A DNA stretch of 64,000 nucleotides from Salibacteraceae bacterium (lineage in GTDB: Bacteria; Bacteroidota; Bacteroidia; Flavobacteriales_G; Salibacteraceae), in the NCBI GenBank assembly GCA_018401875.1, contig JAGYJZ010000006.1:62001-126000 (forward strand), read 5' to 3'. Every line of letters begins with the position of its first letter. Within the stretch, counting starts at the first letter, position 1. A model generated the notes under the pieces. The model searched no databases, was not told the DNA's origin, and saw only the letters and a program-made list of their open reading frames with translations. A program made the translations under genes and the position numbers. Below are positions 1 through 64,000 of this stretch, piece by piece.

Positions 1-1504
1 TAAATATTTGCTCAGGATTTACATTTCCACAGCATACACACTGGCTTATATCAGGGTTAATACGATGGGTGGCAGTCTTGAAATACATCACCGCATCAAC
101 GGGGTTTCCCTGATACACAGGATAACCTCCTTTGTCTAGTAGAATAAGTTTGTCAAACAATTTAAAGATTTGAGAAGAAGGCTGGTGAATGACAACGAAT
201 ACCAATTTATCTTTTAAAGCGAGTGATTTGAGTAAATCAAGTATTACTTCACTATCGCTCGAAGAAAGCCCTGAGGTAGGTTCGTCTAAGAATAAGACTC
301 CTGGTTCTCTGATTAACTCTAGAGCGATGTTCAGCCGCTTGCGTTGCCCACCGCTGATGATTTTCTCAAGAGGATTACCGACTTTTAAATCTTTTGCTTC
401 GTACAAACCCAAGTCCTTCAGCGTTTGCTCTACTTTAACCTTAATAACCTCATTTTCTTGATCGGCAAAGCACAGCTGCGCATTGAAATAGAGGTTTTGA
501 AATACAGTTAAGTCTTCCATGAGAAGATCGCTTTGTGAAACAAAACCGACAACACCCTCCAACGCTTTTGGTTTTGCGTGCAGGTCCATTCCGTTGATCG
601 CTACTTTTCCTGTACTTGGATGCGCGTTGCCATTCAAAACATTGAGCAAAGTGGATTTACCAGCACCAGAGCCACCCATTATTCCAATCAGTCGTCCCCC
701 GTTTTCAGAAAAACTCAGTTTGTGCAAACCAACCTTGCCATTCGTGAATTGGTAGGTGATTTCATCGGCAACAAAGCTCACTTTTTGTGACCTACTCTCA
801 TGCATAAACACCTTTTCTACATCACTGAAATAGATGGGTTCAATGTGTTCTCCACGAATGATTGCACCGGGTCCGAAAACATGGGCTGTTTGATCATAAA
901 ACGGTACACCGTTGATCGTTAACTCTTGATTTCCAAGATATAGAGCAAAGTGCATGTTGGCACTTCTGGCATAAGCGATGAGAATCTCTTGGTCAAGTTT
1001 CGGCTCGACAAGTGAATGGAAGTCATCGGATCCACTTTTTTCACTTTGAATACGCAGTGCAAACGCCCCTTTAAAATTTTCTGGGTAAGCTAATAGGTTC
1101 AAAACCAATTGAAAATCAGATTCAGGCACCCTGAGCGAGCTGTAAATGGTATTCAAAAACGCCAATTCTTCTTCCTTCACATGTGCGGCTACAAATACGT
1201 ATTCAATGAGCCGCACGATGACAATCATTTTTTGCTTTTGAGTTAAGGCTTCATTCAGGTCAGTGCTTATTGCTCCAATTCTATTGGATCGGGAAGTGTG
1301 TTTTTCTGTCTCAGGATTTTCGTCATCATGGTATGCTTGAATACACGAGTCATAAAACTCTAAATACTCATTGGCTTTTTTCTCGTCAAGAGTGAGTCGC
1401 AGAAATTCCTCTTCCATTTTTCTTCTAACCAATTCATCATCTTTGCTCCCTCGGCCTGCAATAGCAAATAGCTCCATTAGTAATAAAAGGATTCGCTCAC
1501 TCAT
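1..1504 (-). CDS. ABC transporter ATP-binding protein (ABCG/White-like) with N-terminal TerB-like helical region; C-terminus beyond left edge
   Basis: Minus-strand frame from ATG at 1504 (MSERILLLLMELFAIAGRG...) runs open to the edge; Walker A GGSGAGKSTLLN, signature ISGGQRKRLNIALEL, Walker B GVLFLDEPTSGLSS. Confidence 0.85.
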   Translation of the reverse strand, partial: MSERILLLLMELFAIAGRGSKDDELVRRKMEEEFLRLTLDEKKANEYLEFYDSCIQAYHDDENPETEKHTSRSNRIGAISTDLNEALTQKQKMIVIVRLIEYVFVAAHVKEEELAFLNTIYSSLRVPESDFQLVLNLLAYPENFKGAFALRIQSEKSGSDDFHSLVEPKLDQEILIAYARSANMHFALYLGNQELTINGVPFYDQTAHVFGPGAIIRGEHIEPIYFSDVEKVFMHESRSQKVSFVADEITYQFTNGKVGLHKLSFSENGGRLIGIMGGSGAGKSTLLNVLNGNAHPSTGKVAINGMDLHAKPKALEGVVGFVSQSDLLMEDLTVFQNLYFNAQLCFADQENEVIKVKVEQTLKDLGLYEAKDLKVGNPLEKIISGGQRKRLNIALELIREPGVLFLDEPTSGLSSSDSEVILDLLKSLALKDKLVFVVIHQPSSQIFKLFDKLILLDKGGYPVYQGNPVDAVMYFKTATHRINPDISQCVCCGNVNPEQIF

Positions 1505-1770
1505 AATTGACTCGATTGTAGGTTGTAAGTTTCAGGTTGCAATCTAATAAATCTGCTCGTATCAAAGCGTTGTCTGCATTCTACAATCTGATATTTGACG
1601 GGCGAGTAGTTTAGTCAATGTAATCGTCAAACGAATTTAGAATTGAATGTTTGAATATGTTTGCACTATGAGCAGTTGGTTATTGGATTGTTAACTCAAA
1701 CGCACGCATTTTAAAAATACAATGGAAAATTAGTGAACGAAAAAATTCGCTTTAAGAAATAGTTGATGGA

Positions 1771-2355
1771 ATGGATTTCGAGAAAATAAAAACAGTTATA
1801 CTTCACAAGCTTGCCAACGAACTTAACCCCTCGTTGCACTATCATAATGTGCAGCATACCATTGATATTCTCGATCAATGCAATGAATTTGCTGAAAATA
1901 TGAAGGTTGGTAAAGAGGATTTCCTTTTACTACAAACGGCAGCCTTACTGCATGACGTTGGCTATATATGGGGACGAACAAGTCACGAGGAAAGGAGTGT
2001 GGATTATGCTAAAAAAGTGCTCCCGGATTGGCAATACTCCGCTGAACAAATTGACAAGATTTGTAATATGATTCTCGCCACACGAATACCTCAATCAGCC
2101 AATACAATGCTTGAGCAAATTCTTTGTGACTCGGATTTAAGCTATTTAGGTACTAATTCTTTTGAGACTCGCGGGAATGATCTTTTCTTTGAGCTCGAGG
2201 AAGCCGGTGTAGTATCCTCCAAAAAAGAATGGGACAAAATGCAAGTCTCATTTCTCAAATCGCATACCTATTACACATCCATTGCTAAGCATCAGTTCAG
2301 CAAAGTAAAACAGGAAAACTTAGACCGATTAATTCAATCGATGAATCAGGTTTAG
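1771..2355 (+). CDS. HD-domain phosphohydrolase
   Basis: H..HN..HT...., ALLHDVGY, ...LCDSDLSYLG motifs of the HD superfamily. Confidence 0.8.
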   Translation: MDFEKIKTVILHKLANELNPSLHYHNVQHTIDILDQCNEFAENMKVGKEDFLLLQTAALLHDVGYIWGRTSHEERSVDYAKKVLPDWQYSAEQIDKICNMILATRIPQSANTMLEQILCDSDLSYLGTNSFETRGNDLFFELEEAGVVSSKKEWDKMQVSFLKSHTYYTSIAKHQFSKVKQENLDRLIQSMNQV

Positions 2356-2369
2356 CGTTGTTATCTGCA

Positions 2370-2936
2370 ATGCCTAATGAGATGAGTCTCGAGTTTTCAA
2401 AACAGCATCAATACTTATTTGTCATCATTCCTTCGCCAGAAGTGCGCGATCAAATCGTTGCATTTAAACAGGAGTTGCTTCATCATCTAGGTGATTATTC
2501 TAGCCTGCACTCAGAGCCGCACATTACCCTCGGAACGATCAGTCTTAATCAGGTAAAAGAGGATGAGTTATTAGAACGTATTCGCTTCGTATGCGCACAG
2601 TCCAAACCCTTTGTTGTAAACCTGAGTGGCTTTGGAAAATTTAAGCCACACACGGTATATGCGCGATTGGCAAATTCCGATGACGTGCGCAAACTCATGT
2701 CTGCTTGCCAGAATGCAGTGCAAGGATTGCCAAGTAAAAAAGGTTGGCAACCAAAAGTCAAGAATCCACACTTGACCATTGGACGCGAATTGGGAACTCG
2801 GTATAATCGGGCGAAAGAAATCTTTTTGGAACGATCTTTCGATGCCTCGTTTGAAGTAAATCACCTTCGCGTGATGCGCAGAGAATTAGAAGGACACTAT
2901 CAGGTCATGCTAGAAATTCCGTTTCGGTTAAATTGA
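2370..2936 (+). CDS. 2'-5' RNA ligase family protein (2H phosphoesterase)
   Basis: Two H-x-T-hydrophobic motifs (EPHITLG, NPHLTIGR) spaced as in the 2H superfamily; ATG at 2370 preferred over TTG at 2358. Confidence 0.8.
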   Translation: MPNEMSLEFSKQHQYLFVIIPSPEVRDQIVAFKQELLHHLGDYSSLHSEPHITLGTISLNQVKEDELLERIRFVCAQSKPFVVNLSGFGKFKPHTVYARLANSDDVRKLMSACQNAVQGLPSKKGWQPKVKNPHLTIGRELGTRYNRAKEIFLERSFDASFEVNHLRVMRRELEGHYQVMLEIPFRLN

Positions 2937-3187
2937 GGTTGTGTTTTTTTTGTTTCATCATCTCGGTGAATTATTAGACACAATTTGTTGATGTTGATTT
3001 ATTTTTTCCTGTTAAAGATTTTTTTCATTTCGATATAAAATGAGTGTTTATATAGGCTTACTGAGGTAATTTATACGTTTTTTGAAAGAATAAACAATTA
3101 TTTGTGTGATTTAAACCAACCTTTCTTGAACTAGGACACGTCTATGGTGTTTAAAAAAAAACTCAAAACGCTACAAAAACTATTATT

Positions 3188-4744
3188 ATGAAAAAGAATT
3201 CTATTCTTAAAAAAGTAATTTCCCTCTTTGCGATGGGAGTGCTTACGATCAGTGGATCAATTTCGCTGGCTCAAACAAATGTTTACGATGATATCATCGC
3301 AACAAGTCCAAATCACACTTCGTTGAAAGCCGCACTAGACCAAGAAGGGTTGGACGTGGTATTGCAAGATACAAACGGAACTTTTACGGTGTTTGCTCCA
3401 ACCAACGATGCGTTCGATGACTTGGCAACAGCGCTAGGAACAAACATTGCTGGATTATTGGCATTACCTAATTTAAGTGACATTCTTACCTATCATGTTT
3501 TGGGTGTAACTGCTCCGTCATCATCATTATCAAACGGTGATATCGTAACTCCAGTTTTCGCTGGTAACACGGTGAAATTGACGGTTACGGGTGGCGGAGA
3601 CGTATTCGCCAATCAAGCGTTGGTTGAAACCCCAGACTTGACTGCTGACAATGGTGTTGTTCATTCTACAGCCGCTGTTTTGTTGCCAAACGAAACAGTG
3701 GTAGACGTAGCTCTTGACAATGGTTTCTCCACCCTTGCCAATGCAGTGATTGCAGCAGAATTGCTTCCCGCTTTAACTGATCCTTTCGCTACTTTAACTG
3801 TATTTGCTCCAACGAATGAGGCGTTTGACGATTTGATCGAAGAGTTGGGAATAGATTTAACATTCCTTCTTGGTCTTCCAAATTTAGCTGATGTGTTAAC
3901 GTATCATGTTTTAGGAACTGAAGTTGATGCCGCTGCTATTTCAAATGGTGATGTGGTTTCTCCATTGAGCGTGACGAATACATTGAAATTAACAAAAACG
4001 TCCATGGGAGATGTTTACGTAAATCAAGCTCAAGTAACGTCAGCTGATATAGCCACTGATAATGGTATTGTTCACGTGCTTGATGCAGTGTTGTACCCAA
4101 ACGAAACTGTGGTTGATGTTGCTTTGGATAACGGATTTAGTTCTTTAACAACGGCAGTCATTACTGCTGAGTTATTGCCTGCTTTAACTGATCCTTTCGC
4201 TGAGCTTACGGTGTTCGCTCCAACAAACGAAGCGTTTGATGATTTGGCTGCAGCGCTTTCAACAGATATCGCTGGCTTATTGGCATTGGAGAATCTTTCT
4301 GACATTCTTCTGTACCACGTAGTTTCAGGAATAGTATTGTCAACAGAGTTAACTGCTGGACCAGTAGCAACGCTTAACGGAGCTTCTGTAAATGTTGATT
4401 TGACGAACGGTGTTATGATCAATGATGCTACGGTTACTCTGGCAGATGTTACTTCCGATAATGGAGTGGTTCATGTTATCGATAAAGTGTTGGTTCCTGC
4501 TCCACTTGGAACTTCAGAAATCACTTCTTCTTTGATCAGTGTGTTCCCAAATCCAGCGGTCGATCAATTGATGGTTAGCAATGCCATGGACGCAACATTC
4601 CAAATTATAGATTTGAAAGGTTCAGTCGTAAAATCAGGAGTTGCGAACAACATCATTGATTTATCGTCTCTCACTCCTGGTGTGTACATGTTAAATCTTG
4701 TTTCAGAATTAGGAATGAGCACTCACCGAATTGTAAAACAATAA
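3188..4744 (+). CDS. Secreted protein with three fasciclin (FAS1) domains and T9SS C-terminal sorting domain
   Basis: Signal peptide, repeated TVFAPTNxAFDDL and YHVLG blocks, C-terminal VFPNPAVDQLMV...LTPGVYMLNLVSE. Confidence 0.93.
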   Translation: MKKNSILKKVISLFAMGVLTISGSISLAQTNVYDDIIATSPNHTSLKAALDQEGLDVVLQDTNGTFTVFAPTNDAFDDLATALGTNIAGLLALPNLSDILTYHVLGVTAPSSSLSNGDIVTPVFAGNTVKLTVTGGGDVFANQALVETPDLTADNGVVHSTAAVLLPNETVVDVALDNGFSTLANAVIAAELLPALTDPFATLTVFAPTNEAFDDLIEELGIDLTFLLGLPNLADVLTYHVLGTEVDAAAISNGDVVSPLSVTNTLKLTKTSMGDVYVNQAQVTSADIATDNGIVHVLDAVLYPNETVVDVALDNGFSSLTTAVITAELLPALTDPFAELTVFAPTNEAFDDLAAALSTDIAGLLALENLSDILLYHVVSGIVLSTELTAGPVATLNGASVNVDLTNGVMINDATVTLADVTSDNGVVHVIDKVLVPAPLGTSEITSSLISVFPNPAVDQLMVSNAMDATFQIIDLKGSVVKSGVANNIIDLSSLTPGVYMLNLVSELGMSTHRIVKQ

Positions 4745-4778
4745 CTTTGGGTTAGGTAATTATAGGTTTAGGTAGATT

Positions 4779-4803
4779 AAGCCCCGCAACAGCGGGGCTT
4801 TTC
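4779..4803 (+). terminator. Rho-independent terminator
   Basis: aagccccgc-aaca-gcggggctttt hairpin plus T-run just after the FAS1 gene. Confidence 0.85.
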
Positions 4804-4899
4804 CATTTACTACTTTTTGATTGTGTTCAGACGCAAAAATGGCAAGTGTTAATTTTCCTCGGAAATACCCAAAGGCCATTGATCTAATAGATGGAGGAA

Positions 4900-6270
4900 T
4901 CAACCAAGCTCGTTCTTGACACCATTCTCAGCAACTTGACTGTCAACGTGAAGCACATCTTGGATCTTCAATTTTAACGAGTGGCTTGCCATGGGTTCAC
5001 CGTGATTGATGAATATTTTCTTCGTGGTTTTATCAAATTGTCCGAGCCACTTTAAAAGATCGTTTTGATCGGCATGGGCGGATAAACCAGCCGTTTGGAT
5101 AATTTCCGCCCGCACACGATGCCATTGTCCAAAAAACTTCACCTCATGCACGCCTTCTTGCATTTGCCTTCCTCTTGTTCCCGCGGCTTGAAAGCCCGCC
5201 AATAGAACGGTTGACTCTGGATTTCCAATGTGCTTGGCTAGATAATGCAACACTCTGCCACCGGTGACCATTCCACTTCCCGCCAACACGATTTTAGGAC
5301 TGTCAGAATTCAGCACCGACTTCGATTGTTGAATATCCCTCACAACAATGATGTTTTGACACATTTCTTTGCATCGTTTTTCACCAAGGGTATGCCAGCC
5401 GGGGTGTTTCAAGAAAACTTCGGTGGCGTTGGCTCCCATCGGACTATCCAGAAATATGGGGATATCAGGAATGCTTTCTTGAAATTTTAATTGCGTGAGG
5501 ATGTAAATAATTTCTTGCGCGCGCTCTACCGCAAACGTGGGAATGATGAGTATTCCATTTTTTTGATCGGCCCTAAGAACTGCGGATTTCAGCTCATCAA
5601 TGGCTTTTATTTGAGGATGAAGCCTGTCGCCATAGATCGATTCTGTAACAATGTAATCTGCCCGTTTAAGGTGTTTTGGTGGCGTCAAGAGCAGAGGCTC
5701 AAAGGTGCCTAGATCGCCCGAAAACACAATTGTTTTATCGCCAAACACCATTTCAACGATGGCCGAGCCCAGTATGTGTCCGGCATTGTGAAGCTGAAAT
5801 TTGAGGTCAGTATCCAATAGCACCCATTCACTGTATTCATGTTCTACTAAAAGTGGAAGTGTTTGCTTCACATGATCGAGTGTGTATAGAGGTTTGGCTT
5901 CTTCGTGTGAGGTGTATCCATAGCGATTTGCGCGATTGGCCTCTTCTTCTTGAATCTTGGCGCTGTCTTCGAGGATAATTTTCGTGAGGTCAGCGGTTGG
6001 TGGGGTGCAATGAATTGGTCCGTTAAATCCTTCGCGCACCAATTTGGGTAAATATCCACAATGATCGAGGTGCGCGTGGGTTAAAATTACAGCATCAACG
6101 GTGCTTGGTTTAACAGGGAATTCAGCCCAATTCTGAACCCTCAAATTTTTAAGTCCTTGAAAAAGTCCGCAATCGATAAGGACTCTTTTTCCTCCAAATT
6201 CTAGTAAAGTTTTTGATCCAGTAACAGTGCCAGCGGCCCCTAAAAAAGTTATTGACGCGTTTGATTTCAT
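4900..6270 (-). CDS. MBL-fold / beta-CASP RNA metallo-hydrolase
   Basis: LTHAHLDHCGYLP, GHILGSA, FSGDLG, SGMVTGGR, GLSAHADQ, NHGEP motifs. Confidence 0.92.
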   Translation of the reverse strand: MKSNASITFLGAAGTVTGSKTLLEFGGKRVLIDCGLFQGLKNLRVQNWAEFPVKPSTVDAVILTHAHLDHCGYLPKLVREGFNGPIHCTPPTADLTKIILEDSAKIQEEEANRANRYGYTSHEEAKPLYTLDHVKQTLPLLVEHEYSEWVLLDTDLKFQLHNAGHILGSAIVEMVFGDKTIVFSGDLGTFEPLLLTPPKHLKRADYIVTESIYGDRLHPQIKAIDELKSAVLRADQKNGILIIPTFAVERAQEIIYILTQLKFQESIPDIPIFLDSPMGANATEVFLKHPGWHTLGEKRCKEMCQNIIVVRDIQQSKSVLNSDSPKIVLAGSGMVTGGRVLHYLAKHIGNPESTVLLAGFQAAGTRGRQMQEGVHEVKFFGQWHRVRAEIIQTAGLSAHADQNDLLKWLGQFDKTTKKIFINHGEPMASHSLKLKIQDVLHVDSQVAENGVKNELG

Positions 6271-6407
6271 GTGTTAAAGGTGCAATTCAGTTGTGAATTC
6301 AAACATGAGCTAAATCATGCATCGATGAATTAAAGAAACGTTATAGAATGATTTCTAATAACGTCACCCAACCGAACAAAAGCTTTACGATAAAATTTTC
6401 TAGCGCT

Positions 6408-7031
6408 CTAAAAATGAAACGCTGCGTGAAATGAGCTAATGGGAGCAACGTGCGTATTGATGCCTGTGACGGTGGTCTTGTTCCTTACTTGTGCACCCGT
6501 CCATGGGTCAAAAAAAGTGTATTCATTTTCTGAGCTGCGATACGTCACATCAAATCGAACGTCCATAAATAGTGAAAGCTTTGGACTGATCCAAAACTCC
6601 AAACCAACGTTTGGACTTAATCCTCCCATTGCTGCGACTGTAGCTTGACTGTCAAATCCTGAATCATAGGATTGATTGAAGTAACCTCCCATAAGGTCTA
6701 CGCCTAAAATGGGCATAAAGCGTCCCAATAACACATGGTATTGATAACCTATCCTAAGCGAAGTGGAAGCTTCATTTTCACTGAAGTTGGCATCGCTCGT
6801 TGATGAAACTGTTCCTCCAGTGATCACGCGAATCGCGCCATCTTTGATGAATCGTTTGTAGCCAATACTCGGCATTGAAGAAAAGTTTTGTGAAAGTTCG
6901 CCACCGCCCAACAAGCCAAAACTCAATTCGTTTTTGTGAATTCTGTATGGGCTTTCTTGCCCTTCTTGTGCATGAAGTGATGCAGTGGTGATCATTAAAA
7001 ACGAGACTGCTAGGGCGAATTTGATTTTCAT
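6408..7031 (-). CDS. Outer-membrane beta-barrel-like protein
   Basis: Signal peptide, alternating amphipathic strands, terminal aromatic AAFHF. Confidence 0.6.
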   Translation of the reverse strand: MKIKFALAVSFLMITTASLHAQEGQESPYRIHKNELSFGLLGGGELSQNFSSMPSIGYKRFIKDGAIRVITGGTVSSTSDANFSENEASTSLRIGYQYHVLLGRFMPILGVDLMGGYFNQSYDSGFDSQATVAAMGGLSPNVGLEFWISPKLSLFMDVRFDVTYRSSENEYTFFDPWTGAQVRNKTTVTGINTHVAPISSFHAAFHF

Positions 7032-7098
7032 TGTGTGGTGGTTTTTCTAGAGTAAGACGAAGAATCAGCAGAAAAGAAAGGCCGCTCTATGAATTGAA

Positions 7099-7557
7099 TT
7101 AAGGCTTGATTTTGAGCTTATTTATCGCTTTCACTGGTCCGGGGCACTTCTGCTGATGACATACCAAACAGTTTTGCAGCATAATGTTGAATGCTTCAGC
7201 TTGATTTTCTGACGTTTGTTCAAACAGGGCATAATTATCTAAAAACGCACCCGCCATTGCTTGGTACGTGTCGTCAATCTTTTCTGGTTCGGTAGCATGC
7301 GCAGTTTGAATGCGCTCGAATTCCTCTAAAAAGTCTGTTTTTACAATTTGTCCTCGGTCGATGGAGTCTTTCACGAGTTTCATTTCGTCATACATTTTTC
7401 GCATCAAAAGAGCCAATTCGCTGCGCTCAACACCATTAATTACGGTCATGCCGTTTTCTGTACTTTCGGTATTGTTAGCTGTTGATCCCTCGTCAACGGC
7501 CTCGTTACACGACCAAATCAAGGCCACAATGATCAAACAGAAGAGTGATTTTTTCAT
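7099..7557 (-). CDS. Lipoprotein with CxxCH heme-binding-like motif
   Basis: Lipobox-like LIWSC and C-terminal NCLVCHQQKCPGP. Confidence 0.6.
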   Translation of the reverse strand: MKKSLFCLIIVALIWSCNEAVDEGSTANNTESTENGMTVINGVERSELALLMRKMYDEMKLVKDSIDRGQIVKTDFLEEFERIQTAHATEPEKIDDTYQAMAGAFLDNYALFEQTSENQAEAFNIMLQNCLVCHQQKCPGPVKAINKLKIKP

Positions 7558-7569
7558 TGTTTACTGGAA

Positions 7570-8055
7570 TTAATAATCACCCTTTTTCCACCACTTTGTA
7601 GTAACCACCTTACCGCCTTTAACAGCAAAAATAAGGTAGTCTTTTTTTCTCCACAGGTAAACCACGAAGTATTCTCCTGCTGGCAGTTTGTATGCAGGAG
7701 GAAGCGATTTTCCTGATGGCTTTCCGTCTCTTCCGATGGTTACTTTTTGGTTCTCATAGTCTGCTAAAGAACCTCTATAGTATGGCTCACCCATGTTTTG
7801 GAGCACAATTTCTGTAGTCGCTTTTGCCTCTAAAAGTTGTGCGCTCAATTTTTTCATCAGCTTCTCAAAATCGCTACCGGTGGTGTCGCAATATGGATTT
7901 TGGTAAGAAAGCAAGCGTTTGTATTCAGCACTTACTTCTTCCATGTTTGCGTTTTCTATTGATTCTAATGTGCTTGAGCATGCGCCTTGTGCCTGCAAGT
8001 CTTGTACTTGAGCTACAGCAAACAATGCCACGATTGCTAGGATGTATAATTTCAT
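7570..8055 (-). CDS. Secreted hypothetical protein
   Basis: Signal peptide MKLYILAIVALFAVAQVQDLQAQ; no recognised domain. Confidence 0.6.
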   Translation of the reverse strand: MKLYILAIVALFAVAQVQDLQAQGACSSTLESIENANMEEVSAEYKRLLSYQNPYCDTTGSDFEKLMKKLSAQLLEAKATTEIVLQNMGEPYYRGSLADYENQKVTIGRDGKPSGKSLPPAYKLPAGEYFVVYLWRKKDYLIFAVKGGKVVTTKWWKKGDY

Positions 8056-8102
8056 AGTGATAATTTAATTGAAAGTACAATATTAAAACACGCAGGCTTT
8101 CC

Positions 8103-8657
8103 TTAAAGCCCAACATTCACACCTACGTTGATCGTTGGGTTTCGATAGGGCGAGTAGGTGCGTCTCAATACTTCATATAAGGCCATAATGCCTAAACTCA
8201 CTTTGTCTGATACAGGATACATGTATCCACCGCCAATGAAGAGGTTTGGAATATTAACGCGCGTGCCAGAATAATCGAAATTGCCGTTTAAAATCTGATA
8301 TTCCGTATGCCCAAACAAGTGATCGGTGAAGAAATATCGTCCAAATCCAGAGTATCCATACACGTGCGACTCGAAACCTGCACCGCTGTTGTCTTTGAAA
8401 TATTGGTATTGAACCTGTGTGCCTATTGATAAACGTTCTGTGACTTTAAAACCGACAAGTGGTGCTAAATTTATGAATGTAAACGTTCCAAATTGGGCGC
8501 CCACATTTCCTCCGACATAGAATTTTTCTTTCCAATTTACTCTCGGCTCAACATCGTAAGTCTCTAAACCTTGAGCAAATGAAAACTGGCTAAGGCTCAC
8601 GAGGGCGATGAATGCATACAATTGAAGACGAATAATGAGTTTGATAATCCTAGTCAT
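8103..8657 (-). CDS. Outer-membrane beta-barrel protein
   Basis: Signal peptide and amphipathic beta-strand pattern (YVGGNVGAQFGTFTFINLAPLVGFKV). Confidence 0.6.
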   Translation of the reverse strand: MTRIIKLIIRLQLYAFIALVSLSQFSFAQGLETYDVEPRVNWKEKFYVGGNVGAQFGTFTFINLAPLVGFKVTERLSIGTQVQYQYFKDNSGAGFESHVYGYSGFGRYFFTDHLFGHTEYQILNGNFDYSGTRVNIPNLFIGGGYMYPVSDKVSLGIMALYEVLRRTYSPYRNPTINVGVNVGL

Positions 8658-8689
8658 ATAAGTGCGAAGTTAAAAGGAAGTATGTGAAA

Positions 8690-9838
8690 TTATTTCACTT
8701 GCTCCCACCATTTTTCAGACGATAGAGGAGTGCCCAACGTAAAGCGTTCGCCAATTTTAGGCGTAAAAATGGGCATATTAAGTTCTTCTGCTTTTATGGA
8801 AAGGCGCTCGACAGGTTCTTTCCAGGGATGCAACGCCAGTTCAAACATCGCCCAATGAATGGGCATCATCATTTTTGCGTTCAAATCAACCGCAGCCTGG
8901 GCTGATTCTTCAGGTAGCATATGAATTTCTTGCCAGAGTGTATTGTATTGACCGCACTCAACCATCGCCAAATCAAAGGGTCCATACTTTTCTCCGATTT
9001 TCTTAAACCCTAAGAAATAACCTGAATCTCCGCTGAAAAATAGGTTGTGCTTTTTCCCTTTGATTACCCACGAAGACCATAGTGTGCTGCCTCTGTCGCT
9101 GATACCACGACCAGAAAAGTGCTGTGATGGGGTGCATGCCAGCGTTATGCCTTCAAAATTCGTTTCTTGCCACCAGTCTAATTCGTGAATATTTTCTTCT
9201 TCAATTCCCCAATGTTGCAAGTGGCTTCCAAGTCCAAGTGGAACATAGTATGCCGACACTTTGTCTTTGATTGACATGATCGTAGGGTAGTCGAGATGAT
9301 CATAATGATCGTGGGAAAAAACCACGGCATCGATTTTTGGCAAATCTTCAAGGGCGATGGGAAGATCATTTGAAAATCGATTGACTTGAAATGTGAAAGG
9401 GGCAGCGGCTGGCCCGAACATAGGATCGAGCAATATTATTTTACCATCCATTTCGAGTAAAAATGCGCTGTGGCCAAACCATGTTAGCGCAGTAATCGTA
9501 TCGGGTGAAGACGCGATAATGCCTGTATCAGGATGTAGGATTGGCATCGATTCAGGGCGTTTTCCATCCACGGTTTTCATGTATGCCTTCATGATTTGGA
9601 TGAACTTTGAAAAATTCATCACCATTTCTATGTCACCGGGATTCCTAAAATTAGAGCCATTGTGCTGGGGTGAAAGCTTTACTTCATCGAAATGATTACC
9701 CGTTGGCTTTTTGCCGAATTGAGGCTGTTGCAGTATAAAGAACCCTGCAATTGCCAAGAGCAAAACAACGGCAGCGAGAATGATTAGCGCCAATTTTAAG
9801 ACGTGCATGCTTTGATTTTGAGGCCAAAGAAATGACAA
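8690..9838 (-). CDS. MBL-fold metallo-hydrolase (UlaG/NAPE-PLD-like), membrane-anchored
   Basis: N-terminal TM segment; TWFGHSAFLLEMDGKIILLDPMF, FSHDHYDHLDY, FFSGDSGYFLGFKKIGEKYGPFD, MPIHWAMF. Confidence 0.88.
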   Translation of the reverse strand: MSFLWPQNQSMHVLKLALIILAAVVLLLAIAGFFILQQPQFGKKPTGNHFDEVKLSPQHNGSNFRNPGDIEMVMNFSKFIQIMKAYMKTVDGKRPESMPILHPDTGIIASSPDTITALTWFGHSAFLLEMDGKIILLDPMFGPAAAPFTFQVNRFSNDLPIALEDLPKIDAVVFSHDHYDHLDYPTIMSIKDKVSAYYVPLGLGSHLQHWGIEEENIHELDWWQETNFEGITLACTPSQHFSGRGISDRGSTLWSSWVIKGKKHNLFFSGDSGYFLGFKKIGEKYGPFDLAMVECGQYNTLWQEIHMLPEESAQAAVDLNAKMMMPIHWAMFELALHPWKEPVERLSIKAEELNMPIFTPKIGERFTLGTPLSSEKWWEQVK

Positions 9839-9968
9839 TGTTTCATGGTTCGAAAGGAATCGTGTTGACTGGTAAGAAAAACGTACAAACGGAATAATTT
9901 CTCGGGTGTTATCTCACCATCAATTTGCTGTTGTACACCGAATTATCTGAGGTTGCAGTGATGATAGT

Positions 9969-11162
9969 TTACTTTTTGAGGATTTTACTGAATGCATTCT
10001 TCGCGTTGAAGCCACTCATAACGATGGCTTTCACAAATGAATTTGTTATGGCGTGTTGAATGATCCAATTACATCGCCTAGGATTGCGCATAAATACTTG
10101 AGTCCAATAATTCAACCTCAATTCATTCCACATTCTTCTATAGATTTCTCTGTCATAGCCTTTGTTGAATGCTGCATCAAATCTGTTGGTTGCATGGCAT
10201 CGGATCAAATGTTCTGCAGCAACCCTTCCGCTTCGAATAGCATTTGCAATTCCTTCTCCCGATAGAGGATTGATCAACGAAGCGGCATCGCCAAGCAATA
10301 AATAGCGATTTCCAGAAATCGATCGTTTTTTACTCCCTAAAGGCAGGGGGAAGCCTTTAGCGTCATCAACAATCGTTGCATTTTTAAACCTGTCTTTGAC
10401 GTTCGGGTGTGTTTTTATGATGGAAATAAGTTCCTTCTTTAAATTGATGTTTTTCTTAGAAACAAAGGAAGAGAGCATTCCAATTCCTACATTGGCTCTG
10501 TTGTCAGGTAGTGGGAATATCCAAAAATAGCCAGGCAGCAGTTCATCGTAGAAATGCAGCTCCACAGCATTTAAATCTGAAAAATCAGTGACTCCTTCAA
10601 AATACATTCTGATGCCGGCACAGTAATGATTTTTATCGGGTTTCTCTTTATGAAGGGTTCGTTTAACCAGTGATTTGGCGCCATCTGAACCTAAAATTAT
10701 TGGAGATTCTAAGCGCACTCCACTTTTCATTAATACCCTTACTTCGGTGGGCGACTCTTCGATGGACGAAATTTCTTGGCCTTCAAAAATTGTCAAGTTC
10801 TTGCATTGCTTGGCTTGTTCGAAAAGATAATTATCGAAGTCAATTCGAGGTGAGATATATCCGCTAAGGTTGTAATTGACAAGAGAAATATCTGAATATG
10901 AATAATTCGGTGCAATAAATCGAACGGCCTTACATTCAAGCTTTTTATCAAAACCATCGATAAAACTGCTAGAGTCGATAGGAAGCTTCTGCAATTGTGC
11001 TATCACATCTGGACTCAGCGCATCACCGCAAATTTTATCTCTTGGAAAGGTGGATTTTTCAATTAAGGCCACATTGAGTGAGCATTCAGACAGTGCCAAT
11101 GCTGCAGTGCATCCGGCCGGACCAGCGCCCACAATGATTACATCAAAAGAAAACTCGTTCAC
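9969..11162 (-). CDS. Geranylgeranyl-reductase family / FAD-dependent oxidoreductase
   Basis: VIIVGAGPAGCTAALALS Rossmann motif, DKICGDALSP, LLLGDAASLINPLSGEGIANAIRSG. Confidence 0.9.
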   Translation of the reverse strand: MNEFSFDVIIVGAGPAGCTAALALSECSLNVALIEKSTFPRDKICGDALSPDVIAQLQKLPIDSSSFIDGFDKKLECKAVRFIAPNYSYSDISLVNYNLSGYISPRIDFDNYLFEQAKQCKNLTIFEGQEISSIEESPTEVRVLMKSGVRLESPIILGSDGAKSLVKRTLHKEKPDKNHYCAGIRMYFEGVTDFSDLNAVELHFYDELLPGYFWIFPLPDNRANVGIGMLSSFVSKKNINLKKELISIIKTHPNVKDRFKNATIVDDAKGFPLPLGSKKRSISGNRYLLLGDAASLINPLSGEGIANAIRSGRVAAEHLIRCHATNRFDAAFNKGYDREIYRRMWNELRLNYWTQVFMRNPRRCNWIIQHAITNSFVKAIVMSGFNAKNAFSKILKK

Positions 11163-11169
11163 GTGTGAA

Positions 11170-11781
11170 TTATTTTGAAAGCACCTCTTTCAAGTTGGTA
11201 AAAGTGTTAAATGGAAGTTCAGAGGCAGCGCTATTGGCCAACCAATCTGGAATGTTCCCTCCAGGTTCGGCTTCCACTTGATAAATGATGTGTATCAAGC
11301 CATTTTCTTTTGGAATGGCATCCCAGCTGCTTTTTGAGGTGCGAATTCTAACTACGCCTTTCTTTTCAGGTAAATAATCAGGAAGCGCCCTTGCGATTGA
11401 GCTGAATCCGCCCGTTGATGGATCTTTTTTGAAGGTCATTTCAAAAATACCGTCCCGATCGCTAACCGGCCAAGGGGCTTTTGTATGCGAATATTGAATG
11501 TGCTTGTTCTCGCCAATGCGTTTGATGATGGTTAGTTCTTTCGTGTTGGGAAAGATTTGTTTGTAGCGGTCTAAGTTTTTTAAGATGTATTCGAGGTCCT
11601 CAATACTGGCTTTTACGGTCATTTCAGCTTTGAAAGCATTGAAGTTGGATGTGCTGACTTCTTTGGTATACACCTCAATACCATCCGACCTCTTCACTAA
11701 ATTCCAATTTTGAGAAAAAACAGGCAAATTGAGCATCAGCAGCGTCAGCAGGGGTAAGGGCGCCTTATGTATTGATTTCAT
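11170..11781 (-). CDS. START-domain-like secreted protein
   Basis: NWNLVKRSDGIEVYTKEV, KAPWPVSDRDGIFEM typical of START-like lipid-binding domains. Confidence 0.8.
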   Translation of the reverse strand: MKSIHKAPLPLLTLLMLNLPVFSQNWNLVKRSDGIEVYTKEVSTSNFNAFKAEMTVKASIEDLEYILKNLDRYKQIFPNTKELTIIKRIGENKHIQYSHTKAPWPVSDRDGIFEMTFKKDPSTGGFSSIARALPDYLPEKKGVVRIRTSKSSWDAIPKENGLIHIIYQVEAEPGGNIPDWLANSAASELPFNTFTNLKEVLSK

Positions 11782-11998
11782 AGATTAATTCTGATAGACG
11801 TTAATGGTGCGAGTGATGCTTTCAATGGGGACGTTGCCATTTGAAAAAAGGTTTGATTCTTCATCTCGGTGACTACCAACAGCAATATTTTTGGGAAGTT
11901 GATTGAGCGGACTCAGTTTTTTGATGTGCTTAAAATTCATTGGGTTCATTTGCCAATAGTTTGGGGTAGCAATATATGATTCTAGACATGTAATCAAC

Positions 11999-12496
11999 TT
12001 AAGAGGCATTTTGTATCGATACCATTTTTTGCAGCATCACTGAATTTGGAATGGTCAGTTTTTCGCCTTTGTCAGATTCAATGTGAACGAAATAGTAGCT
12101 AATATCTTTTACTACACCTTCAATTGGAAATTCTTTGTCGTGCACTTTTATTCGATCACCCAACTTCATTGGATGATTAAAAAAGAGAATTATTCCAGCT
12201 GAAATGTTCGACAAAAGTGACCATTGGGCAAAAAAGGCAATGCCCATTACTGTGAGCACCGATGATAGAAATATGAAAAGTTCTTCTTGTTTAATTCCCC
12301 AAATGGCCGCTATTACCAAGAACCCTGCTAGACTCACCAGAATATTAGTCAACTTAACGATCATTTTTCTGCGGTCGTAGCTAAATTGAAATTTTTTCAA
12401 TGTTCGGCTGACGGCACTTTTGGTAACCAAACGAATAATGAACATAAGAGCAATAACTACGATCGTTTGAATGACTTCAATGCTAAACTCGATCAT
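11999..12496 (-). CDS. Small MscS-family mechanosensitive channel
   Basis: TM segments followed by FFNHPMKLGDRIKVHDKEFPIEGVVKDISYYFVHIESDKGEKLTIPNSVML. Confidence 0.85.
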   Translation of the reverse strand: MIEFSIEVIQTIVVIALMFIIRLVTKSAVSRTLKKFQFSYDRRKMIVKLTNILVSLAGFLVIAAIWGIKQEELFIFLSSVLTVMGIAFFAQWSLLSNISAGIILFFNHPMKLGDRIKVHDKEFPIEGVVKDISYYFVHIESDKGEKLTIPNSVMLQKMVSIQNAS

Positions 12497-12743
12497 GATG
12501 TGAATTGGATTTAATACGGCAAAAGTAGACGCAGCGAAGCCCGAATATTCTTTTTTAAGAATTGTTGTAGAATTATTTATTGAGCATGATCAGCATTTCA
12601 ATCACCCTGATCACAATGAAGATTAAGTATTGCAAACGATCTAAGAATAAGTCGCTATACTTTTTGAGGCGACTTTTCAATAATTTCATCAAACGAGAGT
12701 AAACCTGTTTTGCTTGAGATACATTTGATGGCTAAGGCAAAAA

Positions 12744-13211
12744 TTGATGAAAGAAGCGATTGACAAATTCTATACTGCTTTTGCAGAATTAGATGCTGAA
12801 ACCATGATTTCTCTCTACCACGATGAAGTTGTTTTTGACGATCCTGCGTTTGGCCGTTTGTCAGGCGAGCGGGCAAAAAACATGTGGCGTATGCTGTGCG
12901 AATCGCAAAAAGGCAAGCGATTCATCGTGCAATACTCTGACGTGAAAGCCACGGAAACGGGTGGCTCAGCGCGTTGGGAGGCTGTGTATGTTTTTAGCAA
13001 AACCAAGCGAAATGTGCACAACCGCATCACAGCAACGTTTAAATTCAGGGATGGAAAGATTGTTGAACACAAAGACAACTTTAACCTTTTCAGTTGGTCA
13101 AGACAAGCGCTTGGCATAACAGGTTACGCCATGGGTTGGACGCCCTTCTTTAAACAAAAATTGCAGAAACAAACCAATCAATTGCTCGATCGATATGAAG
13201 CCAAACGCTAG
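12744..13211 (+). CDS. SnoaL/NTF2-like nuclear transport factor 2 family protein
   Basis: YTAFAELDAETMISLYHDEVVFDDPAFGRLSGE...FKFRDGKIVEHKDNFNLFSW. Confidence 0.8.
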   Translation: MMKEAIDKFYTAFAELDAETMISLYHDEVVFDDPAFGRLSGERAKNMWRMLCESQKGKRFIVQYSDVKATETGGSARWEAVYVFSKTKRNVHNRITATFKFRDGKIVEHKDNFNLFSWSRQALGITGYAMGWTPFFKQKLQKQTNQLLDRYEAKR

Positions 13212-13229
13212 AGATGAGCGGAATGAAGT

Positions 13230-13433
13230 TTAGTTTTCGATGAACAGCGTTGTTTTGGCAAATGTGATGCCTTTGCGCGATAGCACAATCGTGTAAATGC
13301 CGGCTCTGAGATGCGAAATATCCAAAAAGCCATTGCTCAGTAGTTCGGTTGACGCTGCGTTTCGCCCATTGATGCGCCTTTCATAGGGTAAAGATAAACA
13401 ATCACTTAGGCCTTTAATGATCAAACTTACCAT
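13230..13433 (-). pseudogene. Orphan T9SS C-terminal sorting-domain-like remnant
   Basis: C-terminus GFLDISHLRAGIYTIVLSRKGITFAKTTLFIEN resembles T9SS sorting tails, but there is no signal peptide and the upstream frame overlaps the opposite-strand J-domain gene. Confidence 0.4.
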
Positions 13434-13517
13434 TGATTTAAAATGATTTTGGCGTTGGAATTGAGCATACTTTTGCACGCTTATTTTTAACGAAGACGCG
13501 CCAAAGGAATTTATCAT

Positions 13518-13964
13518 ATGAAAAGGATCGCAGAGTATAAAAAATTGTTCAACGTTGAGAATGAAATTGTTTTGAGCGACCTTAAAACATCGTACCGTAA
13601 TTTGGTGAAAGTGTGGCATCCTGATAAGTTTCAAGACGGTGACGAAAAAGCCCATGAAGCAGAGTTGATGAGCCGAAAGGTGATTGATGGATATCACTTT
13701 TTGGTCAGTATTGCGCCCGAAACCAAGGCGGCAAATCTTGCCGATTACACCGAAAATGTGATCGAGTCAGGAATTACAGATTACAAGCATAAAGGGCTTC
13801 TGCTTGAGGTTTCATTTGGCAATGGAATGACATATGAATACTTTGGAGTTTCGAAGAATGTGTTCAATAAGTTTCACAATTCAGATAAGCAGTTGCGATT
13901 TGCCAAGCGCAACGTATTTCATACGTTTCTCTACCGAAAGTCAAAGTCGGGAAGCGAAAGCTAA
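13518..13964 (+). CDS. J-domain plus KTSC-domain protein
   Basis: SYRNLVKVWHPDKFQDGDE (HPD motif) followed by LLLEVSFGNGMTYEYFGVSKNVFNKFHNSDKQLRFAKRNVFHTFLYRK (KTSC-like). Confidence 0.75.
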   Translation: MKRIAEYKKLFNVENEIVLSDLKTSYRNLVKVWHPDKFQDGDEKAHEAELMSRKVIDGYHFLVSIAPETKAANLADYTENVIESGITDYKHKGLLLEVSFGNGMTYEYFGVSKNVFNKFHNSDKQLRFAKRNVFHTFLYRKSKSGSES

Positions 13965-14051
13965 GCAGCTAAACCGTTGAAATTTCAGGTCGTTAAAAAG
14001 CTTAGCATTGGCTTAAACGCTACTATTGTATGACCAGCAAATGATGCCATT

Positions 14052-16235
14052 CTGAAAGATATTCTTCTCATAACACCGCCTTTCACTCAACTGAATACTC
14101 CGTATCCGGCAACGGCATATTTGAAGGGTTTTTTGCGAACGAAAGCCATTGATTCTGATCAAATGGACCTCGGTATTGAAGTGATTTTAGATGTCTTTTC
14201 TAAGGGTGGGCTGCAAGAAGTGTTTAACGTGGGGCAGCCCAAAATAACAACTGACAATGCGCATAGAATCAACTCGTTGAGTCATGTTTATGTACGTACG
14301 ATTGATGATGTGATTGCTTTTTTACAAGGCAAACAGCCCACATTTGCGCGCCAACTTTGCAGCGATAATTTTCTTCCGCAAGCCAGCAGGTTTGCTCAGG
14401 TAGATGATTTGCATTGGGCATTTGGCAATATGGGAATGCAGGATAAAGCAAAACATTTGGCCACGCTTTACCTCGAAGATCTTTCTGACTTTATTGTTGA
14501 GTGCGTTGACGATCATTTTGGATTTAGTCGCTATGCCGAGCGCTTGGGCCGAAGTGCAAATTCGTTTAATGAACTGCACGATCACCTGACGCGAGAATTA
14601 ACGCACATCGATAAAATAACATTGCGCATCTTAGAGGCGAAATTGTCTCGAATCAACCCAAAGTTGGTGTGTTTTTCGGTTCCGTTTCCAGGAAATCTAT
14701 ACAGTGCATTGCGATGCGGTCAGTTTATCAAGGAGAATTATCCCAGCATTAACGTGGCTATGGGCGGTGGTTTTCCGAATACCGAATTGCGATCATTGTC
14801 GGATGCGCGCGTGTTTGATTATGTAGATTTCATTACCCTTGATGATGGTGAGCTGCCGATTGAGTTATTGATTCAAAATACTTTAAATAGCTTCGACAAA
14901 CCTGTGTATAAACGCACCTTTCTTCTTAGCGATGGCGTTGTAACCTATGTCAGCAATTCTACACAATCAGATTACAAGCAAAGCCAAGTAGGAACGCCTG
15001 ACTATTCTGATCTTTTACTCGATGACTATATTTCAGTGATTGAAATCGCCAATCCAATGCACAGTTTATGGAGCGATGGACGTTGGAATAAGCTGACCAT
15101 GGCTCACGGTTGCTATTGGGGCAAGTGCACGTTTTGCGATATTTCATTAGACTACATCAAATTGTATGAACCCATTGCGGCTAAGCTCTTGGTTGATCGA
15201 ATGGAAGAACTTATCGCTCAAACCGGAGAAAAAGGATTTCATTTTGTGGATGAAGCGGCACCACCTGCACTCATGCGTGAGTTGGCACTCGAAATTATTA
15301 GCAGAGATCTCACGGTAACGTGGTGGACCAACATTCGGTTCGAGAAAAGCTTCTCAAGCGATTTGTGCCTCCTTCTTAAAGCGTCAGGATGCATCGCTGT
15401 TTCGGGCGGATTGGAAGTTGCTTCCGATCGATTATTGCAGCTGATTCAAAAGGGTGTAACCGTTGAACAAGTGGCGCGCGTAACAAGCAACTTCACTGAG
15501 GCGGGCATAATGGTGCATGCCTATTTGATGTATGGCTATCCCACACAAACAGAGCAAGAAACCATAGATAGCCTTGAAATGGTGAGGCAGTTGTTTGAGG
15601 TGGGGGTAATTAAATCAGGTTTTTGGCACCAATTTGCCATGACCGCGCACAGCCCGGTTGGGATGAACCCGAGTGCCTATGGCGTAGTGCCTCAGTTGAA
15701 TCACATCACGTTTGCCAACAACGACATTCAGTTTATTGATTCTACGGGAATCGACCATGATAAATTCAGTTTTGGATTGAAGAAATCGCTGTTCAATTAT
15801 ATGCACGACATGTGCTTTGATTTTGAATTGCAAGAGTGGTTTGATTTTAAAATACCGAGATCAGCAATTTCACCTGATTATATCGAGCATAGTTTGGAGT
15901 TAAGAGATCCACAGGATATAAAATCCAATGCAAAATTGATATGGATTGGTATCAGCCCAATGGTTCATGAATTCACGAAAAGTAAGAAGGGAAAAGAACA
16001 TCCTTATCTTCAAATGACCTTCAATTCTGTGAATGATAGTTTAGAGTTAGCCCTTCCAAAGCCACAAGCAGAATGGTTATTGAACATTCTAGCGTCTTCT
16101 ACTGTATTAACGCAGCCTTTAAAAACCATTGGGAGTGTTAAGAGTGACTATGAAAAGCATTTTCCAAATTTTGAATCTTTTTGGTTTTCTGATGCTATGC
16201 TAGATTTGAGGTATTTCGGGTTGTTAAGCATATAA
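14052..16235 (+). CDS. Radical SAM protein with N-terminal B12-binding-like domain
   Basis: GCYWGKCTFCD cluster-binding motif; frame extends upstream of 14121 to give LKDILLITPPFTQLNTPYPATAYLKGFL, so start probably CTG at 14052. Confidence 0.85.
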   Translation: MKDILLITPPFTQLNTPYPATAYLKGFLRTKAIDSDQMDLGIEVILDVFSKGGLQEVFNVGQPKITTDNAHRINSLSHVYVRTIDDVIAFLQGKQPTFARQLCSDNFLPQASRFAQVDDLHWAFGNMGMQDKAKHLATLYLEDLSDFIVECVDDHFGFSRYAERLGRSANSFNELHDHLTRELTHIDKITLRILEAKLSRINPKLVCFSVPFPGNLYSALRCGQFIKENYPSINVAMGGGFPNTELRSLSDARVFDYVDFITLDDGELPIELLIQNTLNSFDKPVYKRTFLLSDGVVTYVSNSTQSDYKQSQVGTPDYSDLLLDDYISVIEIANPMHSLWSDGRWNKLTMAHGCYWGKCTFCDISLDYIKLYEPIAAKLLVDRMEELIAQTGEKGFHFVDEAAPPALMRELALEIISRDLTVTWWTNIRFEKSFSSDLCLLLKASGCIAVSGGLEVASDRLLQLIQKGVTVEQVARVTSNFTEAGIMVHAYLMYGYPTQTEQETIDSLEMVRQLFEVGVIKSGFWHQFAMTAHSPVGMNPSAYGVVPQLNHITFANNDIQFIDSTGIDHDKFSFGLKKSLFNYMHDMCFDFELQEWFDFKIPRSAISPDYIEHSLELRDPQDIKSNAKLIWIGISPMVHEFTKSKKGKEHPYLQMTFNSVNDSLELALPKPQAEWLLNILASSTVLTQPLKTIGSVKSDYEKHFPNFESFWFSDAMLDLRYFGLLSI

Positions 16236-16269
16236 TAAGAACATGCTTCTGGGGTAAGAATGAGACAAA

Positions 16270-16299
16270 AAAAAGAGCCAAGCTGTGCTTGACTCTTTA
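16270..16299. terminator. Bidirectional terminator between convergent genes
   Basis: aaagagccaagc-tgt-gcttgactcttt imperfect hairpin with A- and T-flanks between 16235(+) and 16320(-). Confidence 0.7.
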
Positions 16300-16319
16300 G
16301 GAAATCTATATGTTGATTA

Positions 16320-16868
16320 TTAACTTTCAAACGACCACTCAGCTCCATTATCAGCCTCCAACTTTAGTTCTTTTGAGGTCAGTCTTAAGATTTTGTATTC
16401 ACGCTTATCAAAATCATCAAGATAATCTGCGTATTCGTTATTGTCAAATTCAATTTCTATATCTTCTTTATCAGAAGAAAATTCCCAAACCCCATCAATG
16501 TTGATGTCTATATTATAATCGTTAGAATAGGTGTAACTTCCACCATAATAGCTGTAGTAAGTGCTCTCAATCGTAACATTATAACTGGCGTCTATTTCAA
16601 AGTCGCCATCTTCTTGAAAGTCAAATTCCATATCTACATCGTTGACTTCAAAAGAAGTTCCGAGATAACTGTAACTATCGAAGAAATCTTCAATTGGAGT
16701 CTCACCGTCAATTTCAGCTAAATCCCAAGTTTGGGCGAGTCGCTTTGTTTTAGACTTTAGAGATACGGCTGGTCCTTCATCATATTTGCCACAACTTTGA
16801 AGGTTCAGTACGACAATAATTACGAGAACCATGATAAATTTAGAACGAACGTCTTCTCTAATATTCAT
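16320..16868 (-). CDS. Lipoprotein, acidic/Tyr-rich, lipocalin-like
   Basis: Lipobox-like VVLNLQSC; W-D-L-A-E-I-D start as in Bacteroidetes lipocalin-like proteins. Confidence 0.6.
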   Translation of the reverse strand: MNIREDVRSKFIMVLVIIVVLNLQSCGKYDEGPAVSLKSKTKRLAQTWDLAEIDGETPIEDFFDSYSYLGTSFEVNDVDMEFDFQEDGDFEIDASYNVTIESTYYSYYGGSYTYSNDYNIDINIDGVWEFSSDKEDIEIEFDNNEYADYLDDFDKREYKILRLTSKELKLEADNGAEWSFES

Positions 16869-17015
16869 AGGTTAAATTTTTCGAAGTAAAATTAGATTGC
16901 AACGCAAAGATACGTTTCTCAATAGATCAAAATAAAAATATGCAAAAAAAATGGATTGATCGTTGTTCAATCAGTACTTTTTGAAATCTGATTATTATCC
17001 ACATTAATTCTAGAC

Positions 17016-18131
17016 TTAATCTTTGCTTTCAGACTTTTGTTCCTCTTTTGGATCACGCCAGAAAAATAAATCGGGAGAGGCGGATGCTAAATTCGCAGTC
17101 TTGTTTGTATTTGTGATAAGAGCTGTTTTAGCAGTGTTTTGAATGATTTGAAGGTCGTAAATTTCTTCAATTCCGCCTTCATATTTTATTGTTCCAACGA
17201 TAGAGTTGGTTTGTAGGTCAACGACCACAATACCTGATTCTTGAGCTAGTTTGGATACAGGTAGCACTTTGGCAGTCTTACTTTCTTCACGAATTTTACT
17301 CATTCCGATGAAAGCATAATTTTCCTTTATCGCTAATCCTCTTGAAAAACCGCTCAAATAACACACGAATTCTTTTTTTCGAGTCATCAAATTGTACCTT
17401 ACTAAATTGCCATTTCCTGATTCTAAAAGATAGATGGAGCCATTGTGAATTCTTGGTGAATGTGGCATGCACAAATCTTCCAACAAGATTTCATTTGAAT
17501 CGATATCGATTAACACCCCGTTACGTTCAATACCGTTTCTCCAACTTTCTTTTTCGTTGCCCTTACCGAGCGCGGTAACGTATTTCGGAATACCGCTTTG
17601 CATGGCTAATCCATTTAGATGGCAGCGGTCTTCTGGTATCAACTTACTAATGAAGTTGGGGTGCCAAATTGGAGTGAAATTGTATCTATAGTCAAATCGA
17701 CAGATGCAGGAATACCTAGTATTAACTGCGATGAGTCCTTTTGGTGTCCAATGCAAGTCATGGAGGTCGAGCATGCCTGTGTGATAGGTAGTGCGAGGAA
17801 AGAACATTGTATCAAAGTGGTCAGGTCTACCAGGATATGTCTTCGCGAGTCCGGGATGGTTTGTAAACACTTCAACCCTATCAATAGATGCGATCCCAAG
17901 AATGTTTTTACCTGATGCAATTCCCATCGGTTTTTTGAAGTTGACAGGGGTTTGCGAAAGTTTTGTGTCAGAAGTTGCAGCTATAAAAATCACCTTTCCG
18001 GCCTGGTAGGTACTCAGTACGAGGTTGATGTTTAGGTTGTTGATGATCTGAGCAACTTCTTCTGAGTACGAAATATTGAATTTAGCTTTTTTATCCTTCT
18101 GATCGTTTTCCTTCTCGTTCATGGTTTGCAT
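17016..18131 (-). CDS. TIGR03032-like family protein
   Basis: LVLSTYQAGKVIFI, DLHDLHWTPKGLIAVNTRYSCICRFDYRYNFTPIWHPNFISKLIPEDRCHLNGLAM. Confidence 0.8.
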   Translation of the reverse strand: MQTMNEKENDQKDKKAKFNISYSEEVAQIINNLNINLVLSTYQAGKVIFIAATSDTKLSQTPVNFKKPMGIASGKNILGIASIDRVEVFTNHPGLAKTYPGRPDHFDTMFFPRTTYHTGMLDLHDLHWTPKGLIAVNTRYSCICRFDYRYNFTPIWHPNFISKLIPEDRCHLNGLAMQSGIPKYVTALGKGNEKESWRNGIERNGVLIDIDSNEILLEDLCMPHSPRIHNGSIYLLESGNGNLVRYNLMTRKKEFVCYLSGFSRGLAIKENYAFIGMSKIREESKTAKVLPVSKLAQESGIVVVDLQTNSIVGTIKYEGGIEEIYDLQIIQNTAKTALITNTNKTANLASASPDLFFWRDPKEEQKSESKD

Positions 18132-18310
18132 GGTTCAGTTGCCACAAATATTACAAAAGCTTGTAGGTAAATTCTAAAAAAAAATAACAAAGTCAATTAC
18201 ATGTGTGGCAGAAGTATTCAGAAAACTGACTGACGATCCAAACAAAAAATTAATGATTTGCTCAAATTGTTTGCTGCCTTTATTGTTGGGTTAATTCGTA
18301 CGTTAGCCCA

Positions 18311-19000
18311 ATGGAAACGGAGAAGCATTATGTGATGCGAAGTGGGTGGCTTCGAGCTGCTATATTAGGCGCCAACGATGGCATATTGTCAACGGCAAGT
18401 ATTGTAATTGGGGTGGCTGCGGCAAGTGATACGCGCGAACCGATTGTATTGGCAGGTGTTGCCGGCCTCGTTGCTGGAGCGCTTTCGATGGCAGCAGGTG
18501 AATATGTCTCGGTGAGTTCGCAGTCAGATCTCGAATCGGCTGATTTGAAAAGAGAAGCGCTGGAACTGAAGGAAACGCCCGAGTCGGAATTGACTGAATT
18601 GGCAAAAATTTACCAAGAACGTGGTCTTTCTGAAGCGCTTTCGATGAAGGTGGCCGAAGAGTTAACGGCACATGACGCCCTTGGAGCCCACGCGCGCGAT
18701 GAATTAGGGATCAACGAAATTTCACAAGCAAAACCTTTGCAAGCAGCTGCCGCATCGGGCGGTGCATTTGTTTTTGGTGGAGTGCTTCCCGTAATTGTTG
18801 CCATGTTTGGTGAAGTCAGCCTGATGATTTACTTGCAGTACGCCTTCACGATTGTGTTTTTAATACTCTTGGGTTCCGTAGCCGCCAAAACGGGTGGCTC
18901 GAACATTTCTAAGGCAGTGCTTAGGATAACATTTTGGGGCACGATTGCTATGGGAGTCACGGCATTGATTGGGTATTTGTTTGGAATCAATATGGCTTAA
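18311..19000 (+). CDS. VIT1/CCC1 family Fe/Mn transporter
   Basis: LRAAILGANDGILSTASIVIGVAAA, AGALSMAAGEYVSVSSQSD. Confidence 0.93.
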   Translation: METEKHYVMRSGWLRAAILGANDGILSTASIVIGVAAASDTREPIVLAGVAGLVAGALSMAAGEYVSVSSQSDLESADLKREALELKETPESELTELAKIYQERGLSEALSMKVAEELTAHDALGAHARDELGINEISQAKPLQAAAASGGAFVFGGVLPVIVAMFGEVSLMIYLQYAFTIVFLILLGSVAAKTGGSNISKAVLRITFWGTIAMGVTALIGYLFGINMA

Positions 19001-19011
19001 AACACCATTGC

Positions 19012-20280
19012 CTAAAGCAGCTGTTTCCATATATAAAACCCCGCAAATCCACTTAAGAAAATTATACCCAAAACAGAAATTGCAAGCAGTGGTTTTGAGG
19101 GTTTGTGTTGCTCAGGCATCGATTGATTCGTAACAAGCCTGAGGTTGGCAACAGCAATAAAAGGTGCCACTACAAAAGAAATGGTGGTAGCCAAGTCAAT
19201 CAAATGCTTAAACTGATCCATAAAAAACACAATGATGGCAAAAGCGCCTGCTGAAATCAACACTATCGCTCCTCGATATCCTTTAGTGGAATTAGCAGTA
19301 CTAAAGTCGATGGTTGAGTTAAGCATCAATCGAGTTGTATGATTAAAAGCCCTTGCATACCCGTCAAGAACACCGATTGAGGTGCCAAACATGATTGAAA
19401 ATGACGCCAAGGCGATGATCCAATAACTCCATTGTCCTATGGATGACGCGTAAAGATTCACAATGAAATGTGCAAATGCCGCGCTGCCCTCGGGCATAAC
19501 GATACCTGTGCCGAAAATTAAGAAGGCACCCAAGGTTAAAAAGCAAAGCGAAAGCCCCGCTGTAATCCAATAACTCCAATTGAATTCTGTGATGATTTCT
19601 TTGAACGATGGTGCCGTTTCTGGATCTTTCATTTTTTCCAATGTCCACAAGCTATTCCATGCAGAAAGGTCTAAGGCCGTGGGCATCCAACCCATCAATG
19701 CTATGATGAAGAATATGCTGCTGTCGCTCCAAATATCGGGCTTGGTAAACCCCAAAACATGCGGTGCTCTGCCGTGAAATAGCGTTAAAATAAATGCCAA
19801 AAGCGTGGAAACGAACAATACGATGCCGATCACTTTGATTACATCAGTGAGTGTGCTGAATTTTCCAAAATAGAGGATGATAAAACACACTAAAAAAATC
19901 AAGATAGAGGGGAGAAGACGAAGGTGAGGCCATTGTGTGCTTATTCCAAATAAGTTGTCCATAAACCCAGCAGTGACCAGTACAACTGCTGCACTCACGA
20001 AAAACATCGATAGGATGGTTACTAAAAAATACATCCACAATGCAGATTTGCCAAGTCGCTTGTATCCGTCAATCAGGCTTTCGCCTTTCGCGGCAGCGTA
20101 CCTCGAACCAAACTCGAAAAATGGAAATTTAAATACATTGACAGCGATGATAATTCCTGCTAGAGCAAATCCGAATTCAGCGCCAGCGCGCGTGCTTTGC
20201 ACTAAGTGCGATACTCCGATTGATGTGCTGGCAAATAGCAGTCCGGGCCCTAGTGATCGATTGATGGATTTCCAATTCAA
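19012..20280 (-). CDS. Nramp family divalent metal transporter
   Basis: GPGLLFASTSIGVSHLVQSTRAGAEFGFAL and repeated TM organisation. Confidence 0.85.
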   Translation of the reverse strand: MNWKSINRSLGPGLLFASTSIGVSHLVQSTRAGAEFGFALAGIIIAVNVFKFPFFEFGSRYAAAKGESLIDGYKRLGKSALWMYFLVTILSMFFVSAAVVLVTAGFMDNLFGISTQWPHLRLLPSILIFLVCFIILYFGKFSTLTDVIKVIGIVLFVSTLLAFILTLFHGRAPHVLGFTKPDIWSDSSIFFIIALMGWMPTALDLSAWNSLWTLEKMKDPETAPSFKEIITEFNWSYWITAGLSLCFLTLGAFLIFGTGIVMPEGSAAFAHFIVNLYASSIGQWSYWIIALASFSIMFGTSIGVLDGYARAFNHTTRLMLNSTIDFSTANSTKGYRGAIVLISAGAFAIIVFFMDQFKHLIDLATTISFVVAPFIAVANLRLVTNQSMPEQHKPSKPLLAISVLGIIFLSGFAGFYIWKQLL

Positions 20281-20419
20281 AAATTGATGGTTTTGCGGTG
20301 TGGAAATATAGAGAATTGAGTTTTTGAGTCACGTGAAATCTTTAAAATTCAATCTTTCTCATTGCGCGTATACTTTCCGTTCAGAGATTATGCTATTTTT
20401 CAACCCTTAACCACCGATT

Positions 20420-20836
20420 ATGAAACCAATTTTACAGAATAGTTTGGCCGTTGCTGGCGGGTTAGTGCTTGGCAGCATCGCCAATATGAGCTTGATCAGC
20501 CTCAGCAGTTCAGTCATTCCGCCTCCAGAAGGCGCTGATATTACTTCCATGGAAGGACTCTTGGCAAGCATGCATCTCTTCGAGCCCAAGCATTTTTTGT
20601 TTCCTTTTTTGGCGCATGCCATGGGAACCCTTGTTGGGGCCTTCATCGCTTCGGCTTTCGTTACAAAGAATAAATTCAAGGCAGCTTTTCTGGTTGCTGG
20701 GCTCTTTTTTATCGGGGGCGCCATGAATGTGTATATGCTGCCAGCTCCGCTTTGGTTTAATTTGACTGATTTGGTCTTGGCGTATTTCCCAATGGCATTG
20801 CTGGGTTATAAATTGGCGATTTGGGCGAGAAAATAA
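20420..20836 (+). CDS. Small membrane protein, hypothetical
   Basis: Four predicted hydrophobic segments; good start context. Confidence 0.65.
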   Translation: MKPILQNSLAVAGGLVLGSIANMSLISLSSSVIPPPEGADITSMEGLLASMHLFEPKHFLFPFLAHAMGTLVGAFIASAFVTKNKFKAAFLVAGLFFIGGAMNVYMLPAPLWFNLTDLVLAYFPMALLGYKLAIWARK

Positions 20837-20937
20837 CCCTTAATTTTTCGAATCACATCTAGTTGTTAATACAAGTAATTTTCATCTCTGTTTCCCTATC
20901 TTGCCCGCACTATCAAATTTACAAAATCAGCTATTAA

Positions 20938-21564
20938 ATGGATATTCAGAAAATTTTTGAAAACAACAAAAAATGGGTTGACGAAAAATTAGGCCTTGAT
21001 AAACACTACTTTAAAAACCTGTCAGAAGGTCAAAGTCCTGATATTTTATACATCGGTTGTGCCGATAGCAGGGTAACAGCAGAAGACATTATGGGCATTC
21101 AGCCTGGAGAAGCCTTCGTGCACAGAAATATCGCGAATATGGTTCCAAATACTGACCTCAACGTGATGTCGGTGATCGAATACGCAGTCAAATACCTCAA
21201 GGTGAATCACGTTGTTGTGTGTGGTCATTATTACTGCGGAGGAGTGAAAGCAGCCATGCAATCTGTCGACCTCGGAATTCTTAATCCGTGGCTTAGAAAC
21301 ATTAGAGACGTGTATCGAATTCATCAAAAAGAATTGGATGCGATTACGGATGAAGAAAGTAAGTACAAGCGCTTGGTTGAACTCAACGTTCAAGAGCAAT
21401 GCGTCAATGTGCTTAAAACATCGGTGGTGCAAACGGCATTTAGACAACGGGGTATTATGGTGCATGGCTGGGTGTTTGATATTCAATCAGGAAGGTTAAT
21501 CGACTTGAAAATCGACTTTCCTAAACTCCTTGACCACATTCGAGAGATTTATCACCTCGATTAA
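20938..21564 (+). CDS. can: Beta-carbonic anhydrase
   Basis: YIGCADSRVTAEDIMGIQPGEAFVHRNIANMV, VVVCGHYYCGGVKAA. Confidence 0.96.
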   Translation: MDIQKIFENNKKWVDEKLGLDKHYFKNLSEGQSPDILYIGCADSRVTAEDIMGIQPGEAFVHRNIANMVPNTDLNVMSVIEYAVKYLKVNHVVVCGHYYCGGVKAAMQSVDLGILNPWLRNIRDVYRIHQKELDAITDEESKYKRLVELNVQEQCVNVLKTSVVQTAFRQRGIMVHGWVFDIQSGRLIDLKIDFPKLLDHIREIYHLD

Positions 21565-21573
21565 TCGTGCCCA

Positions 21574-23217
21574 CTAATTTCTGAAAACGGTCTCAAAGTA
21601 TGATGGTTTATGCTTATCAGAGTTTGAGATTTTCTTCATGAAATAATCCAAGTGTTTTTTGTTGACTTCATCAAAATCGCCTTTCACTTCAACCTCAATG
21701 TCGTGTTGTTTTGCCTTGATCATAAAATCTTCAATGATTTCGATCACATCAGGGTGGATGTAATGTGTGTTTGTGGCATCAATAATTACTTGGCTTCCGT
21801 CAGGAATTACGTTCAACGCTTGAAGAATACTCGCCTTGTTTAAGAAGGTTACGTTGTCTGAAAGCACTATTTCAATTGGTTTTCCGCCTCCAAGTGTTTC
21901 ACTGAAGCTGAATGGCGTAGTAAAGTTTTTCCTCAGTATCATGAAAAATCCAAACGAAAGACCTATCGCAATTCCCATCAGTAGATCGGTGAAAACGATG
22001 CTCAAAAAAGTGATCATAAAGGTTAAGAATTGATCGCTGCTTTTAACAAACATTTCTTTAAAAATTGATGGTTTAGCCAGTTTATAACCTACCATGATCA
22101 GGATGGCCGCCAAGCTAGAAAGAGGAATCATATTCAAAATATCAGGAAGGATAAACACGCTTATCGCGATGAATATACCATGAATGATGGCCGCGAGTTT
22201 CGTTTTACCACCCGATTGAATATTGGCAGAACTACGCACTATTACCTGTGTTACGGGTAATCCTCCTATCATTCCAGACGCCATATTACCAACACCTTGA
22301 GCAATCAGTTCACGATTGGTAGGAGTGACGTCTTTTTCTGGATCCATTTTGTCTGTTGCCTCCACACAAAGCAACGTTTCAAGGCTGGCCACTATAGCGA
22401 TTGTGAATGCGATAACCCAAAGCTCGCTGCTCAATATCATGCTCCAATCGGGTAAGGTAAAAAGTGCAGTAAACCCTCCTTCCTCTGAAATTAATGGAAT
22501 CCCAACCATTTCATCGGGCTCAAAGCTCAGCGAATCGATGTTTAAAACGAGACGGGTAAATAGAATGCCGCCAGCCACAACCACCAATGGTCCCTGAATA
22601 ATGTTGAAGATTTTCAATTTCTGCATGAATTTCTGTTCCCATAAGATGAGAATACCCATTGAAACTAAGGTTACGAAAAGTGCGGAAGGATTAATGTCTC
22701 CAAAGGAGATCATGAGTTCGGTGAAGGTGTTTTCGCCATCTTTTTGCCAAAAACCATCAAAGCCTTCTGCTATGACGTCATGCCCAAATGCGTGCGGAAT
22801 TTGTTTTAGAATAATGATTACCCCAATGGCCGTGAGCATTCCTTTGATGACAGAGTTTGGGAAATAGTATCCAATAATACCTGATTTCGCAAAAGCCAAG
22901 GCTACTTGTATTGCACCGGCAATAACCACAGCTGCAAGAAACAATGGGTAGCCTTTTTCCAGGCTAAAAACGCCATCAGCATTTGTTCCAAGACGAAAAA
23001 TAGCGTCAGCAACAATAACAGTAAGGCCCGCTGCAGGACCACTCACTCCGAATTTTGAACCGCTAATGATACCCACTAATACACCGCCAATAATGCCTGA
23101 AATGATTCCGGAAAAGAGCGGAGCTCCTGACGCTAATGCTATCCCTAAGCAAAGTGGAACTGCAACTAAAAAAACTACGAGACCCGCAGAAAGGTCGTTG
23201 CCAAAATGTTTGAACAT
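21574..23217 (-). CDS. SulP family inorganic anion transporter with STAS domain
   Basis: DLSAGLVVFLVAVPLCLGIALASGAPLFSGIISGIIGG, SGPAAGLTVIV; C-terminal STAS-like VIIDATNTHYIHPDVIE. Confidence 0.93.
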   Translation of the reverse strand: MFKHFGNDLSAGLVVFLVAVPLCLGIALASGAPLFSGIISGIIGGVLVGIISGSKFGVSGPAAGLTVIVADAIFRLGTNADGVFSLEKGYPLFLAAVVIAGAIQVALAFAKSGIIGYYFPNSVIKGMLTAIGVIIILKQIPHAFGHDVIAEGFDGFWQKDGENTFTELMISFGDINPSALFVTLVSMGILILWEQKFMQKLKIFNIIQGPLVVVAGGILFTRLVLNIDSLSFEPDEMVGIPLISEEGGFTALFTLPDWSMILSSELWVIAFTIAIVASLETLLCVEATDKMDPEKDVTPTNRELIAQGVGNMASGMIGGLPVTQVIVRSSANIQSGGKTKLAAIIHGIFIAISVFILPDILNMIPLSSLAAILIMVGYKLAKPSIFKEMFVKSSDQFLTFMITFLSIVFTDLLMGIAIGLSFGFFMILRKNFTTPFSFSETLGGGKPIEIVLSDNVTFLNKASILQALNVIPDGSQVIIDATNTHYIHPDVIEIIEDFMIKAKQHDIEVEVKGDFDEVNKKHLDYFMKKISNSDKHKPSYFETVFRN

Positions 23218-23273
23218 GAAAAGAAAATAAAAGGTTGTGTTATAAAGAAATCCTCAATTAGAAAGGGCCAAAC

Positions 23274-23564
23274 TCATCCTAATTCGGGCGGTGGCGAATC
23301 GATTTCAAAGTAGTGACGCGCTGCATAGTCGCATAGTGTTGCATTGGCGTTCGATAATTCATATGAAAAAATTGGAATAGAATTGGGTGTCTTGTTATCC
23401 AAAGAGCTAGTCTCAGCTGGGGTTTCATCCTCTAAAACATGCACGATTTCTTCGTTAATCTCAGCAATAAATATACCGGATGACCAACATTGCACCGACA
23501 AGTTTACGAGGCATAAGACGAGGCCGATGTTAAATAAAATACGAAGTAAATCACCCAATTTCAT
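23274..23564 (-). CDS. Small hypothetical protein with N-terminal TM or signal segment
   Basis: Hydrophobic N-terminus; no recognised domain. Confidence 0.45.
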   Translation of the reverse strand: MKLGDLLRILFNIGLVLCLVNLSVQCWSSGIFIAEINEEIVHVLEDETPAETSSLDNKTPNSIPIFSYELSNANATLCDYAARHYFEIDSPPPELG

Positions 23565-23688
23565 ACGTGGGCAAAGGTATTTATCCTTTTTGCATAAACG
23601 ATTATTATTTTATTCATAACTAAAATTTATCGATGCAAAGGTGCATTCACTAAAACGAGCATCTCAATGTCACAATAGCTCTTTCATT

Positions 23689-24030
23689 TTATGCCTTTCG
23701 CACAAATTCTGATTTAAGCGCTATAGAGCCAAAGCCGTCAATTTTGCAATCGATGTTGTGGTCACCATCTGTGAGCCGAATATGTTTCACTTTCGTTCCT
23801 GCTTTTACAGGTTGAGGCATTCCTTTTACAGGAAGGTTTTTCAATACAATCACACTGTCTCCATCAGCGAGTAAAGTGCCATTGGCATCTTTGATTATTC
23901 TTTCCGATTGTTCGCTTTTAGCATCTGCAGGATTCCATTCGTTACCGCACTCGGGACACATCATTAATGCGCCACCTGTGGAATAGGCAAACTCTGATTT
24001 ACAATTGGGACACGGGTTTTTATCTGGCAT
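23689..24030 (-). CDS. yjdM: PhnA/YjdM-family zinc-ribbon protein
   Basis: [72 protein letters not shown]. Confidence 0.92.
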
Positions 24031-24096
24031 GGTTGATTGATTGAGTGTTTCAAAGATAGCATCATGCCTAGCGCTAGTGATGAATGTACGCTTGAG

Positions 24097-25053
24097 TTAT
24101 AACCACCACCAATCTCGCCCCATCGTGAGCTGCCATGAACCCAACAACTGCTCGAGCGCAATTCGTTCAACTTTTTTTGGAAAAACAGTTAGAAGCACTT
24201 GAGGCCTTCCCAAGGAACCCATCTTTTCGAGGTTTTCAAGGCCTATATATTCGAATGAGATTCTCTTTTTTCGAAGAACTTGTGCCACCAATTTCGATTT
24301 TTGATTCTTACCCATGATCACCAAAGGGCGCGATGAATCATGGTCTATTTTGAGGAATTCATTGATTTTTAAATCGAAAAAAGCACGCTGCTGATAGTCT
24401 GCAGAGTTGCGCGATGTTCTTTGATCGTGCTCGCGCCACAAATGAGTAACCTCCTTAACCCCTACAATACTTAAGTTTTGTCTATACCAATAAAAAGTGA
24501 GCGCATAATCTTCGGGATATACACCTGCCGCGAAGTGCACATTCTGACGATGCGTAAGCCAGTTGGCACTTGAAATCACGCATTCTCGATACGCCCAATC
24601 CCAATGATCTTCGTTTGTGACGCGTTCATTCAACCACTGTTCATAGCGTTGATAACCTTCCGAAATATTGCCTTCAGAGAAATATTTAACCTTGCCTGTT
24701 GCAATGCAATTTTTTCTGTTTTGCAAGGTTGTAAAGAGTTTTTGAAGTTTATGGTCTGGCATAATGTCATCCGCATCCATTCGGGATATCCACTCACCGT
24801 TAGCAGTTCTCAAAGCTTGATTGAGTGCGTCAACTATACCGTTTCCTTGGTTACCAAAACACCTGATTCTGATGTCCTTATCAGCGTAAACCTCGAGTAC
24901 ATCAGAAGTTGCATCTTCAGAGTGATCGTCCACAACAATCAATTCCCAATTTGTAAACGATTGGCGAATAATTGAATCAAGGCATTCGGCTAGCCACGGT
25001 GCCGCATTTTTTGCCGGCATGATGATCGACACCAAATTGCTGTCTATTTCCAT
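24097..25053 (-). CDS. Glycosyltransferase family 2
   Basis: VSIIMPAKNAAPWLAECLDSIIRQSFTNWELIVVDDHSEDAT, ISRMDADDIMP. Confidence 0.92.
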   Translation of the reverse strand: MEIDSNLVSIIMPAKNAAPWLAECLDSIIRQSFTNWELIVVDDHSEDATSDVLEVYADKDIRIRCFGNQGNGIVDALNQALRTANGEWISRMDADDIMPDHKLQKLFTTLQNRKNCIATGKVKYFSEGNISEGYQRYEQWLNERVTNEDHWDWAYRECVISSANWLTHRQNVHFAAGVYPEDYALTFYWYRQNLSIVGVKEVTHLWREHDQRTSRNSADYQQRAFFDLKINEFLKIDHDSSRPLVIMGKNQKSKLVAQVLRKKRISFEYIGLENLEKMGSLGRPQVLLTVFPKKVERIALEQLLGSWQLTMGRDWWWL

Positions 25054-25130
25054 CGATTGAAATATTTAAAGATCTGCCAGAATGTATGAGTCAAATAATA
25101 ATTCACCTTGCAACAAAAATAGTCCGAATG

Positions 25131-25736
25131 ATAAACCCGGTGTTCGAGCGAATGGCAGAGCAGTTGCTTTCAACGTCCTTTGCAATGGAGGATGGTGTTT
25201 TAGAACCTGAAATTCTCGATTCGTTGGCGAAAGAAGCGTTGTTGGAATATAAAAATGGTGACTTCAAAGAAGCGCACATTGGAAAAGGTGTCGCCAAACA
25301 ACGTGTTTCTGAAGTGAGAGGTGACAAGGTGTTATGGTTGTCAAAACACGATTCTTCGCCAAGTTTAGCCGTGTATTGGGAATATATAGACTCGTTTCGG
25401 ACATTCCTCTCAGATTATTTTCGGGTGCATCTTGAGCGCACTGAGTTGCACTATGCTGTTTACCCGATCGGTGCTTTTTACGCGCCACACCTCGATCAAT
25501 TTCGCGATCATGGCAATCGTGTATTCTCAATCATTTTATACCTCAACAAACACTGGAAAACTGGCGATGGTGGTGAGTTAAGAATATATAAGGGTGATTC
25601 TTGTCGCGACATTTCGCCCATTCATGGCAGAATGGTGTGTTTTCGAAGTGATCAGGTTTTACACGAAGTATTGGTGGCCAATCAACTTCGAATTAGCCTT
25701 ACTGGCTGGATGCGAAGGGACGCTTTTACACTGTGA
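25131..25736 (+). CDS. 2OG-Fe(II) oxygenase (prolyl-4-hydroxylase-like)
   Basis: YAPHLDQF...RVFSIILYLNKHWKTGDGGELRIY...GRMVCFRSDQVLHEV...RISLTGWM (HxD...H and R). Confidence 0.88.
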   Translation: MNPVFERMAEQLLSTSFAMEDGVLEPEILDSLAKEALLEYKNGDFKEAHIGKGVAKQRVSEVRGDKVLWLSKHDSSPSLAVYWEYIDSFRTFLSDYFRVHLERTELHYAVYPIGAFYAPHLDQFRDHGNRVFSIILYLNKHWKTGDGGELRIYKGDSCRDISPIHGRMVCFRSDQVLHEVLVANQLRISLTGWMRRDAFTL

Positions 25737-25780
25737 TTGCAGGAATAATTTCATGCTCGTAATCGGTGTGATCATTTGCT

Positions 25781-25810
25781 TTTGAGAATGTCTCATTAAA
25801 GGTACATTTG
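25781..25810 (+). promoter_or_regulatory. Bacteroidetes-type sigma-A promoter candidate
   Basis: TTTG (25781-25784), 18-nt spacer, TACATTTG (25803-25810), 16 nt before the ATG of the epimerase gene; matches TTTG/TAnnTTTG. Confidence 0.6.
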
Positions 25811-25826
25811 GAGCAAATTCTTACAC

Positions 25827-26822
25827 ATGAAGGCATTAGTTACCGGTGGAGCTGGTTTTATAGGGGCTCACGTAACAAAGCATTTGCTCAACGCAGGATA
25901 TGAAGTGGTGGTGCTTGACGACCTTTCGGGCGGTTTTAAAGACAATGTTGACGATCGAGCACTGTTCATCGAAGGTTCTGTTGAAGATCATCAGCTGATC
26001 GAGCAACTTTTTAACGATCATGCCATCGATTACATCTTTCACTTGGCCGCCTATGCTGCCGAAGGTTTGAGCCATTTCATCCGAAGGTTTAATTACAACA
26101 ACAACCTTATCGGAAGCATAAACCTGATTAACGAGGCGGTGAAGCACAAAGTGAAATGTTTCGTTTTCACCTCCTCCATTGCTGTGTATGGCGAACAGAA
26201 ACCGCCAATGCGCGAAGACATGTATCCAATGCCTGAAGATCCTTATGGTGTGGCAAAATTTGCCGTTGAGATGGATTTGAAATGCGCCCACGAAATGTTT
26301 GGATTGAATTACATCATTTTCAGACCACACAATGTGTATGGTGAATTTCAGAACATTGGCGATCGTTATCGCAATGTGGTAGGGATATTCATGAATCAGC
26401 TGATGAAGGGCGAGAAACTCACTGTGTTTGGTGATGGAAAGCAAACCAGAGCCTTCAGTTATATTGACGATGTGGCTCCGGCAATCGCCAAATCAGTGGA
26501 AGTAAAAGAATCCTACAACCAAGTATTCAACATTGGTGCTGATCAAGAATACACCGTAATCGAGTTGGCACAAGCGGTGATGAATGGCATGCAAGACAGC
26601 GGTGAACTCAATCACTTGCCACCGCGCAATGAAGTGGTGCACGCCTACGCTGATCACTCGAAAGTAAAAGCCGCGTTTAATATCAGTGCGTATACTCCGT
26701 TGCAAGATGGAATCAATAAGATGGCCGCTTGGGCAAAGGAAGTGGGCTCGCGCGAAAGCAGTCGATTTGAGAATATTGAGATCACCGAGAATTTGCCTCC
26801 AGCGTGGAGAATTGACACCTAA
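25827..26822 (+). CDS. NAD-dependent epimerase/dehydratase (extended SDR)
   Basis: MKALVTGGAGFIGAHVTKHLL, DDLSGG, HLAAYAAEG, SSIAVYG, DPYGVAKFAVE. Confidence 0.93.
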   Translation: MKALVTGGAGFIGAHVTKHLLNAGYEVVVLDDLSGGFKDNVDDRALFIEGSVEDHQLIEQLFNDHAIDYIFHLAAYAAEGLSHFIRRFNYNNNLIGSINLINEAVKHKVKCFVFTSSIAVYGEQKPPMREDMYPMPEDPYGVAKFAVEMDLKCAHEMFGLNYIIFRPHNVYGEFQNIGDRYRNVVGIFMNQLMKGEKLTVFGDGKQTRAFSYIDDVAPAIAKSVEVKESYNQVFNIGADQEYTVIELAQAVMNGMQDSGELNHLPPRNEVVHAYADHSKVKAAFNISAYTPLQDGINKMAAWAKEVGSRESSRFENIEITENLPPAWRIDT

Positions 26823-26825
26823 GCG

Positions 26826-27917
26826 ATGGCTAATCGAAAAGTGTTATTCATTGCCCAACATCGGCTCAATCGGTCGCCATCGCAGCGCTTTCGATTTGAA
26901 CAGTATCTGTCAATTCTGGAAGACAATGGGTATTCGTGCGACCTCTCTTTTTTGATTGATGAAGAAGACGATCGCATCTTTTACTCAAAAGGAAATTTGG
27001 ATAAAAAAGCGCGCATCGTAGCCAAAAGCTTCAAAAAACGACAACTCGATGCCTCTCGTGCCAACGACTATGACATCATCTTTGTGCAGCGCGAAGCCTT
27101 TATGACGGGCACGACTATTTTCGAACGGAAATTCGCAAAAAGTAAGGCGAAACTGGTATTCGACTTTGACGATAGCATATGGTTGAGCAACGTTTCTGAC
27201 GCCAATAAATCACTTAATTTTCTTAAAAATGCAGGCAAGACAGGAAAGATTATTTCTGTTTCAGACCACATCATTGCAGGTAACGATTACCTAGCCGATT
27301 ATGCGAGAAAATTCAACCATCGCGTGAGTATTATTCCAACCACCATTGATACGGATATGTATACTCCAAATAGAAATGCATCAAAATACAGCGCGGTAAC
27401 CATTGGGTGGAGCGGCAGCATTACCACCATTCAGCATTTTAACCATGCAGTGCCAGTGCTTAATCGACTGAAAAAGAAATACGCTGATCGCATCAGAATA
27501 GAGGTGATTGGGGATGGCAACTACCGGCACGAAGAATTGAATATTCAAGGAAAACCTTGGAATGCTCAATCTGAAATTGAAGATCTAAACGCGCTGGACA
27601 TCGGCATAATGCCGCTGCCTGATGACGAGTGGGCGAAGGGCAAATGCGGTCTGAAAGGACTGCAATACATGGCGCTCGGCATCCCAACGCTGATGTCGCC
27701 TGTAGGTGTGAACACGGAGATAATTCGAGAAGGTGAAAATGGATTTCTTCCACAAAACGAAGACGAATGGTTCGAAATACTTTCTGATTTAATTGAAAAT
27801 GAATCGCTCAGGGCAAGCATTGGTCAACACGGAAGGAGAACCGTGGAAGAACTCTATTCAGTGCAAGCCAATGCTCAAAAATACCTGACACTTTTCGATG
27901 CGCTTGCAGGCGCTTAA
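26826..27917 (+). CDS. Glycosyltransferase family 4-like protein
   Basis: IGWSGSITTIQHF...NALDIGIMPLPDDEWAKGKCGLKGLQYMALGIPTLMSPVGVNTEII. Confidence 0.9.
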   Translation: MANRKVLFIAQHRLNRSPSQRFRFEQYLSILEDNGYSCDLSFLIDEEDDRIFYSKGNLDKKARIVAKSFKKRQLDASRANDYDIIFVQREAFMTGTTIFERKFAKSKAKLVFDFDDSIWLSNVSDANKSLNFLKNAGKTGKIISVSDHIIAGNDYLADYARKFNHRVSIIPTTIDTDMYTPNRNASKYSAVTIGWSGSITTIQHFNHAVPVLNRLKKKYADRIRIEVIGDGNYRHEELNIQGKPWNAQSEIEDLNALDIGIMPLPDDEWAKGKCGLKGLQYMALGIPTLMSPVGVNTEIIREGENGFLPQNEDEWFEILSDLIENESLRASIGQHGRRTVEELYSVQANAQKYLTLFDALAGA

Positions 27918-27960
27918 TCGCATTTATTGATCGTACATTTGCCGCGCAATAAAACAAATT

Positions 27961-29046
27961 ATGAAAAAAACTGCCCTTTACGATAAACACAATGCACTCG
28001 GTGCTAAGATGGTTCCATTTGCAGGATACGATATGCCTGTTCAGTATTCAAACTTGGGTGCCGAGCACATCAATGTACGCGAAAATGTGGGGGTTTTTGA
28101 TGTGTCTCACATGGGTGAGTTTTTCTTAAGTGGCAAAGGTGCGCTCGACCTTATTCAGCGCGTAACATCCAATGACGCGTCTAAATTGGAGCCCGGAAAA
28201 GTGCAGTATTCATGCCTTCCAAATAAAACGGGTGGTATTGTAGACGACTTGCTGGTGTATTGCCTCGGAGAAGATGAATTTATGCTGGTAGTGAATGCAT
28301 CAAATATCGAAAAGGATTGGAATTGGATTCAAAGTTTCAATACCGAGAATGTCAACATGGTTGATCGTTCTGACGAATATTCATTATTGGCTATACAAGG
28401 ACCAAAGGCTACAGCGGCTATTCAATCGTTGACTAATCTTGACATTGCTTCGATGCCCTACTACACTGTGCAAGTGGGAAAGTTTGCCCATGTGGATGAT
28501 GTGATCGTTGCCACCACAGGCTATACAGGTTCAGGTGGGTATGAAATCTATTTCAAAAACGAAGTGGCGGAGCAGATTTGGGACGCTGTTTTTGCGGCAG
28601 GAAAAGATCAAAACATCATGCCTGCTGGACTCGGAGCGCGTGACACACTGCGCATGGAAATGGGGTTTTGCTTGTATGGCAACGACATCAATGATGAAAC
28701 ATCTCCGCTTGAAGCAGGCCTAGGATGGATCACAAAATTCACAAAAGACTTCACCAATTCTGAGGCACTGAAAGCGCAAAAAGAAGCTGGTGTTTCGCGT
28801 AAACTAGTTGGATTTGAAGTGTTAGAAAAAGGTCCAATTCCTCGTCATGGTTATGAAATTCAAAGTAAAGAAGGTGAAGTAATTGGCGAAGTTACCAGCG
28901 GCACGATGGCTCCATCACTCGGAAGAGCGATCGCGATGGGATACGTCAATCGCCCTTATTTTTCAGAAGGTTCTGAGGTGAATATCATCATCAGAAACAA
29001 AGTGCTTCCTGCCCGCGTGGTGAAGTTTCCCTTCTTAACCCAATAG
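27961..29046 (+). CDS. gcvT: Glycine cleavage system aminomethyltransferase
   Basis: MVPFAGYDMPVQY...NVGVFDVSHMGEF...GARDTLRMEMGFCLYG...TSGTMAPSLG. Confidence 0.96.
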   Translation: MKKTALYDKHNALGAKMVPFAGYDMPVQYSNLGAEHINVRENVGVFDVSHMGEFFLSGKGALDLIQRVTSNDASKLEPGKVQYSCLPNKTGGIVDDLLVYCLGEDEFMLVVNASNIEKDWNWIQSFNTENVNMVDRSDEYSLLAIQGPKATAAIQSLTNLDIASMPYYTVQVGKFAHVDDVIVATTGYTGSGGYEIYFKNEVAEQIWDAVFAAGKDQNIMPAGLGARDTLRMEMGFCLYGNDINDETSPLEAGLGWITKFTKDFTNSEALKAQKEAGVSRKLVGFEVLEKGPIPRHGYEIQSKEGEVIGEVTSGTMAPSLGRAIAMGYVNRPYFSEGSEVNIIIRNKVLPARVVKFPFLTQ

Positions 29047-29112
29047 AGTTTATCTCTTCGTTAATTCCTTTTGGAGTTCGTTTTTACTCCGTTGGAATAA
29101 TTATTTTCGATC

Positions 29113-30081
29113 ATGCACAAAAAACTACCCTCATTGCTTGTCTTGTTGGTGATTCCATACAGCGTGTTTTGTTGGGGTTTTTTTGGTCACCGAAACATCA
29201 ATCGTATGGCCGTGTATACCTTGCCTACAGAGTTGATGGTGTTCTACAAAGACAACATAGAGTTTGTGACCGAACATGCAGTTGACCCTGATATGAGGAG
29301 GTATGTGGTGAAGGAGGAAGCTCCACGTCATTACATCGATATCGATCATTATGGCGAAACACCGTTTGATGATGTTCCTCGCGAGTGGGACGAAGCCATC
29401 GAAAAGTTTACGGAAGACACCCTGCAAGCATATGGTATTGTGCCGTGGTATGTTGAGGTGATGTATCGAAGGCTCGTTTACGCGTTTCGGAATAAAGATC
29501 TTGCATACGCATTAAAGGTTTCCGCAGATTTAGGCCACTACATTGCCGATGCTCATGTGCCCTTGCACACTACGGAAAACTACAACGGGCAGCTCACCAA
29601 TCAAATAGGAATTCATGGGTTTTGGGAATCACGGTTGCCGGAATTGTATGCTGAAGACTACGATTTTTTCACCGGCAAAGCCAAGTACATCGATTCACCG
29701 CTGAATCATATTTGGGATGCTGTAGAGGCGAGCAGCAATGCTGTAGATTCGGTGCTGTTGTTTGAGCGCGAATTGACCGAGGCTTACCCTGCGGATAGAA
29801 AATTTGCCTTTGATCAACGCGGAAACTCAACAGTGAAAACCTACTCGCGTGATTTCTCTCTTGACTACCATCTCAGCATGAATGGCATGGTGGAGCGCAG
29901 GATGCGGTCGTCCATCATCACCGTGGGTAGTTTGTGGTATTCAGCATGGATTGAAGCCGGAAAACCTGACTTTAAATCGGGATTCAATCCTATTGAGCTT
30001 GAAAAATTCGAGGAAGAGCGCAAAGAATTGGAAGCTAAAAGGGCGGCTAATCCAATACTTGGTCGAGAGCATGACGATTAA
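29113..30081 (+). CDS. Zinc-dependent phospholipase C / S1-P1 nuclease-like protein
   Basis: N-terminal WGFFGHRNINRMAVYTLP, SADLGHYIADAHVPLHTTENYNGQ, HGFWESRLPEL. Confidence 0.85.
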   Translation: MHKKLPSLLVLLVIPYSVFCWGFFGHRNINRMAVYTLPTELMVFYKDNIEFVTEHAVDPDMRRYVVKEEAPRHYIDIDHYGETPFDDVPREWDEAIEKFTEDTLQAYGIVPWYVEVMYRRLVYAFRNKDLAYALKVSADLGHYIADAHVPLHTTENYNGQLTNQIGIHGFWESRLPELYAEDYDFFTGKAKYIDSPLNHIWDAVEASSNAVDSVLLFERELTEAYPADRKFAFDQRGNSTVKTYSRDFSLDYHLSMNGMVERRMRSSIITVGSLWYSAWIEAGKPDFKSGFNPIELEKFEEERKELEAKRAANPILGREHDD

Positions 30082-30977
30082 TCCTCATCGATTTGCCAAA
30101 TGATTATGCTTCGATCATCGCTGCACGATGCGAAACGATTATCGTTTATGGCCAGCAACCGATTTACAGAATTGAGGTGACCGCCCATTTTAGCCCGATC
30201 GAGGCGGATGGGTTTTTCATTAAAATCAAAATCCCATACTTTAATGGTTTTATCCCTGCTTGCAGTGGCAATCCATTGCTTCGATTGGTTCACAAGAATA
30301 TCGTAAATCGCATAATTGTGCGCGGGAATTTCTTTCACCATTCGAAAGCCATCAGTACTGCTCCAAAGCCTTATATGTGCATCTTTTCCACCGGTGATTA
30401 AATCTCCCGAAGGCAAGAATGCTGCGCTATTGCACGATTCTTCATGGGCGTCAAATTCGAAAACGATGCTGTGACTCTTGTTTTCTAAAACGACACATCT
30501 GCCATCACCACAGGCTATGGCAGTTAGAGTTGCATCCTTGTTTTGTGCCACTCGTCTAATTTTTTTTGTGGTTAGCTTCAGGTGCCATAAAAGACTCCAA
30601 TCAGCTGTATTCCAAACACTCACACTGCCATCAGCACAAGAAGCATAAACGCGCTCGTGCACAGAATCAACAAAGAGGTCAAACAATGCCTTATCGTGCA
30701 GTTTCAAATGCCTCACTTCATTTTTAGTAATCAAATCAATGACATGCATGCTGCCGTTTGATGTGCCTATGACCAATTGACTATTGATGTGCAGCAAGCT
30801 GTAAACCGATGCCTCGGTGCGAATGGCAAATGGAATCGTTTCTCCGAGAATGAGATCCCATTCGGCCACCACACGATCAGCTCCTGCGCTGAAAAGTGTA
30901 TGGCTTTTATTTCCTGGGGCGATGGCGTACAGTGCAGCGCTGTGAGCCGTGAGTTGATTAATCTTAGTGATGTTCAT
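30078..30977 (-). CDS. WD40 repeat protein
   Basis: Repeated GH/WD-like units: TGGKDAHIRLWSS, IATASRDKTIKVWDF, FASCSDDRSIIIWQI. Confidence 0.9.
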   Translation of the reverse strand: MNITKINQLTAHSAALYAIAPGNKSHTLFSAGADRVVAEWDLILGETIPFAIRTEASVYSLLHINSQLVIGTSNGSMHVIDLITKNEVRHLKLHDKALFDLFVDSVHERVYASCADGSVSVWNTADWSLLWHLKLTTKKIRRVAQNKDATLTAIACGDGRCVVLENKSHSIVFEFDAHEESCNSAAFLPSGDLITGGKDAHIRLWSSTDGFRMVKEIPAHNYAIYDILVNQSKQWIATASRDKTIKVWDFDFNEKPIRLDRAKMGGHLNSVNRLLAINDNRFASCSDDRSIIIWQIDED

Positions 30978-30980
30978 GCA

Positions 30981-31226
30981 TTAAAGCGCGTCAATCGCTT
31001 CAGCGAGCTTTCGATCTTTTTCGGTGATTACATCTCCCGCATCATGCGTGCTCAAAAGGATGGTCACCCGATTGTAAACATTCGTCCAATTGGGATGGTG
31101 TTGGTGTTCTTCTGCCAACTCGGCCACATCTCTCATAAAACCCCAAGCCTCCTTGAAGTCTTCAAATTCAAAGGTGCATGTAAGTGCAGTTTTTCCTTCC
31201 CCTAAATCTTGTTCTGTCCAGCTCAT
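30981..31226 (-). CDS. Pterin-4a-carbinolamine dehydratase
   Basis: FKEAWGFMRDVAELAEEHQHHPNWTNVYNRVTILLSTHDAGDVITEKDRKLAEAID. Confidence 0.93.
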   Translation of the reverse strand: MSWTEQDLGEGKTALTCTFEFEDFKEAWGFMRDVAELAEEHQHHPNWTNVYNRVTILLSTHDAGDVITEKDRKLAEAIDAL

Positions 31227-31234
31227 TGCTATTG

Positions 31235-31672
31235 TTATTTGTTGATTTTATTTTTCGGAACTACAGCCATTGTAATCCGGCTGATGCATACCAAATTTCC
31301 TTCTTCATCTTTTATTTCAATGCTCCAAACTTGGGTGGATTTGCCCCTATGAATAGGTCGAGCCGTGCCCACCACGCGTCCTTTTGTTACTGGCCGCAGG
31401 TGATTGGCATTAATCTCCATGCCAACACAAAAAAACTTTTCTGGATCAACGGTCAAATGTGCGCCAATACTGCCTAAACTCTCTGCCAGCGAAACAGAAG
31501 CGCCTCCGTGCAAAATACCATAAGGTTGTGTGGTGCGATGATCAACAGGCATATCGCCTTGAATATAGTCGTCACCCAAAGCGGTGATGCGTATGTCTAA
31601 CGTTTCTAGAAGTGTTCCTTGCCGCATTTCATCAGCATTGTAGGCGCTCGTATTTTGAAACCAAATGGACAT
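31235..31672 (-). CDS. PaaI-like hotdog-fold thioesterase
   Basis: QPYGILHGGASVSLAESLGSIGAHLTVD, EINANHLRPVTKGRVVGTARPIHRGKSTQVWSIEIKDEEGNLVCISRITMAV. Confidence 0.92.
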   Translation of the reverse strand: MSIWFQNTSAYNADEMRQGTLLETLDIRITALGDDYIQGDMPVDHRTTQPYGILHGGASVSLAESLGSIGAHLTVDPEKFFCVGMEINANHLRPVTKGRVVGTARPIHRGKSTQVWSIEIKDEEGNLVCISRITMAVVPKNKINK

Positions 31673-31790
31673 AATTGTTAATTTTAGGAGGGTTCAAACT
31701 TAGTCAATACTTGACTGACTCATAGGGAAGACCTTCCGGTAATAATTTTTAGTTCTGCCTTTAATAAAAGTTCAATCTTCGCATTTCAGA

Positions 31791-32648
31791 ATGCTGCTTT
31801 TTCCAAATATCAAAATTAACTTAGGCCTTTACATCACTGGCAAACGCCCTGATGGCTACCACAATATTGAAAGTATTTTTTATCCTGTGCAATGGCGCGA
31901 GGCCATCGAAATTACAAATCGGGCAGTGGAGGTTAGTGGTTTTTCAGGAATCACTGCGGAGATTGAGTCAGGGAAAGTTCGTTTTATGAGCTACGGCATC
32001 CCGATTCCCGGTGACGCGGAGTCTAATTTGTGCATTAAAGTGTATCACTTATTAGAGGAGTGGTTTAACCTTCCCGCTATCGATATTCACCTGCTAAAAA
32101 CACTGCCTATTGGAGCTGGGTTGGGCGGTGGCAGTGCCGATGCAGCTTATACTTTACGTGCTTTGAAGGAGTTTTTTGAACTCAGAATCTCTGATGCAGA
32201 AGCCAAGGACATCCTCGCTAAGGTAGGCAGTGATTGCCCTTTTTTCTGGGAGAATAAACCCATGTTTGTTTATGGACGGGGCGAACGCATGCGGCCGATC
32301 GACCTCGACTTAAGTGCATATTATATTCTTTTGGTTAATCCGAATATTCATATTTCAACGAAGGAAGCCTATGCTGGAGTTCGTCCAAAGCCGCCAGGGA
32401 TTGACTTAGAAATGATTCCTAGTATTGGGGTGGAAGGGTGGAAGGATGTCTTGATCAATGATTTTGAAACGAGTATTTTTCCGAATCATCCATCCATCCG
32501 CGGCATTAAAGAAGCGCTCTACCAAAATGGTGCTTTGTATGCATCCATGACAGGGAGTGGCTCAACGGTGTTTGGAATTTTCAAAGAAGAGCCCAATGCC
32601 GAAATGTTTACTGATTTTGTGACGTGGAAAGGAAGGCTTACTTTTTAA
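31791..32648 (+). CDS. ispE: 4-diphosphocytidyl-2-C-methyl-D-erythritol kinase
   Basis: KINLGLYITGKRPDGYHNIES, LPIGAGLGGGSADAAYTLRAL, MTGSGSTVFGIF. Confidence 0.96.
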   Translation: MLLFPNIKINLGLYITGKRPDGYHNIESIFYPVQWREAIEITNRAVEVSGFSGITAEIESGKVRFMSYGIPIPGDAESNLCIKVYHLLEEWFNLPAIDIHLLKTLPIGAGLGGGSADAAYTLRALKEFFELRISDAEAKDILAKVGSDCPFFWENKPMFVYGRGERMRPIDLDLSAYYILLVNPNIHISTKEAYAGVRPKPPGIDLEMIPSIGVEGWKDVLINDFETSIFPNHPSIRGIKEALYQNGALYASMTGSGSTVFGIFKEEPNAEMFTDFVTWKGRLTF

Positions 32649-33243
32649 GTAATTCATGTCCGCCTAAGACTGGTCCCCACACTTGTTTACCCTCTTCTGT
32701 CCAACCACGGTCCCAACTAACGATCTTATTCTCATGAATCTCAACATAGTTTGAAGCGATGGAAGCACCACCCAAATTAGTCGGACATTTGGCTTCAGTG
32801 GTGCCCTTGAACACGCCTTTAGCATAATGAAGGCCTATTTGACAGCCGTCTAAAAACATCAATTCTTCTATGCTGATGTCGTCAAATAATTTTGGCTTTT
32901 TGTGCGCTCCGATATACTGCTGGTGATCAGGAAGATCAAAAACATAAAGCACATATTTGCCGCTTTCTAACTCCACCAGTTGATAGATGCGCTGCAGGTA
33001 GGGTTTCTTTAAACTTTTTGCAGCCGCTTGTTCTACGTAAAGCCATACGACTTCGGGTTGTTCTTCCCAAATTCTGGTCATTTTCAAGCTGATATCGAGG
33101 AAGTTAGTGTCTGCCTGAGCTTGAGCTTTTGAACTAAAACTACCTGTCATGCGCGATGCTAAAAGCTCGAGTGACGGTTGTTGAGCAACTCCTGAAAATG
33201 CCAAGGTAAAGGCAATGATGAATGTCGCGAACTTTAAGATCAT
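32638..33243 (-). CDS. CpcT/CpeT-family (phycobiliprotein lyase-like) protein, secreted
   Basis: Signal peptide; RMTGSFSSKAQAQ...RIWEEQPEVVWLYVEQAAAKSLKKPYLQRIYQL...DGCQIGL...GTTEAKCPTNLGGASIASNYVEIHENKIVSWDRGW. Confidence 0.82.
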   Translation of the reverse strand: MILKFATFIIAFTLAFSGVAQQPSLELLASRMTGSFSSKAQAQADTNFLDISLKMTRIWEEQPEVVWLYVEQAAAKSLKKPYLQRIYQLVELESGKYVLYVFDLPDHQQYIGAHKKPKLFDDISIEELMFLDGCQIGLHYAKGVFKGTTEAKCPTNLGGASIASNYVEIHENKIVSWDRGWTEEGKQVWGPVLGGHELLKK

Positions 33244-33251
33244 ATGCTTAG

Positions 33252-34709
33252 TTATTCGTTTTCAGCCATTTCCTGCCATCCGAAAAGCTTTCCTTCTTTA
33301 ATCATATTTCCAACAATGCTCGGAACCATGTATTCCCATCCTTCTTCACCGTCTTTGATTTTTCGAACTACATGATCAGAGAAAATGTGCAAAATGTCTG
33401 TGTTTGAACAACGTATCTGCTCTATTTTACCTTTCATTTTCAAATAGTCGATGAGAAGGTTAATGGACTCATCCTCAAATTTTATGTCATCCAATGTTTT
33501 TAGGGTTTCTCCGTCTTTTTGTAACGCTGGATATACATATACTTTAACGTTTCTACCAAACAAGATACCATAGGCTTCGAGCAGTCTACCTTTTAGGCGG
33601 TCATAGTATTTATCGTCAAAAATTTGAATCAAGTTGTCAACGCCTAAAATTACTCCAACTTTTCGGTTGCGCACTGAGTCGCTTAAATACGATACCAAGG
33701 TGTAGTACTTCTGATAGTTTGAAATCAAAACAGTGTACCCTAAACTTCCGATGATGTCTACGCGGTCTAAGAAGTCTTTTTCATCAATGTGCCCTTCAGC
33801 ACTCAGATCTTTGAGTGTAAGTTCGAACAGCACTTGAATGCGATCAACATCGATATCTTCTTCTTTTCTAAACTCTTTCAATCCCATTTTCAGCATGTCG
33901 AGGTTGACATGGGTGAGCGGCCTGAAACGCCCTCTTAGCACCAAGATGTTTTTCTTGTAGAGCGCTTGTGAAGCTTGCAGAACATCACCATTTGGACCAA
34001 AAAGTGCGGCATCAGTCATTCCATTCTTAACCAAAAGAAGACTTAATACGCGATTGTCAATATGCTCAAAATCGGGCCCTGATAATCGAAACATGTCAAT
34101 TTCAATTCTTCCTTGCCCGAGTCCATCGAGCAAGCTATTGAGCATCATCTCAGGATTGTCGGCATAGTGATATGCTGCGTAGATGAGATTTACCCCCACT
34201 CTTCCCAATGCTTTTTGTTGGAGTAATCCGTCATTGTCGTTCATGATCACGTGAAAAACGCATTCATTTGGAGGCGTATTTGGTTTCAACTGAAACCTCA
34301 ATCCAAACCAGCCGTGTCCTTTATTTGTCTTGTAATAGTTAAGGATTTCAACTGTGTTTACGAATGAGAAAAACCGCGTATCTTCTTTTCTGTACTCTAG
34401 TTTATTCAGAAGATTAGAATACTCTTTGTCGAGCATGGTAATCAATCGTGGTTCGGCCACATACTTTTTCGAAGCTCCGTAAATGGAGTCTGAAATTTTC
34501 ATGTCGTAGGCTGATGTAGTTAATGCTATCGTACCCGATGCTCCGCCTGCCGCAAAAAAGTTCGCAGATACTTCCTGTCCTGCTCCAATTTCAGCGAATG
34601 ACCCGTAAATGCTGCCGTCTAAATTTATGGATAACGCCTTCTCTTTAACACCTATTTCTCTATTCATACGATTTGCTGTTTCAAGCTGATTCAAAGCTAC
34701 ACGCTTCAA
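33252..34709 (-). CDS. Conserved hypothetical protein (large cytosolic, function unassigned)
   Basis: 485-aa open frame with coherent composition; NEYMVPSIVGNMIKEGKLFGWQEMAENE tail; no confident family. Confidence 0.7.
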   Translation of the reverse strand: MKRVALNQLETANRMNREIGVKEKALSINLDGSIYGSFAEIGAGQEVSANFFAAGGASGTIALTTSAYDMKISDSIYGASKKYVAEPRLITMLDKEYSNLLNKLEYRKEDTRFFSFVNTVEILNYYKTNKGHGWFGLRFQLKPNTPPNECVFHVIMNDNDGLLQQKALGRVGVNLIYAAYHYADNPEMMLNSLLDGLGQGRIEIDMFRLSGPDFEHIDNRVLSLLLVKNGMTDAALFGPNGDVLQASQALYKKNILVLRGRFRPLTHVNLDMLKMGLKEFRKEEDIDVDRIQVLFELTLKDLSAEGHIDEKDFLDRVDIIGSLGYTVLISNYQKYYTLVSYLSDSVRNRKVGVILGVDNLIQIFDDKYYDRLKGRLLEAYGILFGRNVKVYVYPALQKDGETLKTLDDIKFEDESINLLIDYLKMKGKIEQIRCSNTDILHIFSDHVVRKIKDGEEGWEYMVPSIVGNMIKEGKLFGWQEMAENE

Positions 34710-34804
34710 ATTGTTTGACGCGTTCTATTCGACAAAGGTTAGGGCTGCAACGATAGGTCAAAGTATTTGTTTGTTAAAGATTTCCACAATGCAATCCTTA
34801 AACG

Positions 34805-34832
34805 AAAAAAGCCCCGAAATCGGGGCTTTTTT
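34805..34832 (-). terminator. Rho-independent terminator
   Basis: aaaaaagccccga-aa-tcggggctttttt symmetric hairpin directly downstream of the PKD gene. Confidence 0.88.
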
Positions 34833-34849
34833 CATGTGTTAAATTCCTT

Positions 34850-37138
34850 TTATTGCTTAACGATCGGAAGCTTTATTGCTTCTTCATCGCTTGTTTTAAG
34901 CTCCATGAAATAGAGCCCATTTGGCAACGATGAAAGGTCTATTTGAGTTTGGTTTGAATTCACATAATTTATTGTTTTTACGAGAGAACCATCCATCGAA
35001 TAAACGGTGCAACTTTCTATCGCTGCTGCACTGCTATTCATGGTTATTCTAACCAGTCCTTCAGTCGGGTTGGGTGAAACGGTGAAAGCGGATTGTCCAA
35101 TTTCATTCACTCCGACCGTGAGATCTTCAAGTTCAACGTCCAAACAATAAGGAGCGCTAGAGCCAACAGAGTTTACTACTACTAAACAGACGTTATAGGT
35201 TCCACCAGTGATCGGATAGGCATATGTTGGGTTTTCAAAAATGGATGTGGCATTCGCGATTCCAAAATCCCAGGCGAAGTCAGTCGCTTCTGGGCTTCCT
35301 AGCAAGCTGGTGTTTTCGAATTGAACCACATGGTTGTTTCCAACTTCATAAGTAAAAAGAGCTACGGGAAGTTCGTTTGCGACATTCACGTTGCCACAAA
35401 CTGTGTCAGTGCCGTATTGATTTGTTGCCGCTAAGCATACATTGTAATCTCCAGCGAATGCATAAGCGTGCGTTGGGTTTTGTAAAGTGCTATTAGCGCC
35501 ATCACCAAAATCCCAATACCATGCTGTGGGCGAGTTGAAAGAGTTGTCGGTAAAATCAATCGTAGGGTCGTTCGTATCGTCATACGAGTATGATGCGATT
35601 GGCAGAGCATTAACGATGGTTACGTTTGACGAGTACACCGCGCTGGTCCCAATCGTATTGGTAGCGGTTAAACTCACCGTATACGTTCCAGGCATTGAAA
35701 ATGTGTGCGTTGGGTTTTGAAGGGTAGAGGTATTGCCATCATCAAAATCCCATGACCATGAAGTGGGATTGTTGCTAGAAAGGTCAGTAAAAGCAATTTC
35801 AGGGTCGTTGGTGTTGTCAAAACTGAAAAGCGCTGTAGGCGGATTTGCAGGTTCTGAAGTAATCGCTCTGAAATGATAGGTGGTGGTTGTATTGGCCGTC
35901 CAAGTGGTGCCGTTGAAATTCGCAGCGCGGTTATTGCCACCCGTTGTTTGACAAATCCAAGCGTTACCCGTTGGTACTTCAAATCCGATGAAAATATCGC
36001 CACTTAAACTATCGAGTTGATTCGCATAGGGCCTCAAGTCGATGCGCGTCATGCGCTGCGGTTCGAGTAAGTTAGCTTCTGGAAACACCATGATTGGAGT
36101 AATCAAATCTGTGCCGGGGCTGCCTGCATTGTTCGACCAAATATGAACTTCGATGCTGTCGTTTGGATTGTTGACGTCCGTGTAGTTTCGGATCAGCGCA
36201 GTGGTTAGCGTGCTGAGCCCATTGCCCAAAGAAACGCGATTGGCTGCGCCACTAGTGAATGTTGAACTGAAGTTTACTACCGTGCTCACAACACCGTTGT
36301 CATGATTGATATAATTTCCAGCGATGTATTGGTAAATTGCGGAGGTGGCTGAGTTAAGCTGTGCAGATGCATCGGTAGCATAAATCACATAGTCAACATA
36401 TGCGCCAGCTGTTTGAGGTGGAATGGCAAACACATAATCATTTCCGATGGTATCAATAGGGTTAATAATTATAGGTGCTCCGTTATCAACGGTATACGAC
36501 ATAGTTACGCTGGACAATCCAGAAATATCAGTGATCGTAGCAGTTCTAAAATTGGTATCGGCATCGCCTTCAAAGTGAGGCGCGGGGTCATGCACGATAA
36601 GTGGTGGTGCATTATCTACATTGTAGCTTACTACGCGCAGACTATCGATGTAAATACCGTCTGCTTGATAGGCTTGATCAGTAAAGAATCTAAACCGCAT
36701 TTTAACTTGGCTGTTTCCAACGAATCCACCAACGTTGGCAGTGAAATTTGTCCAAGTCGCTAAATTGTTTTCCCCGTTAAAGGTTGTAACCACGGTCCAT
36801 GTAGTTCCGTTGTTTGACGACAATTCAAGGTAGCAATAGTCGAATCCGTTTTCGATGTCATACTTCACCCTAAAAAACACATTGGCATCTAATGCGGTGC
36901 TTAAATTAAAGCTCGGAGTGACCGTGGCAAACGTGGTTTGATTGTCTAAATATAAACCACCAGGACTGTCAGTGAGGGAGTTAGCGCCATTATAGGCTTG
37001 TGTGGTCGTTGTGCCCCATTGGCCGGTGAGGGTCCACGAGCCTAGTCCACTGTCAAAATCGTCTGAAAAAACGGTGGTTTGTGCGTGAAGAAATGGAACG
37101 ATCAGCAGAGCTGAAATGAGCGTAAAAATTCTTTTCAT
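34850..37138 (-). CDS. Secreted multi-domain PKD protein with T9SS C-terminal sorting domain
   Basis: Signal peptide; three PKD units (WSWDFDDGNTSTLQNPTHTF, WYWDFGDGANSTLQNPTHAY, FAWDFGIANATSIFENPTYAY); C-term FTVSPNPTEGLVRI. Confidence 0.93.
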   Translation of the reverse strand: MKRIFTLISALLIVPFLHAQTTVFSDDFDSGLGSWTLTGQWGTTTTQAYNGANSLTDSPGGLYLDNQTTFATVTPSFNLSTALDANVFFRVKYDIENGFDYCYLELSSNNGTTWTVVTTFNGENNLATWTNFTANVGGFVGNSQVKMRFRFFTDQAYQADGIYIDSLRVVSYNVDNAPPLIVHDPAPHFEGDADTNFRTATITDISGLSSVTMSYTVDNGAPIIINPIDTIGNDYVFAIPPQTAGAYVDYVIYATDASAQLNSATSAIYQYIAGNYINHDNGVVSTVVNFSSTFTSGAANRVSLGNGLSTLTTALIRNYTDVNNPNDSIEVHIWSNNAGSPGTDLITPIMVFPEANLLEPQRMTRIDLRPYANQLDSLSGDIFIGFEVPTGNAWICQTTGGNNRAANFNGTTWTANTTTTYHFRAITSEPANPPTALFSFDNTNDPEIAFTDLSSNNPTSWSWDFDDGNTSTLQNPTHTFSMPGTYTVSLTATNTIGTSAVYSSNVTIVNALPIASYSYDDTNDPTIDFTDNSFNSPTAWYWDFGDGANSTLQNPTHAYAFAGDYNVCLAATNQYGTDTVCGNVNVANELPVALFTYEVGNNHVVQFENTSLLGSPEATDFAWDFGIANATSIFENPTYAYPITGGTYNVCLVVVNSVGSSAPYCLDVELEDLTVGVNEIGQSAFTVSPNPTEGLVRITMNSSAAAIESCTVYSMDGSLVKTINYVNSNQTQIDLSSLPNGLYFMELKTSDEEAIKLPIVKQ

Positions 37139-37171
37139 AACGTTAGGTTTGTGTCGAAATTACAAATCTTT

Positions 37172-37505
37172 ATGGATACATCGCCTTATTCTAATTTTGA
37201 ATCACTCGACATTCGCGTTGGAACCATTCTTCAGGCAAAATTATTCAGCAAGGCGCGGAAACCAGCCTATCAGCTTGTAGTTGATTTTGGAGAAGAAATC
37301 GGACACTTGCAATCGAGTGCTCAACTGACTGAACTTTATGCGATTGATGATTTAATAGGCAAACAAATTTTAGCGGTAGTCTTTTGAACCTAAGCAAATC
37401 GCCAATTTCATCAGCCAATGTCTTGTGCTAGGCGTTTACACGAAAGATGGAGTAGTTTTGCTTTCTACAGAACGCCCGTGTAAGAATGGGGATAAACTAG
37501 GATAG
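37172..37505 (+). pseudogene. csaA: CsaA-like tRNA-binding (EMAP/OB-fold) protein, reading frame interrupted near 37385
   Basis: Frame 1 FESLDIRVGTILQAKLFSKARKPAYQLVVDFGEEIGHLQSSAQLTELY...LIGKQILAVVF then TGA; +1 frame continues EPKQIANFISQCLVLGVYTKDGVVLLSTERPCKNGDKLG to TAG at 37503-37505. Confidence 0.85.
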
Positions 37506-37506
37506 A

Positions 37507-38079
37507 TTGAACATTAAACTTCTTTGGAAAAAGCAATGGGTAAAGAACTTGATTTTCTTTAGCATCATGGCAGTACTTTATTTTTCGAATTTTCCTCGTT
37601 GGGTGAGTATTCAATATGCGCGATTCAACCTCGAAGCACCGCGTCAACTCAGTAGGATTGATACTCCTGAAGCGAGCATTTACGCCTATAAAGTCACTGC
37701 TGAAAACGCATTGGGCGAGCAGATGCAATTGTCAAGCTTCAAAGGTCAAAAAGTATTTGTGAGTCTTTGGGCAAGTTGGTGCGTTCCGTGCATCGCTGAG
37801 TTTTCTTCCCTGGAACTGCTCAGCGAAAATATGCCCGAGCTATCGTTGGTGCTATTGAATATTGAAGATCGTGCTGTATTCGATAAATTTGTGAAAGACA
37901 GCCATTACGACCTGCCTTTTTACCTCCTCAAAACTCCACTGCCAGCCGCGATTAACGCGCGTTCAATTCCAGCTACGTTCATCCTCGATGAAGAGGGAAG
38001 GGTGATTTTTAAGCAAACGGGGGCAGTAGATTGGTCGTCAGATGCGGCACTTTTTGAGCTTAAAAAAATTCTAGATTAA
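37507..38079 (+). CDS. TlpA-like thioredoxin-fold disulfide oxidoreductase
   Basis: N-terminal TM; VFVSLWASWCVPCIAEFSSLELLSENMPELSLVLLNIED, SIPATFILDEEGRVIFKQTGAVDW. Confidence 0.9.
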   Translation: MNIKLLWKKQWVKNLIFFSIMAVLYFSNFPRWVSIQYARFNLEAPRQLSRIDTPEASIYAYKVTAENALGEQMQLSSFKGQKVFVSLWASWCVPCIAEFSSLELLSENMPELSLVLLNIEDRAVFDKFVKDSHYDLPFYLLKTPLPAAINARSIPATFILDEEGRVIFKQTGAVDWSSDAALFELKKILD

Positions 38080-38080
38080 C

Positions 38081-38974
38081 ATGTATTTTTTTCCAAAATT
38101 CAAGCGCGGGGTTTTTAATCGATACCGGAAAGGAATGCCGTGGCCTGAGATGTTGATCAAAGATGCTTCAGCTGCGGGGGGTATTTTACTGCAGATTGTG
38201 CTAGGTCGCTCTAAACGGGTTTTGCTCGTGTATCCGCACTTTCCGAGTCGTGGAAGCACCATTTTTCGAATCGCGCATAACCTTGGTTACAATGTCACCA
38301 ACAACATTTCGCGCGCCAAGCGTTTGGCCATTTATTGGGAATACAATACGGTGCGCGATGAGTTTCAAGCGCTATCAGAGCTTAAGTCAATAAAGGTGAT
38401 TAACCTCTATAACCGCGATATTTCAAAAGACAAAGTAGATGATGCGATGCACCAAGCGTTTGGGTACAGCACCAAAATCGATCCGCGAACGCATGAGGGT
38501 ATTGCCGTGAAAAAGAGCTTGAAGAATGCCGTGCACGATGGACGAAAAATTGACTGCCCTACAGTGCTTGAACCGGGTTTTATCTACCAAAAATTTATCG
38601 ATAGCAGTGTGAACGCGACTGAAGTGATGGACATAAGAATTCCTCTCTTTCAAGGAAAGATTCCGCACGTTTACTTGAATTATCGCAGCAATCAAGAGCG
38701 GTTTAAGAATGTGCCCGATCGCGCTGAACTCGCTGTGAATGTTGATGCTTGGTTGAGTGAAACCGAAGTGAGCCAACTCGCCCAATTTTGTAAAATTTTT
38801 AACCTTGAGTTCGGTGAATTAGACGTTCTACGCGATAAGGATGATGGCAAAATTTACATCGTTGACGCGAACAACACGCCTCAAGGACCACCCAAGAATT
38901 TACCAAAGCCAGATAAGAAAACAGCGGTAGTTTTATTGAGCAAGATGTTTGAAAAGACGTTTATGGCTGATTGA
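38081..38974 (+). CDS. ATP-grasp-like protein
   Basis: FIYQKFIDSSVNATEVMDIRIPLFQGKIPHVYLNYR...FNLEFGELDVLRDKDDGKIYIVDANNTPQGPP resembles the C-terminal ATP-grasp core. Confidence 0.55.
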   Translation: MYFFPKFKRGVFNRYRKGMPWPEMLIKDASAAGGILLQIVLGRSKRVLLVYPHFPSRGSTIFRIAHNLGYNVTNNISRAKRLAIYWEYNTVRDEFQALSELKSIKVINLYNRDISKDKVDDAMHQAFGYSTKIDPRTHEGIAVKKSLKNAVHDGRKIDCPTVLEPGFIYQKFIDSSVNATEVMDIRIPLFQGKIPHVYLNYRSNQERFKNVPDRAELAVNVDAWLSETEVSQLAQFCKIFNLEFGELDVLRDKDDGKIYIVDANNTPQGPPKNLPKPDKKTAVVLLSKMFEKTFMAD

Positions 38975-40081
38975 CCTGCATCGCATGCATGATTTTCGAA
39001 AAAAGCATGTCTTTTTTTACGGGTTGATGAGGTAATCCGTCAAGCCTTTTGTTGTAAATGTGTCTGAGTTTCCAGCGTAAGTATGGGCACTCAATGCAAT
39101 AATTGGAGTGCTGTTTCCATACCGTTTCCTCAGTTCTTTCGTGCATTCATAGCCATTCATTCTGGGCATTTCGATGTCCATCAGCACACAATTATGCGTT
39201 GAACTATCGAACATTTCCAGCGCTTCGATACCGTCATTGGCGATATCGCAGGTCCAACCAAAGTTCTTGATCATCATGTCGGTAACCAATTGGTTGAGCT
39301 TATCGTCTTCTACAATTAATATGTGCAGTTTGTCGATTTTATTTCTTGCACTTGGAGTGTCGCGTGATGCGATTGTTTCAGAATAGGAAGTCCATTGGTC
39401 GTATAAAACGATCCTTAATTTGTCGTGATCAAGAACTTCAATTTTTGGCTCTATTCCCTTCATTTTTAGAAGTTTCCTGGAAAGTTCAAGGGATAAAGAA
39501 GAAACAAATGAATTGCTATACAAAGGATCTTCGAACGTTTCACCTAAGTAGGTTGTTAGATCGGTTTCATTGAACGAACAATGATCAGTTTCAAGAGAAA
39601 TATCAATGAATTGATTGTTTTCTATGAGCTGTGAAAGCTTTAGATTTATTGTTAGTTGTGACGACTGATGTTGAAGCAAGAGTACGGCTATCCCGTATAT
39701 CATGTCCATAACATGGCTGCTGTTTCCGCGGTTACGGCCTTGAATTTTTGGGTCAATTTTCAACTTGAACGAAGCGTGGGGAAAGTCGACTCTGAGCATA
39801 GATATCAGCCCCTCGAAAGTTTCCTTGGTTTTGAATATGCTTGAATCACCATCATTTAAGTTTAGATCATCGTTGAATATCTTCCCAAAGACGCTTAATT
39901 TCCTTGTCATTCGGTCTGACTCATACTCAAGTTTATGGACAAAAGAACGCTGCTTGTCCGTCATCGCATCTTCTTCTAAGGCATGGATATATCCTTGAAA
40001 TGTATTCAACGAACGCCTTATTTCTCTTTCAAGTTTTTGGGCCGATAAGAGAAGGTTGTTATGGCTCTCCGACTCGCTCAT
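38961..40081 (-). pseudogene. Degenerate hybrid histidine-kinase-like protein with C-terminal REC domain; frame break at about 39030
   Basis: 39017..40081 carries HILIVEDDKLNQLVTDMMI...CVLMDIEMPRMNGYECTKELR...PIIALSAHTYAG...KGLTDYLINP-stop; the tail PVKKDMLFSKIMHAMQVNQP continues in another frame to 38961. Confidence 0.75.
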
Positions 40082-42272
40082 CGATGTAGTTTAAAACTTT
40101 CGTCATGAGATGCAGTCGATCTTTGCCTTGCACATTATGCTCATGACCGGGATAAATAAAATAGTCTAACTGCGTTCCATTGTCTATGCAGCTTTTTACA
40201 AAGGCTTGGCTGTGCTGCCAAAGCACCACATCGTCCATGGTTCCGTGGATCAACAAAAGGTCGTCTTCAAGGCCTGACGCCCGATCGATAAGGTTTGCAT
40301 TTTTGTAACCTTGAGGATTCATTTCAGGCGTATCCATGTAGCGTTCGGTATACATCGCTTCATATAATGACCAATCGCACACAGGGCCTCCGGCAACTCC
40401 AACCTTAAATAAGCCCGGAAACGTAAGCATCATGTTTATCGTCATAAAACCGCCATAACTCCAGCCATGAATAGCCATTCGATCTTTGTCAACATATGGC
40501 AAAGCCGATAAATATTCTACAAATCTTTTCTGATCATCCATTTCTACCGTGCCCAAATTTCTAAAGGTGGCTTGCTCAAACTCAATTCCTCGATTATCTG
40601 ACCCCCGACTATCTATGGTGGCTACAATATACCCTTGCTCGGCCATCCAATACATCCATAATGGAGCTCCTCCCAAAAAGCGATCAGTAACCAATTGCGC
40701 ATGCGGTCCACCATAGAGGTAGAGCAGAACTGGATACTTCTTCGTTGAATCAAAGTCGGTAGGCTTTATGGTTCGCGCATAAAGCAAATCGCTGTTTCCG
40801 TTTTCAATGCTGAAAATTTCAGATGTTGAGATGGCATAGTCAGAAAGTGGATTTTCCGCATCGTGAATGACCTCAATTTTTTTACCGATACTTTTCCAAA
40901 GTGTCGTCTGGAAAGGAGTGTCAATACTCGTCAGATGTTCAATGAGGTAATCACCATTGTGGCTTAGCATTGCGCTGTGGGTGCCCTTTCTGTCATCCAA
41001 TATTTTTGTTTCCGAAAACTCAAAATCAACCAAATAGGTATAACGCTGGGTGGCATTTTTTGAGTCATCTCTTTTGTCAAATGCTATCGTTGTTTCACCT
41101 GATCCTTCCACGAAAAGGTAGTTTTGTGTATCATCAAACCCAATGATTTCTTCTACTTCCCATTTTCCAAAGGTCAGAGGTCGAATCAAATTTCCATCCA
41201 CATCATACAGATAAAGGTGATTGAATCCCTCGCGTTCACTCATCCAAATAAATTGCCGATCATTAAAAGGAATGAACCACAGACTATGCTCTGGTTCAAC
41301 ATATTCATTATCCGCTTCTTCAAAAAGTGTTTTAACCAATGCTCCTGTTGATGCATTATAACGGTTTAATTTCAGTTGGTTTTGGTCGCGATTGAGCAAG
41401 GCAATATACATCTCATCGCTCCCAGGCGACCACGTCACCGAAGTGAGGTATTGCTCTTTTGGCTCACCTGTATTCATGTAAATCGTTTTTGATTTTTGCG
41501 GATCGAACACACCCAACGTCACTTCATGACTTGTGCGACCCGCCATCGGATATTTGATGGAGCGCAAGGCAGCAGGCTGCTCCGAGATGTCTACCAAGGG
41601 ATAATCATCCACCATGGTTTCATCCATTCTGTAAAAGGCAAGCTTTTTATTGTCAGGCGCCCAAAACAATCCATGGTGAATTCCAAATTCGCTTCGATGA
41701 ACTGCCTGCCCATAAACGATTCCTGGTTTGCCATCAGATGTAATTTGTATTTGAGTTCCATTCTCCAATAGGTAATATACGTTGTGATCCATCACAAAAG
41801 CACAGGCGCTAAAATCAGCATTGAATGTGATTTCTTCCGCTTCCTCTGGCAAGGTAAAGGTGCGCCTTGCCGCAGCTTTTTCCGTGTTTACTTCGAAGTA
41901 CTCGTTTTTAATGGAAAACCAAAAATTATGAACACTGACCCAGTTAATTCTTGGAAATCGCTTGAGCGTGTAATCTACTCCGAGCCAAGCGGATAATTGA
42001 GGTAGCGAAACGATTTCTGTGTATTCTCCAGCATTAAAATCATGTGCCATCAGTTTGGCTTCACCATCTTCCTCTCGGACGAAACAATAGGTTGAGGTTT
42101 CTGGAATCCATTCTAAATGCGAAAGACGATCGGGATAGAGTTCGGTGTATTGCTTTAGAACAGCGTCTGATAAGGTTAATTCTTTTGTTTGACTGAAAAG
42201 TCCAGGATAGAAGCTGAAAAGGAAAAGAATGGAAAAAGAGCTTGCTTTTAATGAATAATGCGGTCTGCCCAT
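40059..42272 (-). CDS. S9 family peptidase (dipeptidyl-peptidase IV-like)
   Basis: LLYLYGGPHAQLVTDRF, IDSRGSDNRG, MAIHGWSYGGFMTINMML, LLIHGTMDDVVLWQHS, YPGHEHNV. Confidence 0.96.
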   Translation of the reverse strand: MGRPHYSLKASSFSILFLFSFYPGLFSQTKELTLSDAVLKQYTELYPDRLSHLEWIPETSTYCFVREEDGEAKLMAHDFNAGEYTEIVSLPQLSAWLGVDYTLKRFPRINWVSVHNFWFSIKNEYFEVNTEKAAARRTFTLPEEAEEITFNADFSACAFVMDHNVYYLLENGTQIQITSDGKPGIVYGQAVHRSEFGIHHGLFWAPDNKKLAFYRMDETMVDDYPLVDISEQPAALRSIKYPMAGRTSHEVTLGVFDPQKSKTIYMNTGEPKEQYLTSVTWSPGSDEMYIALLNRDQNQLKLNRYNASTGALVKTLFEEADNEYVEPEHSLWFIPFNDRQFIWMSEREGFNHLYLYDVDGNLIRPLTFGKWEVEEIIGFDDTQNYLFVEGSGETTIAFDKRDDSKNATQRYTYLVDFEFSETKILDDRKGTHSAMLSHNGDYLIEHLTSIDTPFQTTLWKSIGKKIEVIHDAENPLSDYAISTSEIFSIENGNSDLLYARTIKPTDFDSTKKYPVLLYLYGGPHAQLVTDRFLGGAPLWMYWMAEQGYIVATIDSRGSDNRGIEFEQATFRNLGTVEMDDQKRFVEYLSALPYVDKDRMAIHGWSYGGFMTINMMLTFPGLFKVGVAGGPVCDWSLYEAMYTERYMDTPEMNPQGYKNANLIDRASGLEDDLLLIHGTMDDVVLWQHSQAFVKSCIDNGTQLDYFIYPGHEHNVQGKDRLHLMTKVLNYIDERVGEP

Positions 42273-42328
42273 AAATAGAAGGTTGAAATAAATTCGTACG
42301 ATCAGATGCTCAAATGTAGCATTCTCCT

Positions 42329-43045
42329 TTACAGGTTGGCATCAACCACCGTGCCTTCTCCTTCGATAATTATATTTTCAGGGTTTCCTCGGTAGCGCAC
42401 CGTGGTGGGTTTAAAAAATTGAATTTCTAAATGTTTATTCGCAAATACCTCGATAATTCCCGAGCCCATATTTCCAATTTTAACCGTATCGCTGAAAAGG
42501 TTAAAGGCACTTGTTTCGCCCGAACCAGAGCTAAATGCGATCAATGTATTGGATTCTCCAGCTAAAATGATATTTCCAGAAGAACTCAATTCACTGCGCA
42601 CTTCATTCGAAAGCAACAGCAAGTCAATGTCGCCAAGCCCCGAGTTTTTAAGCGAGATCGTATCTTCTTCAATCAATTCACCAGAAGTAATTTCACCGGC
42701 AGAAGAAAATTGAATAGTTTTGATTTTTTGCATTCGGGCTAGTAAAAGCGTTGTTTGTTTATCTTTAAAACACGCATTCATGCTTACTTCACATGCCTTG
42801 TCCTCGAGGGTGATTTGAAGCTCATCCATGACTTCAGACTGAACAATAATTTCAAGTGACGCCTGAGAAAGCGTGTCTTTCACAATGGTCATTTCAGCAG
42901 GAGTTGACAGCGTGAAGTTTTCAGATCTTCCAAGAGGCATGAAGAACTCCCCCCTAGGACCATCCAGTCGAACACACCGATCGCCACATGCGCTCAGGAA
43001 GAGCAAACCAAAAAAAACAAGGCAACCATGTATAGTTTTAATCAC
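42329..43045 (-). CDS. DUF2807-like (head GIN domain) lipoprotein
   Basis: Lipobox-like LLFLSACGD; beta-helical ELSSSGNIILAGESNTLIAFSSGSGETSAFNLFSDTVKIGNMGSGIIEVFA; GTG start at 43045 avoids overlap with the divergent miaE. Confidence 0.7.
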   Translation of the reverse strand: MIKTIHGCLVFFGLLFLSACGDRCVRLDGPRGEFFMPLGRSENFTLSTPAEMTIVKDTLSQASLEIIVQSEVMDELQITLEDKACEVSMNACFKDKQTTLLLARMQKIKTIQFSSAGEITSGELIEEDTISLKNSGLGDIDLLLLSNEVRSELSSSGNIILAGESNTLIAFSSGSGETSAFNLFSDTVKIGNMGSGIIEVFANKHLEIQFFKPTTVRYRGNPENIIIEGEGTVVDANL

Positions 43046-43090
43046 AAGTGCAAATATCGTTGATGTAACGACTTTTTCTCGTTGACATTT

Positions 43091-43098
43091 TACCTTTG
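43091..43098 (+). promoter_or_regulatory. TAnnTTTG -7 box candidate
   Basis: TACCTTTG 17 nt before the miaE ATG; no good -33 TTTG at ideal spacing. Confidence 0.4.
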
Positions 43099-43115
43099 AG
43101 CAAAGATTTGAAAAC

Positions 43116-43703
43116 ATGCTTCGACTTAAGCTTCCTACGGATCCACGATGGGTAAATATTGCTGAAAAGAATATTACTGAAATCCTTACCGACCACGCTT
43201 TCTGCGAGCAAAAAGCGGCCAGCGCAGCCATTTCCATCATCGTGCAGTTTCCTGAATATCCTGATTTGGTTGATGCAATGACCGATTTAGCACGGGAAGA
43301 AATGGAGCATTTTCAACGCGTTCACGATCAACTCAAGAAACGTGGACTGAAGCTCGGCTACGAGCGGAAAGATCCCTATGTGGGCGATTTACGGGTCTTT
43401 TTTAAAGACAAAAGTGGAGGTCGAAAGCAGCATTTAATCAACACCCTGCTGCTGGCAGCAATGATTGAAGCCCGCAGTTGCGAGCGGTTTCGAGTGTTGT
43501 CGGAAAATATAAGCGATCAAGAATTATCAGACTTTTATGCTGAATTGATGCGCAGCGAGGCAATGCACTACACCATGTTTTTGAGTTTTGCGAGAAAATT
43601 TGGAGAAAACGAAGTGGATGTTGATGCCCTTTGGAACACGTTTTTAGAATACGAAGCTGAAGTGATGCTCAAATACGGCAAGACAGAGCAAATTCACGGC
43701 TAG
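43116..43703 (+). CDS. miaE: tRNA-(ms[2]io[6]A)-hydroxylase
   Basis: LLTDHAFCEQKAASAAISIIVQFPEYPDLVDAMTDLAREEMEHFQRVHDQLKKRG, MIEARSCERF, RSEAMHYTMFL ferritin-like E/ExxH pattern. Confidence 0.94.
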   Translation: MLRLKLPTDPRWVNIAEKNITEILTDHAFCEQKAASAAISIIVQFPEYPDLVDAMTDLAREEMEHFQRVHDQLKKRGLKLGYERKDPYVGDLRVFFKDKSGGRKQHLINTLLLAAMIEARSCERFRVLSENISDQELSDFYAELMRSEAMHYTMFLSFARKFGENEVDVDALWNTFLEYEAEVMLKYGKTEQIHG

Positions 43704-43706
43704 AAA

Positions 43707-44723
43707 CTAGGATGCAAAATGCCTCGAAGCGCTGGCTTTGAGTGGAATGCTGATCTTTTTTTCTTCGAAATTGTCAAACGATTGGTGGAGGTGTTTTCCC
43801 GGCCAATAATAAGAAACACTGCTCTGGATAGGGTCGTAGCAGGCTGTGTACAACGTTCCAAAGGCTTTTTCAAACGCGGTATTGTAGAGCGGTGCTTTCA
43901 AGAATTTAGCAATTATTGATTCTCGATGCTCGAACGGATTTGTGATGGCATACTCGAGAATGTTTCTTCGTTCAACCGTCTTGGTCATTGCAGCATAGTC
44001 GGGCCAGGTTATTTCTTCTTGGTGATTTGTGCCCACGGGCGAATAGGTAACCTGATTCTTTTGGCCTGGAATAAAATAGATCGTGGCGAAATTCAATGCT
44101 TTGTCGAGCAAGGTGACATTATACGCCATGTGCACTTTAATGTCTTTCAGTTTTTCGATGGCTTCAAATGTGTTAGAGCACGTTTCTAAGCAGTAGCGCA
44201 CCACCAATGGAATTCCAAAACCAGAGTGCGTAATCCTTCTTCCGCCAAAGGTTAATGAAGCCGTTAATCCGTCAGCGTTCATGCCATCCAATAAGCCCCA
44301 ATTGCAATCGCTCATCCCGATGATTGGCTTCAACCAATTGGTTTTGATAACTAAACCTTCAAAAAATCGAGGGCTGTAGTCATAGTTTCGAATCAGGGCC
44401 GGTGCATCTTTTGTCCAGGCAATTTGGCTGCAACCACTCATGTAAGGCGGTGGACAATACATCGAAAGGTACCTTGACGCTAAATCCGTGCCTCCCGCCA
44501 ATTTGCATAAATGCTTGTATGTTGCATTCAGTTCGGGGAAGTTTTTTTCGAAGGCAGAGGCTGAAGTAAGGAAACCCGCGCGCGCTTTGAGGCCTTCTTT
44601 CAGAAACCACCGTTCGTATGTCGGCCAAGTCTTAGCGAATAGATCACTCCATTTTGAGTCGTCTTCACTAAGGTCGATATTATTAATATTTACAAAAATC
44701 ATAGAGCCTCCAAAGGTATGCAC
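43707..44723 (-). CDS. C45 family peptidase / acyl-CoA:6-APA acyltransferase-like Ntn-hydrolase
   Basis: SGCSQIAWTKDAPALIRNYDYSPRFFEGLVIKTNWLKPIIGMSDCNWGLLDGMNADGLTASLTFGGR. Confidence 0.82.
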   Translation of the reverse strand: MHTFGGSMIFVNINNIDLSEDDSKWSDLFAKTWPTYERWFLKEGLKARAGFLTSASAFEKNFPELNATYKHLCKLAGGTDLASRYLSMYCPPPYMSGCSQIAWTKDAPALIRNYDYSPRFFEGLVIKTNWLKPIIGMSDCNWGLLDGMNADGLTASLTFGGRRITHSGFGIPLVVRYCLETCSNTFEAIEKLKDIKVHMAYNVTLLDKALNFATIYFIPGQKNQVTYSPVGTNHQEEITWPDYAAMTKTVERRNILEYAITNPFEHRESIIAKFLKAPLYNTAFEKAFGTLYTACYDPIQSSVSYYWPGKHLHQSFDNFEEKKISIPLKASASRHFAS

Positions 44724-44872
44724 ATGATGAGGCTCATTGAAATCTTTTATTCAGGTGAATCGATTGTGATGCTGACCGACTGATGCCTGGTACATGAACT
44801 TTAGGCTAAGTATTGCCTTTCTCGGTGCTTTTCACATTCATAAAGCTATTTTTGCCGCCTAATTTGGTAACG

Positions 44873-46639
44873 ATGTCAAAACAAGAAATCGTAGATGAAC
44901 TTCAGGGTTGGGTGGCAGACGCATCTTTTGCACCAAACCGCGACCGTATCGAGCAGTTACAAACGGCTTTTAATGCGCTGAAAGAGGAGACCTTAAAGCT
45001 TCAAATGGCTGATTTTATGAAGGACCGGGAAGAGGCAAACGAGGATGAATTTGAATACAAGAACGAGCCAGAAGACGCGCGACTCGAAGAGTTAGTCTCG
45101 ATTTATCACGACAAAAGAAAAGCGATCGACAAACAGCGAAGGGATCAAGAGGCTGCAAATCTGACAGAAAAGCAAGACCTGATTAAGGAACTGCAATCGC
45201 TTATTCAAGATGAAGAAAACATCGGCAAGGCTTACAAGCGTTTCAATGCCATCAAGCAAAAGTGGAACGAAATGGGTCCGGTGCCAAATGCACAACGCAG
45301 GGATTTGCAGGCTGAGTATAGCCGATTGATTGAGTTGTTTTATTACAACATCAACATTTACAGAGAGCTACAGATCAATGACCTGAAAAAGAACCAAGAA
45401 CTCAAGGAAGAGGTCATCGAAAAAATTGCTCAGCTTGAACAAGAAAAATCAATCAACCAAGTCGACTTTTTGATCCATCAGTACCTCGATGAATGGGATA
45501 AGGTTGGTCCAACATTCCAAGAAGAATGGGATAAAATACGAGAGCGATTCAAGGTTGCGGTAAGCAGCGTATTCGATCGAATTAGAGAACACCGAAAGGA
45601 AGTAAAAGGCGAACATGAAGGCCACTTCCAACAAAAGAAAGAGCTGGTAGCTAAGGTGGAAGAACTTGCCAGTCATGAGCTTATTGACGTGAAAGACGTT
45701 CAGGCTTGGACCAAAGAAATCATTGATTATCAGAAGCAGTGGAAAAAAATTGGCTATGCAGGTAGAGGTAAGAACGACAAAGTGTGGACTGAGTTCAGAA
45801 AGGCCTGTGACGCGTATTTTGAAAAGCGAAACGCATTTTTAGAAACGAGCAATGCTGAATTCAAAAAAGCAAAAGAGCGTAAACTCGCTTTGATCGAAAA
45901 AGCCAAGGAGATTTACCGAGGTGATGATCGAACAACGATTGCCAATCAGCTCAAAGGCTTGCAACGTGAATGGCGCACTGCAGGAAAATTGCTGCCTCAG
46001 GAAGAATACAAGCTTTTCAAAGAGTTTAGAAAGTACTGCGATGATTTCTTTAACCGAAAAAAGAAAGAAGAAGATGCTTTTGTTGAGGCTGCAAAAGATA
46101 ACCTCAAGGCAAAAGAAGCACTGTTAACCAAGTTTTCAGAATCCATTAAATCAGGAATTAAAGAGAAAGGTGAAGCCATCATTAACGAGTGGCGAACCGA
46201 ATGGTCGGCCATTGGCAATGTTGAGCAGAAAGTAAAGGCAAAAGTCGACAAGGCATTTGAGGATGTGATCGGCAAAGCCTATGAATCGCTGGGTATTTCG
46301 AAGCAAGAACTGGCTAAGAAGCGCTTTGAAAGCAAACTCGAGATGCTTTCAACGGATGATAATGCTGAAGATGCACTTGTATCAGAACGCGATCGAATAG
46401 GCCAAAAAATTAGAGAAGTACAAACGACTTTGGCGCAGGAAGAAGGTAAACTTGATTTCTTTAAGTTTTCAAACGACAGCAATCCGCTCAAAGCAGAATT
46501 GCTGAAACGCATAGAGGCCGTGAATAGAGAAATCGCTGAATTGAGATCGAAGAAAAAGCAGATTGATCTTACGATAAAAGGAATGAAGAAAGAGGCAGAC
46601 AGCGCAAATGAAAATGAAGAAGAAAAGAGCGAGGGTTAA
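44873..46639 (+). CDS. DUF349 domain-containing protein
   Basis: Repeated LQREWRTAGKL / QKQWKKIGYAGRGKNDKVWTEFRKACDAYFEKR / KWNEMGPVPNAQRRDLQAEYSRLIE helical units; ATG at 44873 preferred. Confidence 0.9.
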   Translation: MSKQEIVDELQGWVADASFAPNRDRIEQLQTAFNALKEETLKLQMADFMKDREEANEDEFEYKNEPEDARLEELVSIYHDKRKAIDKQRRDQEAANLTEKQDLIKELQSLIQDEENIGKAYKRFNAIKQKWNEMGPVPNAQRRDLQAEYSRLIELFYYNINIYRELQINDLKKNQELKEEVIEKIAQLEQEKSINQVDFLIHQYLDEWDKVGPTFQEEWDKIRERFKVAVSSVFDRIREHRKEVKGEHEGHFQQKKELVAKVEELASHELIDVKDVQAWTKEIIDYQKQWKKIGYAGRGKNDKVWTEFRKACDAYFEKRNAFLETSNAEFKKAKERKLALIEKAKEIYRGDDRTTIANQLKGLQREWRTAGKLLPQEEYKLFKEFRKYCDDFFNRKKKEEDAFVEAAKDNLKAKEALLTKFSESIKSGIKEKGEAIINEWRTEWSAIGNVEQKVKAKVDKAFEDVIGKAYESLGISKQELAKKRFESKLEMLSTDDNAEDALVSERDRIGQKIREVQTTLAQEEGKLDFFKFSNDSNPLKAELLKRIEAVNREIAELRSKKKQIDLTIKGMKKEADSANENEEEKSEG

Positions 46640-46878
46640 ATCTTCTCGCACACCCATGGACCATTGCCTACGGTGTCTGTTTCGAGCTCGTTTATGAGTC
46701 CAGAAATGGTCCTGTCTTTTCCACATACATTTTTACTCACGGGGCCAAAATCTTCGGTTTGCACCGTACACTCATAGCACTTGTGGCAGGCAGACAACAC
46801 GATTAGCAGCGATGTAAAGCTTAAAAATATAGCGGACTTCATGGATGCAAAAATAAGATTAGGAATATTAACGCCCAT
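46636..46878 (-). CDS. Small lipoprotein-like hypothetical protein
   Basis: Signal/lipobox-like [17 protein letters not shown]; start ATG at 46842 (MKSAIFL) is also plausible. Confidence 0.55.
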
Positions 46879-46902
46879 TCAAACATTATATTCGCTCGCA
46901 CA

Positions 46903-47613
46903 ATGAAATTATCAGTTGTCATTCCTGCTTACAACGAAGCAAAAACAATCCATCTCATTCTGAGAAAAGTGCTGGCTGTTGTCTTAATCGAAGGCATCGA
47001 GAAGGAAATAATTATTGTTGACGATTGCTCCACAGACGATACCAAAGGAGCCATTCAAAGCTTTATCGCTCGCTACGATGACGGCAGCATTAAGTATTTT
47101 GAACAACCCAAGAACAAAGGTAAAGGGGCAGCCATCAGACGCGGATTTGAAGAGGCATCTGGCGATGTGATTGTTATTCAAGACGCTGATTTAGAGTATG
47201 ATCCTGAGGAATACAACATTTTATTGCGTCCCATTGTTATGGGTGCTGCTGACGTTGTTTACGGCAGCCGGTTCATAGGCGGTAACCCGCATCGAATCTT
47301 GTTTTTCTGGCACAGCATTGGTAATAAATTTTTGACGTTTTTGTCGAATATGTTTACCGATTTAAACCTGACAGACATGGAAACATGCTACAAAATGTTT
47401 CGAAGAGAGCTCTTACAGCACTTCACCTTAGAGGAAAACCGCTTTGGAATTGAACCTGAAATCACATCGAAGTTTGCGCGTATTAAGGATGTCAGAATCT
47501 ATGAAGTAGGAATTTCTTACTATGGCCGCACATTTGCCGAGGGTAAGAAGATCAATTGGCGAGACGGTTTTCGAGCGATTTATTGTATTCTGAAGTATAA
47601 CCTTTTTCGATAA
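46903..47613 (+). CDS. Glycosyltransferase family 2 (dolichyl-phosphate-sugar synthase-like)
   Basis: [70 protein letters not shown]. Confidence 0.94.
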
Positions 47614-48462
47614 ACGCAATCAGCTTTCCTTCTTTGGCCATTATTTTATGTTCTGCCAACCACGCGCGGAGCATACTGTTGAAACTTTCATGATTGTCGT
47701 AATTGCAAGCGTGTCCGGTATTTGGAACGGTATAAATGCTCGCGCGCTCTTTCAGCTCTCGTTTCAGATAAAAAGAATGGTAATGAATGACGGGCGAATC
47801 GTATTGGCCATTATCAGCATCACTGGATAGCGACCCGGTTTTAAATTTTGTTTGCGAAAAGTGTGCACGGCTGCATAGATCTTCTTGATTTCTGAACGCT
47901 GTATCATTTGAATGCTTTCCCTAATTATTTGTCGTGTATCAGGGCCGCCCAACCATTTATTGCCGCGCATAAACCATGTCATCATAAACGACAATTTTAA
48001 AAACTGCTTGATGGTAAGCTTGCCGAAGAGCCACATGGCAAGCCATTTGGGAAACAACACTGCGGTAATGGTTTTTTCGAGAAGGCTCAAACGCATTGAG
48101 GCCGAGCTACCAACAAGCACAATGCCTTCAACCCTGTGAGGTGATTTAGACGCAACGCATTGCGCAATCATCGCTCCCAACGAAAGTCCAATGATCGTAA
48201 ATTGATGAATGTTGAGGTCGTTGAGCAAGGTTATGACTGTTTTCGAGAAGTCTTCAACGTGGTATTCTTCGATCGGCTGAGGTTATGATTTTCCATACGA
48301 AGGGAGATCGATGGCAATGACTTGGTAATCTTTTGAAAACTCCCTTTTTTGATGCATCCAGATCTCAGAGTTGATGAATGCACCATGCACAAAAACCAAT
48401 GTTTTGCCCGTTCCTGATATGGTATAGTTTAACCCCAATTTGTGTGCAAAGTACTCAATCAA
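47552..48462 (-). pseudogene. Alpha/beta-hydrolase pseudogene (in-frame TAA plus one frameshift)
   Basis: TLVFVHGAFINSEIWMHQ...VIAIDLPSYGKS*PQPIEEYHVEDFSKTVITLLNDLNIHQFTIIGLSLGAMIAQ...PVMLIMANT / DSPVIHYHSFYLKRELKERASIYTVPNTGHACNYDNHESFNSMLRAWL; stop at 48283-48285, frame change near 47796-47802. Confidence 0.85.
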
Positions 48463-48605
48463 AACATTTACAACCTATTAATCTTAAGGTCACAAACAAA
48501 ATCGTTCTTTGTGCCGCAATGAAAAGCAAAGTAATAAGTTTAAACAGGAGTCAAAGCCTCTTCCTCATTTTGCGCGAAACCATCTAGCGAGAGGGGTTTT
48601 CGCTC

Positions 48606-48848
48606 TTGCATGCCGACACTCATAACTTCGAGATCGAGGCAATGATCGAATCGAGATTTAATGCTTCGAAGCACCTTAATGCACGCTTGATTGCCTCAGC
48701 TGTTGAAACTGAATTGGTGGTTGAAATTCGAAACATAGGTCTCGAATTAAAACCTTCTCGGAAAAATCAAAAGCGAGAAATTGAACTCATTCGAGCCTTT
48801 TCTAAGGCTTTAAAAATGATGGACTCAAGAGCTGCTGGTGCGGCTTAA
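48606..48848 (+). CDS. Small hypothetical protein
   Basis: 80-aa ORF MHADTHNFEIEAMIESRFNASKHLNARLIASAVETELVV...; coding potential only. Confidence 0.4.
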   Translation: MHADTHNFEIEAMIESRFNASKHLNARLIASAVETELVVEIRNIGLELKPSRKNQKREIELIRAFSKALKMMDSRAAGAA

Positions 48849-49909
48849 AGAGTCATATTCCAACCGTGGGTATCAGGATCAATGCCCTTCTTTATGCGAA
48901 GAAGTTTTTGTCCGATTGAATTTGAGATCACACGGTGCGCATTGGATGGCAAATCGTAGGTTTTTCCTTCAAAGGTCAGTTTTTCAACTTGGGCTGTAGT
49001 TGCCGCAGTCCCAACTCCAAATAATTCCTTCAAGGTTCCTGATTGGATTGCTTCAATAACTTCTACTGCGCTCACTGGGCGTTCTTCCACTTTAAACCCT
49101 GCTTCTTTGGTCAATTCCAAAAAGCTTTTTCGGGTAATTCCTGGAAGTATGGTTGATTTTAGGGGTGGAGTAATGAGCGTGTCATCAATCACTACCATCA
49201 TATTCATCGTTCCCGCCTCTTCGAGGTATTTATGCTCTTTGGCGTCAGTCCAAATCAATTGGTCGATGCCTTGTTTTTGTGCCATCATTGCCGGATACAT
49301 AGCTGCACCATAGTTTCCTGCTGCTTTTGCAGAACCAACGCCACCCAGCGCTGCGCGCGTAAACTCAGTTTCAATTTTCAGGTGCAGAGGCTTCACATAA
49401 TACGGGCCCACCGGTGCGGTGATGATCATAAAAGTGTACGTTTCTGAAGGGCGCACGCCTAACATTGCATCGGTAGCAAACAGAAACGGCCTGATGTATA
49501 GCGCACTTTCAGAATTATTTGGCACCCAATTTCGGTCCAAGGCAATCAATTGGCGTAAACCACCTAGAAAGATCTCTTTAGGCACTTCAGGCATGCACAT
49601 TCTCACGGCAGAGGCGTTCATGCGCTTCCAGTTTTCTTCAGGTCTAAAAATCAGGATGTCATTGCTTTCACTCTTGAATGCCTTTAAGCCTTCAAAGATC
49701 GATTGGCCGTAATGGATCATCGATGTAGCGGGTGATAAGCTAATGTCGCCAAAAGGTTGGATGCTCGCCCTTGACCAAGCACCGTTTTCGTATTTCGCGA
49801 TCAACATGTGATCGGCAAATACTTTTCCGAAAGGAAGGTTGTCAAAGTCTACTTGACTTAGTCTTGATTGTGAAGTGGGAGTGATTTCTATATCAAGGGT
49901 ATCAATCAT
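48845..49909 (-). CDS. ilvE: Branched-chain amino acid aminotransferase
   Basis: MIHYGQSIFEGLKAFKSESNDILIFRPEENWKRMNASAVRMCMPEVP, YYVKPLHLKIETEFTRAALGGVGSAKAAGNYGAAMYP, EEAGTMNMMVVID. Confidence 0.96.
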   Translation of the reverse strand: MIDTLDIEITPTSQSRLSQVDFDNLPFGKVFADHMLIAKYENGAWSRASIQPFGDISLSPATSMIHYGQSIFEGLKAFKSESNDILIFRPEENWKRMNASAVRMCMPEVPKEIFLGGLRQLIALDRNWVPNNSESALYIRPFLFATDAMLGVRPSETYTFMIITAPVGPYYVKPLHLKIETEFTRAALGGVGSAKAAGNYGAAMYPAMMAQKQGIDQLIWTDAKEHKYLEEAGTMNMMVVIDDTLITPPLKSTILPGITRKSFLELTKEAGFKVEERPVSAVEVIEAIQSGTLKELFGVGTAATTAQVEKLTFEGKTYDLPSNAHRVISNSIGQKLLRIKKGIDPDTHGWNMTL

Positions 49910-50001
49910 GATAATTTATTGCTTTAAAGTTGTGACGAAAGTACGTCTTAAACATTGTAAAAATTTTAGACTGCCCGAGATAATCGCTTAATTTTCGACA
50001 G

Positions 50002-50769
50002 TTATATCTGCTCGATCGATTGATTTTGCAACCAACCTGAATTTCCATCGTCCAATCGAATTCTTGTCCAATCGCCTTCTGTGGCTAGTATTTCAACCTT
50101 TAATCCTTCATGAATCACGAATTGATCAGTAGCATTTATTCCAGGTTCGCTCTTCACAGTGATGCTTGGTGCGAACACGATGGCTTGCTTCGTATTCAAT
50201 TGATTGAAAGCAGAATTGGTTAAAAGTAGGGTTGCAATAGCAATACTGATCACAATGATGCCACCGATAAGCCCGAGCTGTTTCATCTTGCGGTTGTTAG
50301 ATGCTGAAAACAATGTGAACAAAGACGCTGACAAAAAAAGCAATGCAATGAAAATGATGGACCATGTGGTCACTGAAAAAGCAAAAACCAACGCATTCCA
50401 CCAATCCGCTAAAAAGACATTTTCAACGGGCGTTATTTTATCTGAAATGTAAGTGTTGGCTATCGAAAGGTTATACCGAGCGTCTTCATCGTCAGGAGCA
50501 ATTTTTAATGCCCGCTCGAAGTAGAGAATGGCTTCAGGGATTTGTCCTTGTTTGAAATAGGTGTTTCCGAGGTTGTAGAATAGCTCAGACGAAACCATTC
50601 CGTTCTGAACAATCTCGCTGTAAAGCACTTTTGCTGAATCATATTCGCCCGCTTTGTAGGCTTGGTTCGCTTCATCATAAAGGTTTTCGTAAAAACCCTC
50701 AGAAGCAGAAACGGTGTACTCCAATGCCACCAGCGCAAAAAGCAATATGATCAACGGTTTAAAGTTCAT
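50002..50769 (-). CDS. batE: BatE-like TPR plus SH3-like domain protein
   Basis: TPR repeats (LFYNLGNTYFKQGQIPEAILYFERALKIAPDDEDARYNL), TM pair, C-terminal SH3-like TEGDWTRIRLDDGNSGWLQ; operon position. Confidence 0.85.
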   Translation of the reverse strand: MNFKPLIILLFALVALEYTVSASEGFYENLYDEANQAYKAGEYDSAKVLYSEIVQNGMVSSELFYNLGNTYFKQGQIPEAILYFERALKIAPDDEDARYNLSIANTYISDKITPVENVFLADWWNALVFAFSVTTWSIIFIALLFLSASLFTLFSASNNRKMKQLGLIGGIIVISIAIATLLLTNSAFNQLNTKQAIVFAPSITVKSEPGINATDQFVIHEGLKVEILATEGDWTRIRLDDGNSGWLQNQSIEQI

Positions 50770-52549
50770 CTTCCAATGCTTCGATGATTTGTTTGCTCGC
50801 AGCGAGCATTTCTTCTTTTCCGCGCACTACACCTGGTGCAAAACGCACCATTTCGCATTCGTCTAGCGCTTTCTTCAACTTATCTTGCGTGTGTTGAGCG
50901 ATTCCTCTTGCGCGCAATGCTTCTTCAATTTTTTCACGATTCAGCTCAGAAATGGGGATGACCAATTTATCAGAGATGTATCCAAAAAGCGCCAACGAAA
51001 TAGCGTTGTAGAAGGGTTCGTTTTCAGCGCCTATCAACTTCGTAGCCTTTACGAGGTGTTTTTTCGCAATTCCTGCAGCGCGCTTGCTTTTCATCCCTTT
51101 GATATCTGAATTCTGGGTTCTGAAAAAACCAAGTAGAAAAATAGACGCACCCATGCCCACAAATGGCAACGTTGACAGTGCGTAGAAGAGGGGAGACCGG
51201 TAAAATCCACCTTCTTTTCGCTTTAAGTTGGGATCTTCGGTTTTAATATAGCGGATGTCTTTGCCGATGATCTGCACATCTTCCTTTTTCGGGGCAATAT
51301 ATGCTGCGCCATTTTCAGTCATACTACCTGATGCTGACATGACTTGAAAGGTCAAAGGATCAGAAGTCAGTTTTTTATACGATTCTGACGCTGGGTCGAA
51401 ATAGGAAAAAGTAATGGGCTTTAATTTAAATTCTCCTGCATATCGAGGAATAAGCACATATTCAAATGATCGTGTTCCTCGCGTGCCGACCGCTGTGACA
51501 CTGATGTTTTGCTTGGTTTTTGGGTCGTAGGTCTCAAAATCGCTTGGGAATTCGATTTTTGGTAAGGTAATCAACTCTAAGTTTCCTTTTCCTGAAATTT
51601 CAACGCTGAGGTTGATGGCTTCGTTCACTCCAATTTCTGTTCTGTCAACGCTGGTTTTTAAACTGAACTCGCCAACAGCACCAATAAAATCAGCAGGCTG
51701 ATTGTTGAGTGGAAGCCGTGAAACTTGGATCTTTTCTTCGTTGCTTTTGACATCTAACTTCACATCTCTGAAACTTCCGAAAAATTGATCAAACATGCTT
51801 CTGCGCCTTTGCTTGTCTTGAACGCGGATAACCATCTCCATGTCCAATGACGGGATCAATAACTCGCCTGATTTCTGCGGAGTAAGCACCACTTTTTTCA
51901 TGGTGGCAACGGTGTATTGTTTTCCATTGACGGTTTCGTTTACCAAACTGGCGGATGGATCTACTTCTAATTCTTGAGCGTAAAAGCCATTGAATACAGG
52001 CCGCGATGATGCATAGTTGACAATCTGAGTATTCATGTAAAGCAAGTAAGTGGCTATGATCTGCTCGCCCACAAAGGCCTTTTTCTTATCGACATAGAGT
52101 TTTAAAAACAGGTCTTCTTGAGCATCGGAAGCACCGGCAGTCGGTTGATTCTGTTGTCCTTTTTGTTGCTGAGATTGTGCACGTTGTCCTGATGGCAGCA
52201 CCTTGACGCTGATCGGCTGTGACTCGATCGTTTTTCCCTTCACCTTAATTGAGGCAGGGCCAATGTTGAATTCACCTTCGCTCATCGCTCTGAGAATGTA
52301 GCTGTAAGAAACGCTGCTCGAAAAATTGCCATTGATCCATTGCATGCTCGAAGATTTGTTGGGGCCACTCAACAATCCAAAATCTTCAAACGATGGCGGA
52401 GTAAAGTTTGATCCGTCACCTTCAATGTCAAAACTCACCTGGAAGTTTTCGCCAACATTTACTGTGCTGCGATTCACCTTAGAAGTAAGCGTTTGAGCAA
52501 CGACACCCAAGCTCATCAATACAAGCGCTATGATCGATAATGTTCTCAC
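50759..52549 (-). CDS. batD: BatD-like protein (oxygen tolerance)
   Basis: Signal peptide; SKVNRSTVNVGENFQVSFDIEGDGSNFTPPSFEDFGLLSGPNKSSSMQWINGNFSSSVSYSYILRA. Confidence 0.92.
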   Translation of the reverse strand: MRTLSIIALVLMSLGVVAQTLTSKVNRSTVNVGENFQVSFDIEGDGSNFTPPSFEDFGLLSGPNKSSSMQWINGNFSSSVSYSYILRAMSEGEFNIGPASIKVKGKTIESQPISVKVLPSGQRAQSQQQKGQQNQPTAGASDAQEDLFLKLYVDKKKAFVGEQIIATYLLYMNTQIVNYASSRPVFNGFYAQELEVDPSASLVNETVNGKQYTVATMKKVVLTPQKSGELLIPSLDMEMVIRVQDKQRRRSMFDQFFGSFRDVKLDVKSNEEKIQVSRLPLNNQPADFIGAVGEFSLKTSVDRTEIGVNEAINLSVEISGKGNLELITLPKIEFPSDFETYDPKTKQNISVTAVGTRGTRSFEYVLIPRYAGEFKLKPITFSYFDPASESYKKLTSDPLTFQVMSASGSMTENGAAYIAPKKEDVQIIGKDIRYIKTEDPNLKRKEGGFYRSPLFYALSTLPFVGMGASIFLLGFFRTQNSDIKGMKSKRAAGIAKKHLVKATKLIGAENEPFYNAISLALFGYISDKLVIPISELNREKIEEALRARGIAQHTQDKLKKALDECEMVRFAPGVVRGKEEMLAASKQIIEALEDEL

Positions 52550-53307
52550 CAGTCTTTGTCGATGTTTTTCGTTTTTGCTTGTTGCTTGCGCATTTTCATT
52601 TGCAGCATTTGGTCTTCATTTTTTGCCGCTTCCAACATTTGCTCTGCTTCCCGAGGTGATAATTCGATTGGCTTTGGCTGCGCTGGTTGTTGTTCTTCCT
52701 TTTTCTCGTCTGATTGATCTTTGTTCTGCTGCTCTTGTTTGTCTTTCTGCTCTTCGTTTTCTTGCTTGTCTTGCTCCTCTTTGTTTTCGTTATCTCCGTT
52801 TTGATCCTTCTTATCCTGATTTTCCTCTTTTTCTTGGTCTTTGTCTTGCTCCTGGTCTTTGTCTTGCTCTTCCTGATTCTGCTGTTGCTGCTTCATTTTT
52901 AATGCGTACGCCAAATTATAGCGAGTTTCGTCAGCCTTTGGATTTGCGCGAAGGGCGTTTTTGTAAGCATCAATAGCTTCATCAATCTTTTGATTTTGCA
53001 AATAGGTATTGCCAAGGTTGTGCAAGGCCTTCGCTTTTTTCACTTCGTCAGCACTGAATTCAGCCGCTTGTTGGAAATGCTTGATGGCACTTTCATAATC
53101 CTCTTTCCTGAAGTTGGTATTTCCCAAATTCAAATTACCCTCAAAAATATTCGGATCTCCAGAAAGTGCTTTCTGATAATACAACTGCGCTTGATCAAAG
53201 TCTCCATCCATGTATGACTGGTTTCCATGATACAACTGATTTTGGTGTTGTGCAATCACACTAAAACCAATGAGACTTAAGAGGTATGTTAAAACGATGA
53301 TTTTCAT
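52546..53307 (-). CDS. batC: BatC-like TPR protein with low-complexity Gln/Glu/Lys/Asp region
   Basis: TPR blocks (NLGNTNFRKEDYESAIKHFQQAAEFSADEVKKAKALHNLGNTYLQNQKIDEAIDAYKNAL) followed by charged tail. Confidence 0.88.
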   Translation of the reverse strand: MKIIVLTYLLSLIGFSVIAQHQNQLYHGNQSYMDGDFDQAQLYYQKALSGDPNIFEGNLNLGNTNFRKEDYESAIKHFQQAAEFSADEVKKAKALHNLGNTYLQNQKIDEAIDAYKNALRANPKADETRYNLAYALKMKQQQQNQEEQDKDQEQDKDQEKEENQDKKDQNGDNENKEEQDKQENEEQKDKQEQQNKDQSDEKKEEQQPAQPKPIELSPREAEQMLEAAKNEDQMLQMKMRKQQAKTKNIDKDW

Positions 53308-53312
53308 TTTCA

Positions 53313-54338
53313 CTACGAAGCAAACAGTTTTTCCCACCACCGTGTTTTCGTGTTGGGAATTATTAACTCGATAATTAGAAGAATTAACGCTGGAAGCAAT
53401 AAATACTGAAAACGATCTTCGTAATCGGTGTAAATCTTCGTCCCAATTTCAACTTTTTCCATGCGTTCTACTTCATCAAAAATGTACGACATGCCGCTTT
53501 CAGCATTTGTGGCGCGAATAAAAATTCCACCCGTAACGGAAGCCAATTCAGCCAACATCTCCTCGTTGAGTTTTGTGACAACCGTGTTGCCTTCTTGATT
53601 TTGCTTGAAACCTAAGCGCTGACCGCGTGCGTAAATAGGAATCGGAGCACCTTCTGCTGACCCCATTCCTATGCTGTGAACCACCACTCCCTTTGAGGCT
53701 GCCTCTTCAGCCATCGAGATGCTCGCTTCTTCGTGGTTTTCGCCATCTGAAATGACAATGATCGATTTGGAGGTAGGGCTGTCAAAATCGAATGATTTTA
53801 AACACAGGGCGATCGCGTTTCCGATGTCTGTTCCTTGGGTGGCAATTAAATCGGGTTGGATGTTGCTCAGGAAAAGTTTGGCGGCAGAATAGTCGGTTGT
53901 AATTGGCAATTGCACGAAGGCTTCACCGGCAAACACCACAATACCAGCGCGATCTGATTTCAAGTACGTCAGCAATTCTTGTAAACTTCTCTTCGCCCGC
54001 TCGAGTCGATTGGGCGAGAGATCTTCTGCATTCATACTGTTTGAAATATCCAATGCGATCATCAGGTCAACGCCCTTGCGCTTTACTTCTTCTGTCTTTG
54101 AACCCAACTGCGGATTTGCAATGCCAATAATGAACGCTATAAGTGCCAAACTGTACACCGACAACTTGAGCCAGATTTTGGCCTTGCTGGCCAGGGGCAT
54201 GATTCGCTGTTGGATGTTCTCATCAATCGATGCACCCAGCTTTTTATTTCTTCTGCGGTGCCAAAACAGTTGACCAAGCCATAGCAAAGGCACAATCAGT
54301 AAGAGATAGAGCATGTATGGATGTTCAAACCTAAACAT
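53313..54338 (-). CDS. batB: BatB-like VWA protein
   Basis: VDLMIALDISNSMNAEDLSPNRLERAKRSLQELL (MIDAS DxSxS), TM at both ends. Confidence 0.93.
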   Translation of the reverse strand: MFRFEHPYMLYLLLIVPLLWLGQLFWHRRRNKKLGASIDENIQQRIMPLASKAKIWLKLSVYSLALIAFIIGIANPQLGSKTEEVKRKGVDLMIALDISNSMNAEDLSPNRLERAKRSLQELLTYLKSDRAGIVVFAGEAFVQLPITTDYSAAKLFLSNIQPDLIATQGTDIGNAIALCLKSFDFDSPTSKSIIVISDGENHEEASISMAEEAASKGVVVHSIGMGSAEGAPIPIYARGQRLGFKQNQEGNTVVTKLNEEMLAELASVTGGIFIRATNAESGMSYIFDEVERMEKVEIGTKIYTDYEDRFQYLLLPALILLIIELIIPNTKTRWWEKLFAS

Positions 54339-55332
54339 GGGTTGTCATACTTTTAAAGAGTGTTTTTCTCAAGATCAATTCAGTCATCAACAACCCTAAC
54401 GCCAACAACGCGAGTGGGAAGAATTCTTCGTATTTCTTTTCGTATTGGGTTTCTTCGATCACCGTTTTCTCCATCTGATCGATTTCGGCATAAATTGATT
54501 CCAAAGAGGCGTTATCCGTTGCTCTGAAGTATTTACCATTCGTGAGTTCAGCGATGCTGGTCAATGTTTTTTCGTCAATATTGACGTCCATATTCTGATA
54601 CCTAATGCGGCCAAACATGTCTTGCACAGGCATCGGAGCTTGGCCTTTGGTGCCAACGCCAATGGTGTAAACTTTTACCCCAAACGTTGCCGCAATTTCA
54701 GCTGCCGTAAGCGGTGGAATCGAGCCCATGTTGCTTTCTCCGTCCGTCAATAGTATCACCACTTTGCTCTTGGCTGTGGATTCTTTCAAGCGATTCACAG
54801 CGTTGGCCAATCCCATTCCAATGGCCGTTCCATCGGTCACCATCCCGTTTTCGAGTTGCTCAAAGAGATTGATGAGTTTGTCGTGATCGGTGGTTAAAGG
54901 ACATTGCGTAAAACTTTCTCCGCTGTAAACGACCAACCCGATGCGGTCCTCGTTGCGGTTTTTGATGAATTCTATCGCCACTTCTTTAGCGGCTTCAAGT
55001 CGGTTGGGTTCAAAATCGCGGGCGAGCATGCTGCTCGAAATATCAAAGGCGATAACGATATCAATTCCCTCTGTTTTTACGTCTTGCCAGCTGCTGCTCG
55101 ATTGTGGCCGAGCCAGTGCCACGATGATGGCTGAAATGGCCAACAACCGCAGTGCAAAAAGCATGTGATGCAGCTTTGATTTCCAACCGGTTTTTCCCTT
55201 GAAAAACTGGGCGGTCGAATACCCCACCACGGCCTGTCGCTTCCAATACTTTAGCACGTACCAGAGCACCAGTAAAGGAATGACAACCAATGCACATAAA
55301 AAATTGATATGTGCAAATTCCCAATCAGCCAT
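54331..55332 (-). CDS. batA: BatA-like VWA protein
   Basis: IDIVIAFDISSSMLARDFEPNRLEAAKEVAIEFI, ILLTDGESNMGSI. Confidence 0.94.
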   Translation of the reverse strand: MADWEFAHINFLCALVVIPLLVLWYVLKYWKRQAVVGYSTAQFFKGKTGWKSKLHHMLFALRLLAISAIIVALARPQSSSSWQDVKTEGIDIVIAFDISSSMLARDFEPNRLEAAKEVAIEFIKNRNEDRIGLVVYSGESFTQCPLTTDHDKLINLFEQLENGMVTDGTAIGMGLANAVNRLKESTAKSKVVILLTDGESNMGSIPPLTAAEIAATFGVKVYTIGVGTKGQAPMPVQDMFGRIRYQNMDVNIDEKTLTSIAELTNGKYFRATDNASLESIYAEIDQMEKTVIEETQYEKKYEEFFPLALLALGLLMTELILRKTLFKSMTTHV

Positions 55333-56269
55333 GGTGATTTTCTGTTGTCTGATTTTGCTGCGATGATGTTACTTCTACGAAACGCTTAACGATCGAAAAA
55401 TTGAGTTCATTCTCACTACCAACTGGACTTTCCTTAGCGAATTTCACCAAATCGGAAAGAAAGAGCAGCTGTTTCACTTTTCCGATTTGCTCTACTGAAA
55501 TTTCTGGATTATGGCGCAGCGATCGTATGATTTCGTCAGTGGTTTGTTCTAAGGCTGGAATGAAAAAATGAAACTCGATGTACTCCCTCAGAATGTAACT
55601 CAGCTTTGAGTAGTATGCCTTTATTTTTCCTGCTTGCCATAGTTTTTCTTCGTGCAGCTTATCCAGCCTTTCCAGCGCTGTTTCAAACGCAGGTTTGGTA
55701 GGAACAACAATTTCTTTTTCCGGCTTTGGCTTTTTCTGCGATAATTTGAATACCACAAACGTGATCAAAGCGATGAGTGCGATTGCAATGGCAATCCAAG
55801 TCCAGTTTTCCTGCAGCCATTCTTTCAACGAGAATGGCACTTCCTCAATTTCCATAATGTCGATGATGCCTTTGGCGGTGTCTATATCGATGGTTTGCAC
55901 GGCAATTAAAAATGGGTTTGACGCGATGGTGTCGCCATTGATGATTCCAATGCGCGGTGAAATAGGGAAGTAGCCCGAATCGAAACTTGTAATGGTAAAC
56001 GACTGCTTGAGAATGCGCTGCTCGAGTTGGGTGCCTTCAAAACTTGTGTCAATTATACTTCGTTCGAGCACTTCAATCTGGGTAATCAATGTGTCTTCGA
56101 TCAGCGGTAAGATCATGGTGTCACTGGCAGCGCCCTTCATCACCACCGTCATGGTCATTTGCTCACCAATCAGCATGCTTTCTCGATCGGTGCTAATTTC
56201 CAGCGACCGCTCTTGCGCACGACTTGCGAATTGAACGCACAACAAGGCTATGAGCACTATCCACCTCAT
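55325..56269 (-). CDS. Bat-operon membrane protein of unassigned family
   Basis: Signal peptide, central TM, position between DUF58 and batA. Confidence 0.8.
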   Translation of the reverse strand: MRWIVLIALLCVQFASRAQERSLEISTDRESMLIGEQMTMTVVMKGAASDTMILPLIEDTLITQIEVLERSIIDTSFEGTQLEQRILKQSFTITSFDSGYFPISPRIGIINGDTIASNPFLIAVQTIDIDTAKGIIDIMEIEEVPFSLKEWLQENWTWIAIAIALIALITFVVFKLSQKKPKPEKEIVVPTKPAFETALERLDKLHEEKLWQAGKIKAYYSKLSYILREYIEFHFFIPALEQTTDEIIRSLRHNPEISVEQIGKVKQLLFLSDLVKFAKESPVGSENELNFSIVKRFVEVTSSQQNQTTENHHG

Positions 56270-57141
56270 CGTTTTGATTCTCGTTTTTTAAACAGTTGCA
56301 TCAGCGGTTGCACATAGCTTCTGTTGGTGTATAAATGCGTATAATCGATTCCGCTCTTGCGCAATAATTCTTCTGTTTCGAGGATTTTTTTATCTCGATT
56401 TCGCTTGTAATTGGCGCGCACTTCTTTGTCAGAGGTATCTACCCAAAATGTTTGTCCTGATTCGTAGTCTTTGATCGGCACCAATCCTAAATCGGGGAGC
56501 GTTTCTTCGGCAATATCCTTGGTTAAAAGTGTAACAAAGTCGTGTTTGCGCTTCGCAATTCTTAGTGGCTTTTCGTAATCTGAATCCAGCATGTCGGAAA
56601 TCAAAAAGGCGATGCTCCGTTTTTTCGTCACGTTGTTAAAGAAACTCAGGGCTTCTTTGATGTTCGTGCCCGTGCTGATCGGCTCAAAATCGATTAATTC
56701 GCGGATTATTCGAAGAATATGGCTTTTGCCTTTTTTAGGAGGAATGTATTTTTCGATGCGGTCGCTGAATAGAATTACTCCAATTTTGTCGTTGTTCTGA
56801 ACGGCTGAAAACGCCAATACAGCCGCTACTTCGGTGATCATTTCACGCTTGAGCATCGACTTTGATCCAAAATTTTCTGACGCGCTCACATCCACGATGA
56901 GCATCATGGTGATCTCTCGTTCTTCCTCAAACACTTTAACGTACGGGTGGTTTAACCGTGCAGTCACGTTCCAATCGATGCTTCGAATGGGATCGCCAGG
57001 CATGTATTCGCGCACTTCGCTGAACGCCATACCGCGGCCTTTGAAGGCAGAATGGTATTCGCCCGAGAAGATTTGATTGCTCAATCCCCTCGTTTTTATT
57101 TCAATTTTCCGTACTCGTTTTAATAATTCTGAGGTTTCCAT
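56266..57141 (-). CDS. DUF58 domain-containing protein
   Basis: SGEYHSAFKGRGMAFSEVREYMPGDPIRSIDWNVTARLNHPYVKVFEEEREITMMLIVDVSAS. Confidence 0.96.
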   Translation of the reverse strand: METSELLKRVRKIEIKTRGLSNQIFSGEYHSAFKGRGMAFSEVREYMPGDPIRSIDWNVTARLNHPYVKVFEEEREITMMLIVDVSASENFGSKSMLKREMITEVAAVLAFSAVQNNDKIGVILFSDRIEKYIPPKKGKSHILRIIRELIDFEPISTGTNIKEALSFFNNVTKKRSIAFLISDMLDSDYEKPLRIAKRKHDFVTLLTKDIAEETLPDLGLVPIKDYESGQTFWVDTSDKEVRANYKRNRDKKILETEELLRKSGIDYTHLYTNRSYVQPLMQLFKKRESKR

Positions 57142-57199
57142 TACATCGCTTTGCGTTTAGATAAAAGTCTTTAGAGTAAAACTTGGTCTCATCGCGCGG

Positions 57200-58198
57200 T
57201 TATGGCACTTCTACTTTATTCAGAATTTCATCGATGATGTTTTCACTGGTAATGTTTTCTGCTTCTGCTTCGTAGGTCAATCCGATGCGGTGCCTCAACA
57301 CATCTTTGCAGATGGCGCGCACATCTTCAGGAATCACATATCCTCTGCGTTTGATAAAGGCATACGCCTTCGAAGCAAGGGCCAAGTTGATGCTCGCTCT
57401 TGGCGATCCACCAAAGTTGATCAAGTCTTTGAAGTGCGGCATGCCAAAATCTTCAGGCTTTCGTGTTGCGAATACAATGTCAACAATGTATTGCTCGATC
57501 TTTTCATCCATGTACACTTCACGCACCACTTGGCGAGCTTTTAAAATATCATCGGTGGAAAGCACTTTCTGAGGCATCGGAATTTCGGTTTGCGAAATGT
57601 TTTGTCGGATGATCAGTTTCTCTTCTTCCATTTTAGGATAATCGAGCACTACTTTCAGCATGAATCGGTCAACTTGCGCTTCGGGAAGGGGATATGTTCC
57701 TTCTTGCTCTACAGGGTTTTGTGTGGCCAACACCAAGAAGGGTTTGGGAAGTGCAAATGTTTCGTCACCGATGGTCACTTGCTTTTCTTGCATGGCTTCG
57801 AGCAGTGCGCTCTGCACTTTTGCCGGTGCGCGGTTGATCTCGTCAGCCAACACGAAATTGGCAAACAACGGACCTTTTCTAACGGTGAATTCGTCTTTTT
57901 TTACTTGGTAAATCTGCGTACCGATGAGGTCGGCAGGCAAGAGGTCGGGGGTGAATTGAAGCCGACTAAAGTCGGCATGAATGGTAGAAGCCAATGATTT
58001 TATGGCCAGGGTTTTTGCCAATCCGGGAACACCTTCAAGCAAAATATGACCATTTGATAGCAGGCAAATAATCATGCGGTCGATCATGTATTTCTGCCCA
58101 ATGATGGCCTTGTCCATTTCGCGATTGATCAGCTCAATGAAGGCACTTTCCTTTTCAATCTTTTCGTTCAGCGCTCTGATATCAGTTGCAGTTTCCAT
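57200..58198 (-). CDS. moxR: MoxR-family AAA+ ATPase
   Basis: GHILLEGVPGLAKTLAIKSLA, GPLFANFVLADEINRAPAKVQSALLEAMQEKQVTIG, LATQNPVEQEGTYPLPEAQVDRFML. Confidence 0.97.
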   Translation of the reverse strand: METATDIRALNEKIEKESAFIELINREMDKAIIGQKYMIDRMIICLLSNGHILLEGVPGLAKTLAIKSLASTIHADFSRLQFTPDLLPADLIGTQIYQVKKDEFTVRKGPLFANFVLADEINRAPAKVQSALLEAMQEKQVTIGDETFALPKPFLVLATQNPVEQEGTYPLPEAQVDRFMLKVVLDYPKMEEEKLIIRQNISQTEIPMPQKVLSTDDILKARQVVREVYMDEKIEQYIVDIVFATRKPEDFGMPHFKDLINFGGSPRASINLALASKAYAFIKRRGYVIPEDVRAICKDVLRHRIGLTYEAEAENITSENIIDEILNKVEVP

Positions 58199-58380
58199 GT
58201 ATTTAGGTTTTCAACAATTTGTTTCATTTGAAGACACGCGAAAATGTTAATAAACGCGCCCGTTTGGAGTGCATCCGCTGTTAAACAATGTTAAGAACTA
58301 ATCATCGCTGAATGCCTTGATAAATCAGGGGTTCTATTATTTTTCGAGCCTCAAAATTTTGAAAAATTTAACGTTCAAAA

Positions 58381-58797
58381 ATGGCTGAAATTAAACGGAA
58401 CGACATGCTGCTTTCAGAGGTGATAAATCATGTGAAGGATTTTCATAATGCTTTCAATATCAAGAACAATGAATCGCCCACGGTGGAAGTGGATGAGAAG
58501 TCGGTGTTACTGCGTTATAAACTGATGCGCGAAGAGAATGAAGAATACCTCGAAGCAGCGCAAAATGGCGATTTGGTGGAAGTGGCCGATGCCCTTGGCG
58601 ATATGCTGTATATTTTGTGTGGAACGATTTTGAGCCACGGCATGCAGCATAAAATCGCAGAAGTATTTGAAGAAATCCAACGGAGCAACATGAGCAAGTT
58701 GGACAAAAACGGGCAGCCGATCTACCGTGAGGATGGAAAAGTGATGAAAAGCGACCTTTATTTTAAGCCGAACATTAAGGAAATTCTAACGCGATGA
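58381..58797 (+). CDS. MazG-like/PRA-PH-type nucleotide pyrophosphohydrolase
   Basis: LMREENEEYLEAAQNGDLVEVADALGDMLYILCGTILSHG (ExxE...ExxD pattern). Confidence 0.9.
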   Translation: MAEIKRNDMLLSEVINHVKDFHNAFNIKNNESPTVEVDEKSVLLRYKLMREENEEYLEAAQNGDLVEVADALGDMLYILCGTILSHGMQHKIAEVFEEIQRSNMSKLDKNGQPIYREDGKVMKSDLYFKPNIKEILTR

Positions 58798-59283
58798 AGG
58801 CATGGAATCGCGCAGGTGAAGCATTCTTAATGCAGTAACAGCGGCTTCGGTTCCTTTGTTGCCGTGTATTCCTCCGCTTCGGGCCCGCGACTGCTCTATG
58901 GTGTCGTCTGTGAGCACGCCAAAGATTACAGGCACGTTGTGTTTGATTGAAACGTCTTTAATGCCTTGCGATACGGCTTGGCATACATAGTCAAAGTGTG
59001 CAGTTTCTCCTCTGATCACCGAACCCAGGCAGATCACGGCATCGGCCTTGAATCGCTCAATCGCCCATTGTGCTCCGAGCGGAAGCTCAAAGCTACCGGG
59101 AACCTCAAAGGTTTTCATGTGGTGCGCAGGAACATCGGCATTAATGAGCAAATCCATCGCTCCGTCAAGCAAGCCGTCCGTAATTTCTTCGTTCCATTCG
59201 GCTTTTACAATAGCAATCTTCCATTTCTCATTCACCTTTGGCAGGTGCTGAAAATCAGAAAGATTTTTATTGATTGTTGCCAT
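58786..59283 (-). CDS. ribH: 6,7-dimethyl-8-ribityllumazine synthase
   Basis: IAIVKAEWNEEITDGLLDGA, VPGSFELPLGAQWAIE, ICLGSVIRGETAHFDYVC, VIFGVLTDDTIEQSRAR, GNKGTEAA. Confidence 0.97.
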   Translation of the reverse strand: MATINKNLSDFQHLPKVNEKWKIAIVKAEWNEEITDGLLDGAMDLLINADVPAHHMKTFEVPGSFELPLGAQWAIERFKADAVICLGSVIRGETAHFDYVCQAVSQGIKDVSIKHNVPVIFGVLTDDTIEQSRARSGGIHGNKGTEAAVTALRMLHLRDSMPSSR

Positions 59284-59963
59284 TATTTTTTCGCGAGACC
59301 TTCAGCGCGAGCGATAAACTTTTCGATCTGCTGACCTTCGTTGCTGTTGGGGTATTCTGCTTTGATGCGGTTATACAGTTCGAGCGCATCGCTGAAATCG
59401 CCCACCTCTTCATAGGTGCGTGCCGCCTTCATCAAATAGATGGGAGTCGTTAAATCGTTGGTTGAATGATCAAAAGCACTTTCGTAATAGCTGATCGCCT
59501 TGTCTACTTCGCCCAATTCCATGTAGGCATCGCCTGTGGCACCAAGTGCTAAGGCACATACCATGATGTCGCTGCAGTCATAGTCTTCCAAGTATTGAAT
59601 GGCTTCTTCGTATTGGCCCAATCGCAAATAGGAAATACCAGCGTAGTAGCTGGCCAAGTTGGCCGTTTCTGTGATGCCGTAATTATCAATGATGTCTAAG
59701 AAGCCGTAAGCAACGTCATTGCCATACAGCGCTTGGTCGAGGCTGTCATTCGCAAATGCCTTCTGCGCTTGCCAAATTTGCTCTTGCGCCTCCACTTCTT
59801 GTGGTTGGAGGTAAAAGTTCTTGTAGGCAAAGTATGACGCCAGCATCAGCACGATGGCACCAACGATAATCGTTAAACTTTTCTGGTTTTCTACAACCCA
59901 ATGTTCGGTCTTCGAGTAAACTTCTTCTACGTCTACAATTATTTCTTCCTGATCTTTCGCCAT
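59283..59963 (-). CDS. TPR-repeat inner-membrane protein (YfgM-like)
   Basis: TM LTIIVGAIVLMLASYFAY followed by TPR-like repeats; ATG at 59963. Confidence 0.88.
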   Translation of the reverse strand: MAKDQEEIIVDVEEVYSKTEHWVVENQKSLTIIVGAIVLMLASYFAYKNFYLQPQEVEAQEQIWQAQKAFANDSLDQALYGNDVAYGFLDIIDNYGITETANLASYYAGISYLRLGQYEEAIQYLEDYDCSDIMVCALALGATGDAYMELGEVDKAISYYESAFDHSTNDLTTPIYLMKAARTYEEVGDFSDALELYNRIKAEYPNSNEGQQIEKFIARAEGLAKK

Positions 59964-60039
59964 TGTTACCCTTAAAAATGAGGCTGCAAATATATTTTTT
60001 TTAAGACAGTTCGCACACTGTCTTCTTCTGGTCAAATTC

Positions 60040-60047
60040 TACCTTTG
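60040..60047 (+). promoter_or_regulatory. TAnnTTTG -7 box candidate very close to the recF start
   Basis: TACCTTTG ends 7 nt before the ATG at 60055. Confidence 0.35.
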
Positions 60048-60054
60048 AACGCTT

Positions 60055-61158
60055 ATGCATTTATCAGAACTCAGCATCGTCAATTTTAAGAACATTCAAG
60101 ACGCACATTTTGAGTTGTCAGAGAAGGTTAACTGCTTCCTAGGAAACAATGGTGCGGGCAAAACCACGGTGTTGGATGCCATTTATTACCTCTCGTTTTG
60201 CAAAAGTTTTTTTAATCCGATCGATTCGCAAAACATCCGTCATGACGAAGGATATTTTGTGCTTGACGGAAAGTTTTTTTTAGAAGGTGAGTCGGAAAGG
60301 GTGTTTTGTGGCTTGAAACGCAACGAGAAAAAGAAGTTCAAGCGCAACCAAAAAGAATACGATCGCTTGGCCGACCACATTGGGGTGATTCCATTGGTGA
60401 TGATCGCACCATCTGATACGGCATTGATCAGAGAAGGAAGCGACATGAGGCGTAAGTTTATGGATGGGATTATTTCGCAGTACAACAAGTCGTATTTAGA
60501 TACACTTCTTCATTACAATCGCCTACTGGCTCAGCGCAACGCCATGCTCAAACACCAATGGGCAGAAGGAAAATACGATACTACAAGCCTCGAAGTATTT
60601 GACGAGCAATTGCACGCCCATGGCACCGAACTTCACCTTGAGCGCAAACGATTCTTAGAAGGTTACTTGCCCATTTTTTCGAATTTCTACCGACTCATTT
60701 CCGGTGGTGCAGAAGAAGTAACCATCGTCTATCAAAGTCAATTGGATGAAGCTCCGCTGCTCAATTTACTCACAGAGCATCGAAAGCGAGACTACCGCGC
60801 GCAATACACCACCCAAGGAATTCACAAGGATGATTTGGAATTCAACATCGGTGACTATCCGCTAAAGAAATTTGGCAGTCAAGGGCAGAAGAAAAGCTTC
60901 GTGACGAGTTTACGCTTGGCGCAATTTGATTATTTGAAGGAATTGAAACAGCGCAAGCCCATTTTGTTGCTTGACGACATTTTCGATAAACTGGACGACC
61001 ACCGTGTGGCGGCATTGATGAAGTTGGTGAGCGAAGAGCACTTCGGTCAAATTTTTATTACCGATGCCAACCTGCACCGCGTTCCTGATTTGTTTAAAGA
61101 TCAGAATGTGCCGTTGAAAAAATTTGTGGTCGACAAAGGGGCAATTGACCAACTTTGA
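60055..61158 (+). CDS. recF: DNA replication and repair protein RecF
   Basis: MHLSELSIVNFKNIQDAHFELSEKVNCFLGNNGAGKTTVLDAIYYLSFCKSF, FGSQGQKKSFVTSLRLAQ, ILLLDDIFDKLDDHRV. Confidence 0.97.
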   Translation: MHLSELSIVNFKNIQDAHFELSEKVNCFLGNNGAGKTTVLDAIYYLSFCKSFFNPIDSQNIRHDEGYFVLDGKFFLEGESERVFCGLKRNEKKKFKRNQKEYDRLADHIGVIPLVMIAPSDTALIREGSDMRRKFMDGIISQYNKSYLDTLLHYNRLLAQRNAMLKHQWAEGKYDTTSLEVFDEQLHAHGTELHLERKRFLEGYLPIFSNFYRLISGGAEEVTIVYQSQLDEAPLLNLLTEHRKRDYRAQYTTQGIHKDDLEFNIGDYPLKKFGSQGQKKSFVTSLRLAQFDYLKELKQRKPILLLDDIFDKLDDHRVAALMKLVSEEHFGQIFITDANLHRVPDLFKDQNVPLKKFVVDKGAIDQL

Positions 61159-61161
61159 TGC

Positions 61162-61473
61162 ATGGGGCTCTACGATCAACATAAAAGAAAGAACAACCAA
61201 GAAAGCCTGGGGCAGGTGATTGAGCGCATGCTGCGGGTGTATCGACTCAAAAGCGGACTCACAGAAATCACCCTGAAAAGCGACTGGGAAAAAATTGTTG
61301 GTCCCGCCATAGCCGGCCGCACAGACGACATCATCTTGAGGGGCGGAAAACTTATCTTAAAGCTCAGTTCAGCCGCCCTGCGGCAAGAATTGCACTACCA
61401 GCGCGAAGACATCGTGCGAAACGTAAATGCGCATTTAGGCGAAGAGGTGGTGAAGGAAGTGCTGCTGCAGTAG
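61162..61473 (+). CDS. DUF721 domain-containing protein
   Basis: SDWEKIVGPAIAGRTDDIILRGGKLILKLSSAALRQELHYQREDIVRNVN; immediately downstream of recF. Confidence 0.9.
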   Translation: MGLYDQHKRKNNQESLGQVIERMLRVYRLKSGLTEITLKSDWEKIVGPAIAGRTDDIILRGGKLILKLSSAALRQELHYQREDIVRNVNAHLGEEVVKEVLLQ

Positions 61474-61575
61474 CGGTTCGAGTTTCAAGGCTTAGGAGAT
61501 TTATAATTTATAATTCATGATTTATAATTGGACTTCGAGCATACCACAATGTTGAATCAAATCGCGAACTCCAAA

Positions 61576-61602
61576 ACCACGAACCACGAACCACGAACCA
61601 AC
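61576..61602. repeat. Short tandem repeat, about 8-bp unit (CCACGAA[C])
   Basis: ccacgaaccacgaaccacgaaccaacc. Confidence 0.7.
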
Positions 61603-61730
61603 CAACCCAAGCAAACATAAGCCAAAGCATTTTTAGAGCCAAGCCTTTTTTTGATGGTGGCAATAACTGGCGCAACTATAAAACTTTTAAGATGGCGCAT
61701 GTCAAAATGGGGTGTGCCACTGCGCGCGAG
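61597..61730. repeat. Structured interspersed repeat, copy 1
   Basis: Shares aaccaaccca..aacataagccaaagcatttttag.gccaag.ctttttt..gggcaataactggcgcaactataaa...tggcgca...aaatgggg..gccact with copy 2. Confidence 0.85.
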
Positions 61731-61897
61731 GAAAAAAATCGAACAAAATTTCAACGCGTGATGCGCCACTCGCCTAAAGGTTCGCGGCTAAAAAACGTGC
61801 GATATTCGAAGGCCGCTTCGGTCAAAAGTAAAACTAATCGTTGAGAAAATACTATCCAACGGAGCCGTGACACTTAAGCATGTTTCTTCAGTCGCTG

Positions 61898-62209
61898 TTA
61901 GCCAAAGTGCTTTTTTATTTCTTTTTCTATCGAGTCAGGGTCTTGCCGATTATCGATTAATGTAACAATGAAAATTGAGTCTTCTGCTATTTTGTAAAGA
62001 ATGGATGTCTGTTTGGTAATAATAAGTTTTCTCAATTCAGGGCGCACTTCACTTTTTGGAAATCCTTCTGGGTTGGATTCTAAAGCTTTAAGTCGTTCAG
62101 TAAACTTTTGAATGAACTTTTCTTTTGTCTTTAGCGACCATTTTTCTTCTAAGAAGTCCAAAAGCAAATTAGTCTTATAGGCAGCAAGGGTAGAAAGACG
62201 AATATTCAT
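61898..62209 (-). CDS. RelE/ParE-family toxin
   Basis: FLEEKWSLKTKEKFIQKFTERLKALESNPEGFPKSEVRPELRKLIITKQTSILYKIAEDSIFIVTLIDNRQDP. Confidence 0.9.
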   Translation of the reverse strand: MNIRLSTLAAYKTNLLLDFLEEKWSLKTKEKFIQKFTERLKALESNPEGFPKSEVRPELRKLIITKQTSILYKIAEDSIFIVTLIDNRQDPDSIEKEIKKHFG

Positions 62210-62442
62210 GAAACTTTTTTAAGAAAGTCTTCAAGAGCAATAGTTTCCCCGCGTTCGATTTGTGCTAGTCCAATTTCTACTTCTCTGCGCTGAGCTTCAG
62301 AAAGTTCAAGCCAAAAATCTTTACCCTGAACTTTTAAAGTCGAGTAGAGTTTATTAAGAAGTTCTTCGCTCTCTGTATGAAGAATTTGCTTTACAAGTTC
62401 GAGTTTTAAAGCTTGAATATCCATTTTAAGTCGTTTGTCCAA
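62206..62442 (-). CDS. Addiction-module antitoxin component
   Basis: 78-aa protein just upstream of, and overlapping by 4 nt, the RelE/ParE toxin; SEAQRREVEIGLAQIERGETIALEDFLKKVS. Confidence 0.85.
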   Translation of the reverse strand: MDKRLKMDIQALKLELVKQILHTESEELLNKLYSTLKVQGKDFWLELSEAQRREVEIGLAQIERGETIALEDFLKKVS

Positions 62443-62636
62443 ATTTAGTGAATTTCATTTCAGTTAAGCTTAATGTTGTTCCTCTTTTTGCATTTTGCCA
62501 AACATTTCGCTACATTCAACTTAGCACTTATTAATTCAGTTTTCATTGCGTTAATTGTTTGCTCAGCAATAGGTTGATTCGTTTTTTAGTGGTTTGTTTT
62601 TGCATGAAATGTTTATCAATCATCCCCCTCACCATC

Positions 62637-62760
62637 CAACCAACCCAAACATAAGCCAAAGCATTTTTAGCGCCAAGGCTTTTTCTTGAAGGGGGCAATA
62701 ACTGGCGCAACTATAAATTTCTGAAAGTGGCGCAGTGCCGAAATGGGGCGCGCCACTTTG
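62637..62760. repeat. Structured interspersed repeat, copy 2
   Basis: Direct-orientation copy of 61597-61730; contains a perfect 10-bp stem AAAGTGGCGC (62724-62733)/GCGCCACTTT (62750-62759). Confidence 0.85.
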
Positions 62761-62807
62761 TGTGAACATGGAAGACGCATTAGAAGCCGGCACGCTCCGC
62801 ACAGCAA

Positions 62808-62825
62808 TCCCGGTAGCTATCGGGA
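62808..62825. repeat. Palindromic element tCCCGGTAGCTATCGGGa
   Basis: CCCGGTAG/CTATCGGG self-complementary with one G-T wobble. Confidence 0.6.
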
Positions 62826-62921
62826 GGCCATAATTGAAGTTGGTTTTGGGTGAAAAGATGGGTTGCTCAACTTGTCCGCCTCAGGCGTGAAAAATTACCG
62901 CTGTTGGGTTGCGTTATTTTT

Positions 62922-63380
62922 TCACATTCTTACTTCTACTAATCCTTGTTCAATAACTTCAATAGAATTCGTATCTCCCAAACGTATGATGATTTTAGTT
63001 GTGTCTCCGTTCAAGATTAAGTCTGTAGTAGTTTCATTTCTATCTAATCCCTTCATGAAAATAGCTCCTGTTGCGACATTTGGAGTGTTGTTGCAAATGC
63101 TTGGTGAATTGATGTTTGTGAAGGTTATCCAGGCTCTTGATCCAGCGACTAATGCGTCAGCCTCTATTTTGAAGTTTGAACAATCTAAGATTTCTTCACT
63201 TTCAACGATTAATGCCCATTCTTTTCTTGCTCCGATTGCGGGAGTTTGATAGTCTAGGCCTGTGACAATTACACTATTCAACTCTGGGTTCATGTTTGGG
63301 CCATCGTTGTCATTATTACAACTTGAAATGTTTATGCTACATCCTATGCCAAGGATTGTCAGTAAAATATGTGATTTCAT
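62922..63380 (-). CDS. Hypothetical lipoprotein
   Basis: MKSHILLTILGIGCSINISSCNNDNDG (two lipobox-like Cys); beta-rich remainder. Confidence 0.65.
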   Translation of the reverse strand: MKSHILLTILGIGCSINISSCNNDNDGPNMNPELNSVIVTGLDYQTPAIGARKEWALIVESEEILDCSNFKIEADALVAGSRAWITFTNINSPSICNNTPNVATGAIFMKGLDRNETTTDLILNGDTTKIIIRLGDTNSIEVIEQGLVEVRM

Positions 63381-63421
63381 AGTCTTTTTTAATGTGCTAC
63401 TACGGTCAGCTATATGCCATA

Positions 63422-63721
63422 TTAGGCAGCGGTTTTTTCCAAACTTTTAATTTGATCGAACTCATTTTGCTTATTCAATCTTTCTTCTTCGAGATCAAAG
63501 TCATCTTGCAAACCCAACCAAAATTTGGCTGAGTTTCCGAAGTACTTACTCAAACGGATAGCAGTGTCAGCGGTAATCCTTCTTTTTTTCTTTAGGATTT
63601 CGCTGATCCTGGTTTGGGGAATACCAATGTCTTTGGAGAGTTTATAAGCAGAGATCTCCAAAGGAATAAGAAACTCTTCTTTGAGAATTTCACCAGGGTG
63701 TATGTTATCTAATCGTGCCAT
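63422..63721 (-). CDS. higA: HigA-family antitoxin (XRE-like HTH)
   Basis: IHPGEILKEEFLIPLEISAYKLSKDIGIPQTRISEILKKKRRITADTAIRLSKYFGNSAKFWLGLQDDFDLE. Confidence 0.95.
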   Translation of the reverse strand: MARLDNIHPGEILKEEFLIPLEISAYKLSKDIGIPQTRISEILKKKRRITADTAIRLSKYFGNSAKFWLGLQDDFDLEEERLNKQNEFDQIKSLEKTAA

Positions 63722-63723
63722 AA

Positions 63724-64000
63724 TTAGTGATAGTCTAAGATTTCAACTTCGAGCGCGTTACCATTGTTCCATTGAAAAATGATTCTCCATTGACGATTGA
63801 TTCTGATAGAGTAGAAGTCGTTCAATTTTCCCGACAATTTTTCAAGCCGGTTAGAAGGAGGAATTCTCAGGTCATCAATATCGATGGAGTTGTTAATCAT
63901 CCTGAGTTTTCGTCTGCCAATCTCTTGGACCTCGAGCGGGAGTTTTTTTACTCTATCACCATTCCAAACTTTTTCCGTTTCCTTCGATCCAAAAGATTTG
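63724..64000 (-). CDS. higB: HigB/RelE-type toxin, N-terminus beyond right edge
   Basis: Minus-strand frame KSFGSKETEKVWNGDRVKKLPLEVQEIGRRKLRMINNSIDIDDLRIPPSNRLEKLSGKLNDFYSIRINRQWRIIFQWNNGNALEVEILDYH*; toxin-first order before higA. Confidence 0.9.
   Translation of the reverse strand, partial: KSFGSKETEKVWNGDRVKKLPLEVQEIGRRKLRMINNSIDIDDLRIPPSNRLEKLSGKLNDFYSIRINRQWRIIFQWNNGNALEVEILDYH

Follow-up and report, generated by a model that had tools for sequence, protein, structure and literature searches.

A probable decayed integron-type cassette cluster, with promoter-like repeats beside its toxin-antitoxin modules, in a Salibacteraceae bacterium

Small genes on the minus strand lie near the end of the window, the 64,000-nucleotide stretch of a Salibacteraceae genome (contig C33) that was analysed here. 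Among them are a ParE-family toxin gene (61898-62209, minus strand; family match to PF05016) and the gene of its cognate antitoxin (62206-62424, minus strand). The antitoxin start is placed at the ATG at 62424 because of a comparison with a homologue in another genome (L048), and the TTG at 62442 proposed by the ORF caller is probably not the start codon. They are accompanied by a small lipoprotein-like ORF that belongs to no family (62922-63380, minus strand), a HigA antitoxin gene (63422-63721, minus strand; TIGR02607, above cut-off) and a HigB toxin gene (63724-64000 in the window, minus strand; PF05015), the start codon of which falls just outside, at window-equivalent 64003. A third toxin-antitoxin (TA) module, consisting of a Gp49-type toxin and an HTH antitoxin, is located on contig C36. 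These three modules, parDE, higBA and Gp49-type/HTH, all lie near copies of one repeat and are mutually unrelated. A palindrome, GTTATCTCAAAAGATAAC (L004 1373-1390), is found immediately before the toxin gene of the third module and is likely an operator.

Two direct repeats in the same orientation lie on either side of the parDE module, at 61597-61721 and 62631-62757. They share 84% identity over ~127 nt (BLAST E ~1e-31, far beyond chance), in agreement with the preliminary description of a pair of ~130 bp. That description also had them bracketing the module exactly; gaps of ~170 nt to the toxin gene and ~200 nt to the antitoxin gene are found instead. A BLAST search of the genome (2.62 Mb, 36 contigs, 82% complete) added two copies to this pair and gave exactly four in total, c1 to c4, at two loci; the genome-wide statements made here rest on sequence searches of the genome contigs together with individually inspected stretches. 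Copy c1 (61597-61721, minus strand by promoter direction) scores 118 bits against the repeat profile, and its promoter motif faces only the dciA 3' end, with no gene left there. Copy c2 (62631-62757, minus strand; 111 bits) lies 5' of parDE. Copy c3 (C33:126211-126268, window-equivalent 64211-64268), truncated to ~58 nt, starts 211 nt past the window end and lies 5' of higBA, and copy c4, on contig C36, is 72% identical and lies 5' of the third module.

A genome-wide repeat family had been suggested; further copies do exist, but there are just four, and in this genome only. When the four-copy profile was run over 42 genomes of the order, the copies scored 118, 111, 94 and 49 bits and the next best match 19.6, and neither BLAST nor the profile search found the repeat in the 41 other genomes. 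For the invariant 16-mer CAAACATAAGCCAAAG, the genome has exactly four matches; ~390 other genomes of the class gave three chance-level matches, the same number as for its reversed control. Searches of plasmids, phages, viral contigs and 85,000 species genomes (by pattern scan for the genomes) returned only three chance matches, all inside coding sequence. The repeats are a minor, species-restricted, promoter-like element. The possibility that they are coding sequence was considered, as minus-strand ORFs of >50 aa span all copies, and was rejected, as the frame shifts between c1 and c2 through one-base indels. The window holds another direct repeat (3743-3856 and 4154-4267; 114 nt, 73% identity, 411 nt apart), and a palindrome, CCCGGTAGCTATCGGG, present once in the window at 62808-62826, in a GC-rich stretch adjoining c2.

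The promoter-like character of the repeat resides in a core that is the same in all four copies, whereas the remainder has diverged to 72-84% identity. On the minus strand, each copy carries TTG-N20-TATGTTTG with a spacing of 20. In c1 this element spans 61612-61642 (minus strand; -7 box 61612-61619, -33 TTG 61640-61642), and in c2 it spans 62646-62676 (minus strand; -7 box 62646-62653, -33 TTG 62674-62676). The -7 box of Bacteroidota is TAnnTTTG, and a promoter of the Bacteroidota sigma factor was taken here as a -33 TTG and a -7 TAnnTTTG ~19-21 bp apart, a pattern present in all four copies. In this genome TAnnTTTG occurs at 1.92 per kb upstream of long ORFs vs 0.20 per kb within them, a 9.6-fold difference, which makes the repeat motif a plausible promoter here. 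The motif is aimed at a TA module in three of the four copies, with 229 nt from the core to the first start codon for the parDE antitoxin, 228 nt for higB and 144 nt for the third module. On the other hand, every module also has its own -7 box, located 12-34 nt upstream of the start codon; that of parDE, TAAATTTG (62440-62447, minus strand), is situated 23 nt ahead of the antitoxin ATG. The repeat would therefore be an additional promoter, and judging from this arrangement of motifs it could feed the TA operon from further upstream, although the nearer box at each module may make it unnecessary. With four copies only, selection on the promoter core is inseparable from recent common origin. Beyond the core, c1, c2 and c4 share a second block, CTGGCGCAAC, without any difference.

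The repeats had also been regarded as structured, with structure kept while sequence drifts. The stems on which this view was based are real: c2 carries a perfect 10-bp stem (62724-62759, arms 62724-62733 and 62750-62759, strand unassigned), and c1 a 7-bp version with one G-U pair. The evolutionary part of the view did not hold up. None of the ten stem pairs shows a compensatory change, three are broken in c1, and the stem is missing from c3 and c4. As DNA, the copies do not fold better than shuffled sequence (z = -0.8 for c2, +1.6 for c1), and the RNA folds are no better either. A second pairing, GCGCCA/TGGCGC, is present in c2 as described and in no other copy. Rfam gave no match at gathering score, only chance matches with E of 0.6-10. 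Both a structured RNA family and conservation of structure were therefore rejected: the former for want of compensatory pairs and of an Rfam match, the latter as the stem is confined to c1 and c2, lacks compensation and folds no better than shuffles.

These folding results bear on the origin of the repeats as well. Several copies at two loci of one genome, and none in its relatives, are what would be expected if the repeats were four insertions of a short non-autonomous mobile element, MITE- or REP-like, that came to lie near TA genes by chance or preference; the preliminary description had considered a non-autonomous element that is bounded by the repeats and carries the TA genes. We regard a mobile element as improbable, since terminal inverted repeats and target duplications were not found, and folding does not exceed that of shuffles. 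Moreover, there are only four copies, of very unequal length; all are oriented alike with respect to the TA genes beside them, three lie 5' of a TA gene group, and the homology between c2 and c3 continues past the repeat towards the gene.

A different kind of boundary was found at the 3' ends of the modules. On the minus strand, the flank 3' of parE runs from 61903 to 61772, beginning with GGCTAACAGCGACTGAAGAAACATGC and ending with GCACGTTTTTTAGCCGCGAACCTTTAGGC, and an unguided dyad search of this flank returned these two arms as its best dyad, although 23 of 60 shuffles gave dyads equally good. We interpret 61772-61903 (minus strand) as the remains of an attC-like site that closes a parDE cassette on its 3' side. 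Its right (end) arm matches, with a score of 40 (2000 shuffles reached at most 25), the attC 3' end that in another genome stands directly before a TA module homologous to parDE, and within the window no other place matches that arm. Furthermore, both arms match the attC-like site that follows a paralogue of parDE on contig C6, a match that none of 300 shuffles equalled. That paralogue (L087, C6:49000-53500) ends in an attC that looks intact; an IS transposase-like gene stands upstream of its antitoxin, and at least one more attC-like site is nearby.

The other two modules retain less. The 3' flank of the C36 module matches the first (5') half of an attC-like site from an array on contig C5 (described below), with a score of 35, where 300 shuffles gave 28 at best. 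The junction of higA and the lipoprotein gene retains only an attC 3'-end scrap, TATAGCTG-ACCGT-AGTAGC (63396-63414, minus strand), and this one is weaker, with 2-9 of 500 shuffles equally good. The mark of a cassette, an attC at the 3' end of the gene, is thus present in decayed form at parDE, as a 5' half at the third module and as a scrap at higA. Intact, recombination-competent sites (R''/L''/L'/R' with unpaired bases) were not seen at the 3' flanks of the modules, where dyads do not rise above shuffles, and a strict attC scan of the minus strand of the window gave no match. A search for an attC behind the lipoprotein gene was likewise negative, and the sequence immediately 5' of c2, c3 and c4 yielded no recognisable one. 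Neither an integrase gene nor an attI lies beside the cassettes between 61.6 and 64.3 kb; the closest gene for a tyrosine recombinase, XerC/D-like, lies 4.5 kb past the last repeat copy, and the locus is not a complete integron. Taken together, the attC-like 3' flanks lead us to view the TA modules as worn integron-type cassettes and the locus as CALIN-like. The earlier idea of a cassette was right in substance, but the parDE cassette is bounded by the decayed attC-like sequence and not by the repeats.

Direct repeats of attC-like length around TA genes are found in the superintegrons of Vibrio and in the pdif modules of Acinetobacter. The likeness of this layout raises the question of whether the repeats themselves are recombination sites (attC, attI or pdif-like) between which the TA module could be excised. 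Such a role is very improbable. No R''/R' pair or dyad exists in c1, c2 or c4, whose scores are at or below the shuffled mean; inspection by eye revealed no 11-6-11 Xer core, and the repeats show no consistent similarity to the attI region that follows the integron-type recombinase. The genuine attC-like sequence is a separate one, at 61772-61903.

The borders of the cluster speak of rearrangement. A heptamer repeat, AACCACG, forms the outer edge of c1 (61573-61598, plus strand), and the dispersed (AACCACG)n also forms the outer edge of c3 (L003 1558-1670); it has 47 matches in the genome vs 5 for its reversed control. The cluster is flanked by dciA and a holin-like gene, which are non-adjacent in every genome of the genus in which both were found, so the cluster sits at a rearrangement point and offers no simple empty site. 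At the other locus, the C36 module and c4 stand directly behind a tRNA gene with anticodon CAT (L004 548-724); homology with relatives ends at the 3' end of this tRNA gene, and different DNA follows in each relative examined. The heptamers left of c1 and right of c3, together with a gene order broken here relative to the genus, could mean that the segment was inserted, and the repeats multiplied, through unequal homologous recombination between dispersed repeats, with the cassette ancestry incidental and the repeat functionless. This explanation seems unlikely to us, although less so than the two considered above. It leaves unexplained why all copies share an identical promoter-like core against 72-84% identity elsewhere, and why three of the four stand upstream of TA modules.

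The reading that we favour, and consider probably correct, is that the stretch 61.6-64.3 kb represents an integron-type cassette cluster in decay, in which the repeats are ~125-bp promoter-bearing leaders upstream of TA cassettes, not ends of a mobile unit. On the minus strand, the order would be c3, higB-higA, the attC scrap, the lipoprotein gene, c2, antitoxin-parE, the decayed attC and c1. The copies may have arisen by duplication and recombination between cassettes, c1 could be the leader of a cassette whose gene was lost, and the repeat would act as an added promoter for the TA operon. A parDE homologue in L048 lacks the repeat, which indicates that the repeat is not intrinsic to that cassette.

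Several known systems resemble this arrangement in part. Clusters of attC without an integrase are known as CALIN (PMC8618304, PMC9024848), and TA genes are among the functions that cassettes most often carry (PMC8618304). The cluster resembles the TA cassettes of chromosomal integrons and CALIN in its 3' attC-like sites, several co-oriented cassettes, decay and variable location, and differs in that its attC sites have been destroyed in part, the TA genes are preceded by an extra promoter-bearing repeat, and the host belongs to Bacteroidota. In the IntegronFinder 2.0 survey, a single complete integron was recorded in Bacteroidetes proper, in Salinibacter (PMC9024848). Cassette-borne promoters and ORF-less promoter cassettes are known, as far as they are cited in PMC8618304 (refs 15-16); here too the promoter comes from inside a cassette array, but unlike ORF-less promoter cassettes the repeat has no attC of its own. 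The resemblance also extends to putatively mobile promoters, in that promoter-bearing intergenic segments stand 5' of unrelated genes, although here they number just four and are tied to TA cassettes. Putatively mobile promoters are near-identical intergenic segments of this kind upstream of unrelated genes in one genome. In the pdif modules of Acinetobacter plasmids, TA genes lie between short repeated sites, as they do here, but the present repeats are without the Xer 11-6-11 core.

A possible source of the cassettes was encountered on contig C5, where a 408-aa tyrosine recombinase (L105 14626-15852) is followed by an array (L106 1-3800) of small genes with clear attC-like sites between them, GCCCATAACAGCACCTAAAA ... 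TTTTAGCTGCAAACCGTTATGGGC. The recombinase scores 222 bits with NF040815, above cut-off, and 214 bits with the integron integrase model TIGR02249, below its cut-off of 265. It aligns continuously with XerA, and it has 22 residues where Vibrio IntI4 (2a3v) has 65; the R-to-H spacing is 88-90 aa in 19 measured homologues. These two measurements indicate that the IntI additional domain is missing. Homologues (L115-L133) are present in 18 of the 42 genomes of the order, and many of them have a ACAATTGTTA-like site, a candidate attI, within ~55 nt of the stop codon. A strict scan for attC-like sites (AAC, L'', L', a 3-7 nt spacer, GTTR) found 15 sense and no antisense sites in 72.8 kb downstream of recombinases across the order, and one site on each strand in 100 kb upstream. 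The combination of a XerA-like recombinase without the IntI domain and an attC-like array is found in at least seven genomes. In many draft genomes the contig stops 0.1-6 kb downstream of the recombinase, as repetitive arrays would predict.

A downstream attC-like array, the functional hallmark of an integron, is thus found in C5 and its relatives. Their system is integron-like in anatomy and departs from IntI in one defining respect, and is therefore a variant and not a member; the additional domain has been regarded as needed for integron recombination (Messier and Roy 2001, as cited in PMC9668308). A literature search, with subscription papers and preprints outside its coverage, found no description of this recombinase-array arrangement. 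Because attC-like sequences are shared, the local TA cassettes would derive from a system of the C5 type. The TA modules themselves are unremarkable as cassette cargo, sitting in an array that has decayed; what stands out is the system of recombinase and array. As a more tentative extension, which we consider possible and somewhat less secure than the reading of the cluster itself, the TA cassettes may belong to an undescribed Bacteroidota integron class. Its XerA-like recombinase (with an N-terminal extension of ~110 aa, without the IntI additional domain, and co-directional with the cassettes) would operate on an extended array of attC-like sites, using an attI-like site right after its stop codon, and c1 to c4 would be promoter leaders added 5' of stabilising TA cassettes.

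The repeats illustrate that cassette leaders can look like the ends of a mobile element, and the modules beside them that TA genes survive the decay of cassette clusters in the genome of an uncultured member of the Bacteroidota. If the recombinase is active, integrons would not need the IntI domain, and Bacteroidota integrons would have been missed by searches that demand it.
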